64,000 nucleotides of DNA, taken from Psychroflexus gondwanensis ACAM 44 (GTDB taxonomy: Bacteria; Bacteroidota; Bacteroidia; Flavobacteriales; Flavobacteriaceae). Position numbers and translations under genes: made by a program. Of the stretch, positions 1-64,000 are shown in pieces. The first letter of the stretch is position 1. Each line of letters begins with the position of its first letter. The notes beneath the pieces were generated by a model. The model saw only the letters and a list, made by a program, of their open reading frames with translations, was not told the origin of the DNA and did not search any database. The DNA lies in NCBI RefSeq assembly GCF_000355905.1, contig NZ_APLF01000006.1, forward strand, positions 1 to 64,000, read 5' to 3'.

Positions 1-22
1 AACAAATAGAAAAGTGGAGTTC

Positions 23-32
23 GTTCCGATAG
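23..32. repeat. Left half of the interrupted target palindrome
   Basis: GTTCCGATAG is the exact inverse of 1410-1419. Together the two halves form the 20-bp palindrome GTTCCGATAGCTATCGGAAC that the IS110 element split. The surrounding bases (GGAGTTC before it, ACTCCGCC after the other half) extend the symmetry imperfectly. It may be a dispersed intergenic palindrome rather than a gene-specific site. Confidence 0.7.
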
Positions 33-111
33 ATTCTGTGTTAATAATCAAGTGATATTTCAATTTATTTATTTAATATTGATATCTGAAGGCAACTATA
101 AGTTAGCCTGC

Positions 112-150
112 AAGGGTACCTCCGCATTCGTGTGGTGTACCCTTTTTTGA
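112..150 (+). terminator. Terminator-like hairpin inside the IS right end
   Basis: AAGGGTAC (112-119) pairs with GTACCCTT (137-144) and is followed by a T run on the plus strand. It points against the transposase, so it would stop plus-strand transcription entering from the left flank before it runs antisense through the transposase. It could also be a structural part of the element's right end. Confidence 0.5.
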
Positions 151-164
151 TGATAGTCATTTTC

Positions 165-1163
165 TTAGGGATTCTGGTTTTTATCTATCACAAAAATAAG
201 TTCAAGCATTTTTCTCTGCACAGCAATCAGCGCTTTCATTTTGATTCCACTTTTTGATACGAGTCTAACATATAAGTCTTTATGCGATTGGTTATATTTT
301 ACAGAGGATAGAGATGGAAGATGCATTGATTTTCTTAGATGCCTGTTGCCTCTCTTTGATATTCGAGGTTTACCTTTTATTGATGTTCCCGACTGTTTTT
401 CCTTTACATCAAAGCCTGCGTAACTGGTCAGTTGCTTTTTGTTTCTAATGAGTTCGAATCCATTAGTCTCTGCCAGTACTGTTACAGCAGTCAGTTCTCC
501 TACCCCAGGTATAGTACAAATATTATTTACTCTTTGCTTTAACTCTGGGTGACTTTTAAGTAATGTTGCTATGTCCAATTTGATTTCTTTTTCCTGTCGA
601 TTTAAGAATTTGATTCTATCTTCGATTCGAACAAGGCTCTTTTGATTAGGCATAGCTTCTGACTTTTCTGCGTGTCTCTGATTTTTCACCATAGCCCTTT
701 CTTCAACAATCTGATCACGCTCTCTGGTCAACTGTTTTAATTCTCTGTAAATATCCTTAGGCCGAACCCAATTATCCAGTTTACGCTATAAACCAAACTG
801 CGCAATGGCTTGAGAAGCTGTCTTATCTGTTACAGTTTTAATATCAAGAGACCTTGCATAGTTGCTGATCTTATTGGGAAGTATAACGCTTAAGTCAATG
901 TTCATACTTTCTAATGCGTATGCCAATCTCTCGTGGTACACTCCGGTCGCTTCCATTACATATCGCATCTGAGCGGCATTCTCACAACAGGAGGATACCC
1001 ATTCGATCATCGATTGAATCCCTTTGTCACTATTTACAAATACTTTGTATGCAAAGATTTCAATACTTAAGCTCTCCAACAGCCTACCTAATGACACCAC
1101 TAATTCCTTTTGGGCAACATCAATACCCGCGACTTCTTTTAAAACCTTTTCCAATTGTTTCAT
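165..1163 (-). pseudogene. IS110-family transposase interrupted by an in-frame TAG
   Basis: Two reading pieces lie in the same frame. The N-terminal piece (786-1163, 125 codons) begins with the IS110 RuvC-like DEDD domain (GIDVAQKELVVS near the start, MEATGVYHERLAYAL in the middle). The C-terminal piece (165-785) has the transposase_20 domain with the helix-hairpin-helix IPGVGELTAVTVLAE and the conserved YAGFDVKEKQSG and KRGNRHLR blocks. The whole frame is 332 residues, the normal size for the family. The only lesion is the amber codon at 786-788, after TASQAIAQFGL. The reading continues as RKLDNWV. CAG (Gln) to TAG is the simplest change. No frameshift is needed. A full-length product would require readthrough or suppression, so the copy is probably inactive on its own. 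Confidence 0.85.
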
Positions 1164-1199
1164 TTTAAGTTAGTTAAATTAAATAATAAAGTGAAATAT

Positions 1200-1367
1200 C
1201 TCTTCACGTCTTTTCTCCTAGTTGGATATTCTGGATACCAAATTACTCAGTGGCTCCTTACATTCTGTTCAGACTCCAAGAAATATAAGGGAATAAGGTC
1301 ATTTCTATCGGTCGATATATCTTGAAGATTACCTAGCCATCGGTTGACTTTTATTCCCTTTCACTTA
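1200..1367 (-). ncRNA. Putative IS110 bridge RNA
   Basis: The leader upstream of the transposase folds into two loops in the order expected for a bridge RNA. Loop 1 is closed by 1345-1360 pairing with 1287-1301. Its internal loop carries CCGATGGCT (complement of 1335-1343) and CCGATAG (complement of 1305-1311). The target on the same strand reads CCGATAGCT then ATCGG, so the left guide matches 8 of 9 and the right guide pairs 7 of 7. Loop 2 carries ACAGAAT (complement of 1262-1268), identical to the element's right end (complement of 33-39), and TAGGAG (complement of 1215-1220), which pairs with the left end next to the core (plus-strand TAGGAG at 1404-1409). Ends are approximate: the 5' end comes from a promoter match at 1374-1381 and the 3' end from the last guide. 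Confidence 0.75.
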
Positions 1368-1373
1368 TATTTA

Positions 1374-1381
1374 CAAAGCTA
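1374..1381 (-). promoter_or_regulatory. Promoter -7 element for the bridge RNA/transposase
   Basis: The minus strand reads TAGCTTTG, fitting the Bacteroidota TAnnTTTG element. A TTTG lies 16 nt upstream on the same strand. The predicted start, about 7 nt downstream near 1367, falls just before the first stem of the bridge RNA. Confidence 0.55.
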
Positions 1382-1409
1382 ATTTTTCATAGTAATACAA
1401 ACATAGGAG

Positions 1410-1419
1410 CTATCGGAAC
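1410..1419. repeat. Right half of the interrupted target palindrome
   Basis: CTATCGGAAC is the exact inverse of 23-32. It abuts the AG core at 1408-1409 that marks the element's left end (minus-strand CT). Confidence 0.7.
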
Positions 1420-1436
1420 TCCGCCCGTACTTAAAG

Positions 1437-1466
1437 AAAAGCTTCTCTTACCCGAGGAGCTTTTTT
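1437..1466 (+). terminator. Intrinsic terminator
   Basis: AAAAGCTTCTC pairs with GAGGAGCTTTT (11 bp, one G-T pair) around a TTACCC loop, followed by a T run. It probably served a plus-strand gene left of the window before the IS110 insertion separated them by 1.4 kb. Confidence 0.65.
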
Positions 1467-1855
1467 ATTTCCAATATTTAGTTGCAAAAAGATGAGAGCT
1501 GAAGCTGATCTCGCTTTTCTAACGGGGAATTCTCAGCTGTTATTCCGACAGAGAAGCCCTTTGCTTTGACGAGGAATCTTTTGTCTTTACGACAAATCTT
1601 TAGTTTTTGGATAAAAAGATTCCTCAGTCGTTTGTCAGCACTTTCAGGATGGCAGGCAAGGAGTTAATTTGCCAAACGCAGTGGAGGAGCAAGTCTTGGA
1701 GTTTATGCCTAGAAAGGTGGAAGTTTTCGAGCTTTGATGAAGAGCTAGCCTTTTGAGTTCTCTTTTTTTGTGTAAGGTTTTAAAAATTTATTATCCCGCC
1801 GCACTAAATCTGTTTTTAAAATTTTGACAAAAAGACTTCTTTATCAGCTGATTTC
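1467..1855. other. Non-coding stretch with an inverted repeat
   Basis: I see no gene here. A perfect 12-bp inverted repeat, GAGGAATCTTTT at 1571-1582 and AAAAGATTCCTC at 1614-1625, lies in a stretch that looks like a degraded dispersed intergenic repeat. Nothing else could be assigned. Confidence 0.4.
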
Positions 1856-2194
1856 ATTTCTTTCTATACTTATGGTCAAGACGGACAAGAGATTGAAGAT
1901 CTTCAGATTTCAATTGAGAATCGTGAATTGCTTTACGACTAACTGGCAAGAAAACAATTGGACTCCTTTTATTTGGAAACCTCCAATAGTCTTTATCTAA
2001 TTGACAGGCTTTATAAGTTCGCAGAGCAATACAAAAACTTATTTTCTAATCCTGAAGACCGATATCTGCATACAAATATTAATTACCAAATCACACAAGG
2101 ATTTAACTTATTCATTATGAGACTCAAAGTTTATTTTTTTCATAAAAAAAGCATAATTTATAAAAAAAAATTCTTACATTCAATTTTTAAATGA
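1820..2194 (+). pseudogene. Possible decayed gene fragment, unknown family
   Basis: A protein-like frame runs from 1820, is stopped by TAA at 1940-1942 and continues in the same frame to 2194. The segment before the stop (FYTYGQDGQEIEDLQIS) and the one after (NLFSNPEDRYLHTNINYQI) look more like protein than noise, but I recognise no family. The tail is A/T-rich and frays into low complexity. It lies in the same accessory gap as the IS element and may be a gene remnant. A short functional ORF from the TTG at 1958 is less likely. Confidence 0.25.
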
Positions 2195-2201
2195 TTTCGT
2201 T

Positions 2202-2798
2202 ATGAAACTAATTTGTGTTTTGATGTGCTTGTGTTTTACTTTTAGTCAAGCTATCGCTGACCCAACGAATCCCAAAAAAATTAAAGTAGTCATCGACGCT
2301 GGACACGGTGGAAAAGATGGAGGTGCTCAACTCAATTCTATTTTAGAAAAGCAAATTGTTGCGGATGTTTCCTCACAACTTAAAGCTTTATGTTCTGATA
2401 AAAATATTGAAATTATTTTACTGAGAACTGAAGATGAGTTCATTTCCCTTCAGGATAGAGTGTCACGGATCAAAACCTTATCTCCAGACTTAGTTATTTC
2501 TTTACACGCTAATTATTCTCAAGACAGGGATCGAAATGGCGTAGAGGTTTTTGTAGCGAACAATGACTTTACAGTCAAGTCTTCCTATTTTGGGGCTAAG
2601 ATTTTAGAATCCTTCAAAAAGAAAGACTTTCAGACATCAGCGCTTCAATCTGCAAATTTTTATTTATTAAAAAATGTAGACTGCCCTGCGGTGACGATTG
2701 AACTTGGCTTTCTATCCAATGCAGAGGATATGAAATATCTAAATTCAGAATTTGGCCAGAAATTCTTAGCCAAACAAATTGTTTCTTCTTTAAATTAA
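2202..2798 (+). CDS. N-acetylmuramoyl-L-alanine amidase (Amidase_3)
   Basis: This is a 198-residue zinc amidase that cleaves the amide bond between N-acetylmuramic acid and the stem peptide of peptidoglycan in the periplasm. A signal peptide covers about residues 1-19. The catalytic domain follows directly. Zinc ligands are visible as H35 in DAGHGGKDGG, E49 in SILEKQI and H102 in VISLHAN, and the catalytic glutamate is E167 in TIELGFLSN. It is shorter than many flavobacterial amidases and has no extra LysM or SPOR domain, so it is the bare catalytic unit. It is a single gene with an ATG start, and the flavoprotein gene follows after 85 bp with its own promoter. Confidence 0.9.
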   Translation: MKLICVLMCLCFTFSQAIADPTNPKKIKVVIDAGHGGKDGGAQLNSILEKQIVADVSSQLKALCSDKNIEIILLRTEDEFISLQDRVSRIKTLSPDLVISLHANYSQDRDRNGVEVFVANNDFTVKSSYFGAKILESFKKKDFQTSALQSANFYLLKNVDCPAVTIELGFLSNAEDMKYLNSEFGQKFLAKQIVSSLN

Positions 2799-2859
2799 TA
2801 GCCCTTAGGCCCAATACAAATAGAGTCATCATTCTTTTAGCGAAGTTTAAGTTTTAGTC

Positions 2860-2867
2860 TATTTTTG
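2860..2867 (+). promoter_or_regulatory. TAnnTTTG promoter element
   Basis: TATTTTTG lies 16 nt before the TTG start at 2884. The same spacing recurs at several other genes in this window. Confidence 0.5.
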
Positions 2868-2883
2868 CAAGAAAATAAATCGA

Positions 2884-4155
2884 TTGACTATAATAGAAAC
2901 AGACGTTGCTATAATTGGTGGAGGTGCCGCAGGTTTCTTTGCTGCCATTAATAGTGCTGAATTAAATCCAGCGTTAAATATCATCATTTTAGAAAAAAGT
3001 AAGAATGTTCTGAATAAAGTCAAGATTTCTGGAGGAGGTCGTTGCAATGTGACCCATGCAGAATTTGACCCTAAAGAATTATCTAAAAATTATCCTCGAG
3101 GACATAAAGAATTGCTAGGTCCTTTTCATCAATTCATGACTGGGGATATGATGGCTTGGTTGGAGGAAAAGGGAGTGCGCTTAAAGATTGAAAGCGACAA
3201 CAGAGTTTTTCCCACTTCAGATTCTTCCCAAACGATTATAGATTGCTTTCAAAAAGAAGTGGACACCTTTGGTATCGAAGTCAAAACGCAAACAGGAATA
3301 GATGAGATCAATCCAATCGAGAACCAAGATTACTTTTGGGAGCTAAAGAGTTCTCAAGCAATTTTTCATACAAAACAACTCATTATCGCTTCGGGGAGTA
3401 GTCCAAAAATGTGGAAACTCGTCCAAACTTTAGGGCATAAGATTATAGATCCTGTTCCCTCTTTATTCACATTTAATAGTAAAGATTCACGAATAGAGGG
3501 TTTGTCCGGAATAAGTGTAAATGCCGAGGTTGAAGTGTTTACAACCAAAGACAGGGGAATATCTAAACAGAAACTGAAAACATTACACTCTTCTGGTCCG
3601 CTTTTAATTACTCATTGGGGGATGAGTGGTCCCTGCATTTTAAAGCTCTCTTCAAGAGGTGCTAGAATATTTAACGAATTGAGCCATCAATTTCAATTGA
3701 AAGTAAATTGGCTTCCAGATCATAACGTAGAGTCTTTGAAATTTTATTTTGAAGACCTCAAAACCTTGCATCCCAAGCAACTTATTTATTCTGCCGTTAT
3801 AGAGAGTTTGCCTAAGCGACTTTGGCAGAGTTTGCTAAAGTATATTAATATAGATAAAGATTTAAATTGGTCCGATATTAACAAAGCTCAGCTTCAAAGT
3901 CTTGCTGAAGTAGTGTGTAAAAGCGAATTGCACGTCAACGGAAAGAGTACATTTAAAGACGAGTTTGTCACTGCTGGAGGAGTAGACTTAAAAGAAATTG
4001 ATTTTAAAACTTTTCGGAGCAAACTCCACGATCATCTCTTCTTTGCAGGAGAAGTTTTAAACATAGATGCTGTAACAGGAGGTTTCAATTTTCAAAGTGC
4101 TTGGACTAGCGCCTATATCTGTTCTCAAGAAGTGAGCAGATCATTAGACTGTTAA
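2884..4155 (+). CDS. HI0933/BaiN-family FAD-dependent oxidoreductase
   Basis: A 423-residue flavoprotein of the HI0933/YhiN family. The N-terminal Rossmann motif (VAIIGGGAAGFFAAI, about residues 8-22) binds FAD. The family signature KVKISGGGRCNVTH follows at about 45-58. The C-terminus closes with GEVLNIDAVTGGFNFQSAW, which contacts FAD. The physiological substrate of this family is unsettled; BaiN was linked to bile-acid reduction in gut clostridia, which is unlikely to apply here. The start is TTG at 2884, the only start consistent with the Rossmann motif, and a promoter element lies 16 nt upstream. It appears monocistronic. Confidence 0.85.
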   Translation: MTIIETDVAIIGGGAAGFFAAINSAELNPALNIIILEKSKNVLNKVKISGGGRCNVTHAEFDPKELSKNYPRGHKELLGPFHQFMTGDMMAWLEEKGVRLKIESDNRVFPTSDSSQTIIDCFQKEVDTFGIEVKTQTGIDEINPIENQDYFWELKSSQAIFHTKQLIIASGSSPKMWKLVQTLGHKIIDPVPSLFTFNSKDSRIEGLSGISVNAEVEVFTTKDRGISKQKLKTLHSSGPLLITHWGMSGPCILKLSSRGARIFNELSHQFQLKVNWLPDHNVESLKFYFEDLKTLHPKQLIYSAVIESLPKRLWQSLLKYINIDKDLNWSDINKAQLQSLAEVVCKSELHVNGKSTFKDEFVTAGGVDLKEIDFKTFRSKLHDHLFFAGEVLNIDAVTGGFNFQSAWTSAYICSQEVSRSLDC

Positions 4156-4229
4156 ATTACTGTTTAGTCCAAATCAATTTTAGATATTTCAAGTTATATT
4201 GTAGGTTCAAACCATAAAAACCTAACATA

Positions 4230-4814
4230 ATGAAAAAGAAAATTTTTATTTGTGGAGCTTTATCCATGACTTTATTAAGCACAAGTTGCTTAGGCTCGTT
4301 TAGTGCGTTTAATTCTTTAAGAGATTGGAACGACGGTGTCACCGACAATAAATTTCTGGACAATTTAATTTTTTGGGCTCTCAACATTGTACCTGTTTAC
4401 GGATTATTCATCGCTGGGGATGTTTTATTCTTTAACGTTCTAGAATTCTGGACAGGAGATAATCCTATTGCTATGGCAAAAGGTGAAAAAGAAATACAAT
4501 ATGCTAAAGTTAATGGACAAGATGTAAAAATGACAGCCACTCAAAATCACTTTTCCATTGAAGTGCTTTCTGGAGAAAATAAAGGTGAAACTTTAGAAAT
4601 GGTGTATACCCCAGAAAATAAATCTTGGAACTCAATAAATGAAGAGGGAGAGCTGATTAAATTAGCGTCTATGAAAGATGGATTCTATATGGTGCATACT
4701 CCAAATGGTGAAACAATACAAATAGATCCAAATGCTTCCAGAGAACAAAACTTAGCTTTGCTTCAAGGGAAAGTCGCAGAGTATGAAAGCTCAATGTGGG
4801 CCGAAGCTAAATAA
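4230..4814 (+). CDS. DUF3332 family lipoprotein
   Basis: A 194-residue predicted lipoprotein. The signal ends in the lipobox LLSTSC with Cys20. Residues about 24-75 contain the hydrophobic segment typical of DUF3332 (FWALNIVPVYGLFIAGDVLFFNVLEFWTG in part), which suggests membrane association beyond the lipid anchor. The C-terminal half is a soluble beta-rich region with charged repeats. Function is unknown. It stands alone and is followed by a strong terminator at 4840-4866. Confidence 0.75.
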   Translation: MKKKIFICGALSMTLLSTSCLGSFSAFNSLRDWNDGVTDNKFLDNLIFWALNIVPVYGLFIAGDVLFFNVLEFWTGDNPIAMAKGEKEIQYAKVNGQDVKMTATQNHFSIEVLSGENKGETLEMVYTPENKSWNSINEEGELIKLASMKDGFYMVHTPNGETIQIDPNASREQNLALLQGKVAEYESSMWAEAK

Positions 4815-4839
4815 AATTCAGTCCAATAAATTATTCTTT

Positions 4840-4872
4840 AAAGCTGGCTTCTTAGAAGTCAGCTTTTTTATT
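4840..4872 (+). terminator. Intrinsic terminator of the DUF3332 gene
   Basis: AAAGCTG and CAGCTTT form the base of a hairpin that continues through GCTTC/GAAGT and is followed by TTTTTT. Confidence 0.75.
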
Positions 4873-4948
4873 GATAAAAATTAACAAGTGTTAGTCTTGT
4901 TTAAGAAAGTTTTTAATTAAGTTGCTTTAGATATAATTATATAATAAC

Positions 4949-7543
4949 ATGAAACTAAAATTACTCCTATTCTTATTGGTATTCAGTTCGGTATCCTTAA
5001 TGAGCGCTCAGTCTGAAATTGATATCGTAAAGAATTATTTAGAACAAAAGCAATCTGAGAATTTCTTGCTTACAGAAGATTTCTCTAATTTAATTGTCGC
5101 TTCACAACACTTTTCTAAAAGTACAAATGCTGATATTATTTATGTTCAGCAAACCTATTTTGGAATTCCTGTTCATAATGCAATAGGAAATTTTGCAATA
5201 AGAAATAGCTTGGTGAAATATGCTAAGCACGATTATGAGGTTGATTTAGCTTCAAGAATATCAACTCAAACCCCGGCACTAACTCCAGAACAAGCCGTAA
5301 ATGCTGCTTCTACTCAATTAGGTATTGGTAATCCTACCAATATTTCAATTCTAGAGACTAAGTCTTCAAACAACTTAATTTTATCTAAATCTGGAGTTTC
5401 GATTGATGACATTCCTGTTCAGCTTGTTTATTACAAATCTGAAAGTGGCGTATTAAATTTAGCTTGGGATTTATCAATTCACATGATAGACGGTTCACAT
5501 TGGTGGAGCGTTAGAGTGGATGCATCAAATGGTAGAATACTAGATAAAATGGATTGGATTGTCAATTGTAATTTCGACCATTCTACTATTGTGGGCAGAA
5601 CATTCAGACCACCTTTCCAAATCCAAGAGACTACAGGTGCAAATCTTTTACAAGACGGCGCCGTTTACAATGTATATCCTTATCCTATTGAATCTCCTAT
5701 TCACGGGGATAGAGCGATAGTAACAGACCCTTCAGACAGTGAGTTCTCACCCTTTGGATGGCATGATATAAATGGAGAAGTAGGACCAGATTTTACCATT
5801 ACTAGGGGTAATAATGTATATGCTTATGAAGATAGAGGCGCTGCAAACGTTGCAGGATATTCGCCTGATGGTGGGGAAGATTTAAATTTTGATTTTCCTT
5901 TAGATTTCAATCAGCCTCCTCAACTTAATGAGGACGCAGCTATAACAAACTTATTTTACTGGAATAACATTATTCATGATATGTGGTCCTATTATGGATT
6001 TGATGAAGCTTCTGGAAATTTTCAACAAACGAACTACACGGGTCAAGCTTTTGGAAACGATTTCGTAAGAGCTGAAGCTCAGGATGGAGCAGGACTTAAT
6101 AATGCTAATTTTGGGACACCGCCAGATGGGTCTAGACCAAGAATGCAAATGTTTTTATGGTCAGCTTCTGGACCGCCGGAGGCACCGCTTACAATAGAAA
6201 CTCCAGAAAACCTTGCAGGGGATTATGACGGTATACCAGCCGGTTTTGGTCCCGCATTAACTTCAGAAGCGATCATAGCCAATTTTGCATTGGCTAAAGA
6301 CGAGGAAATAGACCCAGATGAAAATGATATTTGTCAACCTATAACCAACCCTGATGAGTTAGATCAAAAAATTGTACTCATAAGAAGAGGGGATTGTACT
6401 TTCGTAAGTAAAATTTTAAAAGCTCAAGAAGCAGGTGCTTTAGCGGTTATCATGGTAAATAATGTTCCTGGAGCACCTATAACAATGGGTGGCGAAGGTG
6501 CAGGAGATATAGTGATTCCCTCTATAATGGTAAGTCAAGCCGACGGAGAGGCTATTATAGCCGCTTTAATTGCAGAAGAAAATGTCTCAGGCTTTTTGGT
6601 TAATAACGGACCATATCAGATAGACGGTGATTTTGACAATGGTATTATAGCACATGAGTATGGTCACGGTGTTTCTAACCGTTTAACCGCTGGAGCACAA
6701 AATGCAGGTTGTTTAGGCAACGATGAGCAAATGGGTGAAGGTTGGAGCGATTGGTTAGGTTTAATGATGACCATTTCAGCAGATGATATTGCTACCGAAG
6801 GAAGAGGAATTGGAACTTACGCAACCAATCAAGAAGTAACTGGTTCAGGAATCAGACCCTTTAGATACAGTACAGACTTTTCTGTTAACCCGTCTACTTA
6901 CGATCTTACCAATAACCCAAGCTTGAGTAGACCTCATGGTATTGGTTTTGTTTGGGCTACGATGCTTTGGGATTTGAATTGGGCTTTAATTGATCAATAT
7001 GGTTTTGATTCTGATTTATATAATGGAACTGGTGGTAATAATATAAATATGCAACTTGTTATCGACGGAATGAAATTACAAGGCTGTTCTCCTGGATTTA
7101 TAGATGGTCGAGATGCCATTTTACAAGCTGATATTTTGGCTAATGACGGGGTTAATCAATGCTTAATTTGGGAAGTTTTTGCTAAAAGAGGTTTAGGATG
7201 GAGTGCTGAACAGGGAAGTTCTGGTAGTAGATCCGATCAAGTTGAGGCTTTTGATCTTCCACCAAGTGACGTATTAAACTGTGCGCTTTCTAACGATGGT
7301 TTTGAAACACAAACCTTTGGAATCTATCCAAATCCAGCTCAAGATTATTTCAACTTAAGTTTGACGAATACTGACCTTTCAAATTCTAAAGTTGATATCT
7401 ACGACTTAAATGGTAAATTGATTCTATCAAAAATGTCAGATAGCAATCAACGTGTGGGTGTTGAGCAGCTGAATTCTGGAATGTATATTGTTTTAGTTGA
7501 ATCTGGAAGTAAAACCTTTACTCAAAAACTTCTAGTTCAGTAA
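4949..7543 (+). CDS. Secreted M36 (fungalysin) metalloprotease with T9SS sorting tail
   Basis: An 864-residue secreted zinc protease. In order: signal peptide (1-20); FTP-like propeptide (about 25-210); M36 catalytic domain with an inserted PA domain (about 420-555, including IVLIRRGDCTF and VIMVNN); catalytic motif HEYGHGVSNRL with H569, E570 and H573; and third ligand E597 in GEGWSDWLG. The C-terminal 75 residues are a type A T9SS sorting domain (FGIYPNPAQDYF through the MYIVLVESG and QKLLVQ blocks), so the protein should cross the outer membrane by the type IX system whose core subunit SprA is encoded at 44033-51268. It is monocistronic with a perfect terminator after it. Likely role: extracellular protein degradation. 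Confidence 0.93.
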   Translation: MKLKLLLFLLVFSSVSLMSAQSEIDIVKNYLEQKQSENFLLTEDFSNLIVASQHFSKSTNADIIYVQQTYFGIPVHNAIGNFAIRNSLVKYAKHDYEVDLASRISTQTPALTPEQAVNAASTQLGIGNPTNISILETKSSNNLILSKSGVSIDDIPVQLVYYKSESGVLNLAWDLSIHMIDGSHWWSVRVDASNGRILDKMDWIVNCNFDHSTIVGRTFRPPFQIQETTGANLLQDGAVYNVYPYPIESPIHGDRAIVTDPSDSEFSPFGWHDINGEVGPDFTITRGNNVYAYEDRGAANVAGYSPDGGEDLNFDFPLDFNQPPQLNEDAAITNLFYWNNIIHDMWSYYGFDEASGNFQQTNYTGQAFGNDFVRAEAQDGAGLNNANFGTPPDGSRPRMQMFLWSASGPPEAPLTIETPENLAGDYDGIPAGFGPALTSEAIIANFALAKDEEIDPDENDICQPITNPDELDQKIVLIRRGDCTFVSKILKAQEAGALAVIMVNNVPGAPITMGGEGAGDIVIPSIMVSQADGEAIIAALIAEENVSGFLVNNGPYQIDGDFDNGIIAHEYGHGVSNRLTAGAQNAGCLGNDEQMGEGWSDWLGLMMTISADDIATEGRGIGTYATNQEVTGSGIRPFRYSTDFSVNPSTYDLTNNPSLSRPHGIGFVWATMLWDLNWALIDQYGFDSDLYNGTGGNNINMQLVIDGMKLQGCSPGFIDGRDAILQADILANDGVNQCLIWEVFAKRGLGWSAEQGSSGSRSDQVEAFDLPPSDVLNCALSNDGFETQTFGIYPNPAQDYFNLSLTNTDLSNSKVDIYDLNGKLILSKMSDSNQRVGVEQLNSGMYIVLVESGSKTFTQKLLVQ

Positions 7544-7568
7544 TAGATTTTAAAAATTACAACTCTAA

Positions 7569-7597
7569 GACCAAAGTCAGAAGACTTTGGTCTTTTT
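7569..7597 (+). terminator. Intrinsic terminator of the M36 protease gene
   Basis: GACCAAAGTC (7569-7578) and GACTTTGGTC (7583-7592) form a perfect 10-bp stem with an AGAA loop, followed by TTTTT. Confidence 0.85.
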
Positions 7598-7605
7598 GCT
7601 TTGTT

Positions 7606-7613
7606 TACATTTG
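7606..7613 (+). promoter_or_regulatory. TAnnTTTG promoter element
   Basis: TACATTTG lies 16 nt before the ATG at 7630. A TTTG 16 nt upstream of it falls inside the preceding terminator stem. Confidence 0.55.
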
Positions 7614-7629
7614 CAAAAAATAGTTTTTC

Positions 7630-8598
7630 ATGCTTAAAGTCAATGACCTGAGTTATTTCCACGAGAATGGTCAAGGTATTTCAGAAATCAACTTTGAATT
7701 GAAGACAGGCGATCACCTAGCTTTAATTGGAGAAAGTGGTTGTGGTAAGAGTACCCTTATTAAAGCCATTTACGGGCTTTTTGATTTAGATGAAGGTTCA
7801 ATCCATTGGAAAAATGATCGAGTTTTAGGCCCGGCTCATAATTTGGTACCCGGGTTTCCAAGTTTCAAACATCTGTCACAAGAGTTCGATTTAATGCCGT
7901 TTACAACTTCAGAAGAGAATATTCAAAAATACTTATCGAGAGAAACTCCACAAGAAAATAAGAAAAGAAGCGATGAACTTGTTGCTCTTTTTGACCTAGA
8001 AGATGTCAAAGACCAGAAAGTAAAAACGCTGAGTGGTGGGCAAAAACAAAGAGTAGCAATTGCCCAGGTTTTGGCTAAACCACCAGGAGTTGTCTTGTTA
8101 GATGAGCCTTTTAGCCATATTGATCAATTTTTGAAACATCAATTGAGACGGCGTTTATTTCAATTTTTAAAGAAAGAAAAGATCATTTGTATTTTTGCGA
8201 CCCATGATGCAGATGATGTCTTGCCATTTTCAGATTATACCATGGTTCTTAAAAACGGGAAACCCTTGGACTTTCGCCCGACAACTGAAGTGTATTCCAA
8301 GCCTAAGAACTTTTATTGCGCTTCGCTCTTTGGGGATGTGAACCTACTAGACCCAAAGGAGTTTGGACTTGATTCTAAGACACCAGAGATTATCATTTAT
8401 CCTCATGAGATTGAAATTATCCAAGAAGGAGATTTTCAGGCTGAAGTAAAATCGAGGTATTTTAAAGGCTCAAATTATTTAGTAGAGATGAAGTATCAAT
8501 CTAAAAGTATCTTTGCTATTTCTGAAGTGAATTTAGAAAAAGGATCAAAAGTTAACTTTCAATTTAGTCAAAAACGCATTTATAGTCGGCTTAATTGA
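7630..8598 (+). CDS. ABC transporter ATP-binding protein (orphan)
   Basis: A 322-residue ABC ATPase. Walker A is GESGCGKST (34-42), the signature is LSGGQKQR (from 134), Walker B is VVLLDEP (about 155-161) and the switch histidine lies in FATHDADD. The last 80 or so residues form an extra TOBE-like regulatory domain, as in importer ATPases of the PotA/ModC type. No permease or binding protein lies next to it, so the partner and substrate are unknown. Its 3' end overlaps the convergent lipoprotein gene by 8 bp. Confidence 0.8.
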   Translation: MLKVNDLSYFHENGQGISEINFELKTGDHLALIGESGCGKSTLIKAIYGLFDLDEGSIHWKNDRVLGPAHNLVPGFPSFKHLSQEFDLMPFTTSEENIQKYLSRETPQENKKRSDELVALFDLEDVKDQKVKTLSGGQKQRVAIAQVLAKPPGVVLLDEPFSHIDQFLKHQLRRRLFQFLKKEKIICIFATHDADDVLPFSDYTMVLKNGKPLDFRPTTEVYSKPKNFYCASLFGDVNLLDPKEFGLDSKTPEIIIYPHEIEIIQEGDFQAEVKSRYFKGSNYLVEMKYQSKSIFAISEVNLEKGSKVNFQFSQKRIYSRLN

Positions 8599-9016
8599 AA
8601 ATCCTTAAGACTCCACCGCTTTCTGTAATTCTATAGGCAAACAGTGGATATCTTAAATCCCCTTCAAGAGGTTGACCTGTCACTAGGCTATAACTATTGC
8701 CAGGATCGTTGCATCTTGAAGAGGCGTTTAGACCGTCGATGATAAGCCTTGAGCAATCTTCGGGTATTAAGTTTGGGTCTGCTGCATCCCAAGCCAAATA
8801 ACTACTTCCTGAATTAACAACGATAAGTCCTAAATTACCTTGTCCCGGAATATAAACTGAATTACCACTAAATTTGAGATTGTTAAATTGAGGAAGACTT
8901 AAATTGACTTCGTAATTCACATTTATGTTGAGTAAATTGGGATTTCGTCTTTGGTTATCGTCACTTTCGCAACTTACTAAAAGAGTAAATCCTATCAAGA
9001 ATAAGATAGCTTTCAT
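8591..9016 (-). CDS. Small hypothetical lipoprotein
   Basis: A 141-residue predicted lipoprotein of unknown function. I chose the ATG at 9014-9016 because the signal peptide starts there (MKAILFLIGFTLLVSC, lipobox cysteine at 16). An upstream start at 9052 would put 12 polar residues before it. The mature part has four cysteines in all and a short C-terminal domain (YPLFAYRITESGGVLRIFN). A TATTTTTG promoter element on the minus strand (9050-9057) is 33 nt upstream and abuts the greA promoter in the opposite direction. Confidence 0.65.
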   Translation of the reverse strand: MKAILFLIGFTLLVSCESDDNQRRNPNLLNINVNYEVNLSLPQFNNLKFSGNSVYIPGQGNLGLIVVNSGSSYLAWDAADPNLIPEDCSRLIIDGLNASSRCNDPGNSYSLVTGQPLEGDLRYPLFAYRITESGGVLRIFN

Positions 9017-9049
9017 ATTAATTTTTAGTGCCTTATGGCTTTGATTGTT

Positions 9050-9057
9050 CAAAAATA
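9050..9057 (-). promoter_or_regulatory. TAnnTTTG promoter element for the small lipoprotein
   Basis: The minus strand reads TATTTTTG. It is separated by a single base from the plus-strand TATATTTG element of greA, so the two promoters fire away from each other from almost the same spot. Confidence 0.45.
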
Positions 9058-9058
9058 T

Positions 9059-9066
9059 TATATTTG
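9059..9066 (+). promoter_or_regulatory. TAnnTTTG promoter element for greA
   Basis: TATATTTG lies upstream of greA. The predicted transcript start is near 9073, giving a leader of about 50 nt that contains the terminator-like hairpin at 9073-9103. Confidence 0.5.
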
Positions 9067-9072
9067 TAGTAT

Positions 9073-9103
9073 AGAATCTCGAAATATTCGGGATTCTTTT
9101 TTT
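9073..9103 (+). terminator. Terminator-like hairpin in the greA leader (possible attenuator)
   Basis: AGAATCTCGAA (9073-9083) pairs with TTCGGGATTCT (9087-9097), 11 bp with one G-T pair and an ATA loop, followed by seven T. It sits between the greA promoter and the ATG at 9126, so transcripts must read through it to express greA. The gene on the other side runs in the opposite direction, so it is not a terminator of an upstream neighbour. Confidence 0.65.
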
Positions 9104-9125
9104 GTTATATATAAACGTAGGAATT

Positions 9126-9602
9126 ATGAGTAAAGTATCGTACTATACAGAAGAAGGATTGAAAAAGTTGAGAGCTGAGTTGGACCAACTTAGAGATGTT
9201 GAGCGTCCAAAAGCTTCACAAGATATTGCAGATGCTAGAGATAAAGGGGATCTAAGTGAAAATGCTGAATATGACGCTGCAAAAGAAGCTCAGGGCATGC
9301 TTGAAATGAGAATAGCAAAGCTTGAACAAGTTGTGTCTAATGCAAGGGTGATTGATGAGTCTCAATTGGATACTTCAAAGGTGTTGATTCATAGCAAAGT
9401 GAGGTTGAAAAATGTGAAGATGAATCAAGAAATGACCTATAAACTAGTGGCTCAAAGCGAAGCCGACTTAAAAGCGGGTAGAATTTCTGTTGACTCCCCA
9501 ATTGGTAAAGGTTTACTTGGAAAAGAGGCGGGAGATATCGCTGAGATTGAAGTGCCAAATGGGAAGATTACTTTTGAAATTCTTGAGGTCTCAAGAGATT
9601 AA
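9126..9602 (+). CDS. greA: Transcription elongation factor GreA
   Basis: A 158-residue factor that rescues backtracked RNA polymerase by stimulating cleavage of the nascent RNA. The N-terminal coiled-coil hairpin has the acidic-tip motif DKGDLSENAEYDAAKE (about residues 40-56, with the D and E residues that reach the polymerase active site). The C-terminal FKBP-like domain carries the conserved SPIGKGLLGKEAGD. I chose ATG at 9126 (MSKVSYYTEEG), the conserved GreA start, over the TTG at 9102. The leader holds a strong terminator-like hairpin. The terminator after the gene lies inside the 3' end of the convergent gene. Confidence 0.95.
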   Translation: MSKVSYYTEEGLKKLRAELDQLRDVERPKASQDIADARDKGDLSENAEYDAAKEAQGMLEMRIAKLEQVVSNARVIDESQLDTSKVLIHSKVRLKNVKMNQEMTYKLVAQSEADLKAGRISVDSPIGKGLLGKEAGDIAEIEVPNGKITFEILEVSRD

Positions 9603-9614
9603 TAAATAATAGGC

Positions 9615-10364
9615 TTATTCAAAAATAAGCTCACCTGTATAAAACGCCTCCACGTCAACTTGTGGAGGTTTTTTTGTGCTGATGAGATTACCGGATGAGC
9701 GAATTTCCCCTTCCAAACGCTGGATTGGAGTGACTACTGCATTTCTAAAAGACCGATGGAAAAAAGTAACAACTTCAGCTTCTAGTTGGCGAGCTAAAAC
9801 AGTGCCCGAACCAGAAAACGTACCAAAGTTGAGGCGTTTAGTTTTCCCACTTAATTCAAAGTCCGATATTCCTGAGCCTGTTATGTTTACTAAAGCATTA
9901 TCAACCTCAATGTTGAAGTTACCCAAGCTTAAGGCTTCAGTGTCATTGAAATCTTCAGATACCAACGAGAGCTCTTCAAACTCCAACGTATTTGTACTTA
10001 TCACATCAAATTGAGAAGAATTTCTGACGTATTTCAGTCTTGAGCTTTTTAGCTTTATAACAATGGGCGCTTCAGAAAAACCAGTACTACAAAGTCCATC
10101 GACTTTGAATTCAAACTCATTACCGTTTTGAACAATTTCTAATTGATCTAAATGGTATTTCCCTCCGGTAATTTCCAAACTTTCCTCTGTACTAAAGGTG
10201 ATTTCCAGGCTTATATTTTCTCTGATGGTAAGTTGTTCCAATCCAGAAATGTCTAAGACTCGCGTTTCAGTTTTACCACTTCCCCGAAGACAATCCTTTG
10301 TAGAATCTGCATCACAAGAATTGAGAAAGAAAGTAGAAATTAATATAGCGATATATTTTTTCAT
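9615..10364 (-). CDS. DUF2807 (head GIN domain) lipoprotein
   Basis: A 249-residue predicted lipoprotein with signal and lipobox FLNSC (Cys17). The rest is a putative auto-transporter-adhesin head GIN domain (DUF2807), a beta-helical fold recognisable from the start RGSGKTETRVLDISGLEQL and repeated Asn/Ser-rich strands. The domain is common in Bacteroidetes surface proteins of unknown function. Its last 25 codons contain, on the other strand, the terminator of the convergent greA gene. Confidence 0.75.
   Translation of the reverse strand: MKKYIAILISTFFLNSCDADSTKDCLRGSGKTETRVLDISGLEQLTIRENISLEITFSTEESLEITGGKYHLDQLEIVQNGNEFEFKVDGLCSTGFSEAPIVIKLKSSRLKYVRNSSQFDVISTNTLEFEELSLVSEDFNDTEALSLGNFNIEVDNALVNITGSGISDFELSGKTKRLNFGTFSGSGTVLARQLEAEVVTFFHRSFRNAVVTPIQRLEGEIRSSGNLISTKKPPQVDVEAFYTGELIFE
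9647..9675 (+). terminator. greA terminator embedded in the DUF2807 coding region
   Basis: CCTCCAC (9647-9653) pairs with GTGGAGG (9662-9668), followed by seven T. On the opposite strand the same bases encode the KKPPQVDVEAF segment of the DUF2807 protein. Confidence 0.65.
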
Positions 10365-10413
10365 GTAAGCCTGTTGGTGTTATGCATTCATTTTAAATTC
10401 CAATGACGGGTTT

Positions 10414-11514
10414 TTATAAGCGTATTCCTATTCCATATTCTATAGCTTCTGCTTTTGAATAATGCGACTTGAGTAAAAGGGACATATAAAAATTCTCTGT
10501 AATATAGCGTCTTAAACCTACTTTTATATATTCTCTATCCAGGTAATCAACTGGATAATAAATATAGTAACCCACTTGAGAAAGTACACTCCATGGCCCT
10601 AAATAAAGTTCGTGACCTAAAAATAATCCAACTCTCCTCCAATCTTCGTCACCTTGGAAGTTATTTTCTTCTTGAAATGCGACTGCCCTATAGTTAATAA
10701 ATGTTTTCACTGAAGGGGTGAAGAATGCATCTAATCCAAATCGTATTCCACTGCGGTGAGATAGTCTTTTATTTACGGAAGTAGTTAACGTTAGAAAAGC
10801 TTCATTGGGTTCTCCCCAAATTCCACTATCATTTGCTCCTGTTGCCACCAAAAAATCCCAGGACCATCGTTTTGAAACAGGTTCTAAAACAGTGGTTTTG
10901 TATTCCTTTTCAGTTTGATGGAAGTCGTAACTCAGTCCAACTTGTAAGCCATAGTTATTGGTGCTGGTATTTGGCGATTTAGTTTTCCCATTGGAGTAGT
11001 GAACAAGAAATGTCCCAAACTTAAAGTCAACGGGTGAATTGAAAATATTTTGAAAGCGATACTCTAAACCAAATAAAACAGAACCTGTAAACATAGAGCC
11101 ATAAGCTGTATTTCTTGGGTTGGTCAAAGGATCGTATGAGTTGGGAATATAGCCTGCCCCAAGTCCAGCTTTCAGGCTGAGTTTTCTATGCCAAAAAAAG
11201 AATTTATACTCTCCATAAAGGCTGTAGACCTTACCGAGTTCTGGCGAACCCATGTCTTGGATGAGTAAAGAGGCCCCATAACTGGGGTAATTAAAGAGCT
11301 GTTGCCAATCTTTTTCTCCAAAGGTTTCCCGTTCCCAAGAAAGTAAGACACCTTGAGTTGGCCCCTGGATAAGATGCAAAATTTGTGGACTATGCCTCAT
11401 GATTTTTCCGTACAAATAATCCACATGGAATATATCTGAGTTCTTTTTCTCTTGGGCAAAACCAATGGTTAAGAATACTAGGAAGCAAAAGGTTAAGCCA
11501 GACTTTGAATTCAT
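10414..11514 (-). CDS. PagL-like acyloxyacyl hydrolase / outer-membrane beta-barrel
   Basis: A 366-residue outer-membrane protein with a signal peptide (about 1-20) followed by beta-barrel strands. The block FKFGTFLVHYSNGKTKSPN contains the His-x-Ser-Asn signature of lipid A 3-O-deacylases (PagL-type), and the domain is annotated in Bacteroidetes as acyloxyacyl hydrolase. Likely role: trimming of lipid A acyl chains at the outer membrane. The barrel is roughly twice the size of Pseudomonas PagL, so the C-terminal 150 residues are an extension of unknown purpose. It has its own promoter element (11536-11543). Confidence 0.75.
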   Translation of the reverse strand: MNSKSGLTFCFLVFLTIGFAQEKKNSDIFHVDYLYGKIMRHSPQILHLIQGPTQGVLLSWERETFGEKDWQQLFNYPSYGASLLIQDMGSPELGKVYSLYGEYKFFFWHRKLSLKAGLGAGYIPNSYDPLTNPRNTAYGSMFTGSVLFGLEYRFQNIFNSPVDFKFGTFLVHYSNGKTKSPNTSTNNYGLQVGLSYDFHQTEKEYKTTVLEPVSKRWSWDFLVATGANDSGIWGEPNEAFLTLTTSVNKRLSHRSGIRFGLDAFFTPSVKTFINYRAVAFQEENNFQGDEDWRRVGLFLGHELYLGPWSVLSQVGYYIYYPVDYLDREYIKVGLRRYITENFYMSLLLKSHYSKAEAIEYGIGIRL

Positions 11515-11535
11515 TTATAAGATAACTGATTACCG

Positions 11536-11543
11536 CAAACTTA
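11536..11543 (-). promoter_or_regulatory. TAnnTTTG promoter element for the PagL-like gene
   Basis: The minus strand reads TAAGTTTG, 21 nt upstream of the ATG ending at 11514. Confidence 0.45.
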
Positions 11544-11713
11544 AACTTTTTTGATGAGGTGAACGGATCTGCGTTAGGGATTGAAATGAAAAGCGCGTAA
11601 AGCAGTTTTTGCAATAGCAGCCTGACACAATAGCGACCTTAGGAAGCTCATTGTGGAAGCTGCTGCTGTGCAATAAACTCTGCGCACTTGGAATGGAAAG
11701 CCCTATAAACGCC

Positions 11714-12526
11714 CTAAAACTCTTTTAAAATGGTTTGAAATAAAGCTATGAGATGAGGTTCTGCCTTATTAGCCGTGGCAATGATTTCTTCTATGTTGAC
11801 GGGTTGTAAATCGTCTGGGTCACACTCGTCTGTCAAAACTGAAATGGCCGAAACAGGAAGCTTTAAGTGGTTAGCCACAATAACTTCGGGTACCGTGCTC
11901 ATGCCCACTGCATCTGCTCCAATGAGACCAAGATACCTGTATTCTGCTCGGGTTTCTAATTGAGGTCCCACCACAGAAGCATATACGCCTTTATGCAAGG
12001 TGATATCTAAGGCTCTAGCTGCTTTTAGAAAGCCTGCATTCATATCTTTATCATATGGAGCTAGCATGTCTACAAAGCGTTCACCTAGCTTGGAAACGCC
12101 TTTAAAGGCTAATGGAGATCCTCCTTGAAGGTTAATATGGTCATCGATCAGCATCAATTCTCCCTTCTTAAAGGTTTTGTTGATGGCGCCAGCAGCATTG
12201 GAAACCAATAGCTTTTCTATTCCTAATTCTTTCATGATGCGGACGGGATACGTGATATCTTGTAAAGAGTAGCCCTCGTAAAAATGAAAGCGGCCTTGCA
12301 TCACGACTACTTTTTTCCCGCTTAGCGTACCGTAAATGAATTTACCTTGGTGAAATTCTACTGTAGCAGTAGGAAAATGAGGGATATGGTTATAACTAAT
12401 TTCGACTTCTATATCTATGTGTTCTACAAGTTTACCTAAGCCTGTGCCCAAAATGATTCCTACTTGTGGAGACTCGAAGCCCTTGTCTTTAAGGTAATTT
12501 ACTGTTTTCTCTAATCTATTTTTCAT
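11714..12526 (-). CDS. Purine nucleoside phosphorylase (PNP family 2)
   Basis: A 270-residue trimeric-type phosphorylase that splits purine nucleosides with phosphate into base and ribose-1-phosphate. Conserved blocks: GIILGTGLG (phosphate loop), QGRFHFYEGY, LLVSNAAGAIN, GPQLETRAEYR and VGMSTVPEVIVA. The purine-site segment reads SVLTDECDPD, where classical inosine/guanosine enzymes have an Asn-containing segment. An Asp there is associated with 6-aminopurine substrates in the related MTA phosphorylases, so adenosine-type nucleosides are possible. It is the last gene of the eleven-gene run, 14 bp after the DUF2064 gene. In that context it probably acts on an imported nucleoside or finishes its breakdown. 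Confidence 0.88.
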   Translation of the reverse strand: MKNRLEKTVNYLKDKGFESPQVGIILGTGLGKLVEHIDIEVEISYNHIPHFPTATVEFHQGKFIYGTLSGKKVVVMQGRFHFYEGYSLQDITYPVRIMKELGIEKLLVSNAAGAINKTFKKGELMLIDDHINLQGGSPLAFKGVSKLGERFVDMLAPYDKDMNAGFLKAARALDITLHKGVYASVVGPQLETRAEYRYLGLIGADAVGMSTVPEVIVANHLKLPVSAISVLTDECDPDDLQPVNIEEIIATANKAEPHLIALFQTILKEF

Positions 12527-12540
12527 TTATCATTGTATTT

Positions 12541-13155
12541 TTATTTCAAAAACTTATGGGGAATGAAGTGATGAAATTCTTTATGTTTTTTTAAATCATC
12601 AACGGTATCAATGTCGTTTTTTTCTTTGAGGAGTTGAAAAGATTTGCCCTTTAAATCTTGTAAGGTTTCTTTTAAAACTAGTTCTGTGCTCCAAGCCTTA
12701 TTCTTAAAAGCTTCAGGGTAAATAGCAGACATGCCCATTAAATAATACCCGCCGTCTTCAGCTGGACCAAAGACTAAATCATGGGTTTCTAAAGCTTGGA
12801 AAGCATTATGAATATCGGAAACCTCAAGTTCTAACAAATCGCTCCCTACAATGCATACTTGTTTATAGCCTTTATGAAATCCCCAATCAAAGGCGGCTTT
12901 CATCTTTTCACCTAAGTGGCCTTGGGACTGAACTTGCTTTTGAAAATTGGCATCTTCCCATAAATCATTAGTTTGAAGGTCTTCTGAATAAAAGACAACA
13001 CAATCTTCCTTACCCTTGCTTAGGACTTGAGCGGTATGTCGAATTAGAGCTTTGTAAACAACTAAAGCATTTTCATCACCAATACCAGCAGCTAGGCGAG
13101 TTTTACACTTGCCGAGTTCTGGATTCTTCGCAAAAACGATGACTAATCTATCCAT
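12541..13155 (-). CDS. DUF2064/TIGR04282 glycosyltransferase-like protein
   Basis: A 204-residue nucleotide-sugar-transferase-fold protein. It starts MDRLVIVFAKNPELGKCKTRLA, the TIGR04282 signature with the NTP-binding KTRLA. It also has QVCIVGSDLLEL (metal-binding Asp) and FGPAEDGGYYLMGM. The family was named from its association with arsenosugar biosynthesis genes (radical SAM ArsS, TIGR04283), neither of which is in this window. ATG at 13153-13155 overlaps the stop of the rhodanese gene by one base (TAATG), indicating translational coupling. A longer start at 13194 would only add residues from the rhodanese 3' end. A diverged paralogue heads the same operon at 22317. Confidence 0.82.
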   Translation of the reverse strand: MDRLVIVFAKNPELGKCKTRLAAGIGDENALVVYKALIRHTAQVLSKGKEDCVVFYSEDLQTNDLWEDANFQKQVQSQGHLGEKMKAAFDWGFHKGYKQVCIVGSDLLELEVSDIHNAFQALETHDLVFGPAEDGGYYLMGMSAIYPEAFKNKAWSTELVLKETLQDLKGKSFQLLKEKNDIDTVDDLKKHKEFHHFIPHKFLK

Positions 13156-13661
13156 TAATATACCTTTTGTCCTCGGTCTAGAAACTTCCCCCAAAACCTA
13201 TCGTAGGCATGAATTTTCTGAGTCTTCTTGTTTTCGTGGTCATAAATTTGGTAGCCTTTATTGAACCATTCGAACATCCCCCCGTAAAGGTTATATATGT
13301 TTTTGTAACCTGCTTTTTTTAGCTTTTCACCAATTTTTTCGGACCGGACGCCAATAGAGCAATAGACCACAAGAGTGTCTTGGAGCTGGATTTGATCTTG
13401 AATAGAGCTCATTTCGAAGTTGTCGTAGCCTACAAAAATCGCATTTTGTAGATGACTTATTGCATATTCTGAAGGTTCTCTGGCATCTAAGAGTTTTACG
13501 TTTTTATTCGTCTTCAAAAGACTTGCTAATTCCTCTACTGATATGTAGTCAACTGTGTTGGAATTGTACTTGTCTATAGCTTCTTCTATAGAGTTCTGAG
13601 AAAGTCCAAAAAAGGGAACCCCTCCCAATATGCCAATTAAAATAAAAATTTTGTAATTCAC
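13155..13661 (-). CDS. Exported rhodanese-like protein
   Basis: A 168-residue single-domain rhodanese. A hydrophobic signal (about 1-21, GGVPFFGLSQ) predicts export to the periplasm. The rhodanese domain spans about 35-140 with LLDAREPSEYAISHL and the active-site Cys101 in VVYCSIGVRSE, followed by YNLYGGMFEW. It probably transfers sulfane sulfur, but the acceptor is unknown. Its place next to a YnjBCD-like transporter parallels E. coli, where the rhodanese gene ynjE follows ynjBCD. It overlaps the next gene by one base. Confidence 0.82.
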   Translation of the reverse strand: MNYKIFILIGILGGVPFFGLSQNSIEEAIDKYNSNTVDYISVEELASLLKTNKNVKLLDAREPSEYAISHLQNAIFVGYDNFEMSSIQDQIQLQDTLVVYCSIGVRSEKIGEKLKKAGYKNIYNLYGGMFEWFNKGYQIYDHENKKTQKIHAYDRFWGKFLDRGQKVY

Positions 13662-13700
13662 CTCTCTGTTTTTTTTGTTTAAATCTTTAAATCAGTTTTT

Positions 13701-14708
13701 TTAAGATATTCCCTTTGTTACCAGAATTTCTCGTGCTTCATTCAATAAAGCCTTTCTCTCTTCAAGATCAAAGCTTAGTGGTAATTGTGCTAAACCAAGA
13801 ATACGTCTTAAGATTTCTATAGCCATGAATTGTTTACAGAGTAAATCATCGATGGCATTCAAATCCTTATAAATTTTAAGTGCTTTTTCAACTAGGGCAT
13901 CAGGTTGATTTGCCATTTTTAAATGAGCGAGAGTGACCCCTATTTCAAATTCCACATCTCCGAAAAAGCAGAATTCCGGATCAATAATTTTAATACCGTC
14001 CTCGGTCTTCAACCAACTCCCGGGGTAATAATCTCCGTGGAGTAAAGTTTTTCCATCCTCTAAATACCGATCGCCCAATTTTTTTACAGCATGTTTTAAA
14101 GACATGTCCTCTTTAAATGCTAGTCCAACCTCTTGTAAACCGGGAAGGATGTCGTCTAGATGTAGTCCATTGTCACTGAGATAGGGATAAATAAATATAT
14201 GCTCATGATTGAGTTTGCGCATCTCTCTGTTGGGTAGCCTAGCTTTATTTGTTTTGGTGTTGATGGTTTTATGCAGCTTGGCAACAAAAGTCATTATTTC
14301 CTCAAGTTCAGCGACGTCTAGATGCATATTTTTTTGATATAAAAACGTATAATCTACACCATTTCCTAAATCTTCAAGATTTAAGACATGGTTTTTCTTA
14401 TCGACGCCAATGAGTTTTGGCATCTTGTTTTTTATACTTTCTTTTTTAGAAATGAGTTGATAAAATTCTGCCTCTCGAAGCGCACGTTCAACAGGAGCTG
14501 CTACTTGGGGGTATTTCTCTACATACTCACGGCTTTGTTTTATGATAAAACTACGCTCCCTGGTTTTTACTCGAATTACGAAATTCATATTTCCTGCACC
14601 CGGAATTTCTATTGCTGTTATCTTTTCATTCAGTAGCAACCAAGCCTGTCCTTTAAGATAACTTTCAAGGCTAGTCTTATCTGCTGTTAACTGCTCTACT
14701 TTTTTCAA
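13701..14708 (-). CDS. APH-fold kinase resembling 5-methylthioribose kinase
   Basis: A 335-residue small-molecule kinase with the protein-kinase/APH fold. The glycine-rich loop is in IPGAGNMNFVIRV, the ATP-binding Lys in FIIKQSREYV, the catalytic loop is LLHGDYYPGSWL, and the metal-binding DPEF is in IIDPEFCFFGDVEFEIG. The last two match the HGD(L/Y)..GS and DPEFxFxG pattern of methylthioribose kinase (MtnK) rather than antibiotic kinases, although MtnK is usually nearer 400 residues. I infer phosphorylation of a ribose-like sugar released from an imported nucleoside by the neighbouring hydrolase. The true substrate is unknown. It lies 17 bp after the nucleoside hydrolase gene. Confidence 0.7.
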   Translation of the reverse strand: MKKVEQLTADKTSLESYLKGQAWLLLNEKITAIEIPGAGNMNFVIRVKTRERSFIIKQSREYVEKYPQVAAPVERALREAEFYQLISKKESIKNKMPKLIGVDKKNHVLNLEDLGNGVDYTFLYQKNMHLDVAELEEIMTFVAKLHKTINTKTNKARLPNREMRKLNHEHIFIYPYLSDNGLHLDDILPGLQEVGLAFKEDMSLKHAVKKLGDRYLEDGKTLLHGDYYPGSWLKTEDGIKIIDPEFCFFGDVEFEIGVTLAHLKMANQPDALVEKALKIYKDLNAIDDLLCKQFMAIEILRRILGLAQLPLSFDLEERKALLNEAREILVTKGIS

Positions 14709-14725
14709 AATCTTTCTTTTTCAGT

Positions 14726-15649
14726 TTATTTTAAAAGGCTTTCCATCAATTTATGATGATAATTCTCAATGACATCATGGCAATAGGTCACTGGGAAACC
14801 TTCAGTTTGATCACAAATAAGATAGTGTTTAAAATGATGTTTAGGCGTGCTTAGTAACATGTCATTAGGATGAATTTCCAGGTGTGCCTTTAGGTCTTCT
14901 TTTATTAAATCTTCGGGTTCCATGAGGTAATGACTTGCCAACACATCGAATGGATTAAAACCCTTTTCACCACTATCTACCCATTGTTGCAACCAGGGCT
15001 GGGATTTTTCGGAAAGCCATTCACCAGCTGCATTACTATTTTTTAAATGGTTTAAATCCTTTTCAGTGATCCACACTTTATTTGAGATTTCAAATGGACA
15101 GAGAACGACTTTCACTCCGCTTTCAAATAAGACTCTAAAGGCATCATTATCCAGATCAAAATTAAGGTCAGGCGCATGCTCTATTTCAGTTTTTCCGATC
15201 TTAAAATAAGATGTTGGCTTCCGTCTCCCAGCAACAAGCACCACTTCTTTTATTTGTGATTTTAATTCCGGATAGAGCAAAAGCAGTGTGCTAATATTTG
15301 TAGCCGGTCCTATAGCGAGTATATGCAGGGGCGTTTTTTTTAAGCGTTCAGAAAGGGCTTCTACAGCTTCATTGGTTTCTACGTTATCAAGATTTAGTTT
15401 TGTTCCTGCACCCTTATAAACTGGAATGTTATAAGGCGCAAATTCATCAACCATAATTTGAGAAAGCCTGTTGGCATCCTCAATTTTTGTATTGCCAAAA
15501 ACGGCACTTAAACCGGTGATCTTTATGTTTTCGGCTTTAAAAAGTTGTAAAACAGCATAGCCATCATCAACGTCACTATAGCCTCCGCCCTCATAGTTTC
15601 TCATTCCTACAGACAAATCGGTGTCTATCCATACTTTTTTCTTTTCCAT
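14726..15649 (-). CDS. Nucleoside hydrolase (IunH family)
   Basis: A 307-residue nucleoside hydrolase that cleaves the N-glycosidic bond of ribonucleosides with water. The calcium-binding N-terminus reads VWIDTDLSVG followed by DVDDGYAVLQLF (D9, D11, D28, D29), an extended version of the DTDxxxDD motif. HILAIGPATNIS and the late NPFDVLA block complete the site. I chose ATG at 15647-15649 (MEKKKVW) over the one at 15712, which would overlap the ATPase gene by 53 bp. With this start the gap is 10 bp. No signal peptide, so it acts in the cytoplasm after import. Confidence 0.85.
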   Translation of the reverse strand: MEKKKVWIDTDLSVGMRNYEGGGYSDVDDGYAVLQLFKAENIKITGLSAVFGNTKIEDANRLSQIMVDEFAPYNIPVYKGAGTKLNLDNVETNEAVEALSERLKKTPLHILAIGPATNISTLLLLYPELKSQIKEVVLVAGRRKPTSYFKIGKTEIEHAPDLNFDLDNDAFRVLFESGVKVVLCPFEISNKVWITEKDLNHLKNSNAAGEWLSEKSQPWLQQWVDSGEKGFNPFDVLASHYLMEPEDLIKEDLKAHLEIHPNDMLLSTPKHHFKHYLICDQTEGFPVTYCHDVIENYHHKLMESLLK

Positions 15650-15659
15650 GGCTTCTATT

Positions 15660-16406
15660 TTATGATTTGGAAAACTCATCAAGTTGTAGATTGCTCCAAA
15701 AATCAATTTCATCTGTTACTCCGGATTTGGCATCCTCATAAAACTCTTTTTTAGAGGTGTAAGCTTTGTAATTTCCATTTTCAATTTTGCCAATATCGTC
15801 CCCCATAATAATAGCCTCTTTCAAATCGTGAGTCACAAACAAAGCAGAAATAGACAGCTGTTTTGCCAAGTCTTTAAAGAGCTGTTGCATACCGTGTCTT
15901 GTTTCCACATCCAAAGCTCCAAAAGGCTCGTCCAAAAGCAATAATTTAGGCTCCACAACGATGGCTCTTCCAAAAGCTACTCTTTGTTTTTCACCCCCAG
16001 ATAATTGGTTTGGGGATTTGTATTTCATATGTTCTAATCCAATGGTTCCTAACATCTGTATTACCCTTTCTTCAATTTCAGCTTTACCTTTTTTCTGTAG
16101 TCGTAAACCAAAGGCAATGTTTTCAAAAATATTTAAATGTGGAAATAGTAAGGACTCTTGATATAGGTATACGATATTTCTCTCTTGAGGTTTTATTGTC
16201 ATTACCGGTTTTCCTTCTAGGGAAATATGTCCTTGGTCTGCATCCTCTAGGCCGGCAATTATTTTTAATAAGGTGGTTTTTCCACTTCCAGACTTACCGA
16301 GAATACTCAAGACGGTATTGGATTTTAAATTCAAATGAATGCCATTCAAAATCGTTTGACCTTGGAATGTTTTTGATAAATCGTCTATGTTCAAGAATTC
16401 ACTCAT
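15660..16406 (-). CDS. ABC importer ATP-binding protein, YnjD-like
   Basis: A 248-residue importer ATPase. Walker A GKSGSGKTT (37-45), Q-loop in YLYQESLLFPHL, signature LSGGEKQR, Walker B LLLLDEPFGALD and switch His in FVTHDLKEA. There is no TOBE extension of normal length. The start overlaps the permease stop by 8 bp. It is the energiser of the two permeases and binding protein encoded just upstream in the operon. The set most resembles E. coli YnjBCD, whose substrate is not established. Confidence 0.85.
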   Translation of the reverse strand: MSEFLNIDDLSKTFQGQTILNGIHLNLKSNTVLSILGKSGSGKTTLLKIIAGLEDADQGHISLEGKPVMTIKPQERNIVYLYQESLLFPHLNIFENIAFGLRLQKKGKAEIEERVIQMLGTIGLEHMKYKSPNQLSGGEKQRVAFGRAIVVEPKLLLLDEPFGALDVETRHGMQQLFKDLAKQLSISALFVTHDLKEAIIMGDDIGKIENGNYKAYTSKKEFYEDAKSGVTDEIDFWSNLQLDEFSKS

Positions 16407-17181
16407 AATCGGGACGCTTATTAGAAGTTTTGAAAATAAGTTTTTTGTTCGCTAACAAAAGTAAAACAGAAGGTAAAATCAATAAAAATCCAGCTAAGGC
16501 TGCCAAGAAGGGATTTGCTTCATTCACGTAAGAAAAAACGCTCACAGTAAGTGTTTTTACTTTTCCTGCTCCTATGAAATGCGTAAGGCCATATTCGAAC
16601 CAAGAGATTAAAAAACATTGAAAAAAGCAGAGTAGAAGTGTCGATTTAGCTAAAGGCAAGAGGACACGTTTTAAAGTTTGAGTAGATGACCCACCTAAAG
16701 TGGAACTCAAGTTTTCTAAAGACTGAATTTGGGCAGTCCAAAAGGTCGAACAAATAATAATACCAAAGGGGAAACAGATTAAAAATTGAGCGATAATAAC
16801 GCCTAAAAGCGAACCTGAGAGCCCCGTTTTTAAAAAGTAAAAATGAATGAGTACTGCAAAAATAATGGGAGAGAGCAGATAAGGTACATAAGCTAAAGAT
16901 AGCCAAGTCGTTTTGTTATAAGAGTAGGCTATTTTTTTGGAAAAATAAAAGGCAGTCACTGTCGAAACTAAACCTACCGAAATTGACAAAAGCAATGACA
17001 ATCCTAAACTTTTTGTAAGTTGAAAACTCGGGCTAAAAAGAGATTCCCATTGCGACGTTTGCCATAGATTGGGCAGGATATGTGGATAGAACCATTGTTT
17101 ACCAAACGATAAAATTAAAAGGAATACAATAGGAAATAAAATGATGAAACCTACTATGCTTTGACCGATCTGTTTACGCAT
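16399..17181 (-). CDS. ABC importer permease, second subunit
   Basis: A 260-residue inner-membrane permease with about six transmembrane segments. The cytoplasmic coupling motif is LENLSSTLGGSSTQTLKRVLLPL, a variant of the EAA loop (about 155-175). Together with the 17174-18034 gene it forms a heterodimeric channel. In E. coli YnjC both halves are fused into one protein; here they are separate and overlap by 8 bp. The start overlaps the previous gene and the stop overlaps the ATPase start, so the subunits are translationally coupled. Confidence 0.8.
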   Translation of the reverse strand: MRKQIGQSIVGFIILFPIVFLLILSFGKQWFYPHILPNLWQTSQWESLFSPSFQLTKSLGLSLLLSISVGLVSTVTAFYFSKKIAYSYNKTTWLSLAYVPYLLSPIIFAVLIHFYFLKTGLSGSLLGVIIAQFLICFPFGIIICSTFWTAQIQSLENLSSTLGGSSTQTLKRVLLPLAKSTLLLCFFQCFLISWFEYGLTHFIGAGKVKTLTVSVFSYVNEANPFLAALAGFLLILPSVLLLLANKKLIFKTSNKRPDYE

Positions 17182-18034
17182 AAGCTTTCGTTTTTAGCTT
17201 TGCTAATCTTTGAAATCCAAAAAAGAGAAAGAGCAAGAACAAGACATAGACAATGGCCATAGCATATGCTTGTGGAATATCATCTAGGTTGAAGCGTTGG
17301 GCTTTATCTACAATAGCTACAGTTATCATTTTAGGGTTTTGGCGTCCCAACAACAATGGAATCTCATAACTACCGATTACAAAAATTAAAAATAAAAGCA
17401 GACTTGTCTTTGCCTTTTGAAGTAAGATAGGCAGTGTTATTTTTACTAAAACCTGCCGTTGACTCGCACCCAAACTTTTTGCGATGTGTTGAAATCTAGT
17501 CACATCTTCATTTTCAAAAATCCCTTTTAGTATTAGGCTCAAAAAGGGTGTGATGATAAAGGTGGAAGCAAGAATAATCCCTATTCCATACGCATCATTG
17601 ACTAAGCTTGGGAAATCCTCAATTTCTGAAATGACACCTGTCTGGTAGAGGAGTCTAGACCAGAATCCTGTTTTAGAAAAACTTTGGAAAATGAAAAAGC
17701 CAACTACCGTCGCTGGGAAGGCTAATGGCAAATAAATGAGAGTACTTAATTTTCCTTTCCTAAGATCGTGATGCCAGTTGACGACCATCCAAAGCGCGAT
17801 GACTAGGCTTATCCCAACACTTATAAGCCCAATACCAAAGCTGAACAAAAGGCTTTTCCAAAAGTTAAAATTCAAGAGAACATCGCTCCAGTGCTCTGTC
17901 GTAAAACCAGTATTGAGTAAGCCAATGACCCCAAAGCTATACAGTAAACCATAACCTAAACCTAACATCATAGGAAGCAACATCAAGATGAATAAGGCTG
18001 TTTTCCAGGATATTATTTGTTTAATGCTGATCAT
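17174..18034 (-). CDS. ABC importer permease, first subunit
   Basis: A 286-residue inner-membrane permease with about six transmembrane helices (first at 13-36). The EAA-type coupling loop is HIAKSLGASQRQVLVKITLPI (about 195-215), with the conserved Gly in SLGAS. It lies 7 bp after the binding-protein gene and overlaps the second permease by 8 bp. It corresponds to the N-terminal half of YnjC/ThiP-type fused permeases. Confidence 0.82.
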   Translation of the reverse strand: MISIKQIISWKTALFILMLLPMMLGLGYGLLYSFGVIGLLNTGFTTEHWSDVLLNFNFWKSLLFSFGIGLISVGISLVIALWMVVNWHHDLRKGKLSTLIYLPLAFPATVVGFFIFQSFSKTGFWSRLLYQTGVISEIEDFPSLVNDAYGIGIILASTFIITPFLSLILKGIFENEDVTRFQHIAKSLGASQRQVLVKITLPILLQKAKTSLLLFLIFVIGSYEIPLLLGRQNPKMITVAIVDKAQRFNLDDIPQAYAMAIVYVLFLLFLFFGFQRLAKLKTKAYA

Positions 18035-18041
18035 AAATTAT

Positions 18042-19253
18042 CTAGTCAATAAGGTTTTTCTTGAAGTCTTCTGCTAAACGAATCATATATTCTGGCGCTA
18101 ATTCTGGTAAAGCTTTCTTCTGAATATCCTCTCTAGGTGGAGCATAATGACGTTGAGCAATCGAATTGAATTTCTTTTGAAAAACAGAATCCAGTTTTGA
18201 GACTTGTAAAACGGTTCCATCCCCCCACACACTTGGTTTCATTTTCTCAAGCTGATTTTCTTCTGAAATTAATTCATTAACCACTAGCATAGCAGAAAGC
18301 TTTTTCTTTGAAAGCTTACTGATTCCTAAGTAATGAGAATTTTGAATACTGCCAAATTCAGGGACATAGGCTCTTGAGCTTTTCTTAAATAAACCTTCTT
18401 CTACCTTATTATCAACTTCAGCATCGTTATTGCTCATGGTAAATAACAATTCGCCATTGGCAAACAATTGATGCATCTGGGCCACATTTTCAGGAAAAAC
18501 TTCACCCTGTCGCCATAAATAGGGTTTTAGTTGGTTGAGGTATATCCATAATTCGTCACTGTATTTCGCATATAAGTCTTCATTGAATTCGCCTTTTAAT
18601 ACTTCGGCCCCTCCAGCAATATCCATTAATAGAGCCTTCATAAACGTTAGCCCAGTAAAATGATTATTCCATGTAAATTTCCCTGGATGCTCTTTCACAA
18701 AGCTTAAGAGTTCTGCTCTAGTTTGTGGCGGCTGTTGAATTTTATCTTGATTGTAAATAAGTGTCATTTGTACATTTCCCCAAGGCATTTCGTAACCATC
18801 AATAGCTTGCTGGAAATCTTTACCAATAAAAGGATTTTCAAAATCGATATTACTAGCATTAGGAAGCTTACTCGTCCAAGGTCCAAACAAGGCGTCGATC
18901 TGTCGCAGTTGATAAAAGGTTTCGCCATTAATCCACATCAGATCAATTTCACTAGTGTTTGCACCAGCCTGTAGTTCTGCCATTAGCATTTGTACAATAT
19001 AGTTACCCTGTCCATCTACAATCGTCAAATCGATATTGTGCTTTTTAAGTAATTTGGGTTTTATATATTCCTGCATGTAGACATTGATTTTTGGATCTCC
19101 TTTCCACATCATCATTGTCATTTCCTGAGCTTGTCCTTCTGCTTTAATATCTTTCCAAGTGTAATCATCCAAATTAAGTGGCTTTGTTTCCGAAGAGGAT
19201 TGGCAAGAGATGAATAATAGGCTAGAGGCAAATAGTACAAGTAAATTCTTCAT
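18042..19253 (-). CDS. ABC substrate-binding lipoprotein, YnjB-like
   Basis: A 403-residue solute-binding protein anchored by a lipid: the signal ends at LLFISC (Cys17). Recognisable YnjB-type features are MWKGDPKINVYMQEYI near the N-terminus, DLMWINGETFYQL, GPWTSKLPN and the segment YEMPWGNVQMTLIYN. Periplasmic binding proteins of this cluster hold anions, thiamine or polyamines; the ligand of the YnjB branch is not known. It follows the TonB-dependent receptor by 33 bp, so outer- and inner-membrane steps of the same route are co-expressed. Confidence 0.82.
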   Translation of the reverse strand: MKNLLVLFASSLLFISCQSSSETKPLNLDDYTWKDIKAEGQAQEMTMMMWKGDPKINVYMQEYIKPKLLKKHNIDLTIVDGQGNYIVQMLMAELQAGANTSEIDLMWINGETFYQLRQIDALFGPWTSKLPNASNIDFENPFIGKDFQQAIDGYEMPWGNVQMTLIYNQDKIQQPPQTRAELLSFVKEHPGKFTWNNHFTGLTFMKALLMDIAGGAEVLKGEFNEDLYAKYSDELWIYLNQLKPYLWRQGEVFPENVAQMHQLFANGELLFTMSNNDAEVDNKVEEGLFKKSSRAYVPEFGSIQNSHYLGISKLSKKKLSAMLVVNELISEENQLEKMKPSVWGDGTVLQVSKLDSVFQKKFNSIAQRHYAPPREDIQKKALPELAPEYMIRLAEDFKKNLID

Positions 19254-19286
19254 TATTTAAAAAAATTAGTTTTTCATGATTTTGTT

Positions 19287-22274
19287 TTAAAACAGATACC
19301 TAACCCCAAACTGAAATTGTCTAGGAGGCCCTGCATTTCTCTGCACGAATCTACCAGAAGAGGCTGGCCCTGCTTGTATTTGGTTACTTTGGGTTGCATT
19401 GTTGCTGTATCCACTTAGATTTTCAATGTTGAACACATTAAAGATATCAGCTCTTACTTCTAAGCGATGCGTCTCACCCATCAAAAATTGGTGTTGTATA
19501 CCAATATCAAAATTAAAAGACCAAGGTAAACGATCGTTGTTTCTAGATTCGCCGGGAGAACGGTCACTGTTACCTACATAAGCATCTCCGAAAGCAGAGC
19601 CATCACCGTTTAAATCTGTAGTTCCAAAAATGCTTGCATCTGGAATTCTATTGATAGGTTGGCCGCTTTGAAGAAGTCCTGCCAAAGTCACCACAGAATT
19701 TTTCAATGGATAATAATTAAAAATACCATTTATATTATGGGTTCTGTCGTTAATGGAGGGTCCCCATTCACGTCCATAGTTATTAGCATCTTGTGCTCTA
19801 AAGTTGATGTCCTCTGTGTTGTTTTCTAGTCTGGACAATGTATAATTAAGACGGTAATCGTAATTATCGGTCCCTCTTGTTTTTTGAAGATTAAAACTAG
19901 CTGCCCAATATTCAGAACGGCCTTTAGATTCTGTCATCACCACATTTCTTGCGACACCAGAAACGGCCTCTCCGTTGATGATGCCCTGGCCATTGATGAT
20001 AGGTATAGGTCGAGTTGCATCGGCCTCTTCTATAGATCGGATTTCCCCTGTTTGAAAGCCTGCCCCTATTGGAAACTCCTCTGCAGCATTCAAATTACGA
20101 AGACGAAATAAATTATGGCCTCGGTTATGAAATACATCGATAAAAAATAATTTATCATCTTCAAGTTGGGTTTGGTACCCTAAAGAAAATTGATGGCTGA
20201 ATGGATTATCATATCCATTCGGATTTAAAATTCTACGCTCATTAGAAAAAACAGACTCTCGCTGGTCTTGCAGATCACTTGGACTAGGTCCTTGCAAATA
20301 GTCTACATCACTTAGATTGGCTGTAAGATTTCCATTAAAAGTGACACGATTTACATCTGTGTTTTGTGGCAATATACCTTGATTAATAAATTCTTGTATT
20401 TGCAATTGATAATCTGCTGAAGTCGTATTCTGCTGTAAAGCATCACTATGAATCGCATATGAGATTTTATCGTAAGCCATGCCATAACCTCCTCTAATTA
20501 CCGAATTTTCTCCAATTTCATAATTGAAATTAATTCGCGGTGCAAGGTTATCTGTGTCACCAGAAGTCCCGCCGCCTTTAGACAAATCATCGTAGTCGTA
20601 ACGTAATCCGTACACCAAATTCAGTTTAGGATTAACTAGCCATTGGTCTTCGAGATAAAAGCTATAAATATTTTGCGTGGTTCCAAAGGAGTTAGGGCGG
20701 AGTTCCACGCCATAATTGACCACATTTGCATTCGAAGGAATATCATTGATGTTTAAACCACTGCCAAGATCGCTATTGCGAATATTATCAATTTGATTTT
20801 GAGTAAGATCTACTAAATAATTCCCATCTGGATTACCGCCTCCAAATAACTCATGATCTCCAGAAATATATTGAAGACCAGCTTTTATAGTATGGTTATT
20901 TAAGTAATATTTCAATTTTTGTTGCAGCTGTAGGGTGTTTTCAATTTCATCAAAAATAAACCCAGAATTCCCTAAAACTCCAATGGTGAATTGTTGAGGA
21001 TTGCGAAGAGTAACTTGAGGTCCAACGTTTTTAGGATTGGAGTAATTCCACCTAAAGCGGCTGTACTGGATGTTGGTTTCTCCATCGAGATTTCCAATTT
21101 GATAATTGTTTTTGAATGCCAGATTGATACTGTTTCTTTCTTGAGCAGCTCCCGCAGAGGGGAATATGACGCCACCGTCTAGACCACCTCCTTGGTTTTC
21201 AATCTCAATCCTACCCACATTTGCCCTAAGCGAACTTCTAAACTGATTGGACCAAAGGTGATCTATTTTTGCGGTGAAATAATTAAATGCATTGTTGCCA
21301 CGAACAGTCTCGCTTACTCCAAGGTCTGGGACATTTAATAAATTGTCTTTTATATCGGTTGTGTGTTCGTAGTTGAAAAAGAAAAAGGTTTTGTCCTTAG
21401 CAATAGGCCCTCCAATAGCAAGGCCTGTTTGGTAACGTGCAAAACCATCCTTTACTTGATTTCCAGATAAATCGCGTTGAGCAAATTGACTAGAAGCATC
21501 CAAGCTCGGACCAGGGCGGGTGATAAAATAAGTTTCTCCTTTAAGCGTATTGGTTCCCGATTTGGTTGTGACATCTATGACGCCATTGCTGGTTAGTCCA
21601 TATTCAGCAGAATAATTACTAGTGAGTACTGTAATATCTTTTACAGCTCCCACTGGAATATTGAAACGCATTCCACCAAGAAAACGTTCGTTATTATCCA
21701 TTCCATCAATGGTGTAATTTGTGAATAAAGGGTTGGCACCATTGATGCTCACCGTAGGAGCTTCAGGGAAAAATCCAGTAGCTTGTGTCACATTGGGTAA
21801 GCGAAACAATATCCTTGTAATATCTCGACCTTCTACTGGAGTTTGCTCAATATCTTTGGCATCAATTTCAAAGGAAACTTCTGCATTTCGACGATTGATT
21901 TTCAGCTTGGTGTTGCTAGTGATGATGACTTCTTCTAGATTCTCAGCCTGACTTGATTTTTTATAAGCAAACATTTTAATCGCTGGACTTTCGTTAGAAC
22001 GCAGATTAAATAGTTGACTCTTAGACGCTTCATAAGCCTCATTTCCTTCAAATAAAATTTGATAGCCGTTGACGGTCGGAACAGATCTAAAAGTTACTGC
22101 ACCATTTGAATTTGTGGTTAGTGGTTTATCGATGCCTTGATCGAGATTTTTCAGAATTAATGTTGCATTTTCAACTGGAAGATTGGTTTCTAAATCCAGT
22201 AAATTAACTTTTATATTTTCTTGTGCATTTGCAAATAAACATGCCCAAAAAAATACAAATATTGTATATTTCAT
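19287..22274 (-). CDS. TonB-dependent outer-membrane receptor
   Basis: A 995-residue TonB-dependent transporter. Signal peptide (1-17), a CarboxypepD_reg-like beta-sandwich (about 20-110), a TonB-box-like segment (EEVIITSNT, about 112-122), plug domain (PNVTQATGFFPEAPTVSINGANP through AEYGLTSNGVIDVTTKSG) and a large 22-strand barrel. It ends in an aromatic-rich strand (FQFGVRYLF), as outer-membrane barrels do. No SusD partner is encoded next to it, which fits a small ligand rather than a polysaccharide. It is followed in the operon by a complete ABC importer, so the two probably carry the same compound. Confidence 0.9.
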   Translation of the reverse strand: MKYTIFVFFWACLFANAQENIKVNLLDLETNLPVENATLILKNLDQGIDKPLTTNSNGAVTFRSVPTVNGYQILFEGNEAYEASKSQLFNLRSNESPAIKMFAYKKSSQAENLEEVIITSNTKLKINRRNAEVSFEIDAKDIEQTPVEGRDITRILFRLPNVTQATGFFPEAPTVSINGANPLFTNYTIDGMDNNERFLGGMRFNIPVGAVKDITVLTSNYSAEYGLTSNGVIDVTTKSGTNTLKGETYFITRPGPSLDASSQFAQRDLSGNQVKDGFARYQTGLAIGGPIAKDKTFFFFNYEHTTDIKDNLLNVPDLGVSETVRGNNAFNYFTAKIDHLWSNQFRSSLRANVGRIEIENQGGGLDGGVIFPSAGAAQERNSINLAFKNNYQIGNLDGETNIQYSRFRWNYSNPKNVGPQVTLRNPQQFTIGVLGNSGFIFDEIENTLQLQQKLKYYLNNHTIKAGLQYISGDHELFGGGNPDGNYLVDLTQNQIDNIRNSDLGSGLNINDIPSNANVVNYGVELRPNSFGTTQNIYSFYLEDQWLVNPKLNLVYGLRYDYDDLSKGGGTSGDTDNLAPRINFNYEIGENSVIRGGYGMAYDKISYAIHSDALQQNTTSADYQLQIQEFINQGILPQNTDVNRVTFNGNLTANLSDVDYLQGPSPSDLQDQRESVFSNERRILNPNGYDNPFSHQFSLGYQTQLEDDKLFFIDVFHNRGHNLFRLRNLNAAEEFPIGAGFQTGEIRSIEEADATRPIPIINGQGIINGEAVSGVARNVVMTESKGRSEYWAASFNLQKTRGTDNYDYRLNYTLSRLENNTEDINFRAQDANNYGREWGPSINDRTHNINGIFNYYPLKNSVVTLAGLLQSGQPINRIPDASIFGTTDLNGDGSAFGDAYVGNSDRSPGESRNNDRLPWSFNFDIGIQHQFLMGETHRLEVRADIFNVFNIENLSGYSNNATQSNQIQAGPASSGRFVQRNAGPPRQFQFGVRYLF

Positions 22275-22316
22275 AAGTGTAATTATAGAGTTTAAATAAG
22301 GGTTGCTAGCCGGGAG

Positions 22317-22991
22317 TTAGGCAGATAAAGGGGAGCCCTTGTTGTAGTAAAGACTTGTGAGTTGCGTCTCTATAATAAATTGAAAAAGTGCAGAAGGATT
22401 ATTCGATTTTCTTACTATTTTAAGTAGAATATACTTGAGTTGAAAATCAATAGATTTATTCTGAAGTAAGAAAAAAGCATCTTCATTACAATCTAAATCA
22501 ATCAAGGTTTCGATGCAGGCGAATTGGATAGTGTTGTAAATTAATTCGCTAAGTATTTCAGGAAGTAGATCTTTGGTGTTCCATTTAAAATTCAAAAAAG
22601 ATTTCTTTTCAAAAGCTTCTTTCCTAAGACCCCAAAGGTAAAAGCCACCATCTTTAGAGGGACCAAAGCACATGCTGTTATTCTCGAGAAGCTCTGAAGC
22701 CTTGAGAATATGATTTAATTTTAATCCTGGAGTATCGTTTCCTATAGAAATGACTTGTTGATACCCTTGATCAAAAATATGTTGAATAGCGTTCAAGTAG
22801 CGATTTTCAAAATCTTCGCCAACCTGCCGATTTTCATCTATCCAGAAGTAAGGAATTTCACTTTCTTTTACAAGCTCCAGTAAGTTTCTATGTTGAAAAT
22901 TAAAAAATTCCTTACCATTTTTGATGCATTTCCGCTTTGCATCAAGAGGAGCAGAGTTTGCAAAAATTAATATGGCTGTTTTTGTTTTCAA
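22317..22991 (-). CDS. Diverged DUF2064-like protein heading the operon
   Basis: A 224-residue relative of the 12541-13155 protein. It shares VISIGNDTPGLKL and FGPSKDGGFYLWGL, the two strongest DUF2064 blocks. The N-terminal NTP-binding KTRLA of the family is replaced by DAKRKCIKN, so nucleotide binding may be altered. The C-terminal 70 residues (after LIDLDCNEDAFFLL) are a tail not seen in the paralogue. The start is TTG at 22989-22991, since no ATG lies upstream before the in-frame stop. It lies 42 bp before the receptor gene and is therefore probably the first gene of the eleven-gene operon. Confidence 0.65.
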   Translation of the reverse strand: MKTKTAILIFANSAPLDAKRKCIKNGKEFFNFQHRNLLELVKESEIPYFWIDENRQVGEDFENRYLNAIQHIFDQGYQQVISIGNDTPGLKLNHILKASELLENNSMCFGPSKDGGFYLWGLRKEAFEKKSFLNFKWNTKDLLPEILSELIYNTIQFACIETLIDLDCNEDAFFLLQNKSIDFQLKYILLKIVRKSNNPSALFQFIIETQLTSLYYNKGSPLSA

Positions 22992-23085
22992 AATAAATCT
23001 TGTTGTTCTTAAGCCAGAATCATATGTATTCTTTGCTTCAATTATAAATAGTTACGAAAATAAGTAAGCTAAGGTTTAGCAAGAT

Positions 23086-23466
23086 TTATTTTCCAGGTCT
23101 AATAATAAGTGTATTGGGATGCTCAGACTTAACTTTCTCAAAAGCTCTATCCGCTTGAATTCTATTTCTATAATTACCAATCCAAACTTTATAATTTGGG
23201 GTTTGGTATAATATTCTCGATTCGATATTTAATTCTAAAGATTCAAATTCACTTTGAGTTTCTTTGGCCTTTTCAAGAGAACCAGAAAATATTTGGAGCT
23301 TATATGTACTCTTCAATTCATTGTTAGATTCTAAGGAATGCTTCTTGTTTAGCAGGTCTGAAACTGTCCTTAACTCAGAGGAGTTTAACTTACTTTGAGC
23401 TTCTATACTATTGAAGGTCAGAAACGAACAGATTAAAACAACATTTGCAAATGAATATTTAGTCAT
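23086..23466 (-). CDS. SPOR domain protein
   Basis: A 126-residue exported protein with a signal peptide (about 1-24, ending EAQ) and a C-terminal SPOR domain (about 55-126: YKLQIFSGSLEKA, YKVWIGNYRNRIQADRAF, LIIRPG). SPOR domains bind denuded peptidoglycan. I chose ATG at 23464-23466 (MTKYSF) because the signal peptide begins there; the longer frame to 23508 crosses the promoter element at 23483-23490. Confidence 0.82.
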   Translation of the reverse strand: MTKYSFANVVLICSFLTFNSIEAQSKLNSSELRTVSDLLNKKHSLESNNELKSTYKLQIFSGSLEKAKETQSEFESLELNIESRILYQTPNYKVWIGNYRNRIQADRAFEKVKSEHPNTLIIRPGK

Positions 23467-23482
23467 GAAATATAATTTTAAA

Positions 23483-23490
23483 CAAAGGTA
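23483..23490 (-). promoter_or_regulatory. TAnnTTTG promoter element for the SPOR gene
   Basis: The minus strand reads TACCTTTG, 16 nt upstream of the ATG ending at 23466. This supports the shorter start. Confidence 0.55.
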
Positions 23491-23587
23491 CACTTTATAG
23501 CAAAGCAAGTGCTTTCATACCCTATTTAGAAAGATTATAAATTGCCATTTAACACATGTAGGTATTCCAGAAACGCTCATTTAGTGT

Positions 23588-23595
23588 TACTTTTG
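23588..23595 (+). promoter_or_regulatory. TAnnTTTG promoter element for the act-cox operon
   Basis: TACTTTTG lies 71 nt before the actA ATG at 23667. It is the only good match in the 158-bp gap and would give a leader of about 65 nt. Confidence 0.45.
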
Positions 23596-23666
23596 TAGAC
23601 GATTTTTTTGATGCTCAATCCTACGTATTTATGGGCGTCACATTAAAATAGGTTAATAAATATTAT

Positions 23667-24998
23667 ATGAAAAAGACGATGGAACGCCCATTAAATTTGA
23701 GACACCTCTTCTTGGTGTTTCTTTTGCTTTTCACGCTCGCAACATTTGGTCAGGATGAAGTAGAGGCCGAATCTAATGCTGATGAAGCAAGCACTGAAGA
23801 AATTATTCCTGGTGCAGACTCTGCAAAAGGGAAAGAATTGTTCAACTCTCTTTGTGCAGCATGTCACAAACGTTATAAAAATGCAGTAGGGCCTCTATTA
23901 CACGGGGTTACTGAGCGCAGAGACATGGACTGGTTGTACAAATGGATTAAAAACAGTCAAGAGTTAATAAAATCTGGAGATGCTCAAGCAGTTCAGTTGT
24001 ATGAGGAGTGGAACAAAGTGGCCATGAACGCTTTCCCACAATTGGACAACCAAGATATAGACAACATTTTAGCTTATGTAGAAGAGCCTAAGCCAGAGCC
24101 TATAGTGGCAGAAACGCAAGTTGCTGCTGGAGCTGAAGGACAGGGTGGTTCTGGGATTTCTACTGAAATTGTCTTAGGGCTTCTTGCCGTTGTTCTTTTG
24201 ATATTATCTGTGATACTAATTTTAGTCAACAAAACCTTAAACCGGTTTGCTGCAGCTAATGGAATTCCTGTTAAAGCAGACAAGCCAAAAGGTAAGCCGA
24301 TTTGGGTTGCTTTTGCTGAAAATCAATTTTTGGTTTTAGTGTCTGTTGTTTTCTTGCTTCTGGCAGTTGCTTGGGGTGGTTATGGTTTCTTAATGCAGGT
24401 TGGTGTTGACCAAGGTTATGAACCCATACAGCCGATACATTATTCGCATAGAATACATGCAGGGGAAAATCAAATTGAGTGTAAGTATTGCCACTCTTCC
24501 GCTAGAGTATCTAAGCACTCGGGAATACCTTCGTTAAATGTGTGTATGAATTGTCATAAGCAAATAGCTGAAGTAGCACCTGAAACTGCTACTGAAGAGT
24601 ATTCAAAAGAATTTTACGATAATGAGATTCAAAAATTATACGAAGCTACTGGCTGGGATACCTCTTCACAGTCTTATACTGGAGAGACCAAACCCGTTAA
24701 ATGGGTCCGTATTCATAACTTACCAGATTTTGTTTACTTCAATCACTCTCAGCACGTAACCGTTGGTGGAATTGAATGTCAAACCTGTCACGGTCCTGTT
24801 GAAACATACGAGATTCAAAAACAATATGCTCCTTTAACCATGGGCTGGTGTATCAATTGTCACCGAGAAAGCAACATTAAGGTTGAAGGTAACGCGTACT
24901 ACGAAAAAATACATGAAGAGCTTTCCGAAAAGTATGGTGTAGAAGAATTATCCGTCGCAGAAATGGGCGGTTTGGAATGTGGAAAGTGTCATTACTAA
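23667..24998 (+). CDS. actA: Alternative complex III subunit A, multiheme cytochrome c
   Basis: A 443-residue multiheme cytochrome. Signal-like hydrophobic N-terminus (about 13-28), then a monoheme c domain with C63-x-x-C66-H67 (LCAACHKR). Next come a transmembrane helix (about 165-187), a second one (about 220-240), and a C-terminal multiheme domain with five further CxxCH motifs (CKYCH, CMNCH, CQTCH, CINCH, CGKCH). Six haem sites in all, matching the combined mono- plus pentaheme ActA of Bacteroidota. It takes electrons from quinol oxidation within alternative complex III and passes them towards the oxidase. First gene of the operon. Confidence 0.92.
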   Translation: MKKTMERPLNLRHLFLVFLLLFTLATFGQDEVEAESNADEASTEEIIPGADSAKGKELFNSLCAACHKRYKNAVGPLLHGVTERRDMDWLYKWIKNSQELIKSGDAQAVQLYEEWNKVAMNAFPQLDNQDIDNILAYVEEPKPEPIVAETQVAAGAEGQGGSGISTEIVLGLLAVVLLILSVILILVNKTLNRFAAANGIPVKADKPKGKPIWVAFAENQFLVLVSVVFLLLAVAWGGYGFLMQVGVDQGYEPIQPIHYSHRIHAGENQIECKYCHSSARVSKHSGIPSLNVCMNCHKQIAEVAPETATEEYSKEFYDNEIQKLYEATGWDTSSQSYTGETKPVKWVRIHNLPDFVYFNHSQHVTVGGIECQTCHGPVETYEIQKQYAPLTMGWCINCHRESNIKVEGNAYYEKIHEELSEKYGVEELSVAEMGGLECGKCHY

Positions 24999-25026
24999 TA
25001 TTAATTTAGAAAAATTAGAATTCAAT

Positions 25027-28000
25027 ATGTCATCAGAAAAGAAATATTGGAAAAGTGCAGAACAGCTAGAGGAGAATAGTCCATTAGTTGAAGCTCTTGA
25101 ACAAAATGAATTTGCAGATCATATTCCTGCAGATGAGTTTTTGGGTGATAAAGAAAAGCTTGAGGGTTCGCAAACTTCTAGAAGAGATTTCCTGAAGTAT
25201 GTAGGATTTAGTACAGCAGCAGCTTCTTTAGCAGCTTGTGAGGGCCCTGTAGTTAAATCTATCCCTTACGTTGTTCAGCCTGAGCGTATAATCCCTGGTG
25301 TTGCAGACTTTTATGCTACAACAATTGCAGACGGGTTTGACTTCGCAAGTGTTCTTGTTAAGACCAGAGAAGGGCGACCAATAAAAATTGACAATAATAC
25401 TGTATCCAACGGGCTTTCTGCTGGAAAAGCGAGGGTTCATGCTTCGGTCTTAGACTTGTATGATATCCAGCGTTTACAGAATCCTCAAATTGAAAATAGA
25501 GATGTAACATGGACGGAATTCTTTTCATCTTTAGAAACAGATTTGAAATCTAATGCTGAAAAGAAAACTTATCTATTAACGCAAACTTTCGCTTCTCCTT
25601 CAACAGATAAGCTTATAAAAGAGTTTCAAGAACAGTATCCTAACGTTGTTCGCGTTGTTTATGATACCGTTTCTGATGAGGCTGCTTTAGATGCTTTTGA
25701 AGCTAAATACGGTTATAGAGCTTTACCTAATTATGATTTTTCTAAATCAGAAATGATCGTTTCTGTTGGTGCTGATTTCTTAGGAGACTGGCAAGGTGGT
25801 GCTTTTGATTCTGGTTACAGCAAGAGTAGAGTGCCTAAAGATGGAAAAATGTCTCGCCACGTTCAATTTGAAGCAAATATGTCTCTTACCGGAGCCAATG
25901 CTGATAAGCGTGTGCCTGTTAAGCCTTCTTTGCAAAAGAAAATTGTTGTAGAGATATATAACCAAATCGTTGGTAAAGTTGCTTCAACAAATTTGAGTGA
26001 TGCCTTACAAAACCATGTGAATAACGCTATAACTCAACTTAAATCGAAATCTTCCAAATCCATTTTTGTAACGGGATTACAATCTTTGGAAGCTCAAGCC
26101 ATGGCTTTAGAAATCAATGAAACCTTGAGTAGTGAGGTTTTGAATATTGAAAACCCAAGGCTTATTCGTCAAGGTCAAAACTCTAAAATTAAAACTTTAA
26201 TTTCGGAAGCGAAGGCTGGTAATGTTGGTGCTTTAATGATTGCCGGAGTCAACCCAGCTTACTCTCTTCCAAATGCAGATGAATTTATTGCTGCTTTGGG
26301 AAACATCAATACAACAGTTGGTTTTTCTATGAAGAAAGACGAAACGGCTTCACGTTGTAAATATATTGCTGCAACCCCTCATTACTTGGAGTCTTGGGGA
26401 GATGTGAGATTTACAAAAAAAGATTTCAGTTTAATACAACCTACAATTCAGCCGCTTTTCAATACTAAACAATTTGAAGATTGCTTATTGAAATTGACAG
26501 GTAATTCAAGCAAGTATTATGAATATGTAAAAACTAATTTCAAGTCTACTTTTGATGGAATTTCTTGGAATCAATCTTTACATGATGGTAGTTTCTCTTC
26601 TAATGTGGAACTTCCAAAAACTACAGAAACCTCTACAGTTGATTTTTCTTCAGGTGCCAGAAAGCTTATTTCTGAAAGTAATGCTGAAGGATTTGAATTA
26701 ACTTTATACACTAAAACTTCACTCGGAGACGGTCGTCAAGCCAACAACCCTTGGTTGCAGGAAATGCCCGATCCCATCACGAGAACATCATGGGACAATT
26801 ACGTGACCATGTCTAAGGCAGATGCTGAAGCTTTGGGTCTTACTAATACAAATGTTGCTAATGGTGCTTTAAACGGTAATTACGTCACTGTTTCACTAGG
26901 GGATAAGAAAATTTCAAAATTACCTGTTATCATCCAGCCAGGCCAAGCACCTGGATCTATTGGTATTGCTTTAGGTTACGGAAAGACAGAGTCTATCCAA
27001 GAAGAAATGCAGGTAGGTGTAAATGCTTTCCCACTTTACCAAGACTTTGATGTCAATCAAAATGTCACAGTAGATGCGGTGGATGGTATCCATGAGTTTG
27101 CTTGTGTCCAACTTCACCATACGATGATGGGCAGACGTGATATTGTAAAAGAAACTACTTTAGAAATTTTTAATACCAAAGACAGACACCATTGGAACGC
27201 CGTTCCAGAGGTTTCCTTGAACCACCAAGAGGTTAAGGTGACAAGCCCTGACGTGGATCTTTGGGAGGAATTTGACCGTTCTATAGGTCACCACTTTAAT
27301 CTTTCAATAGATTTAAATGCGTGTACAGGCTGTGGAGCTTGTGTGATAGCTTGCCACAGTGAAAATAATGTTCCTGTAGTTGGTAAATCTGAAATACGTA
27401 AGAGTAGAGACATGCACTGGTTGAGAATTGACCGTTACTATTCTTCGGAAGAAACAATCGTGGAGGATTACGATAAGAAAAATAATATATCTGGATTATT
27501 TAGTGCTATAAATACTTATGGAGAACTCGAAGTTGCTTCAGAAGAAGATGTGCAAGTGATTTTTCAGCCTGTAATGTGTCAGCACTGTAATCATGCGCCT
27601 TGTGAAACGGTTTGTCCTGTTGCAGCTTCTGCCCACGGTCGCCAAGGTCAAAACCACATGACTTACAACAGATGCGTTGGAACTAGATACTGTGCTAATA
27701 ACTGTCCTTATAAAGTAAGACGATTCAACTGGTTCTTATACAACCAAAATGATGAATTCGATTATCATATGAATAATGATTTAGGCCGTATGGTTCTAAA
27801 CCCAGATGTAACTGTAAGGTCACGTGGAGTGATGGAAAAATGTTCTATGTGTATTCAAAAAACTCAAAAAACTATCCTAGATGCTAAACGCGACGGGAGA
27901 GTGATTGAGGACGGAGAATTCCATACGGCATGTTCTGCAGCTTGTGATAATGGTGCTATGCTTTTTGGAGATATTAATGACAAAGAAAGTGTAGTCTATA

Positions 28001-28101
28001 AGAAAGCACAAGACGATAGAATGTATCACCTCTTAGAGTACTTAGGAACTAAGCCTAATGTGATGTACCACACTAAAGTCAGAAACACAACAGAAGCATA
28101 A
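25027..28101 (+). CDS. actB: Alternative complex III subunit B, molybdopterin-fold iron-sulfur protein
   Basis: A 1024-residue subunit. The N-terminus carries a Tat-type motif SRRDFLK (51-57) followed by SLAAC, with a possible lipobox Cys71. A large molybdopterin-oxidoreductase-like domain follows (about 75-720; in this complex family it holds no cofactor). The C-terminal ferredoxin domain has CTGCGACVIAC, CQHCNHAPCETVCP, CVGTRYCANNCP and CSMC cluster motifs, ligands for three 4Fe-4S and one 3Fe-4S centres. I chose ATG at 25027 (MSSEKKYW); the longer frame from 24979 overlaps actA. It accepts electrons from the ActC quinol site. Confidence 0.93.
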   Translation: MSSEKKYWKSAEQLEENSPLVEALEQNEFADHIPADEFLGDKEKLEGSQTSRRDFLKYVGFSTAAASLAACEGPVVKSIPYVVQPERIIPGVADFYATTIADGFDFASVLVKTREGRPIKIDNNTVSNGLSAGKARVHASVLDLYDIQRLQNPQIENRDVTWTEFFSSLETDLKSNAEKKTYLLTQTFASPSTDKLIKEFQEQYPNVVRVVYDTVSDEAALDAFEAKYGYRALPNYDFSKSEMIVSVGADFLGDWQGGAFDSGYSKSRVPKDGKMSRHVQFEANMSLTGANADKRVPVKPSLQKKIVVEIYNQIVGKVASTNLSDALQNHVNNAITQLKSKSSKSIFVTGLQSLEAQAMALEINETLSSEVLNIENPRLIRQGQNSKIKTLISEAKAGNVGALMIAGVNPAYSLPNADEFIAALGNINTTVGFSMKKDETASRCKYIAATPHYLESWGDVRFTKKDFSLIQPTIQPLFNTKQFEDCLLKLTGNSSKYYEYVKTNFKSTFDGISWNQSLHDGSFSSNVELPKTTETSTVDFSSGARKLISESNAEGFELTLYTKTSLGDGRQANNPWLQEMPDPITRTSWDNYVTMSKADAEALGLTNTNVANGALNGNYVTVSLGDKKISKLPVIIQPGQAPGSIGIALGYGKTESIQEEMQVGVNAFPLYQDFDVNQNVTVDAVDGIHEFACVQLHHTMMGRRDIVKETTLEIFNTKDRHHWNAVPEVSLNHQEVKVTSPDVDLWEEFDRSIGHHFNLSIDLNACTGCGACVIACHSENNVPVVGKSEIRKSRDMHWLRIDRYYSSEETIVEDYDKKNNISGLFSAINTYGELEVASEEDVQVIFQPVMCQHCNHAPCETVCPVAASAHGRQGQNHMTYNRCVGTRYCANNCPYKVRRFNWFLYNQNDEFDYHMNNDLGRMVLNPDVTVRSRGVMEKCSMCIQKTQKTILDAKRDGRVIEDGEFHTACSAACDNGAMLFGDINDKESVVYKKAQDDRMYHLLEYLGTKPNVMYHTKVRNTTEA

Positions 28102-28133
28102 TCAACTAACTAGGAATAAATTTATAATAAATT

Positions 28134-29600
28134 ATGTCTCATTACGAATCGCCTATTAGAAAACCCTTAGTTACGGGGGATAAATCTTACCACGACGTTA
28201 CACTCGATGTGGTAAGACCTGTAGAGGGAAAGGCAAATAAATCATGGTGGGTGGTTTTCTCTATAGCACTCATTGCCTTTTTATGGGGTTTAGGTTGTAT
28301 TGTCTACACCGTATCCGAAGGGATTGGTACCTGGGGTCTTAACAAAACCATTGGTTGGGCCTGGGATATCACCAATTTTGTTTGGTGGGTAGGTATTGGC
28401 CATGCAGGAACATTAATTTCAGCAGTGCTTTTACTTTTCAGACAAAAATGGAGAATGGCTATTAACAGATCTGCTGAGGCCATGACTATTTTCTCAGTTA
28501 TTCAAGCGGGTCTTTTCCCAATTATTCACATGGGTCGTCCATGGTTAGCTTATTGGGTTCTTCCTATTCCTAACCAATTTGGATCTCTGTGGGTCAACTT
28601 TAACTCTCCTCTTCTTTGGGATGTATTTGCTATATCAACTTATCTTTCCGTATCTCTAGTATTCTGGTGGACAGGTTTATTGCCTGATTTTGCCATGATT
28701 AGAGATCGAGCTGTAAAGCCTTTTCAGAAACATATCTACGGCATCTTATCTTTTGGGTGGAGTGGTAGAGCAAAAGACTGGCAAAGATTCGAAGAAGTGT
28801 CTTTAGTTCTTGCAGGTTTAGCAACTCCTTTGGTTCTTTCGGTTCACACTATTGTATCTTTTGACTTTGCTACATCGGTTATACCAGGTTGGCACACCAC
28901 TATTTTCCCACCTTACTTTGTAGCTGGGGCTGTGTTTTCTGGTTTCGCAATGGTTAATACTCTTCTTATTATTATGAGAAAAGTGTCTAACCTAGAAAAC
29001 TATATTACTATTCAACATATAGAATTGATGAACATAGTCATTATGATTACAGGTTCTATTGTTGGTGTCGCCTATATTACCGAGCTGTTTATGGCGTGGT
29101 ATTCTGGTGTTGAATACGAACAATATGCTTTTCTTAATAGGGCGACTGGGCCTTACTGGTGGGCTTACTTGTTAATGATGACTTGCAACGTAGTCTCGCC
29201 TCAATTTATGTGGTTTCCAAAGTTAAGACGAAGTATTATGTTCTCATTTTTTATATCCATTGTCGTAAATATAGGAATGTGGTTTGAGCGTTTTGTCATT
29301 ATTGTAACTTCACTACACCGAGATTATATGCCATCCGCTTGGACTATGTTCTCTCCAACGTTTGTGGATATTGGAATTTTTGTAGGAACGATTGGATTTT
29401 TCTTTGTGTTATTCTTATTGTATGCTAGAACATTTCCTGTGATTGCTCAAGCTGAGGTGAAATCCATCTTGAAAACCTCTGGGGAAAAGTATAAAAAGAT
29501 AAGAGCTGAAAAAGGAGAGCATGCTAAACTTTATGATGAGCCAGTGCAAGAACCTTTACCAAATTTTACAGAACAGTTTAATTCTAAATCTAACTCATAA
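28134..29600 (+). CDS. actC: Alternative complex III subunit C, NrfD/PsrC-type membrane protein
   Basis: A 488-residue integral membrane protein of the NrfD/PsrC family with about ten transmembrane helices. It is one of the two homologous membrane subunits (with ActF) that form the quinol-binding core. The N-terminal IRKPLVTGDKSYHDVT stretch is typical of ActC. It is read 32 bp after actB, and its TAA stop shares one base with the ATG of actD (TAATG). Confidence 0.93.
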   Translation: MSHYESPIRKPLVTGDKSYHDVTLDVVRPVEGKANKSWWVVFSIALIAFLWGLGCIVYTVSEGIGTWGLNKTIGWAWDITNFVWWVGIGHAGTLISAVLLLFRQKWRMAINRSAEAMTIFSVIQAGLFPIIHMGRPWLAYWVLPIPNQFGSLWVNFNSPLLWDVFAISTYLSVSLVFWWTGLLPDFAMIRDRAVKPFQKHIYGILSFGWSGRAKDWQRFEEVSLVLAGLATPLVLSVHTIVSFDFATSVIPGWHTTIFPPYFVAGAVFSGFAMVNTLLIIMRKVSNLENYITIQHIELMNIVIMITGSIVGVAYITELFMAWYSGVEYEQYAFLNRATGPYWWAYLLMMTCNVVSPQFMWFPKLRRSIMFSFFISIVVNIGMWFERFVIIVTSLHRDYMPSAWTMFSPTFVDIGIFVGTIGFFFVLFLLYARTFPVIAQAEVKSILKTSGEKYKKIRAEKGEHAKLYDEPVQEPLPNFTEQFNSKSNS

Positions 29601-30127
29601 TGGCATCGAAAGTTTTACATGCGATTTTTACAGATGATGATATTTTGATGCAGGCGGTAAAAGCATTGCGCGAAAAAAAATATAGCATTAACGAAGTTTT
29701 TTGTCCTTTCCCAGTTCATGGTTTGGATAAAGCTTTGGGATTACCTGGTACTCGTTTAGCCATTACCTCCTTTCTATACGGTTTGGTTGGTTTGGCAGTG
29801 TCTACTTGGATGATGAATTTCATTATGATAGAAGACTGGCCTCAAAACATAGGGGGTAAACCAAGCTTTAGTTATCTTCAGAATATGCCAGCCTTTGTGC
29901 CTATTATGTTCGAGATGACTGTGTTTTTCGCAGCGCATTTAATGGTGATTACCTTCTACTTGAGAAGTAAGTTGTGGCCATTCAAGAAAGCTGAAAATCC
30001 AGATGTAAGGACGACAGATGATAAATTTTTAATGGAGATCTCTGTCAATGAAAATAACGTTCAAGCCATTGCTGAAGTCTTGCACGAAAATGGAGCCTCA
30101 GAAATTAAATTAATAGATAATAAATAA
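29600..30127 (+). CDS. actD: Alternative complex III subunit D (DUF3341)
   Basis: A 175-residue protein with a soluble N-terminal alpha/beta part, two transmembrane helices (about 55-75 and 97-117) and a soluble C-terminus. The motif FCPFPVHGLDKALGLPGTRL is the DUF3341/ActD signature. It is a structural subunit that packs beside ActC. It is translationally coupled to actC by the TAATG overlap. Confidence 0.92.
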   Translation: MASKVLHAIFTDDDILMQAVKALREKKYSINEVFCPFPVHGLDKALGLPGTRLAITSFLYGLVGLAVSTWMMNFIMIEDWPQNIGGKPSFSYLQNMPAFVPIMFEMTVFFAAHLMVITFYLRSKLWPFKKAENPDVRTTDDKFLMEISVNENNVQAIAEVLHENGASEIKLIDNK

Positions 30128-30131
30128 GTTC

Positions 30132-30719
30132 ATGAAAAGTTTATTTACCATATTACTTATAGCTTTTTGTATGATCGTTGTCTCTTGTTCAGACAAAAGA
30201 GAGCGTAACTATCAGTACTTTCCTGATATGTATGAATCTGTCCCTTATGATACCTATGGAGCTTATGATATATTTCAGGACGAGCAGGAGGCGAAAATAC
30301 CTGAGGAAGGGAGTATATCTAGAGGGTTTACACCTTATGAATACGACGACGATCCAGACGGATACGCATTGGCTAAAGCTGAGCTGAAAAATGAAGTTCC
30401 TTATACTGAAGAAAATTTAGCTAAGGGTAAAGAGCTTTATGCTATATACTGTGCAACATGTCATGGTGATAATGGAAAAGGAAAGGGATATCTGGTAGAA
30501 CGCGAAAAAATTCTTGGGGTGCCTAGTTATGACGACCAAGGTAGAGCTATTACAGAAGGAAGTGTTTACCACGTGATGTGGCATGGAATTAATACCATGG
30601 GTTCTTACGCATCTCAAATGGATAGCGAAGAACTTTGGCTTGTTGACCATTATGTTATGAAGCTTAAGGCTGAGTTGGAAGGTCAAGAACCAAGAGAATT
30701 TGAATCAGAGTCAGAATAA
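30132..30719 (+). CDS. actE: Alternative complex III subunit E, monoheme cytochrome c lipoprotein
   Basis: A 195-residue lipoprotein with signal and lipobox MIVVSC (Cys19). The class I cytochrome c domain begins near 90 with C107-x-x-C110-H111 (YCATCHGDNGKG). The axial methionine is probably the one in INTMGSYASQM. It carries electrons from the ActA haems towards the oxidase. It starts 5 bp after actD. Confidence 0.92.
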   Translation: MKSLFTILLIAFCMIVVSCSDKRERNYQYFPDMYESVPYDTYGAYDIFQDEQEAKIPEEGSISRGFTPYEYDDDPDGYALAKAELKNEVPYTEENLAKGKELYAIYCATCHGDNGKGKGYLVEREKILGVPSYDDQGRAITEGSVYHVMWHGINTMGSYASQMDSEELWLVDHYVMKLKAELEGQEPREFESESE

Positions 30720-30750
30720 AAAATTAATTATAATACCAAGCTGAGATATT

Positions 30751-32052
30751 ATGTATACAATGTCAAGTAAGTTAAAATTATTCTCTTTGGCCCTCATTAT
30801 TGTTGGAGCCATAGGTTTAATTTACGGATTCATCGATGCCCCATCATCTGTTGAAGACGTCAAAGAAATGCTTCACGCAGAGGATGCTGCGCATAGCGGT
30901 GAAGTAGCTATGGGATCTAGTGGAGCTGACGAAGCAGCCCATGCAGATGAACATGCTGAGCATGTATTTCATCAACTGCAAAACAAACCTTGGGCAGCTA
31001 TCTACGTTCCAGCTTTATTTATATTTTTAATTTCTCTTGGTGTTTTTGTATTCTATGCGCTTCAAAATGTTGCACAAGCAGGATGGTCCCCTGTCTTATT
31101 TAGAGTCATGGAGGGTATCACTTCATACTTAGTCCCTGGCGGAATTATAGTATACATAATTCTTTTATTATCGACTTTACACCTCAATCATTTATTCATT
31201 TGGATGGATCCTGAAGTTGTTGCAAACGATGTAATTATTCAAAATAAAACAGCCTATTTAAATACACCATTTTTCTTAATAAGAGCTGCTATCTATATGA
31301 TCGGTTGGATTCTTTTCTCCAAATTGATTATCAAGAACTCGAGAAAACTTGATGATGAGTTTAGCCTTACTTTACATAAGCGTAATTTCAAATTATCCGC
31401 TATGTTCCTAGTCTTCTTTATTGTAACAGAGTCTATGATGTCGTGGGACTGGATTATGAGTATCGATACGCACTGGTTTAGTACTTTATTCGGATGGTTT
31501 GTTTTAGCAAGTATTTTGGTTTCCGCAGTGACTACTATTGCTCTGGTAACGATTTACCTGAAAGGGAAAGGCTATTTAGAGCATGTAAATAACAGTCATA
31601 TCCACGATTTAGCTAAGTTTATGATGGGATTTTCTATATTCTGGGCTTATTTGTGGTTTTCTCAATTTTTATTGATCTGGTATGCCAACATACCAGAAGA
31701 AGTGACATATTACGTTTCAAGGCTTGAGGATTATCCCGTGTTATTCTTTGGAACCGTAATTATGAATTGGCTTCTCCCAATGTTGATTTTGATAAATTCT
31801 GATTTCAAGAGAGTCAATTGGATAGTTATTTTTGCAGGTATTATTATCTTAGTAGGTAACTATATGAACTTTTTTGTTCTTATTATGCCAGGCACAGTTG
31901 GTGAATCTTGGTTTATTGGTATTCCAGAAATAAGCTCCATTTTGTTGATTTCAGGTATATTTATTTTTACAGTATTTAGTGCGCTAGCAAAAGCACCTCT
32001 TACTGTAAAACACAGTGCTTTCCTCGAAGAAAGTAAACATTTTCAATACTAG
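30751..32052 (+). CDS. actF: Alternative complex III subunit F, membrane protein
   Basis: A 433-residue membrane protein homologous to ActC, with about ten transmembrane helices. Residues 29-75 are a His/Asp/Glu/Ala-rich linker (HAEDAAHSGEV and AAHADEHAEHVFHQL), a possible periplasmic metal-rich loop. The core includes the WDWIMSIDTHWFSTLFGWF block characteristic of ActF. ATG at 30751 was kept; the ATG at 30760 (MSSKLK) is an equal alternative. Confidence 0.9.
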   Translation: MYTMSSKLKLFSLALIIVGAIGLIYGFIDAPSSVEDVKEMLHAEDAAHSGEVAMGSSGADEAAHADEHAEHVFHQLQNKPWAAIYVPALFIFLISLGVFVFYALQNVAQAGWSPVLFRVMEGITSYLVPGGIIVYIILLLSTLHLNHLFIWMDPEVVANDVIIQNKTAYLNTPFFLIRAAIYMIGWILFSKLIIKNSRKLDDEFSLTLHKRNFKLSAMFLVFFIVTESMMSWDWIMSIDTHWFSTLFGWFVLASILVSAVTTIALVTIYLKGKGYLEHVNNSHIHDLAKFMMGFSIFWAYLWFSQFLLIWYANIPEEVTYYVSRLEDYPVLFFGTVIMNWLLPMLILINSDFKRVNWIVIFAGIIILVGNYMNFFVLIMPGTVGESWFIGIPEISSILLISGIFIFTVFSALAKAPLTVKHSAFLEESKHFQY

Positions 32053-32077
32053 AAACCTATTAAAAGAAAGATAGACG

Positions 32078-33124
32078 ATGATCGCATTACTTATAATAAT
32101 TGTTGCAGCCCTTTTAGGAATTACGATTTGGCAGATTTCAAAGATCTTCAAATTATCTCAGCCTATCGAAAGTGACGATTCACAAATTGCCACCAATAAA
32201 GACAATGAAAAGCAAGGAAAATTATTTTTAGTTTTCATTGTATTTCTTTATGGTCTTATGTTTTATTCCTTTTGGAGTCTAAGCAAATTTTACGTTCCAG
32301 CGGCGTCAGACCATGCTGAAGATTATGATCAATTATTTTTTATCTCTATTGGACTTATTATGTTTGTTCAGGTAATCATCCAATTTATACTTTACTGGTT
32401 TGCCTATAAATATAGAGGTCAAAAAGGAAGGAAAGCCCTTTTTTATGCCGATAATGATAAACTTGAATTTGTATGGACTATTATTCCCGTTATCACGTTA
32501 TCTGCTCTTATTATTTACGGGTTATTTAGTTGGTCAGAAATCATGAATGTCGAAGAAACTGATGACACTCTTGTCGTTGAAATCTATGCTTATCAATTTG
32601 CCTGGAGAGCGAGATATTCTGGTGAAGATCGCACCCTTGGTGAGGCGAACGTAAGATTTATAGAAGGCATCAATCAATTGGGTGTAAGTGAAACTGATCC
32701 CTATGCCAAAGATGATATTATAACAACAGAACTACATTTACCAGTAAATCGACCTGTATTATTCAAATTTAGATCTCAGGACGTTTTACACTCAGCTTAT
32801 TTTCCATTTTTCAGATCACAAATGAATGTTGTTCCGGGGATGACCACACAGTTTGGTTTCACACCTTCAATAACTTCTAAAGAAATCCGAAATAGCGATT
32901 ATATGGTAGATAAAGTACGAAATATTAACGAAATTCGTGAAAACAATGACAATCTAGGGCCAGATGAAAAAAATTATGAGTTTGAGTATTACTTGTTGTG
33001 TAATAAGATTTGTGGAGTGTCCCACTATAATATGCAAATGAAAATTGTTGTTGAAACTGAGGAAGAATATCAAAAATGGATATCGGAGCAACAAACATTT
33101 GGTGAATTAACAGCAAAAAATTAA
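32078..33124 (+). CDS. coxB: Cytochrome c oxidase subunit II
   Basis: A 348-residue subunit with two membrane anchors (about 50-70 and 80-105, plus an N-terminal hydrophobic stretch) and a periplasmic cupredoxin domain. The CuA site is complete: C308, C312, H316 and M319 in LCNKICGVSHYNMQM, with the partner His in DVLHSAYFP. There is no fused cytochrome c domain, so electrons come from a separate cytochrome, probably ActE. It sits 25 bp after actF, fitting the alternative complex III-oxidase supercomplex. Confidence 0.95.
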   Translation: MIALLIIIVAALLGITIWQISKIFKLSQPIESDDSQIATNKDNEKQGKLFLVFIVFLYGLMFYSFWSLSKFYVPAASDHAEDYDQLFFISIGLIMFVQVIIQFILYWFAYKYRGQKGRKALFYADNDKLEFVWTIIPVITLSALIIYGLFSWSEIMNVEETDDTLVVEIYAYQFAWRARYSGEDRTLGEANVRFIEGINQLGVSETDPYAKDDIITTELHLPVNRPVLFKFRSQDVLHSAYFPFFRSQMNVVPGMTTQFGFTPSITSKEIRNSDYMVDKVRNINEIRENNDNLGPDEKNYEFEYYLLCNKICGVSHYNMQMKIVVETEEEYQKWISEQQTFGELTAKN

Positions 33125-33146
33125 TTATAAAAATAAATAAGAATAT

Positions 33147-34967
33147 ATGTCAGTAGCTGCACAACCACTAGCGAACGATCATGCACATGAGGAAGGACAT
33201 CACGAGCCCACTTTCATAGAGAAGTACATATTTAGTACAGATCATAAAATGATCGCTAAACAATATTTAATTTCTGGCCTTATCATGGGCTTCATTGGTA
33301 TAGCAATGTCTATGTTAATGAGACTACAACTGGCATGGCCAAATGAAACGTTTTGGATTTACGAAGTTTTACTTGGACGTTTTGGAGAAGATGGAGTAAT
33401 GGATCCAAGTATCTATTTGGCTCTTTCTACAATCCACGGAACTATTATGGTTTTTTATGTCCTTACTGCAGGTTTAAGTGGTACGTTTAGTAATTTACTT
33501 ATACCCTTGCAAATTGGGGCTAGAGATATGGCATCAGGATTTATGAACATGATATCCTATTGGTTGTTCTTTATTTCTTGTGTTGTTATTGTCTCCTCCT
33601 TTTTTGTAGAAGCTGGTCCTGCATCTGCTGGATGGACAGTCTACCCTCCACTTAGTGCATTACCACAAGCTATAGGTGGTTCAGGATTGGGGATGACACT
33701 TTGGTTAGTTGCTATCACTATATTTGTTGCTTCTTCTCTATTAGGATCACTTAATTACATCGTAACAGTTCTTAACTTAAGAACTCAAGGGATGACGATG
33801 ACAAGATTGCCCTTAACGATTTGGGCGTTTTTTGTTACTGCAATTATTGGTGTGGTTTCATTCCCAGTTTTATTAGCTGCTGGTCTTCTTCTTTTGATGG
33901 ATCGTAGCTTCGGGACTTCATTTTTCCTTAGTGATATTTATATACAAGGTGAAGTTTTGTCCTATCAAGGGGGATCTCCCGTCTTATATGAACACTTATT
34001 TTGGTTCTTAGGCCATCCCGAGGTCTATATTGTTTTACTACCTGCTTTAGGAATCGCTTCAGAAGTTATTGCGACCAATTCCAGAAAGCCAATTTTTGGT
34101 TACAGAGCGATGATTGCTTCCATTTTAGCTATTGCTTTCCTATCTACGGTGGTGTGGGGTCACCATATGTTCGTATCGGGTATGAATCCTTTCCTAGGTT
34201 CTGTCTTTACCTTTACAACCCTTTTAATTGCCATACCTTCAGGTGTAAAAGCCTTCAACTTTATTACAACCCTCTGGAAAGGTAATCTCCAATTAAATCC
34301 AGCTATGTTATTTGCTATTGGTTTAGTTTCCACCTTTATCACTGGTGGTCTTACAGGGATTATTTTAGGGGATAGTACATTGGATATAAATGTACATGAC
34401 ACGTATTTTGTTATTGCTCACTTTCATTTGGTGATGGGTATTTCAGCATTATATGGATTATTTGCTGGAGTTTATCATTGGTTTCCAAAAATGTTTGGTA
34501 GAATGATGAACAAAAATCTTGGTTATGTTCACTTCTGGATTACTGCTGTTGGAGCATATGGTATTTTCTTCCCAATGCACTTTATTGGTATGGCCGGATT
34601 ACCAAGACGTTATTATAAATTTACCGAGTTTCCTTACTTTGACGATCTAGCTGATACTAATATTCTTATTTCCGTATTCGCATTCGTCACAGCAGGAGCC
34701 CAATTATTTTTTGTCTACAATTTTATTCACTCAATTTTCTACGGGAAGAAAGCAGAGCAAAATCCATGGAAGTCCAATACCTTAGAGTGGACTACCCCCG
34801 TTAAGCACATCCACGGTAACTGGCCTGGAGAAATTCCCCAAGTTCACAGATGGTCTTACGATTATAGTAAATTGAATAAAGAGGAAACAGATTATGTGAT
34901 TCCTGGTCAAGATTTTGTACCTCAAAACGTACCCTTACAGGAGCATGAGGAAGAAATGGACGATTAA
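33147..34967 (+). CDS. coxA: Cytochrome c oxidase subunit I
   Basis: A 606-residue haem-copper oxidase catalytic subunit with about 12 core helices. The CuB and cross-linked tyrosine region is FWFLGHPEVYIVLLPALG, followed by the HH pair in WGHHMFVSGM. The haem histidines are in DTYFVIAHFHLVMG. ATG at 33147. It is the last gene of the act-cox operon and is followed by a strong terminator. Subunits III and IV are encoded 20 kb away at 55947-57937. Confidence 0.95.
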   Translation: MSVAAQPLANDHAHEEGHHEPTFIEKYIFSTDHKMIAKQYLISGLIMGFIGIAMSMLMRLQLAWPNETFWIYEVLLGRFGEDGVMDPSIYLALSTIHGTIMVFYVLTAGLSGTFSNLLIPLQIGARDMASGFMNMISYWLFFISCVVIVSSFFVEAGPASAGWTVYPPLSALPQAIGGSGLGMTLWLVAITIFVASSLLGSLNYIVTVLNLRTQGMTMTRLPLTIWAFFVTAIIGVVSFPVLLAAGLLLLMDRSFGTSFFLSDIYIQGEVLSYQGGSPVLYEHLFWFLGHPEVYIVLLPALGIASEVIATNSRKPIFGYRAMIASILAIAFLSTVVWGHHMFVSGMNPFLGSVFTFTTLLIAIPSGVKAFNFITTLWKGNLQLNPAMLFAIGLVSTFITGGLTGIILGDSTLDINVHDTYFVIAHFHLVMGISALYGLFAGVYHWFPKMFGRMMNKNLGYVHFWITAVGAYGIFFPMHFIGMAGLPRRYYKFTEFPYFDDLADTNILISVFAFVTAGAQLFFVYNFIHSIFYGKKAEQNPWKSNTLEWTTPVKHIHGNWPGEIPQVHRWSYDYSKLNKEETDYVIPGQDFVPQNVPLQEHEEEMDD

Positions 34968-34987
34968 TTATTCTTTAAAATAGAGAG

Positions 34988-35021
34988 AAGCCTCCAAGAC
35001 AAATTTCTTGGAGGCTTTTTT
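34988..35021 (+). terminator. Intrinsic terminator of the act-cox operon
   Basis: AAGCCTCCAAGA (34988-34999) and TCTTGGAGGCTT (35006-35017) form a perfect 12-bp stem with loop CAAATT, then TTTT. Confidence 0.88.
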
Positions 35022-35024
35022 ATT

Positions 35025-35032
35025 TATCTTTG
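35025..35032 (+). promoter_or_regulatory. TAnnTTTG promoter element for ruvB
   Basis: TATCTTTG ends only 4 nt before the ruvB ATG. A start about 7 nt downstream would give a leaderless mRNA. Confidence 0.5.
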
Positions 35033-35036
35033 TAAC

Positions 35037-36059
35037 ATGAATGAAAATTTAGACGCTACTGGCAGCAATTTCGATAATCAAGACCAAGAGGTAGAACGAG
35101 CGTTGAGACCGCTTTCTTTTGATGATTTTGCCGGTCAATCTCATGTATTGGAGAACCTTCAAGTCTTTGTAAAAGCTGCTAACTTAAGAGGCGAAGCTTT
35201 AGATCATACTCTTTTTCATGGTCCTCCAGGTTTGGGTAAAACCACTTTAGCTCATATTCTTGCTAATGAACTTCAAACTGGAATCAAAATTACCTCAGGC
35301 CCAGTCATCGATAAACCAGGAGATTTAGCCGGTTTGCTAACTAATCTGGAACCTCGTGATGTTCTATTTATAGATGAAATTCATAGATTAAGCTCAGTAG
35401 TTGAGGAGTATCTATATTCTGCTATGGAAGACTTCAAAATCGATATTATGATTGAGTCTGGCCCTAATGCTAGAAGTGTTGAGATCAATCTGAATCCCTT
35501 TACATTAGTTGGAGCTACAACACGTTCAGGATTGCTTACAGCTCCAATGCGAGCAAGATTTGGGATTTCAAGTCGATTAGAATATTATTCTACGGAATTA
35601 CTAAGCGGTATTATTTTGAGAAGTGCTTCCATCTTAGGGGTTTCGATAACCACTGATTCTGCAATCGAAATAGCTGGCAGGAGTCGGGGAACACCCAGAA
35701 TCGCTAATGCTTTACTGAGACGAGTTCGAGATTTTGCTCAAATTAAAGGTAACGGCAAAATCGATATGGAAATTTCGAAGTATAGTCTCAAGGCTTTAAA
35801 TGTAGATGCTTTTGGTTTGGATGATATGGATAATAAAATTCTATTGACCATAATTGATAAATTTAAAGGGGGCCCTGTTGGCTTAACTACATTAGCGACA
35901 GCAGTTAGCGAAAATGCTGAAACTATAGAGGAAGTTTACGAACCCTTCCTAATTCAAAAAGGTTTTATCAATCGTACTCCACGCGGAAGAGAAGTAACCG
36001 ACTCCGCCTATAAACACCTTGGTAAACTTAGAGAAAGTAAACAAGGGGGATTATTCTAA
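35037..36059 (+). CDS. ruvB: Holliday junction branch-migration ATPase RuvB
   Basis: A 340-residue AAA+ motor of the RuvABC system. Walker A GPPGLGKT (62-69), Walker B FIDEIHRL, sensor segment [18 protein letters not shown] and arginine-finger region, and the C-terminal winged helix with [12 protein letters not shown]. Length is normal for the family. RuvA is encoded separately at 43446. The start MNENLD is conserved in this family, and it is very close to the predicted promoter element. Confidence 0.95.
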
Positions 36060-36069
36060 CAAAACACTT

Positions 36070-37392
36070 ATGACATCTTTCACCCATTTTCCTGAGGTTC
36101 CTGTAATTGACTTTTTAAAACACGCGGGTAATATTCTAAAGAACCCATTGCCCTTTCATCAAAAGAACTTCGAAGCCTTAGGAGACACCTTTAGATTAAA
36201 CCTAGGTTTAGGCAATTCAGTCGTTTTTTCTAGAGATCCTGAATTTGCCATCTATGCTTTAAGGGATAACCAAAAGAATTTTAAGAAAACCGATATCCAA
36301 ACCAAAGATTTGGCCAAATATGTGGGTCACGGGCTATTGACTTCTGAGGGAGAAAATTGGAAAACCCAACGAAAATTGATTCAGCCAGCCTTCCACAAAA
36401 AAAATCTCTACTCGCTTTTGGAGGTCATGGTAGAAGCTATAGATAAAGAACTAGAACGAATAGAGGTCGACACTCCTATAGACATCTTTCCGATATTTAA
36501 TGATCTTGCTTTTAAAGTAGTGGTAAAAAGTCTATTTAGTGATGCTATAAATGCTGAAGAAATTTCGCGATTACAACATATTACAGAGGAAACTCAAAAA
36601 ATGCTGGTTAAGGAATTAAGGCAACCCTACAAAAAATGGTGGTTTGTTTTAAGCGGGGAATTAAAAAGAAACTTGAACTTAAGCCAAGAGGCTAGAGATT
36701 TGCTTATAGGTATTATTAAAAGACGACAAAATTCTGACTCTGAAAGTAAAGATTTACTGGACATGCTCATGGCTTTGACTTATGAGGATGGTTCTAAGAT
36801 GGATCAAGAACAATTGATTGATGAGATTTTAATTCTATTTATTGCTGGCCACGAAACCACTTCCAACGCCTTGTCATTTACGATCCAACTAATAGGTCAA
36901 GAGGAACATGTTCAAGAAAAATTAGTTTCAGAAATAGATCAACTTGTGGACCATTCTTTCTTTGATATTCTGAAAGAAAGCAAGTATACTGACAATGTCA
37001 TACAGGAATCCATGCGTCTTTTCCCACCAGTTTACTTTATAGACCGGCAGAATATTGAGCGAGACTCCTTCAAAGGATTTGAAATACCACCAGGAACCAC
37101 TCTACTTTTTTCTGTACACCAAATTCATAGAAATGCTTCGAATTGGGAAAACCCGACTCAATTTAAGCCAGAACGGTTTCAGGCATCGAGAAGCGTAAGT
37201 AACTTTTATTTTCCTTTTGGAGCAGGACCCAGAAAATGTATAGGCAATAATTTTGCAATGTACGAAATCATGTTAACCATACATCGATTGCTAAAAACCT
37301 ATAAGATCGAACAAGTCAATAAAGAGATTGAAATTCAACCTCTTATTAGCCTTAAGCCAAAAAATGCAATAGTCAAATTCTCTAAACGATAA
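36070..37392 (+). CDS. Cytochrome P450
   Basis: A 440-residue P450. The oxygen-binding I-helix motif is AGHETTSN, the K-helix ExxR is ESMR, the meander PERF is in FKPERFQAS, and the haem ligand is Cys390 in [10 protein letters not shown]. No membrane anchor, so soluble. Substrate and redox partner are not evident; no ferredoxin gene adjoins it. I chose ATG at 36070 (MTSFTHF), 10 bp after ruvB; the longer frame from TTG at 36019 lies inside ruvB. The queG frame begins within 5 bp of its stop. Confidence 0.88.
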
Positions 37393-37396
37393 TCCT

Positions 37397-38323
37397 ATTA
37401 CTTCAAAACAGACTCATACTCAATTTTTAAAAGCTGAAGCTGAGCGGCTCGGTTTTTTATCCTGTGGCATCTCTAAGGCTGAATTTTTAGAAGAGGAGGC
37501 CCCGCGATTGGAGCAATGGCTAAAGCAAAATGCTCACGGGGAAATGAGGTATATGGAAAATCATTTTGATAAACGCTTAGATCCTACTAAGCTTGTTGAA
37601 GGATCTAAAAGTGTTATCTCTTTACTCTATAATTATTTTCCTGAGACAACACAAAAGGACGCTACTTACAAGGTTAGCAAATATGCTTACGGCAAAGATT
37701 ATCATCACGTTATTAAAGCCAAGTTAAAAACGTTAATGGAAAGCCTTACTGAAGGGATTGGAGAGATTGGAGGAAGAGCTTTTGTAGATTCTGCGCCTGT
37801 TTTAGAAAAAGCTTGGGCTGCAAAAAGTGGTCTGGGTTGGGTCGGTAAACATTCTAATCTATTGACTAAACAAACAGGTTCCTTCTATTTCATTGCTGAA
37901 TTGATTTTAGATATCGAACTGGAGTATGACACACCAGTGACCGATCACTGTGGTACCTGTACAAAATGTATAGATGCTTGCCCCACAGAGGCAATCTACG
38001 AACCCTATAAAGTGGATGGCAGTAAGTGTATTTCTTATTTTACGATAGAGTTAAAAGACAATATCCCCAAAGGCTACCAAGATAAATTTGAAGACTGGAT
38101 GTTTGGCTGTGACATTTGTCAAGATGTTTGTCCATGGAATCGCTTTAGTAAGCCTCATAACGAACCCCTTTTTAATCCACATCCAGATTTACTGGAGTAT
38201 GATAAAAAGGAATGGGAAGAGATCACCAAAGACGTTTTTAATGAAATCTTTAGGAAATCGGCCGTTAAGCGAACTAAATACGAGGGCCTTAAGAGGAATA
38301 TGAACTATATTAAAACGAAGTGA
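37397..38323 (+). CDS. queG: Epoxyqueuosine reductase QueG, apparent ATT start
   Basis: The last enzyme of queuosine synthesis in tRNA, reducing epoxyqueuosine to queuosine with cobalamin. Two 4Fe-4S motifs are clear: [12 protein letters not shown] and [11 protein letters not shown]. The first start of a usual kind in frame is TTG at 37508 (LEQWLKQ), but the frame is open further up to a stop at 37370. The region before 37508 encodes conserved QueG sequence ([20 protein letters not shown]), so that start would delete real N-terminus. No ATG, GTG or TTG lies there. ATT at 37397 gives 308 residues, the normal length, and lies 4 bp after the P450 stop. The start is an inference; the function is firm. 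Confidence 0.88.
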
Positions 38324-38520
38324 TTATTTTACAGAAGAATTTCTGATAATTAGTTTTGTAGAAATCTCAACTTCTTCTATGGATGATGTGAGGAGCTCTT
38401 TTTTCTGCTGAATTTGTTTGTGTAAAAGTTTAAAGGCCTTTTTCCCATTTTAAAACAAGGTTGGTGGATTGTAGAGAGACTAGTGTCACTACTTCTCTCA
38501 TAAAACTTTATAAAAGGCAA
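38324..38520 (-). pseudogene. Remnant of a LacI-family regulator (C-terminal end)
   Basis: The minus strand encodes the typical LacI C-terminal tail: GKKAFKLLHKQIQ then EISTKLIIRNSSVK, stop at 38324-38326. Just upstream, in a frame shifted by one base, is SLSTIHQPCFKMGKK, which joins it after restoring one A in the A run near 38441. Before that the similarity fades and no DNA-binding domain is found in the next 380 bp. The regulator has therefore lost most of its length. It probably once controlled the invertase-fructokinase genes downstream. Confidence 0.7.
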
Positions 38521-38897
38521 CGAGATTACAGATGCATTTATTAAAACACATTTAAAATATATAGCTTGAGTTAACTTAATTAGCTAGACACAAAAAAGTT
38601 ACTCAAAATGCATTTAAGAAATACTATTATGACTTTACTTTTTTCTACTGAGAAAATGGTGTTAATGAAAATGCTAATTGATTTATTAAAAGGTATCACA
38701 TTCAAGAAAAAATTTTGATAAAATAGAAGAAAATAAACTTCAAAATTCTCAAGTAAGCTAAAGGTAGACCTCGGAAAATCAACTATAAAATACCCTAGTA
38801 AATAATTGACTTTGACCTAAAATCTGTAATTTAGATGAATTCAAAAATTGATAACTCTTTGTTGAGTTATAACATAATTACCAGTTGACTAAAATTT
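38521..38897. other. Non-coding stretch upstream of the invertase gene
   Basis: AT-rich with no supported gene. It contains a perfect hairpin or operator-like inverted repeat, ATAACTC-TTTGTT-GAGTTAT, at 38851-38870, 27 bp before the invertase ATG. Some of the stretch may be further decayed LacI-gene sequence. Confidence 0.45.
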
Positions 38898-40064
38898 ATG
38901 AATGAGAAAGCATTAGGATTATTGAGAAAGGTCTCGACAGACAAAGGTTTTTTAGCAAGCTCATCTGATATTTCCAACTATAAGCGAATTTGGGCTAGAG
39001 ATGGTGTTATTTGTACCTTAGCAGCCTTGTCCAGTGGAGATAAGCAGCTTATTGAGGTTGGTAAACATACCTTGCTTAACCTAGCAGAGCACCAACATGA
39101 GTTTGGAAATATACCTTCCAATATCGAATTTCAAGGCGATATTGTAAAATTAAGCTTTGGAGGATTAGCTCCACGTGTAGATACTCTAGCTTGGTTTATT
39201 ATTGGTGTCTGTCAGTACAGTTATTCTCAAGATGACGCTTCGTTTTTTGATCGTCTTAAACCACATATGTTAAAAGCTTTTAGGTTAATGGAAACTTGGG
39301 AGTTCAATTTCAAGCATTTGATGTATGTTCCGCGAAGTGGAAATTGGGCAGACGAATACCCTACCCAAGGATTCACCCTATACGACCAAGTATTGAGGGT
39401 TTGGGCTTTACGTTCGTTTTTGTATCATGAACATCATGTGGATTTAGCTCAGAAACAAGAAGCTATTCTGAATCAAATTCAGATTAATTTCAAAAAGAGA
39501 GAAGACACATCTGAAGAGGTTTACCACCCTAAGGCTTATAGCAGTTTGAAAAAAACAAAGTACTGGGTGGCATCACTAGAACCGGCAGGTTACCAAACAC
39601 AATTTGATGCCTTTGGTAATGCTTTAGCCCTATTATTAGGGATTGGAAGCGAAAAAGACCAAAAAGAGTTAATCAATTATTCTGAAGATTTAAGACAAGA
39701 AGTCAAGCTAAAATTATTACCAGCATTCTGGCCTGTTATCACTCCGGAAGATAAAGAATGGGAGCTTCTTCAAAACAATTGTGCTTATGAATTTAGGAAT
39801 TATCCTTATCAATTTCATAATGGGGGGACGTGGCAAATGATAAACGGATTTTATGGTTTAGCACTTTTAAAAGCTAATTACAGAGATTCGGCAGAAACAG
39901 TTTTAAGGCTTATTAAAGATCTAAATGCTAAGAAAGATTGGAAGTTTTATGAAAACTTTGATTCCAAGACTGGAAATCCCAACGGAGTTCCTCTTTGTGC
40001 TTGGAGTGCTGCTGCCGAAATCATTTTGGAACAAAACTTAAAACATAATACCCTAATACTTTAG
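38898..40064 (+). CDS. GH100-like neutral/alkaline invertase
   Basis: A 388-residue (alpha/alpha)6-barrel glycosidase. IWARDGVICTLAAL near the N-terminus, and FRNYPYQFHNGGTWQMINGFYGLAL and PNGVPLCAWSAAAEI near the C-terminus, resemble GH100 neutral invertases more than glycogen debranching enzymes, although automatic pipelines often give the latter name. Likely reaction: sucrose to glucose and fructose in the cytoplasm (no signal peptide). A fructokinase-like gene follows after 3 bp, which supports a sucrose role. Alternative: another alpha-glucosidase of the same fold. Confidence 0.72.
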   Translation: MNEKALGLLRKVSTDKGFLASSSDISNYKRIWARDGVICTLAALSSGDKQLIEVGKHTLLNLAEHQHEFGNIPSNIEFQGDIVKLSFGGLAPRVDTLAWFIIGVCQYSYSQDDASFFDRLKPHMLKAFRLMETWEFNFKHLMYVPRSGNWADEYPTQGFTLYDQVLRVWALRSFLYHEHHVDLAQKQEAILNQIQINFKKREDTSEEVYHPKAYSSLKKTKYWVASLEPAGYQTQFDAFGNALALLLGIGSEKDQKELINYSEDLRQEVKLKLLPAFWPVITPEDKEWELLQNNCAYEFRNYPYQFHNGGTWQMINGFYGLALLKANYRDSAETVLRLIKDLNAKKDWKFYENFDSKTGNPNGVPLCAWSAAAEIILEQNLKHNTLIL

Positions 40065-40067
40065 AAA

Positions 40068-41006
40068 ATGTTGAATAACCAACTAGATATTATTTGTGTA
40101 GGAGAAGCCTTAGTCGATTTTATTGGCCATGAAATAGGGAGTATTAGCAAAACCGGCAATTATCAGCGACATCTGGGAGGGTCGCCTACTAATGTCTCTT
40201 TGAATTTAGCAAAATTAAAATTAAAAGTTGCCTTAGTAGCAACTTTAGGTAGAGATGGTTTGGGCGATTATATCTTAGAAGGACTCCAAGCTTCAAATAT
40301 AGATGTTTCAAATGTTAGGACTTCAGTATTGAAGCCAACGAGTGTTATTTTTATTTCGAAGACAGATGCAACTCCAGAATTTATTCCCTACCGGGAAGCA
40401 GATCACGAAATTATTCTGAGTCAATTTAAAGATGTTTCTTTTTTGGGGCTAAGGGTGTTTCATACCACCTGCTTTGCTTTGAGTAAAAACCCAGCTAGAG
40501 AGACTATAATGAAAATGGCCGAAAAGGCATATAGGTTAAACTGTAAGTTGAGTATAGATATCAATTACTCTAATATAATTTGGCCAAACAAACAGGAAGC
40601 AATTTCAACTCTTGAAACGTTCTGCGCATTTAACCCCTTAATTAAAATTAGTGAAGATGATAAACGTCGTTTATTGGGCAACATTTCCGACGACACAATG
40701 TTTGAATACTTTCATAAATTAGGAGTTGATACTATTTGTTATACAAAGGGTAGCAAAGGTGTAAAACTGTCCGTAAAAGGAGAAGAAATAATACACATGG
40801 ATGCTCTAAAAATTGAAAAAGTGGTTGATGCTACCGGAGCAGGAGATGCCTTTTGGTCCGGCTTTTTATATTCTTATATTAGGAATCATAATTATACCAA
40901 TTGCTTGAAATTTGGATTGAAGTTAGCTTCTTTAAAGCTTCAATCTGAAGGGAGCTCTAGTTTTAATCCTAATATTGGTGAGGATTTCTTTCAGAATAAC
41001 GCATAA
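40068..41006 (+). CDS. PfkB-family sugar kinase, probable fructokinase
   Basis: A 312-residue ribokinase-fold kinase. PfkB signature 1 is the HLGGSPTNVSLNLAKL region (about 35-50), and signature 2 with the catalytic Asp is DATGAGDAFWSGFLYSY (about 255-271). It transfers phosphate from ATP to a sugar hydroxyl. It starts 3 bp after the invertase stop, so the pair would take sucrose to fructose-6-phosphate plus glucose. Confidence 0.85.
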   Translation: MLNNQLDIICVGEALVDFIGHEIGSISKTGNYQRHLGGSPTNVSLNLAKLKLKVALVATLGRDGLGDYILEGLQASNIDVSNVRTSVLKPTSVIFISKTDATPEFIPYREADHEIILSQFKDVSFLGLRVFHTTCFALSKNPARETIMKMAEKAYRLNCKLSIDINYSNIIWPNKQEAISTLETFCAFNPLIKISEDDKRRLLGNISDDTMFEYFHKLGVDTICYTKGSKGVKLSVKGEEIIHMDALKIEKVVDATGAGDAFWSGFLYSYIRNHNYTNCLKFGLKLASLKLQSEGSSSFNPNIGEDFFQNNA

Positions 41007-41010
41007 GGTT

Positions 41011-41018
41011 TACCTTTG
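41011..41018 (+). promoter_or_regulatory. TAnnTTTG promoter element for malic enzyme
   Basis: TACCTTTG lies 52 nt before the ATG at 41071. Confidence 0.45.
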
Positions 41019-41070
41019 TTTTCTCAAATTAATGTCTAAAGTAAACATGCTTTAGTGCCAAACTACCATT

Positions 41071-43353
41071 ATGAGTACACCGAGAAAGCGACGAGAGGCT
41101 TTAGTTTATCATGCTAAGCCAAGACCAGGAAAAATTGAAGTGGTTCCAACCAAAAAGCATTCTTCTCAAAGGGATTTAGGATTAGCATACTCCCCAGGAG
41201 TGGCAGAGCCTTGCCTAGAAATAGAAAAGGATAAACAAAACGCTTATAAATATACCAATAAAGGAAATCTAGTTGCCGTGATTTCTAACGGAACAGCCGT
41301 GCTAGGCCTAGGAGATATTGGAGCTGAAGCCTCAAAACCTGTCATGGAAGGTAAGGCGCTATTGTTTAAAATCTTCGCAGACATAGATGTATTCGATATT
41401 GAAGTGGATACCAAAAATATAGATGATTTTATAAATACCGTTAAGAATATTGCTCCAACCTTTGGTGGAATTAATCTAGAAGATATAAAAGCTCCAGAAG
41501 CTTTTGAAATCGAAGAACGTCTAAAGGCAGAACTTCCTATTCCCGTAATGCACGACGACCAACATGGAACTGCAATTATATCTGCTGCGGCACTTTTGAA
41601 TGCGCTAGAACTAGCAGAAAAGAAAATTGAGGAGGTAAGAGTTGTTGTTTCTGGCGCAGGTTCTGCTGCTATTGCTTGCATAAAACTCTATGTGTTACTG
41701 GGCGTTCGGAAAGAAAATATTGTAATGTTCGATAGTAAAGGGGCTCTAAGCAAAGAGAGAGAAGATCTTTCAGATAAACAAATAGAATTCGCGACCTCAA
41801 GAACGATTAGGTCGTTAGGAGAGGCTTTAGAAAATGCTGATGTTTTTTTAGGTCTTTCAATAGGAGGTGTTTTAAAGCCAGAGATGCTTTCTTCAATGGC
41901 AAAGGATCCTATTGTGTTTGCTATGGCAAATCCAGACCCTGAGATTGACTATGACTTGGCTTTAGAAACCAGAAAAGATGTTATCATGGCAACGGGGAGA
42001 ACAGATTTTCCCAACCAAGTAAACAATGTTCTTGGCTTTCCTTATATATTTAGAGGAGCTTTAGATGTCCGGGCTACCAAAATTAACGAGGAAATGAAGA
42101 TGGCTGCTGTAAAAGCCTTAGCCAGACTTGCGAAAGAGCCAGTGCCTGAACAAGTTAATATCGCTTATGCGGAAACGCGTCTTAACTTTGGAAGAGACTA
42201 CATTATTCCAAAGCCCTTCGATCCTAGATTAATCGCAGAAATCCCACCAGCAGTTGCAAAAGCAGCTATAGAATCTGGGGTTGCTCAAAACCCAATTACA
42301 GATTGGGAGGCTTATAAAGAAGAGCTTCTTGAGCGAATGGGTAGTGAGGATAAAATCACTAGATTACTCATTAATCGGGCAAAACAAAACCCTAAAAGAA
42401 TTGTTTATGCAGAGGCCGATCATCTAGACGTTTTAAAAGCTGCACAACAGGTTTACGACGAAAAGATTGCGATGCCTATTCTACTTGGTCGTAGAGATGT
42501 GATACTCGAACTGATGAGCGAAATTGAATTTGAAGGCGAGGACATCATTATTATCGATCCAAAATCTGATGAGGAAGAGAAAAAAAGGAATGAATATGCA
42601 GAAGCTCTTTGGGAGAAGAGGAGTAGAAAAGGAGTGACTTTATACGATGCTAAAAAGATTATAAGAGAGCGAAACTATTTTGCTGCTATGATGGTAGAAA
42701 AAGGAGATGCAGATGCTATGCTTTCTGGATACTCAAGAGCTTATCCTTCTGTATTAAAACCTATCCTGGAACTCATCGGTAAAGAAAGTGGTGTCACCAA
42801 CGTAGCTGCGACAAACTTGATGAACTCTAAGCGAGGGCCTATTTTTATTAGTGATACGTCTATCAACATAAATCCAGATGCTACAGTCTTAGCGAAAATT
42901 GCTCAAATGACAGCCAAAACGGTGAAGATGTTTGGCATAGAACCTGTAATTGCGATGACGTCCTACTCAAACTTTGGCTCGTCCAAAAATCCAAACGCGG
43001 TCAAAGTAAAAGAAGCTGTAGATTATTTACATAAGAATTTTCCTGAAATCGCTGTAGATGGAGAGTTGCAAGTTGACTTTGCTTTAAATAAAAAGATGAG
43101 AGCAGATAAATTCCCATTTTCTAAATTGAACGGTAAAAAAGTAAATACTCTAATCTATCCAAATTTGGATTCGGCAAATGGGACTTATAAACTAATGAAA
43201 GAGTTAAATAGCGCAGGCTCTATAGGGCCTATATTAATGGGATTGAACAAGCCTGCCCATGTCTTTCAATTGGGAGCTAGTGTCGATGAGATGGTAAATA
43301 TGTCTGCCGTTGCTGTTGTCGATGCTCAGCAAAAAAGTAAACGGAAACTATAG
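41071..43353 (+). CDS. maeB: NADP-dependent malic enzyme, MaeB type
   Basis: A 760-residue two-domain enzyme that decarboxylates malate to pyruvate. The malic enzyme domain (about 1-420) contains SPGVAEPC, MHDDQHGTAI and the dinucleotide-binding VVVSGAGSAAIACIKL. The C-terminal domain (about 430-760) resembles phosphotransacetylase; in MaeB it is regulatory and binds acetyl-CoA rather than catalysing transfer. Full length for the family. Confidence 0.95.
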   Translation: MSTPRKRREALVYHAKPRPGKIEVVPTKKHSSQRDLGLAYSPGVAEPCLEIEKDKQNAYKYTNKGNLVAVISNGTAVLGLGDIGAEASKPVMEGKALLFKIFADIDVFDIEVDTKNIDDFINTVKNIAPTFGGINLEDIKAPEAFEIEERLKAELPIPVMHDDQHGTAIISAAALLNALELAEKKIEEVRVVVSGAGSAAIACIKLYVLLGVRKENIVMFDSKGALSKEREDLSDKQIEFATSRTIRSLGEALENADVFLGLSIGGVLKPEMLSSMAKDPIVFAMANPDPEIDYDLALETRKDVIMATGRTDFPNQVNNVLGFPYIFRGALDVRATKINEEMKMAAVKALARLAKEPVPEQVNIAYAETRLNFGRDYIIPKPFDPRLIAEIPPAVAKAAIESGVAQNPITDWEAYKEELLERMGSEDKITRLLINRAKQNPKRIVYAEADHLDVLKAAQQVYDEKIAMPILLGRRDVILELMSEIEFEGEDIIIIDPKSDEEEKKRNEYAEALWEKRSRKGVTLYDAKKIIRERNYFAAMMVEKGDADAMLSGYSRAYPSVLKPILELIGKESGVTNVAATNLMNSKRGPIFISDTSININPDATVLAKIAQMTAKTVKMFGIEPVIAMTSYSNFGSSKNPNAVKVKEAVDYLHKNFPEIAVDGELQVDFALNKKMRADKFPFSKLNGKKVNTLIYPNLDSANGTYKLMKELNSAGSIGPILMGLNKPAHVFQLGASVDEMVNMSAVAVVDAQQKSKRKL

Positions 43354-43417
43354 AAGTTGTTGGTTTTCATTGATTTATACACGTAGAAGATTGCTCAATA
43401 TCTTAACTTAATTTTAT

Positions 43418-43425
43418 TACATTTG
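43418..43425 (+). promoter_or_regulatory. TAnnTTTG promoter element for ruvA-sprA
   Basis: TACATTTG lies 20 nt before the ruvA ATG. Confidence 0.55.
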
Positions 43426-43445
43426 GTTCCTAAAATTAAGTTAAG

Positions 43446-44027
43446 ATGATTACTCAGCTTAGAGGTAGATTGCTAGAAAAAAATCCAACACACATTGTGG
43501 TAGATTGTAATGGTATAGGGTATGAAGTAAACATTTCACTTCATACCTTTTCTCGTTTAAAAGGGGAAGAACAGATAACCATTTACACCCATTTACAAGT
43601 CAAAGAAGACTCACATACCTTGTACGGGTTTATGGAAAAAGCAGAACGCTTAGTTTTCCGTCAACTGCTTTCAGTCTCTGGGATTGGCGCTAATACTGCT
43701 AGAATGATGTTATCTTCATTAACGCCAGAGCAGGTGGTAGAAGCCATTTCCACTGAAGATACGGATACCATACAGAGCGTGAAAGGTATTGGTAAAAAAA
43801 CAGCTCAGAGAGTCATTTTAGATCTTAAAGATAAAATACGATCTTCTGAAGAATACTCAGAAATTGTAAATTCTCCTTCAAATTCCAATAAAGAAGAAGC
43901 TCTTTCTGCATTGGAGACATTGGGTTATACCAGAAAACAATCTGGTAAAATTATTTCAAAAATTTGTAATAATAATCCCGATGCTAACGTTGAAGATATA
44001 ATAAAGCTAGCCTTAAAAAATCTGTAA
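43446..44027 (+). CDS. ruvA: Holliday junction protein RuvA
   Basis: A 193-residue DNA-binding subunit of the RuvAB branch-migration complex. The N-terminal OB fold (about 1-62) and two helix-hairpin-helix motifs (ISGIGANTARMML-like at about 75-90; VKGIGKKTAQRVILDLKDK at about 110-130) are visible, with a C-terminal RuvB-binding domain. It lies 5 bp before sprA, an order found in other Flavobacteriaceae. Confidence 0.95.
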   Translation: MITQLRGRLLEKNPTHIVVDCNGIGYEVNISLHTFSRLKGEEQITIYTHLQVKEDSHTLYGFMEKAERLVFRQLLSVSGIGANTARMMLSSLTPEQVVEAISTEDTDTIQSVKGIGKKTAQRVILDLKDKIRSSEEYSEIVNSPSNSNKEEALSALETLGYTRKQSGKIISKICNNNPDANVEDIIKLALKNL

Positions 44028-44032
44028 AACTT

Positions 44033-47000
44033 TTGAACCAAAAAAGATTGCCTCTTAACATAAATTTTAAATCTTATTTTTTTCTTATATTTCTAGTATT
44101 TTTTTCTTTAGAAATTTATGCTCAAGATGAACAGGATTCTATACCTCAAGGTCCAACTTATGGGACCATTTCTATGCCTAATCCTTCTAGCATAGTTTCT
44201 AAATATGAATATGATCCCTATTTGGATAGGTATATTTATACTGAAAAAATCGGCTCTGTTAACACCAAATTCCCTTTGGTTTTGACACCTGAAGAATTTG
44301 AAGCATTAGTTCTAGAGGAACAGATGAAATCCTATTTTAAACAAAAATCTGATGCAGCTTTAGGCAAAGGAGATGAAGAAAATCAAAAAAATTTAATTCC
44401 AATTTTTTATGTCAACAATTCCTTTTTTCAATCTGTATTTGGAGGAAATCAGATAGAAGTTAATCCTAGAGGGTCTGTTGCTGTAGATATGGGGATCTTG
44501 TATAGTAAGCAGGATAACCCAGCACTGTCCCCAAGAAACCAGAGTAACCTCACTTTCGATTTTGACCAGCGAATAAGCATGAGCCTTCAAGCTTCGGTAG
44601 GGACACGACTACAGGTAAATGCTGAATATGATACTGAATCAACATTTGATTTTCAGAATCAAGTGAAAATGGATTATACTCCTACAGAAGACGACATTAT
44701 TCAAAAAATTGAGGTTGGTAATGTCAATATGCCCTTAAACAGTACGCTTATCCAAGGGTCACAAAGTTTGTTTGGGGTAAAAACACAATTGCAATTTGGA
44801 AAAACAACCATTACTGGAGTCTTCTCAGAATTGAATTCAGAACGACAAAGCGTCAATATTCAAGGTGGAGCAACGGTAAGAGAATTTGATAAATTCGCTT
44901 TGGATTATGATGAAAATAGGCACTTCTTTTTATCTCAGTTTTTTAGAGACCAATATGATGAGGCTCTGCAAAATTATCCTTTTATCAATAGCAGAATACA
45001 AATTACTAGGGTTCAGGTTTGGATCACCAATAGAACTAATAATACAGCGACCATTTCAGATTCTAGAAATATTGTGGCTCTCCAAGATTTGGGTGAAAGT
45101 GAGCCAGATAAAATAGGGCTTTTCTTCGATAATATAGGAAACCCCATAGCTCCGCCAATTCCAAACTTTTTATTAAATCCCAATGCAAGACCTGATAATG
45201 CTAACAACGCTTTTAATCCAGAAGGAATAAATGGCGGAGCTAACTCTATTTTGAACAATCAAATAAGAGATATAGCAACAATCCAACAAGGTTTTGGGGC
45301 TGCCGACCCTTTTGTTTCAGAAGGACGAGATTATGCCATTCTGGAAAATGCTAGAGAACTACAGCCTAATGAGTTTTTTCTAAACACACAACTCGGCTAT
45401 ATTTCTTTAAACCAACGTTTAAATAATGACGAGATTTTAGGGGTTGCTTTTGAATATACTACAACCGATGGGAGAGTGTTTAGAGTTGGAGAATTTGCAA
45501 ACGGAGGACCTCCTGGGACAGAGACTCAAGAGAATCCAGAAGAACAAGGGGAGCAAATAGCGCTTAATCAAAACTTAATTGTTAAACTTCTTAAGAGCCC
45601 AGTTACGATTGTACAAGAACCTATCTGGGACTTGATGATGAAAAATTTCTACAGTCTTGGGGCGAATGGGCTTGAGCAGGACGGTTTTAGATTTAATATT
45701 TTATACGCAGATCCACAGCCTGTCAATTTTATCACCCAAGCTCCTGGAAGTACAACTCCGTTGCCCGATGATGTGGATGAAACCAATCTTTTGCAAGTCT
45801 TAGACCTTGATAGGTTAAACCTCAATACCGATCCTGTGAACGGTGGCGATGGCTTTTTTGATTTTGTTCCTGGAATCACCATAGATCCTGAGAATGGAAT
45901 TATCAAGTTTACCAAAGTGGAACCTTTTGGTGAATATCTTTTTAATAAATTGGATTTGACTCCAGAAACTGGTCCAGAGAACTACGATAATCCTGAAACC
46001 TATAATGAGAATCAAACTAAATATGTTTTCAACTCTCTATATTCTACAACAAAGATCCAAGCTCAACAAGACGGAGCAGAACAGAACAAATTTCAATTAG
46101 CAGGTCGGTATAAAGCGTCTAGCACAGGAGGCATCCCAATAGGAGCATTTAACGTTCCAAGAGGTTCTGTATCTGTTACTGCAGGAGGGCGGACTCTACA
46201 AGAAGGAATCGATTATACGGTTGATTATGAGTTAGGCCGAGTAAATATTCTAGATGAGGCTTTATTAGCTTCAGATACACCCATACAAGTATCTACAGAA
46301 AATAATGCGCTTTTCGGAAGACAAACCAAACGGTTTGCCGGGATAGATGTTCAACATAGATTTAGCGAAGAATTATTGCTAGGAGGTACGTATTTAAATT
46401 TAAACGAAAGACCAATTACCCAAAAGGCAGATTACGGGACAGAACCTATAAATAATAGTATTTACGGAGTCAATTTCAATTATAATACAACTGTTCCCTT
46501 TTTTACTAGGTTGGTTAACAAACTGCCTAATATTGATACAGATGTGGAGTCCAATTTTTCTTTGAGAGGAGAGTTTGCTTACTTAAGGCCTGGAACTCCT
46601 AAAGCAAGTGATTTTGAGGGGGAAGCCACTAGTTATGTGGATGACTTTGAGGGTTCGCAAACGAGTATCTCAGTTATTGATCCCTTGTCCTGGAAACTAG
46701 CGAGTGTTCCCGTAGGATATCGAGGGCCAAATGATGCTAATGGTACATTTGATAGCAATGACGACTTAAGTATTAATGATTATAGGGCTAAATTAAACTG
46801 GTATACCATAGATCCTATTTTTTATAGCTCTCAAAGACCAGCAGATGTCACCGATCAAGATCTTTCACAATACTATTCTAGGAGAGTTCTTGTGAACGAA
46901 ATATTTCCTAATGTAGATATTGTTCCAGGTCAGATACAAACCTTATTTCCTTTGGACCTGGTATATAGACCAAGCGAAAGAGGGATGTACAATTATAACC

Positions 47001-50000
47001 CTGCTTCTTCAAATGATAATATTCTTTCCAATCCAGAGCAAAACTTTGGAGGTATTATGAGGGGCTTGCAAACGACCGATTTTGAGCAGTCCAATGTAGA
47101 GTTTGTTGAATTTTGGGTCATGGACCCTTTTATTTATCCTGAAAATGCCGGAAATAACGGAGGTAAAGTTGTTCTTAATTTTGGAAGTATTACAGAAGAT
47201 GTCTCAAAAGATGGAAGGAAACAATTTGAAAATGGTCTTCCAGAAGATGGGGGGAATTCGAATACGTTATCAACCAATTTTTCGAAAGTTCCTAGTAACC
47301 AGTCTTTAGTCTATGCTTTTGATACGGAAGGTCAAGAGCGAATTAATCAAGATGTAGGGTATGACGGTCTGCTCAATAGCGATGAAGCACTAAAGTTTCC
47401 TGCATTTGCCAATTTCGAAGATCCTTCAAATGACGATTACCAGTACTATCTTGACGGCGACGGAGATCTTTTAAACCGATACAGAAACTTTAATGGAATG
47501 GAGGGGAATAGCCCTGTAGAGGTTACTGAAAACAATAGAGGTAATTCTGCATTCCCAGATGTGGAAGACATCAACTTGGATAATACTATGAATACTATTG
47601 ACAGTTACTACGAATATGAGGTTCCTGTCTTTCCTAATATGAGTGTGGAGAATAATACAAGTTCTGTTTCTGGGATCAATTCAGACTATATCACCGACGT
47701 TAAAGAGGTGATCACAACACTTCAAAACGGACAGGAAATAGAGGCGAGATGGATACAATTTAGAGTTCCTCTTAGGACGAGTGAAGAATTTGCTGTTGGA
47801 GGGATAAGTGATTTACGATCTATTCGATTTATGAGAATGTTTATGACTGATTTCAGCCAAGAAACCATTCTGAGATTTGGAACTTTAGAGTTGATAAGAG
47901 GAGATTACTTCACATACGATTTACCCGTACTTCCAGACGGCCAAAATCCTAATACGGGCAATACTCAATTTAATGTAGAAGCAGTAAGTGAGGAAATTAC
48001 GTCCAATTATGTGACTCCCCCTGGTGTTTTAAGAGAAGAGTTGGTCAATAATAACGTGGCTATCCGAGAGGATGAAAAATCACTTTCCTTACGAGTGAAA
48101 AATCTGGAAGCGGAGGATTCTAGAGCCGTTTTCAAAAATTATCAAATTGACATGCGTCAATATGATAACCTAGAAATGTATCTCCACGCAGAGGCGCTAC
48201 CACCACCAGAGAATCAGCTTCAAGATGGCCAATTAACCGCCTTTATAAGGATGGGGATTGACTTTACAAATAATTACTACCAGATAGAGATTCCGCTTAA
48301 AGTTACAGATCCTCAAGATTTTTCTCCTCGGGGGATATGGCCTTTAGAAAATGATCTCAACTTACCTCTAGATTTACTTCAACAAATTAAATCTACCGTT
48401 CTTGGTGATGATAACTTAAGTAATTTGGAACTCAATTATTTCGATGAATCTTTAAATCCTGTCGATGGCTCTTTCAATGAGGGATTAAAAGTTGGAATTA
48501 TTGGTAATCCCAGCTTTGGAAATATACGGGTCATGATGTTGGGGTTAAAAAACTCGAGCAATCAAAATGTGTCAGGGGAAGTCTGGTTTAATGAGATGAG
48601 ACTTACAGGACTTAAAAACGAAGGCGGCTGGGCTGCAGTCTTAAATCTAGATACAAATTTTGCAGATTTTGCAAATGTATCTGCAAGTGGTCGAAGAAGT
48701 ACCATAGGCTTTGGGGCTATAGAACAAGGACCCAACCAAAGGAGTAGGGAGGATATCCAGCAATACGACCTAGTGACTGGCCTTAACCTTGGCCAAGTCT
48801 TGCCTGAAAATTGGGGGGTAAAAATACCACTAACCTATAATAGAGGTGAAGAGTTGATCACTCCTCAATTTGATCCCGTTTACGGAGATCTTGAACTAGA
48901 AACCTTACTCGATAATACAGCAGATGAAGCAGACAGAGCAGAATTTGCAGAACAGGCAGAAACCTATACGAAGCGACAGGGGATAAGTGTGATCGGTTTA
49001 CGAAAAGACAGGACCAATCAAGAAAAAACACCAATGCCTTATGACATCGAAAACTTTACAGTATCCGCAAGTTACAATCAAACTGATTATAGGGATTTTG
49101 AAATCAGAGAATCCTTAGACCAGAATGTGGATGCTGCCCTAACTTATGGATTTAATTTTCAGCCTTTGGAAGTTAAGCCCCTAGAGAAAATAGGCCTTTT
49201 TGAGAGTCCTTATTTTGCCATCTTCAAAGATTTTAATATTAATTTGCTCCCTAACAGTATTACTGCTGGTGCAAACATAAATAGGCAATACAACGAATTG
49301 AGATTTAGAGAATTTAACCTTCCTCCAGGAAGTTTAGGAACTCCAAAATTATTTCAAAGAAATTATTTTTTCGATTGGCAATATGCTATTGATTATAATT
49401 TGACGAAGTCATTAAATTTCAATTTCAATGCCTCTACCAACAGGATTGTGAGAAATTACATCGATGAAAATAACGTTCAAGATAATAGCATAGGTGTTTT
49501 TGATGATTTCTTTGATATCGGAATTCCAAACAGACATTACCAACAACTTCAGCTTAATTATACCTTACCCTTTAATAAAATCCCTTTTCTTAAATTTATT
49601 CAAACCCAATATTCTTATACTGGAGATTTCTTATGGACTAAAGGATCTGAGATTTTAAGGAATCTAGAAGGTATTCCAGATCTAGGAAATTCAGTTCAAA
49701 ACTCTGCAAGACATCAGATCAATTCCAATTTGAACATGTCTAGCTTTTATAATTACCTTGGCTTAACTAAAAAAAGAGCTCAAAATCCATCTCAAATCAA
49801 ACGAAATGTAAGTCGGAGAAGAGGTACTGAAAATTTAGGGCAAGACCCTCAAAATCAAAATAACCAAGAAAACGCTCCAACGGAACTTAGTGTAGGGGAT
49901 AAAGCATTAAATACTGTCATAGGTCTAGTGACAGTCTTGGACCGAGTACAGGTGAATTATTCTGATACAAAAGGGATTTTCTTACCTGGCTATACCAATA

Positions 50001-51268
50001 ATATTGGTTTTGGAGGAACCCTAAAACCTACTGCGGGATTTACCTTTGGAAGCCAAAACGACATTCGTCGAGAGGCTGCGAGAAAAGGATGGTTAACGAT
50101 GTATCAAGATTTCAACGAACAATATATACGAACAGATAATCAACTATTGGATGTACAGGCGGGACTGAAAGTATTGCCCGGGATGACAATAGATTTGATT
50201 GCCAATAGAATGTATTCTGATACGTATACAGAAAATTTCAGAGTAGACCCTGAGACCATGGCGTATAATTCTATTATTCCAAACACTTATGGGAATTTCA
50301 ATATTTCGACCAATATGATTCGTACTTCTTTTAATACGAGTACCAAAGAATTTTCTGAGAATTTTGAAACCTTTAGGGAAAATCGGTTTATCGTTGCCAA
50401 CAGACTTGCAGAACAAGCTGGGGTAAATATAAACGATCCTAATAATATAGACGAAAATGGATATCCAATTGGTTTTGGAAGAACAAGCCAAGCCGTTCTA
50501 TTACCATCCTTCCTTTCTGCATATACAGGATCCGATCCCCAAGGAGAAGATTTGAGTCCTTTTAGAGATATCCCTATTCCTGGATGGAATATAAAATACA
50601 CTGGGTTGATGAGGTTAAGTTGGTTCCGTGAAACATTTAATCGCTTCTCTATTCAACATGGCTATAGATCTTCTTATACTGTCAATCAATTTCAAACCGA
50701 TTTAGAATTTAATAGAAGAGATCCTTTTGGAGATTTCAATACCGATCAAAATGGAAACTTTAGAACAGAACTTTTTATCTCTAATGTGAATTTGATAGAA
50801 GAATTTAGCCCTTTGGTTAAATTGGATTTTGAAATGAAAAATTCAGTGAGTATTCTCGCTGAAATTAGAAGAGATAGAGCTTTATCTTTGAGTTTCAATA
50901 ACAATCTTTTAACTGAAATGAAGGGAGATGAGTATATCGTAGGACTTGGGTATAGAGTTAAAGACCTTACTGTTGTTACTCAATTTGAAGGAAATACAAG
51001 GGTTTTAAGTAGTGATTTGAACTTAAAAGCAGACCTCTCTTTACGAAGAAATGAAACAATTATTAGAAATTTGGATGTGCTGAGTAACCGTGTAACCTCG
51101 GGTCAAGACATTTGGTCCATAAATTTTGTAGCCGATTATGCATTTACTAAAAATTTAACCGCTTTATTTTTCTACGATCACGTATTTTCGCAAAATGCAA
51201 TCTCAACGATATTTCCACAAACAACCATTAGAACAGGATTTACATTGAGATATAATTTTGGAAACTAA
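44033..51268 (+). CDS. sprA: Type IX secretion outer-membrane translocon SprA
   Basis: A 2411-residue outer-membrane protein that forms the very large beta-barrel through which type IX substrates and gliding adhesins cross. Signal peptide about 1-30 (SYFFLIFLVFFSLEIYAQ). The rest is the SprA family: repeated Asn/Asp-rich strand regions, EGEATSYVDDFEGSQTSI in the middle and a C-terminal strand ending FTLRYNFGN. Length matches the family. The start is TTG at 44033, 5 bp after ruvA; no ATG precedes the signal peptide in frame. The M36 protease at 4949 and RemB-like protein at 52903 belong to the same export/gliding biology. Confidence 0.95.
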   Translation: MNQKRLPLNINFKSYFFLIFLVFFSLEIYAQDEQDSIPQGPTYGTISMPNPSSIVSKYEYDPYLDRYIYTEKIGSVNTKFPLVLTPEEFEALVLEEQMKSYFKQKSDAALGKGDEENQKNLIPIFYVNNSFFQSVFGGNQIEVNPRGSVAVDMGILYSKQDNPALSPRNQSNLTFDFDQRISMSLQASVGTRLQVNAEYDTESTFDFQNQVKMDYTPTEDDIIQKIEVGNVNMPLNSTLIQGSQSLFGVKTQLQFGKTTITGVFSELNSERQSVNIQGGATVREFDKFALDYDENRHFFLSQFFRDQYDEALQNYPFINSRIQITRVQVWITNRTNNTATISDSRNIVALQDLGESEPDKIGLFFDNIGNPIAPPIPNFLLNPNARPDNANNAFNPEGINGGANSILNNQIRDIATIQQGFGAADPFVSEGRDYAILENARELQPNEFFLNTQLGYISLNQRLNNDEILGVAFEYTTTDGRVFRVGEFANGGPPGTETQENPEEQGEQIALNQNLIVKLLKSPVTIVQEPIWDLMMKNFYSLGANGLEQDGFRFNILYADPQPVNFITQAPGSTTPLPDDVDETNLLQVLDLDRLNLNTDPVNGGDGFFDFVPGITIDPENGIIKFTKVEPFGEYLFNKLDLTPETGPENYDNPETYNENQTKYVFNSLYSTTKIQAQQDGAEQNKFQLAGRYKASSTGGIPIGAFNVPRGSVSVTAGGRTLQEGIDYTVDYELGRVNILDEALLASDTPIQVSTENNALFGRQTKRFAGIDVQHRFSEELLLGGTYLNLNERPITQKADYGTEPINNSIYGVNFNYNTTVPFFTRLVNKLPNIDTDVESNFSLRGEFAYLRPGTPKASDFEGEATSYVDDFEGSQTSISVIDPLSWKLASVPVGYRGPNDANGTFDSNDDLSINDYRAKLNWYTIDPIFYSSQRPADVTDQDLSQYYSRRVLVNEIFPNVDIVPGQIQTLFPLDLVYRPSERGMYNYNPASSNDNILSNPEQNFGGIMRGLQTTDFEQSNVEFVEFWVMDPFIYPENAGNNGGKVVLNFGSITEDVSKDGRKQFENGLPEDGGNSNTLSTNFSKVPSNQSLVYAFDTEGQERINQDVGYDGLLNSDEALKFPAFANFEDPSNDDYQYYLDGDGDLLNRYRNFNGMEGNSPVEVTENNRGNSAFPDVEDINLDNTMNTIDSYYEYEVPVFPNMSVENNTSSVSGINSDYITDVKEVITTLQNGQEIEARWIQFRVPLRTSEEFAVGGISDLRSIRFMRMFMTDFSQETILRFGTLELIRGDYFTYDLPVLPDGQNPNTGNTQFNVEAVSEEITSNYVTPPGVLREELVNNNVAIREDEKSLSLRVKNLEAEDSRAVFKNYQIDMRQYDNLEMYLHAEALPPPENQLQDGQLTAFIRMGIDFTNNYYQIEIPLKVTDPQDFSPRGIWPLENDLNLPLDLLQQIKSTVLGDDNLSNLELNYFDESLNPVDGSFNEGLKVGIIGNPSFGNIRVMMLGLKNSSNQNVSGEVWFNEMRLTGLKNEGGWAAVLNLDTNFADFANVSASGRRSTIGFGAIEQGPNQRSREDIQQYDLVTGLNLGQVLPENWGVKIPLTYNRGEELITPQFDPVYGDLELETLLDNTADEADRAEFAEQAETYTKRQGISVIGLRKDRTNQEKTPMPYDIENFTVSASYNQTDYRDFEIRESLDQNVDAALTYGFNFQPLEVKPLEKIGLFESPYFAIFKDFNINLLPNSITAGANINRQYNELRFREFNLPPGSLGTPKLFQRNYFFDWQYAIDYNLTKSLNFNFNASTNRIVRNYIDENNVQDNSIGVFDDFFDIGIPNRHYQQLQLNYTLPFNKIPFLKFIQTQYSYTGDFLWTKGSEILRNLEGIPDLGNSVQNSARHQINSNLNMSSFYNYLGLTKKRAQNPSQIKRNVSRRRGTENLGQDPQNQNNQENAPTELSVGDKALNTVIGLVTVLDRVQVNYSDTKGIFLPGYTNNIGFGGTLKPTAGFTFGSQNDIRREAARKGWLTMYQDFNEQYIRTDNQLLDVQAGLKVLPGMTIDLIANRMYSDTYTENFRVDPETMAYNSIIPNTYGNFNISTNMIRTSFNTSTKEFSENFETFRENRFIVANRLAEQAGVNINDPNNIDENGYPIGFGRTSQAVLLPSFLSAYTGSDPQGEDLSPFRDIPIPGWNIKYTGLMRLSWFRETFNRFSIQHGYRSSYTVNQFQTDLEFNRRDPFGDFNTDQNGNFRTELFISNVNLIEEFSPLVKLDFEMKNSVSILAEIRRDRALSLSFNNNLLTEMKGDEYIVGLGYRVKDLTVVTQFEGNTRVLSSDLNLKADLSLRRNETIIRNLDVLSNRVTSGQDIWSINFVADYAFTKNLTALFFYDHVFSQNAISTIFPQTTIRTGFTLRYNFGN

Positions 51269-51280
51269 AACAACTTAACA

Positions 51281-51658
51281 ATGAACACACCCGATAACCT
51301 AAAGTACACCAAAGATCACGAGTGGATCAAAATTGATGGAGATACTGCTACTATTGGAATTACAGATTTTGCACAAAGTGAACTAGGAGACATTGTGTAT
51401 GTAGAAGTCGAAACTGTTGGAGAAACCTTAGATAAAGATGAGGTTTTTGGAACTGTAGAAGCTGTTAAAACTGTATCTGATTTGTATCTACCCTTAACTG
51501 GTAAAATCATCAAATTTAATGAAGACCTAGAAGATGAACCAGAAATGGTTAATGAGGAGCCTTACGAAAAAGGCTGGATGATTAAAATGGAAATAGCAGA
51601 TCACGACGAAGTTAAAGAACTCATGGATGCGAAAGCTTATAAAGCTCATACTGACTAG
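51281..51658 (+). CDS. gcvH: Glycine cleavage system H protein
   Basis: A 125-residue lipoyl carrier that shuttles the aminomethyl group between the P, T and L proteins of glycine cleavage. The lipoylated Lys63 is in GTVEAVKTVSDLY. It sits 12 bp after sprA, and its 3' end overlaps the next gene by 32 bp. The other gcv genes are not in the window. Confidence 0.95.
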   Translation: MNTPDNLKYTKDHEWIKIDGDTATIGITDFAQSELGDIVYVEVETVGETLDKDEVFGTVEAVKTVSDLYLPLTGKIIKFNEDLEDEPEMVNEEPYEKGWMIKMEIADHDEVKELMDAKAYKAHTD

Positions 51659-52022
51659 TCAATTACTATTGCCTGCTGCTATTTTATGTACGGCAAGTAT
51701 TTTAATTCTTTCTATTTCAGATATAAGTAGCCTTCCCAAACTACAAATAAGTTATGAGGATAAATTGTATCATTTTATAGCTTACTTTGTTTTAAATTCG
51801 ATTTGGCTACTTGCTTTGTTGCAAAAAGGTGGAGATCAGTTAAAAAAGCATTTGTTGATTTCTCTTGGTATTATTGCTTTTGGTATCATTATTGAAATAA
51901 TTCAAGAAAGTGTTACAGACTACAGAGTTTTTGATATATTCGATATTTTAGCGAATAGTATAGCTGTAGGGGTAAGTTTTTTCTGCTTTATGCTAGTTAA
52001 AAAAAGTTTTTTGAAAATATAA
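51627..52022 (+). CDS. VanZ-like family membrane protein
   Basis: A 131-residue protein with four predicted transmembrane helices (about 10-30, 45-65, 75-92, 105-125). The DKLYHFIAYFVLNSIWL block and EIIQESVTDYRVFDIFDILANSIAV match the VanZ-like family, whose cellular role outside teicoplanin resistance is unknown. The ATG at 51627 lies inside gcvH in another frame, which implies coupled translation. Confidence 0.82.
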   Translation: MRKLIKLILTSQLLLPAAILCTASILILSISDISSLPKLQISYEDKLYHFIAYFVLNSIWLLALLQKGGDQLKKHLLISLGIIAFGIIIEIIQESVTDYRVFDIFDILANSIAVGVSFFCFMLVKKSFLKI

Positions 52023-52083
52023 AATCAAATTCAAAGTAAATTTTATTTTTTTTATACTTTAGTAATCTATTTAAAAATACAAT

Positions 52084-52800
52084 ATGGAACCAAAAAAGAA
52101 TCCGAAAAAAGATCTGACTAAAAGAAGCTTTCTGTTTTTTCAGATTGGACTTGTAGTAGTTCTCGCTATTACTTTAACCATGATCGAGTGGAAAACTTAT
52201 GATAACGATGCTATAGATACTGGTATTGTAAATCTTGACATGTTAGATGAGGAAGACGTGCCAATTACAGAAATCCAAAAGACCCCACCACCACCACCAC
52301 CACCGCCACCTGCACCAGAAGTTATTGAGGTGGTTGAAGATGACGAAGATGTAGAGGAGGTGGTTATAGAATCTACTGAAACCGATCAAAACGAAGTTGT
52401 AGAAGTTGAAGAAGTAGAAGAAGTCGAAGAAGAAATTGGAGATGTTCCTTTTGCTGTTATTGAAAGCGTTCCAATTTTTCCTGGATGTGAAGGCCTTAAT
52501 ACCAATGACGAGCGTAAAAACTGTATGAGTCAAAAGATTAGCAAGTTTGTTAATAAAAACTTTGACACTGGCTTAGCTGCAGATCTTGGATTAAGTGGAA
52601 TAAATAGGGTATACGTTCAGTTTAAAATCGATAAAAAAGGTAACATTGTGAATGTTGCCGCTCGAGCTCCTCACCCAAGATTACAATCTGAAGGTGAACG
52701 AGTCATCAAAAAACTGCCTAAAATGAAACCAGGTCAGCAACGTGGACAAAACGTAGGGGTATTATATTCTTTACCTATAACTTTTAAAGTGCAAGATTAA
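52084..52800 (+). CDS. Energy transducer TonB
   Basis: A 238-residue TonB protein that couples inner-membrane proton motive force to outer-membrane receptors. One N-terminal membrane helix (about 17-34), a poly-proline stretch (68-78), an acidic Glu/Val-rich linker (81-119, a stiff spacer across the periplasm) and a C-terminal TonB domain (126-238) with FPGCEG, CMSQKISKFVNKNF and VYVQFKIDKKGNI. No exbB or exbD adjoins it. The next gene carries a related domain at its N-terminus. Confidence 0.9.
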   Translation: MEPKKNPKKDLTKRSFLFFQIGLVVVLAITLTMIEWKTYDNDAIDTGIVNLDMLDEEDVPITEIQKTPPPPPPPPPAPEVIEVVEDDEDVEEVVIESTETDQNEVVEVEEVEEVEEEIGDVPFAVIESVPIFPGCEGLNTNDERKNCMSQKISKFVNKNFDTGLAADLGLSGINRVYVQFKIDKKGNIVNVAARAPHPRLQSEGERVIKKLPKMKPGQQRGQNVGVLYSLPITFKVQD

Positions 52801-52823
52801 ATTTAATTTAAATACAATTCAAT

Positions 52824-52857
52824 AAATCCCGAATTCAACATTCGGGATTTTTTTTAT
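52824..52857 (+). terminator. Intrinsic terminator of tonB
   Basis: AAATCCCGAAT (52824-52834) and ATTCGGGATTT (52840-52850) form a perfect 11-bp stem around TCAAC, followed by a long T run. Confidence 0.88.
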
Positions 52858-52902
52858 TATTACTTTTAGATCAAATTTATAAACCTATCCAATCCACTAT
52901 TA

Positions 52903-54972
52903 ATGAAATACTTCCCGTTCCTGTTTCTGTTTATTGGCTTCTCTACGTTTGGCCAAAGTTTTGTTTCACAAACAGAAAGTTACCCCACATTTCCAGAATG
53001 TAAGGATACCCTAAAAACAGACCAAGAATCTTGCTTCAAAACTCAGTTGAAATCCCTTATTTTCAAATATTATAAAGAGCCAGAAGTCGTTGCCAAGGAA
53101 AACTATAACGGGATAGCAACAGTTATTTTTGAAGTTGATAAAGATGGAGGTTTTCAAGTTTTGTATGTCAACTCAGATTATGAAGAACTCAATATAGAAC
53201 TCGAGCGAGTTTTCGAAGACTTACCTTCTATCACTCCAGCGACTTATAATGGGAAGCCCACTTATGTCCAGTTTAGAATGCCGATTCAAATTCCCTTATC
53301 TCCAGCAATTCCTGTTGATACAACAGCTGAAAAGGAAAACCCTTTAGAGAGTTACCAAAAGGAATTAGAGGATCTTACCATTAAAGATTTTACTTACCCA
53401 CAATATGAGAGCGGTCTAAATATTCCTTTGTCCCATGAAGTTTATAACCGCTTTACAACTCGAATGGATAAAATCGGGACCAATGCCCATACCGCGTCTA
53501 AACCTTATCGCTATACTGAAGTTCAACCGTATTACGATTTTAAGGAAGAGAATGAGGCCTTGTTTTACGATAAAAAAACATGGTTCGGTAAGAAATTATT
53601 CAATGAAAATACATTTCAAATTCAAGGGGAAGACTACTGGTTCACTTTCGACATTGCAGCATACCTCCAAGTAGGAAGAGATTTTGAAGAATCGTTGACT
53701 ACTTACAACAATACCAGAGCAGGTATTTTTCAGGGTGGTTTAGGGAAGCGGCTCAACTTCTACACAGTAATTTATGAAAGTCAAGGTAAGTTTGCTGGCT
53801 ATTACAATGATTTAGCAAACGAACTCGGCAGAGAAGGTTCCAGCCAAGTCCTTATTCCTGGACGAGGAATAGGCGAGCCTTATAGAGATGGTTTCGACTA
53901 TCCAGTTGTGGAGGGCTATTTGACCTATGAAGCTTCAGACTTTTTAGATATTCAATTTGGAAGAGGGAATAATTTTATTGGAGATGGTTATAGATCCCTT
54001 TTCATGAGTGATAATGCGAGTCCAAACGCCTATGTAAAGATGAATACAAGCTTTTGGAAATTTAAGTATACCAACACATGGTCGTCTTTAAGAAACCCAA
54101 ATACGCTCACCGATGGGGGTGCTTTTCTCACCAAATATATGGCAACACATTATTTAAGCTACAATGTGAATAAGAGACTTAATATTGGCCTCTTCGAATC
54201 CGTTTTATTTGAAAGTGAGCCTAACCGAGGTTTCGATTGGAACTTTATCAATCCAATACTATTCTACAATATGGTAGAATATACAACTGGCTCTAGATCT
54301 GGTAAATCCCTTATCGGTTTAAGTTATAAGTACAAATGGACAGATCAAATCAATACTTACGGACAGTGGTTAATCGATGAGTTTTCTTTAGACGATGTTA
54401 CCGCGGGTAATAATAGTTGGAAAAATAAATTTGGATTTCAATTGGGAGTAAAGTATGCGGATGCTTTTAAGGTGGATAAACTTTTTTTCCAATTAGAATA
54501 TAACCAAGTGAGACCTTATACCTATTCGCACAATACTTTAAATCTTCATTATACAAACGATAATCAGTCCATGGCTCACCTTTGGGGAGCGAATTTTAGA
54601 GAACTTCTCCTTATCTCAAGATACAAGAAAGACAGATGGTATGGCCATGCCAAATTTATCTTTGGAGAACGTGGTTTCGAAACCAATGCGGATAGCGACC
54701 CCTTTTACGGTTCAGATTTACTTGGAGATGAACGGCTAAGAATTGGTGATGACGGTATCGAGATAGGTCAAGGCAATAAGGCAAACTCTTATTACGGGGA
54801 GTTGGAAGTAGGATTTATAATGAACCCAACTACAAACCTAAAGGTCTATCTGAATCTAATTCACCGGAAGTTTGATATTGCTCAAGATAATGCTATAAAC
54901 TTCGATAGAAATACGACTTGGGTGAACTTGGGCTTTAGGACAGATATATTTAACTGGTATTACGATTATTGA
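52903..54972 (+). CDS. remB: RemB-like gliding motility outer-membrane protein with TonB-C-like N-terminus
   Basis: A 689-residue outer-membrane protein. Signal peptide about 1-17. Residues about 25-132 resemble the C-terminal TonB domain of the preceding gene (TFPECKD, CFKTQLKSLIF, ATVIFEVDKDGGFQV, ERVFEDLPSITPA). The remainder is a Wzi/capsule-assembly-type beta-barrel (LDIQFGRGNNFIGDGYRSLF, FDWNFINPILFYN). In Flavobacterium johnsoniae RemB is a mobile surface component of gliding. The family call is from sequence recognition and the nearby sprA; a general Wzi-like barrel is the alternative. Confidence 0.75.
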   Translation: MKYFPFLFLFIGFSTFGQSFVSQTESYPTFPECKDTLKTDQESCFKTQLKSLIFKYYKEPEVVAKENYNGIATVIFEVDKDGGFQVLYVNSDYEELNIELERVFEDLPSITPATYNGKPTYVQFRMPIQIPLSPAIPVDTTAEKENPLESYQKELEDLTIKDFTYPQYESGLNIPLSHEVYNRFTTRMDKIGTNAHTASKPYRYTEVQPYYDFKEENEALFYDKKTWFGKKLFNENTFQIQGEDYWFTFDIAAYLQVGRDFEESLTTYNNTRAGIFQGGLGKRLNFYTVIYESQGKFAGYYNDLANELGREGSSQVLIPGRGIGEPYRDGFDYPVVEGYLTYEASDFLDIQFGRGNNFIGDGYRSLFMSDNASPNAYVKMNTSFWKFKYTNTWSSLRNPNTLTDGGAFLTKYMATHYLSYNVNKRLNIGLFESVLFESEPNRGFDWNFINPILFYNMVEYTTGSRSGKSLIGLSYKYKWTDQINTYGQWLIDEFSLDDVTAGNNSWKNKFGFQLGVKYADAFKVDKLFFQLEYNQVRPYTYSHNTLNLHYTNDNQSMAHLWGANFRELLLISRYKKDRWYGHAKFIFGERGFETNADSDPFYGSDLLGDERLRIGDDGIEIGQGNKANSYYGELEVGFIMNPTTNLKVYLNLIHRKFDIAQDNAINFDRNTTWVNLGFRTDIFNWYYDY

Positions 54973-55029
54973 CCCAATACTTAGTAAACATTAACGAACG
55001 TCTGCTTCCTAAAAAAAACTTTTTAGCCG

Positions 55030-55037
55030 TATCTTTG
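55030..55037 (+). promoter_or_regulatory. TAnnTTTG promoter element for the ctaB-cox cluster
   Basis: TATCTTTG lies 16 nt before the TTG start at 55054. Confidence 0.55.
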
Positions 55038-55053
55038 CAAAAAGTTTCGAATA

Positions 55054-55956
55054 TTGTCAGATTCTATTGCATATACTCAAGTTTCTTCCTGGATACATGA
55101 TTTTAAAGAGCTCACCAAGGTTAGATTAGCCCTTAGTGTTGTATTCTCTTCAATTGCTGGTTATCTATTAGGGATAGATACTTTTAATATGGGTCATCTC
55201 GTATTATTAGCGCTAGGAGGCTATGCCATGGTAGGGGCTTCCAATGCCTTTAATCAAATCATAGAAAAAAACTTAGATGCGAAGATGAAAAGGACCAAAA
55301 ATCGTCCTCTACCATCGGGTACAATGACCACTAGTACAGCCTTTGCTATTGCGACTCTGCTTACCCTAATTGGATTGTCTTTTCTTTTTATTATCAATCC
55401 TATAACGGCCATGTTTGGGGCTATATCTATTTTTCTTTACGTGAGTGTTTATACTCCATTGAAAACGATTACTCCACTTTCTGTTTTTGTAGGAGCGTTT
55501 CCGGGAGCTATTCCGTTTATGTTGGGATGGGTAGCTGCAACGGGCTCTTTTGGGATTGAAGCGGGGACACTATTTATGATTCAGTTTTTCTGGCAATTCC
55601 CCCATTTTTGGGCTTTAGGTTGGTGGCTGTATGATGATTATAAGGAAGGAGGCTTTTTTATGCTACCTACTGGTAAAAGAGACAAAGGCACAGCAATACA
55701 AATTATCCTTTACACCATATGGACCCTTATTGTTTCGATAATACCAGCGCTAGGTGTTACAGGAGATTTAAAGCTTTCCATAGTTTCTGCCGTTTTAGTG
55801 TTTATACTAGGCTTGATTATGCTTTTTTATGCGATCAAGCTTTTTCAAAAACGAGAGACTAAATACGCCAGACAGCTTATGCTGGCCAGCGTGTTTTACA
55901 TTACTTTAATACAAATAATTTACGTATCAGATAAATATATCAGAATATGGTTTTAG
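55054..55956 (+). CDS. ctaB: Heme O synthase (protoheme IX farnesyltransferase)
   Basis: A 300-residue UbiA-type prenyltransferase with about nine membrane helices. The first Asp-rich motif is NQIIEKNLDAKMKRTKNRPL and the second region is YDDYKEGGFFMLPTGKRDKG. It attaches a farnesyl group to heme B, giving heme O for the oxidase encoded around it. The start is TTG at 55054, 16 nt after a promoter element. The stop overlaps the ATG of the next gene by 10 bp. Confidence 0.93.
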   Translation: MSDSIAYTQVSSWIHDFKELTKVRLALSVVFSSIAGYLLGIDTFNMGHLVLLALGGYAMVGASNAFNQIIEKNLDAKMKRTKNRPLPSGTMTTSTAFAIATLLTLIGLSFLFIINPITAMFGAISIFLYVSVYTPLKTITPLSVFVGAFPGAIPFMLGWVAATGSFGIEAGTLFMIQFFWQFPHFWALGWWLYDDYKEGGFFMLPTGKRDKGTAIQIILYTIWTLIVSIIPALGVTGDLKLSIVSAVLVFILGLIMLFYAIKLFQKRETKYARQLMLASVFYITLIQIIYVSDKYIRIWF

Positions 55957-56513
55957 ACGAAAAACACAAACGTGCAAGGATGATGATGATGTGGTTTGGC
56001 ATCATAAGTATGTCGATGATGTTTGCAGGATTAACAAGTGCCTACGTTGTGAGTAAAAACAGGCCAGATTGGCTTACAGAATATGAATTACCAGACGTTT
56101 TTATTTGGAGTACGCTGGTTATATTTTTAAGTAGTATTACATTTCATTTAACCAAAAAATTTACTTCTGAAGGTGATATAGGAAAGGCTAATACTATGAT
56201 AATTTTCACTTTTATCTTAGGAGTTCTTTTCGTGGTGATGCAGTTTGTTGGATTTAATGAGATCGTAGAGGCAGGGTATTATTTTACGGGAAGTGCCAGT
56301 AGTATTACAATGTCTTTCGTTTACGTATTAGTCTTAGCTCACGTCGTCCATGTCTTGGCAGGTCTTATCGTTTTGCTAGTCGTAATTTATAATCATTTTA
56401 AAAAGAAATATTCTAAAGGAAATATGCTAGGGTTACGCTTAGGTGTTACCTTCTGGCACTTTGTAGACGGGCTATGGCTTTACCTCTTTTTGTTTTTATA
56501 TTTCTTGAGATAA
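55947..56513 (+). CDS. Haem-copper oxidase subunit III, short form
   Basis: A 188-residue subunit III-family membrane protein with five predicted helices. The conserved VTFWHFVDGLWLYLFLFLYF ending and HVVHVLAGLIVL are typical. It is shorter than the next gene's product, a second subunit III. Such tandem pairs are common in Bacteroidota caa3/aa3-type operons. Confidence 0.9.
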   Translation: MVLDEKHKRARMMMMWFGIISMSMMFAGLTSAYVVSKNRPDWLTEYELPDVFIWSTLVIFLSSITFHLTKKFTSEGDIGKANTMIIFTFILGVLFVVMQFVGFNEIVEAGYYFTGSASSITMSFVYVLVLAHVVHVLAGLIVLLVVIYNHFKKKYSKGNMLGLRLGVTFWHFVDGLWLYLFLFLYFLR

Positions 56514-56526
56514 TAAGAAATTTGTC

Positions 56527-56534
56527 TATTTTTG
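56527..56534 (+). promoter_or_regulatory. Possible TAnnTTTG promoter element
   Basis: TATTTTTG lies 23 nt before the ATG at 56558. It may give extra internal transcription of the second subunit III gene. Confidence 0.35.
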
Positions 56535-56557
56535 TAAGACATTAATATTTGATTTTT

Positions 56558-57544
56558 ATGGAAGCTACTACCGTTGCAAAAACAGGTACAGAAGGACAAG
56601 CTTGGGGAGGAGGTGAAGAAAAACCCCTAAAGGCCAGTTACGGAAAATTAATGATGTGGTTTTTTATCACTTCAGATGCTCTTACCTTTTCAGGGTTTCT
56701 AGCAGCTTATGGTTTTTCAAGATTTAAGTTTATTGAAGAATGGCCAATAGCTGATGAAGTGTTTAATCACTTTCCATTTTTACATGGCGTAGATGCACCT
56801 ATGTATTATGTTGCATTAATGACGTTTATTTTGATATTCTCATCTGTCACAATGGTTCTTGCCGTAGATGCTGGCCATGAGATGAAAAAAGATAAAGTAG
56901 TGACCTACATGGCATTAACCATTCTAGGGGGTGTCATTTTTTTAGGATCCCAAGCATGGGAATGGAAAAACTTTATTCAAGGTGAATATGGAGCGGTCGA
57001 AACCAGAAGCGGAAAGATCATTCAGTTTGTAGATGCAGACGGAGATCGTATTGCTTTAGGTGAATTTTCTACGGCTTCACCTAAAGATAGAACGCAGCAT
57101 TTAGAGAAAAATGGCATTTGGTATAAAGCTGAAGATTCTTTCAATCCTTTAGCTTTAGAAGATGTAAAGAGGGGATTTGAGGCTAATGAGACTCTTCGGG
57201 TTAGAACCATGCAAATCACAGACGAAGGAGAAAAAGAAATTTTAACTAGAGAAGAATCTTTATTGAAATTAAATACTACTGGTGTAGGTGTTATAGAAGG
57301 GGCTAATCTTAGTCAAAATGAGTATGGAGCACCGCTATTTGGTGGTTTTTTCTTCTTTATTACAGGATTCCACGGCTTTCACGTCTTGTCTGGTGTACTT
57401 ATTCTTATAATCGTTTTCTTTAACGTTTTGGTGGGTACTTACGAGAAAAGGGGAAGTTATGAAATGGTAGAAAAAGTTGGTCTTTACTGGCACTTTGTAG
57501 ATTTAGTTTGGGTATTTGTATTCACATTCTTCTACTTGGTTTAA
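56558..57544 (+). CDS. coxC: Cytochrome c oxidase subunit III, long form
   Basis: A 328-residue subunit III. ATG at 56558 (MEATTVAKTG); the TTG at 56549 adds only three residues. Core helices flank an insertion of about 110 residues (about 145-255: GEYGAVETRSGKIIQFVDADG onward), predicted soluble and periplasmic or cytoplasmic, absent from the short form. The C-terminus has GFHGFHVLSGVLILI and YWHFVDLVWVFVFTFFYL, the conserved subunit III ends. Confidence 0.9.
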   Translation: MEATTVAKTGTEGQAWGGGEEKPLKASYGKLMMWFFITSDALTFSGFLAAYGFSRFKFIEEWPIADEVFNHFPFLHGVDAPMYYVALMTFILIFSSVTMVLAVDAGHEMKKDKVVTYMALTILGGVIFLGSQAWEWKNFIQGEYGAVETRSGKIIQFVDADGDRIALGEFSTASPKDRTQHLEKNGIWYKAEDSFNPLALEDVKRGFEANETLRVRTMQITDEGEKEILTREESLLKLNTTGVGVIEGANLSQNEYGAPLFGGFFFFITGFHGFHVLSGVLILIIVFFNVLVGTYEKRGSYEMVEKVGLYWHFVDLVWVFVFTFFYLV

Positions 57545-57571
57545 TTAATAATACATTGAATTTATAATATA

Positions 57572-57937
57572 ATGGCACACGATACAACACACGCAAAGCA
57601 CGCGGGAGCAAAAAAACGCATATGGCAAGTCTTTATCATTTTGTCCATACTAACTATAGTAGAAGTGGTTTTAGGAATTTTAAAACCAGATTTTCTGGTA
57701 CATAACGATTTGGTTTCCTTATCTCTACTCAATTGGATTTTTATTGTGCTTACTATTGTGAAAGCCTATTATATCGTTTGGGCATTTATGCACATGGAAC
57801 ATGAAGCGGCAAGTTTGAGAAGAGTCGTCGTCTGGACTGGTGTATTTTTAATTAGTTATTTGATAGCTATACTATTGATAGAGGGGACATATGTTCAAGA
57901 AATCTATACCGAGGGATATATTACTTGGGATTTCTAA
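57572..57937 (+). CDS. Cytochrome c oxidase subunit IV family protein
   Basis: A 121-residue protein with three membrane helices (about 17-37, 50-70, 83-103) and a His-rich N-terminus (HDTTHAKHAG). The AFMHMEHEAASLRRVV loop is typical of the prokaryotic subunit IV family (CtaF-like). Last structural gene of the oxidase cluster before a strong terminator. Confidence 0.88.
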   Translation: MAHDTTHAKHAGAKKRIWQVFIILSILTIVEVVLGILKPDFLVHNDLVSLSLLNWIFIVLTIVKAYYIVWAFMHMEHEAASLRRVVVWTGVFLISYLIAILLIEGTYVQEIYTEGYITWDF

Positions 57938-57961
57938 AAAAAGAAGGTTAAATATAATTCA

Positions 57962-57990
57962 AAAGGCGGTTTACTAAAACCGCCTTTTTT
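57962..57990 (+). terminator. Intrinsic terminator after the oxidase subunits
   Basis: AAAGGCGGTTT (57962-57972) and AAACCGCCTTT (57977-57987) form a perfect stem, followed by T. The next promoter element begins at its last T. Confidence 0.88.
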
Positions 57991-57997
57991 ATTTTTG
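57990..57997 (+). promoter_or_regulatory. TAnnTTTG promoter element for the assembly genes
   Basis: TATTTTTG lies 16 nt before the ATG at 58014 and abuts the preceding terminator. Confidence 0.55.
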
Positions 57998-58013
57998 TAA
58001 ATAATTTTATCAC

Positions 58014-58655
58014 ATGAAAAAATACGCAGTTCTCATTGTTTTATTTGTTCTTCCTCTAGTGGCGTACTTATTTTTCTCTAGCGGGATCAATAGTTTTGGC
58101 AAACTCCCCGTCCTTAAAGAGAAACTTTCATTTTTGAATGAGTTTGAAACTGACGAAATCACCTTCGACAATAAGATTACAATCTTGACTTTCTTCGGGA
58201 ACGACTTCGAAGTGAAAAAGGTACATGCTTTCAATATGAAAGAGAAAATCTATGACCGTTACCACAAGTTTGATGATTTTCAAGTCGTTACGCTAACGGC
58301 AACAAATTCAGAAGAGAAAATTGAGAACTTTAGAAGTGAAATCAATAAAACTTCAGATGCTACAGAATGGTTTTTTCTTAAACTACCAGATGCCCAAATT
58401 AAAAAGGTGTTCGAAAGTTTGGAATCTGATCTAAAACTCGACGATAAGTTTTCATCAACCTATGCTTTTATTATTGATAAGAAAATGAGCTTAAGAGGGA
58501 GAAGTGACGATGAAGATGAAGGCACAAAATACGCCTACGACTTAAGTAACATAAAAGAAGTAAGCGATAAAATGAATGATGATGTCAAAATCATTCTTGC
58601 AGAATATCGATTTGCTTTAAAAGAGAATAATGCGCAAAGAGAAAAAAGACCATGA
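58014..58655 (+). CDS. Cysteine-free thioredoxin-like membrane-anchored protein
   Basis: A 213-residue protein with one N-terminal membrane helix (about 4-23). The body looks like a SCO/thioredoxin fold: KITILTFFGNDFEVKKVHAF sits where SCO proteins carry the CxxxC loop, and YAFIIDKKMSLRGR fits the late beta-hairpin. It contains no cysteine at all, so it cannot bind copper or do disulfide exchange in the usual way. It overlaps the true SCO gene by 4 bp. I infer an accessory role in CuA-site assembly. The fold is a guess from sequence pattern. Confidence 0.6.
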   Translation: MKKYAVLIVLFVLPLVAYLFFSSGINSFGKLPVLKEKLSFLNEFETDEITFDNKITILTFFGNDFEVKKVHAFNMKEKIYDRYHKFDDFQVVTLTATNSEEKIENFRSEINKTSDATEWFFLKLPDAQIKKVFESLESDLKLDDKFSSTYAFIIDKKMSLRGRSDDEDEGTKYAYDLSNIKEVSDKMNDDVKIILAEYRFALKENNAQREKRP

Positions 58656-59326
58656 AAAAATACTCCTACGTAGGAATATCACTTGTCATTTTAGTGTTTG
58701 GAATTTGGGTGGTTAGTGAATATCTAGCCCGTAATTCCAAGGAAAGTTTATCCTACATAGAAATAGAAGGCGAACGTAAAAAAGTACCTGAATTCAACTT
58801 TGTGAATCAGAATAATAAACCCATTACCAACGAGGATTATCTCGGTAAAGTTTATGTGGTGGAGTTCTTTTTTGCTACATGTCCAACCATTTGCCCTATC
58901 ATGAATGAAAATTTATTGGAGGTACAAGATCAGTTTTATGGTAACATGAATTTTGGAATAGCTTCATTTACTATAAACCCCGAGAACGACACTCCCGAAG
59001 TTTTGAAAAAGCATGCAGAAGAGCTTGGTGTAAAGCATCCCCATTGGAATTTCTTGACCGGCGATAAAGATAAAATTTATGAACTTGCCAATAAGGGATT
59101 CAATATTTATGTTCGCGAAGATGAGAAAGCAGAGGGCGGGTTTGAGCATTCTGGTTTCTTTGCTTTGATTGACCAAGAAGGATACATCCGAAGCAGAACA
59201 GATGAAGCTGGAAATCCTATTATCTTTTACCAAGGTTCGGTTCCTATCGATAATAAAAGTGGTGAAGGGCATGAAACCCAGCAAATTGATATTTTGATGG
59301 AGGACATTCAAATTCTTTTGAAATGA
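58652..59326 (+). CDS. SCO1/SenC copper chaperone
   Basis: A 224-residue membrane-anchored thioredoxin-fold protein that delivers copper to the CuA centre of oxidase subunit II. One N-terminal helix (about 5-23). The copper ligands are C77 and C81 in ATCPTICPIM and the His in GGFEHSGFFALID (about 168). Starts inside the stop of the previous gene and overlaps the next by 4 bp, so the assembly genes are translated together. Confidence 0.93.
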   Translation: MKKYSYVGISLVILVFGIWVVSEYLARNSKESLSYIEIEGERKKVPEFNFVNQNNKPITNEDYLGKVYVVEFFFATCPTICPIMNENLLEVQDQFYGNMNFGIASFTINPENDTPEVLKKHAEELGVKHPHWNFLTGDKDKIYELANKGFNIYVREDEKAEGGFEHSGFFALIDQEGYIRSRTDEAGNPIIFYQGSVPIDNKSGEGHETQQIDILMEDIQILLK

Positions 59327-59862
59327 AAGCAAGCTTAACCAAATCCGATAAAACGATGGTGCCAATCATTATTGGTCTTTCCATCGTTGTTCCTGTAGTG
59401 GTCATTATACTTATGAACCTACCAACCCGCTATAACCTTCTTGGTTTGGATGTAGGGACATTTCCTTTTTTTCATGCAGTTATCAATGGACTTACAGCCA
59501 TATTGCTTTTTCTTGGCTATAGATTTATAAAACAAAAGAAAAAAGTAGAGCATAAAACCGTGATGATCACAGCTTTTGGTTTGTCGGCACTTTTTCTAGT
59601 TAGTTACGTCATTTCTAAGATTAGTAACGATCCAGTTCCTTTCGGGGGTGAAGGTTTTTTAAAGTACCTTTATTTTTTTATTCTTATTACACATATTGCC
59701 TTATCTGGAATAATCATCCCTTTGGTTCTCTTTACGATGTATAGGGGCTTGACGGGTGAATATGATAAGCACAAAAAAATTGCAAGATGGACCTTTCCTA
59801 TTTGGATGTATGTTGCTATAACAGGGGTTTTAGTCTACTTATTTATGTTACCCTATTACTAA
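59323..59862 (+). CDS. DUF420 membrane protein
   Basis: A 179-residue DUF420 protein with five predicted membrane helices. Conserved His residues are visible in FPFFHAVINGLTAI, HKTVMI, ITHIALSGIIIPLVL and YDKHKKIARWTFPIWMYVAITGVLVYLF. DUF420 proteins (CtaM-like) are linked with haem-copper oxidase assembly. The position after SCO fits that. The gene overlaps SCO by 4 bp. Confidence 0.88.
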   Translation: MKASLTKSDKTMVPIIIGLSIVVPVVVIILMNLPTRYNLLGLDVGTFPFFHAVINGLTAILLFLGYRFIKQKKKVEHKTVMITAFGLSALFLVSYVISKISNDPVPFGGEGFLKYLYFFILITHIALSGIIIPLVLFTMYRGLTGEYDKHKKIARWTFPIWMYVAITGVLVYLFMLPYY

Positions 59863-59872
59863 AATAACGATC

Positions 59873-60112
59873 ATGATGAAAGCAAAAAGAATTTTACTTA
59901 CAGTGGCATTGGTTATGTTTTTTGTCTTTGAGGCCAGTTCACAATGTTCTATGTGTAGAGCCGTATTGGAGTCTGAGGCAGATCAAGGTTCTGCACAAGC
60001 CATCAACGATGGGATAGTTTACCTAATGGCTTTTCCTTATATTTTGGTAGGCGGAGTGCTCTATGCTGTTTACAGAACTTTCAAAAACAAAAAAACTCAA
60101 CAAAATTCATAA
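59873..60112 (+). CDS. Small CxxC membrane protein of the oxidase assembly cluster
   Basis: A 79-residue protein with a signal-like N-terminal helix (about 6-22), a CSMCRAVLES motif right after it and one membrane helix near 48-67. The CxxC would face the periplasm. It follows DUF420 by 10 bp. Function is not known; from context it may handle copper or a thiol during oxidase assembly. Confidence 0.72.
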   Translation: MMKAKRILLTVALVMFFVFEASSQCSMCRAVLESEADQGSAQAINDGIVYLMAFPYILVGGVLYAVYRTFKNKKTQQNS

Positions 60113-60113
60113 A

Positions 60114-60467
60114 ATGAAAAAAGTATTCTATCTATCCACTTGTGATACCTGCAATCGCATTTTAGGTAAGTTGTCCTTACCGGAGGATATAAAGTTACAA
60201 GACCTTAAGAAAAATAATATTTCTGAAGAGGACTTAGAATACCTTTTTAAGTTCACAAGATCTTATGAACTCCTTCTTAATAAGAGAGCTCAAAAATATA
60301 AAGAAGAGGGATTAAAAGATGAGAACCTCTCGGAGGAAGAAATAAAAACTTACATTTTATCCCATTATACTTTTTTAAAGCGACCTATATTTATTTATGA
60401 TGAAAAGATATTCATAGGAAATGATAAGCACACCGTAGATGCTTTGAAGTCTTTATTTCATGAGTAA
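60114..60467 (+). CDS. ArsC/Spx-family thioredoxin-like protein
   Basis: A 117-residue protein of the ArsC/Spx/YffB family. ATG at 60114 (MKKVFYL), one base after the stop of the previous gene; the longer frame from 60063 lies within it. The active-site region is YLSTCDTCNRIL (C10, C13). The C-terminal part has LKRPIFIYDEKIFIGND, equivalent to the RP(I/V) block of ArsC. Substrate unclear; real arsenate reductase activity cannot be claimed. Confidence 0.75.
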   Translation: MKKVFYLSTCDTCNRILGKLSLPEDIKLQDLKKNNISEEDLEYLFKFTRSYELLLNKRAQKYKEEGLKDENLSEEEIKTYILSHYTFLKRPIFIYDEKIFIGNDKHTVDALKSLFHE

Positions 60468-61362
60468 ACGAGTTCTAGCACTTATTGCTGCCTTAGTTGC
60501 AACCTCTATATTCGGTATCAATCATACGTTGGCTAAAGGCTTAATGCCAGATTATGTTCAGCCTCTAGGGTTTATAGTGATAAGAGTATTAGGGGCTGGT
60601 ATTCTATTCTGGATCGTGAGTCTTTTTATCAAAAATGAAAAAATTAAAAAGGAGCATTGGCCAAGACTGCTGTTGAGCGCTCTTTTTGGTATGGTTCTCA
60701 ATATGTTGTTTTTCTTCAAGGGCTTGAGTTTATCCACTCCAATTAATAGCTCTGTAATTGTAACCATCACTCCCATCTTGGTATTTGTATTGTCTGCCCT
60801 GTTGATTAGAGAAAAAATAACCTGGCTTAAGGGCTCCGGAGCTGTAATTGGTCTGTTTGGAGGACTTACTTTAATTCTATTTGGCGTACAACAACAAGTC
60901 GACGCTCCCAATATTCCGCTGGGTAACGCTATGATTTTTATCAATGCTATGTCTTATGGTATGTTTTTAATTGTTGCCAAGCCTTTAACCAAAACCTATC
61001 ACCCCGTTACACTTATGCGTTGGTTGTTTTTAACTGCCATCATCATAAACTTGCCCATTGGCTGGACAGAGTTTGTAAGTGTAGAGTGGCAAGCCTTGCC
61101 TTTTTCTGCTATTTGGCGAATCGGATTTGTGATCGTAGGGACTACTTTTTTAACTTACCTGTTGAACATCTTTGCACTCAAATACTTGTCTGCTTCTACT
61201 ATTGGAGTATTTGTATACTTACAGCCTGTTATTGCTATAGCCTTTGCCATTATTTCTGGAGCAGATGAACTTAATGGGTTAAAAATTATTTCTGCTATAC
61301 TCGTTTTCCTAGGGGTTTTTATGGTAACCAAAAATCCATCACGGAAAAGAGCCAAAGCTTAA
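60460..61362 (+). CDS. EamA-family transporter (DMT superfamily)
   Basis: A 300-residue transporter with ten helices in two EamA repeats (about 5-137 and 150-290). Typical blocks are FFFKGLSLSTPINSSVIVTITPILVFVLSALLI and LKYLSASTIGVFVYLQPVIAI. It probably exports a small metabolite. It overlaps the previous gene by 8 bp. No terminator was recognised just after it. Confidence 0.87.
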   Translation: MSKRVLALIAALVATSIFGINHTLAKGLMPDYVQPLGFIVIRVLGAGILFWIVSLFIKNEKIKKEHWPRLLLSALFGMVLNMLFFFKGLSLSTPINSSVIVTITPILVFVLSALLIREKITWLKGSGAVIGLFGGLTLILFGVQQQVDAPNIPLGNAMIFINAMSYGMFLIVAKPLTKTYHPVTLMRWLFLTAIIINLPIGWTEFVSVEWQALPFSAIWRIGFVIVGTTFLTYLLNIFALKYLSASTIGVFVYLQPVIAIAFAIISGADELNGLKIISAILVFLGVFMVTKNPSRKRAKA

Positions 61363-61655
61363 TATATCTTCATCTTTCTAGGTGTTTGCATCAATTACTG
61401 ACGGAGTAAAAAATCAATCACTAACTATGCAGTAAACACTTTTCAAATGCTCGAGAAGACACTCAGGCATAGTTTAATTGAAATTTAACCAACTTTTTTC
61501 AAAATAAACTTAGCGATCCAAACTTTTGAATCTGGGCTAAATCTTCTTGATCTTTACCGAGAACATAGTTGATTTATATGTTGAACATCAATTTAAAGGT
61601 AAATTGGTATTGGAGAAATATTTAGTTTTAAAATGCTTGTTTATAATCTGAAGGA
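61363..61655. other. Intergenic stretch
   Basis: Non-coding between the convergent EamA and fasciclin genes. A short open stretch (NLAIQTFESGLNLLDLYREHS, about 61510-61573) may be a gene remnant but has no recognisable family. I see nothing else in it. Confidence 0.3.
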
Positions 61656-61688
61656 TAAAAAAAAAGACCACCTTCTCAGGTGGTCTTT
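61656..61688 (-). terminator. Intrinsic terminator of the fasciclin gene
   Basis: AAAGACCACCT (61663-61673) and AGGTGGTCTTT (61678-61688) form a perfect 11-bp stem with loop TCTC. Read on the minus strand it is followed by a T run. Confidence 0.85.
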
Positions 61689-61706
61689 AAAATATGCTAA
61701 GTTTTT

Positions 61707-62174
61707 TTACTTAGGCATTACTACACTATCAATGGCATGAATCACTCCATTAGAAGCAGCAACATCTGTAATGACAACAGTAGACTTTCCACCATTTGCA
61801 TCAGTTAAAATTACTTTTCCATCTTCTAGGCTTAAGTCAATCTTTCCACCTTGTACAGTGTCTACTGTAAATTTACCATCATTCTCAGTAATTGCACTTA
61901 TTAGTGCAGCAGCCTCAAACTTTCCAGAAACTACGTGGTAGGTTAGTACACTTGCTAATTTTTCTTTGCTTTCTGGCTTTAATAAGCTTTCTACGGTACC
62001 TTCTGGTAACTTATTGAAAGCATCATTCGTTGGTGCTAACACCGTAAATGGACCTTCACTACTCAAGGTATCAACTAAATCTGCAGCCTTTACTGCTGCA
62101 ACTAGTGTTGTAAAAGCATCATTACCAGCAGCTACTCCTACAATGTTTGGAGTGTCATTTTTTGAATTTTCCAT
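61707..62174 (-). CDS. Fasciclin (FAS1) domain protein
   Basis: A 155-residue protein that is almost entirely one FAS1 domain: AAGNDAFTTLVAAVKAA at the start, GPFTVLAPTNDAFNKLP (H1 motif), LTYHVVSGKF and NGVIHAIDSVVMP (H2 motif) at the end. FAS1 domains mediate adhesion. There is no signal peptide or lipobox at the N-terminus (MENSKNDTP), so the usual secreted location is doubtful unless exported by another route. Monocistronic with its own promoter element and terminator. Confidence 0.88.
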   Translation of the reverse strand: MENSKNDTPNIVGVAAGNDAFTTLVAAVKAADLVDTLSSEGPFTVLAPTNDAFNKLPEGTVESLLKPESKEKLASVLTYHVVSGKFEAAALISAITENDGKFTVDTVQGGKIDLSLEDGKVILTDANGGKSTVVITDVAASNGVIHAIDSVVMPK

Positions 62175-62200
62175 AATTTATATATTTATTTAATTGTATA

Positions 62201-62208
62201 CAAATCTA
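62201..62208 (-). promoter_or_regulatory. TAnnTTTG promoter element for the fasciclin gene
   Basis: The minus strand reads TAGATTTG, 26 nt upstream of the ATG ending at 62174. Confidence 0.5.
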
Positions 62209-62389
62209 CTTTAATCCCTCACTAGTTTAAGTTAATGAATAGCACTATGAGCAAAGTATTAGCATTGGCTTTAGATTATGGTTTGTAGGGTATAGGGTTA
62301 CATAACTTAAGTATTTGTAAGTACCGTAAATGTTAGCTTTTTACCTAAACTAAAAGTCTATCTGTTATTCGGTCTTAGGCAAACTGAAT

Positions 62390-64000
62390 TTATTTTGAGG
62401 TAAAAAAAGATTTTACAGTGTTAACATCTATAAAATATTGCAAACGGAGGGAGACGGTGTGCTGTATATCCTGTTGAAATAAATTGCTAAACGTAGTTTT
62501 AAAATTATTCTCAGCTTCAGAAGTATTGCTAAACAATTGATTCCTATAGAGAGCGGTTAAAAAGCTTCCGGGCGCAAATTCCCAAGAATAATTCAAATCT
62601 AAATTCCAAGTGCTAAAACTGATATCAGGATTGGTATTTAAGGCGGTTTTAGGTAAATTTTCATTTTCAGAAAGCCTTCCGTTTGTATTGAGACTATACA
62701 TGAACTCATCGTACAGCACAGTGTCCCAATAATGTCTCAGCTGCAAGTTGAGACCGTGGAAGGAATTAAAATTATAATTCGCGGTGATGCTGTTAATTAA
62801 AATCCTCCGATCCCGCTCTCCAAAAATAGGCTCTTGACCTAAAAAACTAGCAAAGCCTCTGTCATTTAGTCGTTTATCGAAGGTGAAGCTATACACCATA
62901 AAAAAGTAGTCGTTGAATCTTACACGAGGCTCAAGGTTTAGGTTGTAAGCGTAAGAATCTCTCCCTTTTTCAAAAAATGTATTTGTATTCGCTCTTATGT
63001 CTATGGCGAAAGTGCGATTGTAGTTAGTCGAAAGGAAACCGCCAAAACTTGTCAGATTTTCATAAATAAAAAATCGATTGTCGACGCGAGGTTCAAAATA
63101 ATCAAACTGGCGGCCTGGTTCCATACCAATATTAAAGCCATAAGTGTCTAGTTTGGGAGATGTGGCAAAGAAATCGGTTGACAACTCTAGGCCAGTATAG
63201 GTGTTGGGGGAAGCCAGCTGTTTATAGACAGAAGCGAAGGTGAGTCTATAAGTTTGAAAGTTGGAGGTTGGCTCAAAAATGCGATAAGAAGCTTCACCAC
63301 TAATATTATTAAAATTATTCCTGAGTAAAAGTCCTAGATCGTTAATGTCATACTTTTTATCTGCAAAATCGTGTCTTAGCGATAATTGGTGCTGATCGCT
63401 GATTTTGGCAATTTCTAAAGCAGAGCTAAAACCGGTTTGGTTATCGGTTTGGAGGTTGAGGTGACTCATTTTGAATTCACCCGCAACTTTGAAGGTGTTT
63501 TTATTATTGATAAGATCAAACAAAGCTCCCGTGACGTTTGCATTTCTGAAATCTCCAGAACGGGTCACATTGGTGTTGATTAAGCTTACCGAAGAATTCC
63601 TGTTGAATTGCTGGTCAACTACTAAAATATTATAGTTCGTCAATGGCTCTATAACCTGCTCTCTGGTTTGGTTTTGAAGAGTGTCTAATGCTGTAGCCTT
63701 AGTTGACTCTGTTATGGCATTAAAAACACCTATACCCAGACCATTTTTAAGACGGCCAGACATTTTAATAGCGTTCAGTAAATCAACTTCATTTGGTTCG
63801 TTTCCTACGACTTCATTTTCTCCAAGATTTAGAGTTCCTGAAGGTTCATTTCCTACTCGTCTTGAAAAAAACAAATTTCCTTTGGTGAATAAGTCAATGC
63901 CTTCAGTAAAAAATTGACGTTGTTCTGCAAAGGTTTGCTCAAATGGGCCTATGTTAAGGACAACATCATCAAACCTAGCTTGACTAAAATCTGGAATAAG
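62390..64000 (-). CDS. DUF5916 outer-membrane protein, 5' end beyond the window
   Basis: 537 codons are visible and the frame is open to the window edge, so the N-terminus (normally a signal peptide and a CBM9-like domain) lies outside. The first visible residues, LIPDFSQARFDDVVLNIGPF, and EQRQFFTEGIDLF then NLFFSRRVG, are the DUF5916 core signature. The rest is a beta-barrel with alternating strands. Function is unknown. The TTG at 63874 is only internal. Confidence 0.85.
   Translation of the reverse strand, partial: LIPDFSQARFDDVVLNIGPFEQTFAEQRQFFTEGIDLFTKGNLFFSRRVGNEPSGTLNLGENEVVGNEPNEVDLLNAIKMSGRLKNGLGIGVFNAITESTKATALDTLQNQTREQVIEPLTNYNILVVDQQFNRNSSVSLINTNVTRSGDFRNANVTGALFDLINNKNTFKVAGEFKMSHLNLQTDNQTGFSSALEIAKISDQHQLSLRHDFADKKYDINDLGLLLRNNFNNISGEASYRIFEPTSNFQTYRLTFASVYKQLASPNTYTGLELSTDFFATSPKLDTYGFNIGMEPGRQFDYFEPRVDNRFFIYENLTSFGGFLSTNYNRTFAIDIRANTNTFFEKGRDSYAYNLNLEPRVRFNDYFFMVYSFTFDKRLNDRGFASFLGQEPIFGERDRRILINSITANYNFNSFHGLNLQLRHYWDTVLYDEFMYSLNTNGRLSENENLPKTALNTNPDISFSTWNLDLNYSWEFAPGSFLTALYRNQLFSNTSEAENNFKTTFSNLFQQDIQHTVSLRLQYFIDVNTVKSFFTSK

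Follow-up and report, generated by a model that had tools for sequence, protein, structure and literature searches.

Bridge RNAs, the covariation of their guides with target sites, promoters that form at the junction of the element ends, and palindromic targets have already been published for mobile elements related to the one described here (PMC11208160, PMC11208158, PMC11187229). IS621, as described in PMC11208160 and PMC11208158, combines a two-domain recombinase that carries a Tnp serine with a bridge RNA encoded in the left end, in which a target loop is followed by a donor loop; the guides on the 5′ side of the loops resemble the top strand, those on the 3′ side are complementary to it, the core is CT, an RNA promoter arises where the right end meets the left end (the RE|LE joint), and palindromic repeats serve as the target. 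The clade described below shares each of these features, the promoter as a candidate. In the IS1111 group, the site choice of a DEDD transposase is likewise guided by an RNA, the seekRNA, but this RNA is located downstream of the gene, and sub-terminal inverted repeats are present in the ends (Siddiquee et al., PMC11187229), whereas in our element the RNA lies upstream. Unlike IS621, the clade has candidate promoter halves of the form TTG-N20-TAnnTTTG, a Bacteroidota type, and one of its branches carries 2 to 10 kb of cargo. The bridge RNA is of the known kind, and the clade is an unusual variant.

The element and its insertion site

The window, a 64-kb stretch of DNA that forms the first part of contig C6 of a 3.31-Mb genome, contains an IS110-group element of 1377 bp at positions 33 to 1409 on the minus strand. 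Its transposase (recombinase) frame, at 165 to 1163 on the minus strand and interrupted, matches PF01548 in its first half (40.4 bits; cut-off 29) and PF02371 in its second half (78.8 bits; cut-off 21.3), in line with the earlier note, made from the letters of the window alone, that had recognized an IS110 element in a flavobacterium; the genome belongs to the same genus as Psychroflexus curvus. The 246-nt leader that this note had placed upstream of the transposase was found at 1164 to 1409. On the minus strand, the left end CTCCTATGTTTG starts at 1409 and the right end ACAGAAT ends at 33. The CT core occupies 1408 to 1409 (minus strand) and is repeated, as AG on the plus strand, at 31 to 32, beyond the other end of the element. 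The left flank, which includes the left target CCGATAG and adjoins a stretch resembling the 3′ tail of a tRNA-Leu, lies at 1410 to 1432, and the right flank, which includes the right target CTATCGG, at 14 to 32 (both minus strand).

A search with the first 1500 bases of the window revealed an unoccupied copy of the target in the same genome (C18:120521-120571), where the two flank blocks overlap by 2 bases and meet at the AG core. When rejoined, the window flanks match this site at 51 of 63 bases, the whole palindrome included. The boundaries 33 and 1409, which had been proposed from the window itself, are therefore independently supported; a relative in the same genus (L049, genome G419) has the same length and is 95.4% identical over the 1377 bp. 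The same search found no second copy of the element in its own genome, and a plasmid collection gave no match to it at blastn sensitivity.

The target of the window element is a perfect palindrome, TTCCGATAGCTATCGGAA, and that of its lineage an interspersed palindrome, CCGATAG|CTATCGG. With at most one mismatch, CCCGATAGCTATCGGG occurs at 90 places in 18 of 27 genomes of the genus, while its reversed control occurs at none. The unoccupied site lies just past a tRNA-Leu gene, and by eye the window site and the unoccupied site have a tRNA-Leu-like 3′ tail in common. As a side observation, both regions (window 1419-1468 and C18:120461-120571) adjoin either the tRNA-Leu gene, in C18, or 3′-tail-like repeats, as the integration sites of genomic islands do.

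Four guides can be read in the leader, all on the minus strand. The left target guide (LTG) CCGATGGCT at 1335 to 1343 agrees with the target CCGATAGCT at 8 of 9 positions, the odd position being a possible rG.dT wobble, and the right target guide (RTG) CCGATAG at 1305 to 1311 pairs with CTATCGG at 7 of 7. The left donor guide ACAGAAT at 1262 to 1268 equals the right end of the element (7 of 7), and the right donor guide TAGGAG at 1215 to 1220 is complementary to the left end CTCCTA (6 of 6). The former is invariant in the 31 leaders that we compared, and the first base of the latter varies among relatives. All four matches, to the target and to the element ends, are present where the earlier note had located them, but its statement that they are independent went too far: the donor matches are common to the clade, and the two target guides are not independent because a palindromic target makes both of them read one sequence twice.

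Bridge RNA and its guides across relatives

A scan of GTDB genomes found 180 relatives. The best 80 of these have hosts labelled as Bacteroidota, apart from one Ignavibacteria bin (L080); the window itself and four loci that other searches had supplied brought the set to 85 sequences. Recognizable left ends and donor loops were present in 81 of the 85, and a right end in 71 of these; L068, L093, L103, and L118 have no usable ends, and in the further 10 of the 81 no right end was in reach. A separate family search matched 19 of 397 genomes, the own genome included, 11 of them by stretches of about 30 to 50 bases only. Among the relatives, the left end CTCCTATGTTTG, the right end ACAGAAT|CT, and the donor loop are nearly constant and loop 1 is variable; because rows were chosen by motifs of the element ends and the donor loop, with one or two substitutions tolerated, the constancy of these parts is partly built in.

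Non-redundant rows numbered 76, with enough right flank in 64 elements and enough left flank in 73. Guide matches were set against permuted flanks, a descriptive comparison in that related elements are not independent draws. Beyond the core, 309 of 320 right-flank bases agreed with the RTG of the same element (n = 64 elements, window included; permuted mean 112.7, maximum 143 in 2000 trials). For the LTG, scored in whichever of three registers fitted best, 414 of 511 left-flank positions of the same element agreed (n = 73 elements; permuted mean 217.8, maximum 251 in 1000 trials); rescoring with a 9-base target and a free shift gave 507 of 657 (permuted mean 319.3, maximum 352). The RTG match is perfect in 54 of the 64 elements. 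On the left side, 13 of the 73 elements match their target at five or fewer of nine positions, and the register of the target varies by 0 to 2 nt; a bulge in the target was weighed as the source of the shift of 1 to 2 nt, but by eye a guide lying 1 to 2 nt further along the loop seems to explain it in L086, L105, L119, and L137. G.T or U.G types account for 22 of the 54 left-guide mismatches in well-matched elements. The count of 2/7 for the left target of L078, in which the inner left-end repeat was taken, is probably wrong, and the row was kept; the left end of this locus is duplicated in tandem at 2231-2280 (CCTATGTTTGCAAAGTAATTAATT twice). In total, 61 elements hold 45 distinct guide pairs. 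Target guides thus covary with the flanks, as the earlier note had proposed to check in relatives, and donor guides match the ends in the window and its relatives and are nearly invariant.

Folding 31 leaders, hand-picked from the 81 for spread, with RNAalifold gave two hairpins with internal loops, the target guides flanking the first loop and the donor guides the second. In the window, the target-binding stem-loop lies at 1288 to 1359 (helices 1 and 2, with 98.9% and 100% of cells paired) and the donor-binding stem-loop at 1198 to 1284 (helices 3 to 6), both on the minus strand. Compensatory changes keep pairing in 31 of 41 pairs, and 97.9% of cells pair. The covariation score was 0.524, compared with at most 0.131 for structures slid by one to three columns, against which the structure is favoured because it was derived from the scored alignment, and with a mean of 0.239 for shuffles. 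The fold and the leaders of relatives support the claim that a bridge RNA is encoded in the left end with its target loop ahead of its donor loop. IS621 has a separate 5′ stem-loop; the fold of the window leader as a single sequence has a hairpin ahead of the first target stem, at which the modelled stretch starts. Rfam 15 contained no matching family; its only two matches both fell below the gathering score (E 0.41 and 0.8).

The sequence TAnnTTTG is the −7 consensus of Bacteroidota. It is fitted by TATGTTTG at the left end of the element (1398 to 1405, minus strand), and a TTG in the right end (49 to 51, minus strand) could supply the −33-like half of a circle-junction promoter. With the ends joined as in a circle (RE|LE), TTG lies exactly 20 nt upstream of TATGTTTG in 53 of 59 distinct junctions, a count to which the shared ancestry of the ends contributes; at other spacings from 10 to 39 nt there are at most 3 occurrences each. 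A promoter-like box also stands inside the element before the first stem (TAGCTTTG, 1374 to 1381, minus strand). By analogy with IS621, whose promoter forms at the RE|LE joint (PMC11208158), the candidate junction promoter is the same design with another promoter type.

Taken as a whole, we give a probability of about 0.95 to the reading that the window element is a mobile element of the IS110 group that reached its site by RNA guidance and is now decaying. The first part of the mechanism is shown by sequence comparison. The leader encodes an RNA that forms two hairpins with internal loops; in loop 1, the 5′ side corresponds to the left target and the 3′ side is complementary to the right target, and loop 2 stands in the same relation to the element's own right and left ends. 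Across relatives, loop 1 follows the insertion site, and loop 2 and the ends hardly change. By extension from IS621, a recombinase tetramer would hold the circle and the target together via the bridge RNA, the serine of the Tnp domain would cut the top strands at the CT core before strand exchange, and excision would yield a circle whose RE|LE joint assembles the promoter of the RNA (TTG-N20-TATGTTTG). The window copy is no longer able to make the full recombinase.

This last point reflects the state of its frame, which contains an in-frame stop at 786-788 (codon 126) and an early end at 165-167 (codon 333), 23 codons before the end of the intact frame of L049. The divergence from L049 is unevenly spread, with 1 difference in the 246 nt of the leader against 62 in the remaining 1131 (p = 7e-5). 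The sole leader difference is at 1350 (minus strand); 30 of 31 leaders have a standard pair between this position and 1297, and in the window the pair is broken. With two stops in the recombinase frame and one stem pair broken, the window copy should be unable to move itself, and stands as the record of a guided insertion. The description of the element as working or recently working holds in part: "recently" is plausible, as guides and flanks still match, and "working" is not supported, given the two stops, the broken pair, and searches of its genome that found no second copy and only 31 to 43% identical relatives of its transposase.

Two other accounts of the leader have to be weighed against guided insertion followed by decay. 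The leader could be a regulatory untranslated region and nothing else, with the protein picking the site and the guide matches arising as a by-product; the non-coding ends of IS110 elements have indeed been suggested to regulate expression (PMC11208160). This account is contradicted by the covariation of loop 1 with the target and by permutation maxima that stay far under the observed counts, and closely related elements, such as the sister rows L067 and L070 (end branches of 0.11 and 0.12), sit at different sites, each in agreement with the loop 1 of the element found there. We regard it as scarcely credible. The second account concerns the fate of the window copy, which could be non-autonomous, with a different clade recombinase still acting in trans on its bridge RNA and ends. 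The intact guides and ends fit this, as does a leader far better kept than the rest of the element, although such conservation stems from the history that the two copies have in common and may be older than the stops. On the other side, the relatives of the window transposase in the own genome are only 31 to 43% identical and mostly fragments, so that no close recombinase was found there, nor was a second copy of the element, and the pair 1350/1297 is broken. We therefore consider use in trans unlikely and prefer an insertion that was guided and then decayed in place. Separately, contigs C3, C19, C36, and C1 of the same genome (L006-L013) contain fragments of more distant IS110 transposases, some with stops.

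The guide pair CCGATGG/CCGATAG is common to the window, L049, L059, L061, L063, Flavobacterium daejeonense (L089, L090), and a Pedobacter (L104). L089/L090 and L104 sit apart from the subclade of the window in a quick tree that leaves 26 of its 64 forks open, in which L104 fills only 37% of the columns and for which 13 loci, 10 of them clade members, provided no protein. Convergence on a common palindrome, or exchange of leaders, could account for the same pair in separate branches.

The earlier note had said that copies with identical first-loop guides and different flanks would speak against guidance, and one such copy occurs, in P. curvus (L061, also listed as L015), where the element with the same target guides is inserted inside an open reading frame of 211 aa. 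Because this frame crosses the rejoined flanks, the ends of the copy are right and its site is a partial match, 7/7 in the right half and 5/7, at a one-base shift, in the left half. We rejected the copy as a refutation of the guides and read it as a probable off-target insertion; its donor guide, ACAGAGT, has one mismatch to its own end. Off-targets seemed to tolerate insertions in the target, as reported by Durrant et al. (PMC11208160).

A recombinase subgroup without the fourth aspartate

The relative L059 matches NF033542 at 168.5 bits (cut-off 140), and its predicted AlphaFold2 fold has a mean pLDDT of 90.0. With this model, the best Foldseek matches were ISCro4 (9t56_A, TMq 0.74) and IS621 (8wt9_C, TMq 0.75). 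The ISCro4 recombinase (PDB 9t56) is the best match in both sequence and fold, at 22 to 24% identity in the fold alignments. The Tnp serine is retained: S258-G259 is invariant in 53 aligned clade sequences, and the window motif KQSGTS aligns with the SG of IS621.

The active site of IS621 consists of D11, E60, D102, D105, and S241, and mutation of any one of them abolishes recombination (PMC11208158). The first three DEDD acids are kept in the clade, and the fourth is absent in 69 of 69 distinct clade proteins: where IS621 keeps D105, the clade rows examined have A (33), C (27), M (6), or S (3). Of the 10 clade members that provided no protein for the tree, L065, L085, L097, L105, and L122 were added for this count, L132 was unreadable, and L123 and L127-L129 are copies of L122. 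An HMM alignment with IS621 and ISCro4 has no gap in the fourth-acid stretch, where TDTVDA of IS621 stands over TDKTAS; in the window transposase, the fourth-acid site falls in codons 113-116 (816-827, minus strand). ISCro4 keeps the fourth aspartate (TDAVDA), unlike the clade, and so do the other IS110 members of the same genus or phylum, which share the domains and have the residue in 9 of 9 rows (L052, L054, L055, L057, L150-L153, L156). The nearest row outside the clade, L150, is 42% identical and reads TDKLDA in the same context. One truncated IS110 frame outside the clade, L017, is also without the fourth aspartate. Apart from this comparison, L052 (G402, same genus), a 38% identical IS110 protein that keeps the residue, has twelve equally scoring copies in one genome.

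A Glu five residues after the first aspartate is present in 68 of the 69 clade rows and, by the secondary structure of the L059 model, sits where strand 2 begins, beyond the turn that comes after this aspartate. No Glu was seen at this position in the outgroup rows, where L153 has Asp and L156 Ala, so an acid there is not exclusive to the clade because of L153. Since loss of D105 kills IS621, the clade must compensate, and from these alignments we infer that its recombinases work with three RuvC carboxylates or with a substitute; D15, E71, and D113 would bind the metals, perhaps helped by the clade-typical Glu at D15+5.

The effect of the D105 mutation in IS621 (PMC11208158) could also be taken to mean that the proteins are inactive passengers, moved by recombinases with a complete DEDD motif. 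In many hosts the clade rows have retained long frames together with the Tnp serine (invariant in the 53 aligned) although the fourth acid is absent in 69 of 69, which argues against this, as do identical copies found at separate locations. Sphingobacterium sp. CZ-2 has, in its complete genome, five copies with 0 differences over 1402 bp and differing outer flanks, and Flavobacteria bacterium BAL38 has three copies in large contigs, with 0 differences over 1368 bp and outer flanks that again differ; Mucilaginibacter lappiensis, with four copies at contig ends and an uncertain number, was left out of this evidence. On the pattern of these copies, the clade members are plainly mobile and have moved recently, and we hold the passenger explanation to be very improbable. 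By homology, fold, and RNA the clade is IS110; by its DEDD motif it is a deviating subgroup.

Cargo-bearing elements and the meaning of the clade

Nine loci form one branch with one common set of target guides, and both ends could be read in eight of them; in the ninth, L134, the right end was not found. Each of the eight has one left and one right end on the element strand, with the right end far past the gene, and is bordered by flanks that agree with both of its target guides; in L143 the match is shifted on the left and shorter on the right. The elements measure 3250-3252 bp (L119, L121, L130), 5028 bp (L143), 6480 bp (L142), 11,074 bp (L140), and 11,083 bp (L139, L141), with the 2 to 10 kb of cargo between the recombinase gene and the right end. 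L119 carries a SulP sulphate permease, as do L121 and L130 by 90 to 99% identity. The cargo of L143 comprises a TonB receptor and a cation efflux protein, and that of L142 a SulP sulphate permease, ArsR, DUF6428, a metallophosphoesterase, a GcvH-like protein, and ACR3. In L139 we found a chromate transporter, DoxX, an AraC-type regulator, a methyltransferase, metallophosphoesterases, ACR3, DUF6428, and ArsR; the cargo of L140 and L141 was assigned by 95% and 99.955% identity to L139. Neighbours of L139 include PRTRC ThiF (TIGR03736, above cut-off) and PRTRC B (TIGR03737, just below cut-off).

L139 and L141 come from differently named hosts and are 99.955% identical over 11,083 bp, while their right flanks (333 bp aligned) are 67% identical. 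We read this as a probable recent transfer into the same site; the identity may instead come from contamination of one assembly, L141 being on a 33-kb contig.

Among the matches listed in the open PubMed Central literature, preprints aside, the portions of text available reported no bridge-RNA element that lacks D105 or bears cargo. We think it likely, though well short of certain, that the loci described here represent a large, active bridge-RNA clade of Bacteroidota that works without the fourth DEDD carboxylate. Within this clade there would be true bridge-RNA transposons, which bring operons for the transport of metals and oxyanions, up to about 10 kb long, into a programmed PRTRC-adjacent site and have moved between species.

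What should surprise a specialist is that the clade proteins examined are without a residue whose loss kills IS621, and yet the elements are mobile; comparing these natural enzymes offers a test of what D102 and D105 do in catalysis. With its 45 guide pairs, the clade is also a natural readout of guide-target pairing, and it displays retargeting between close relatives while the donor ends stay nearly fixed. With the cargo-bearing elements, bridge RNAs would serve in nature to transfer operons as well as insertion sequences.
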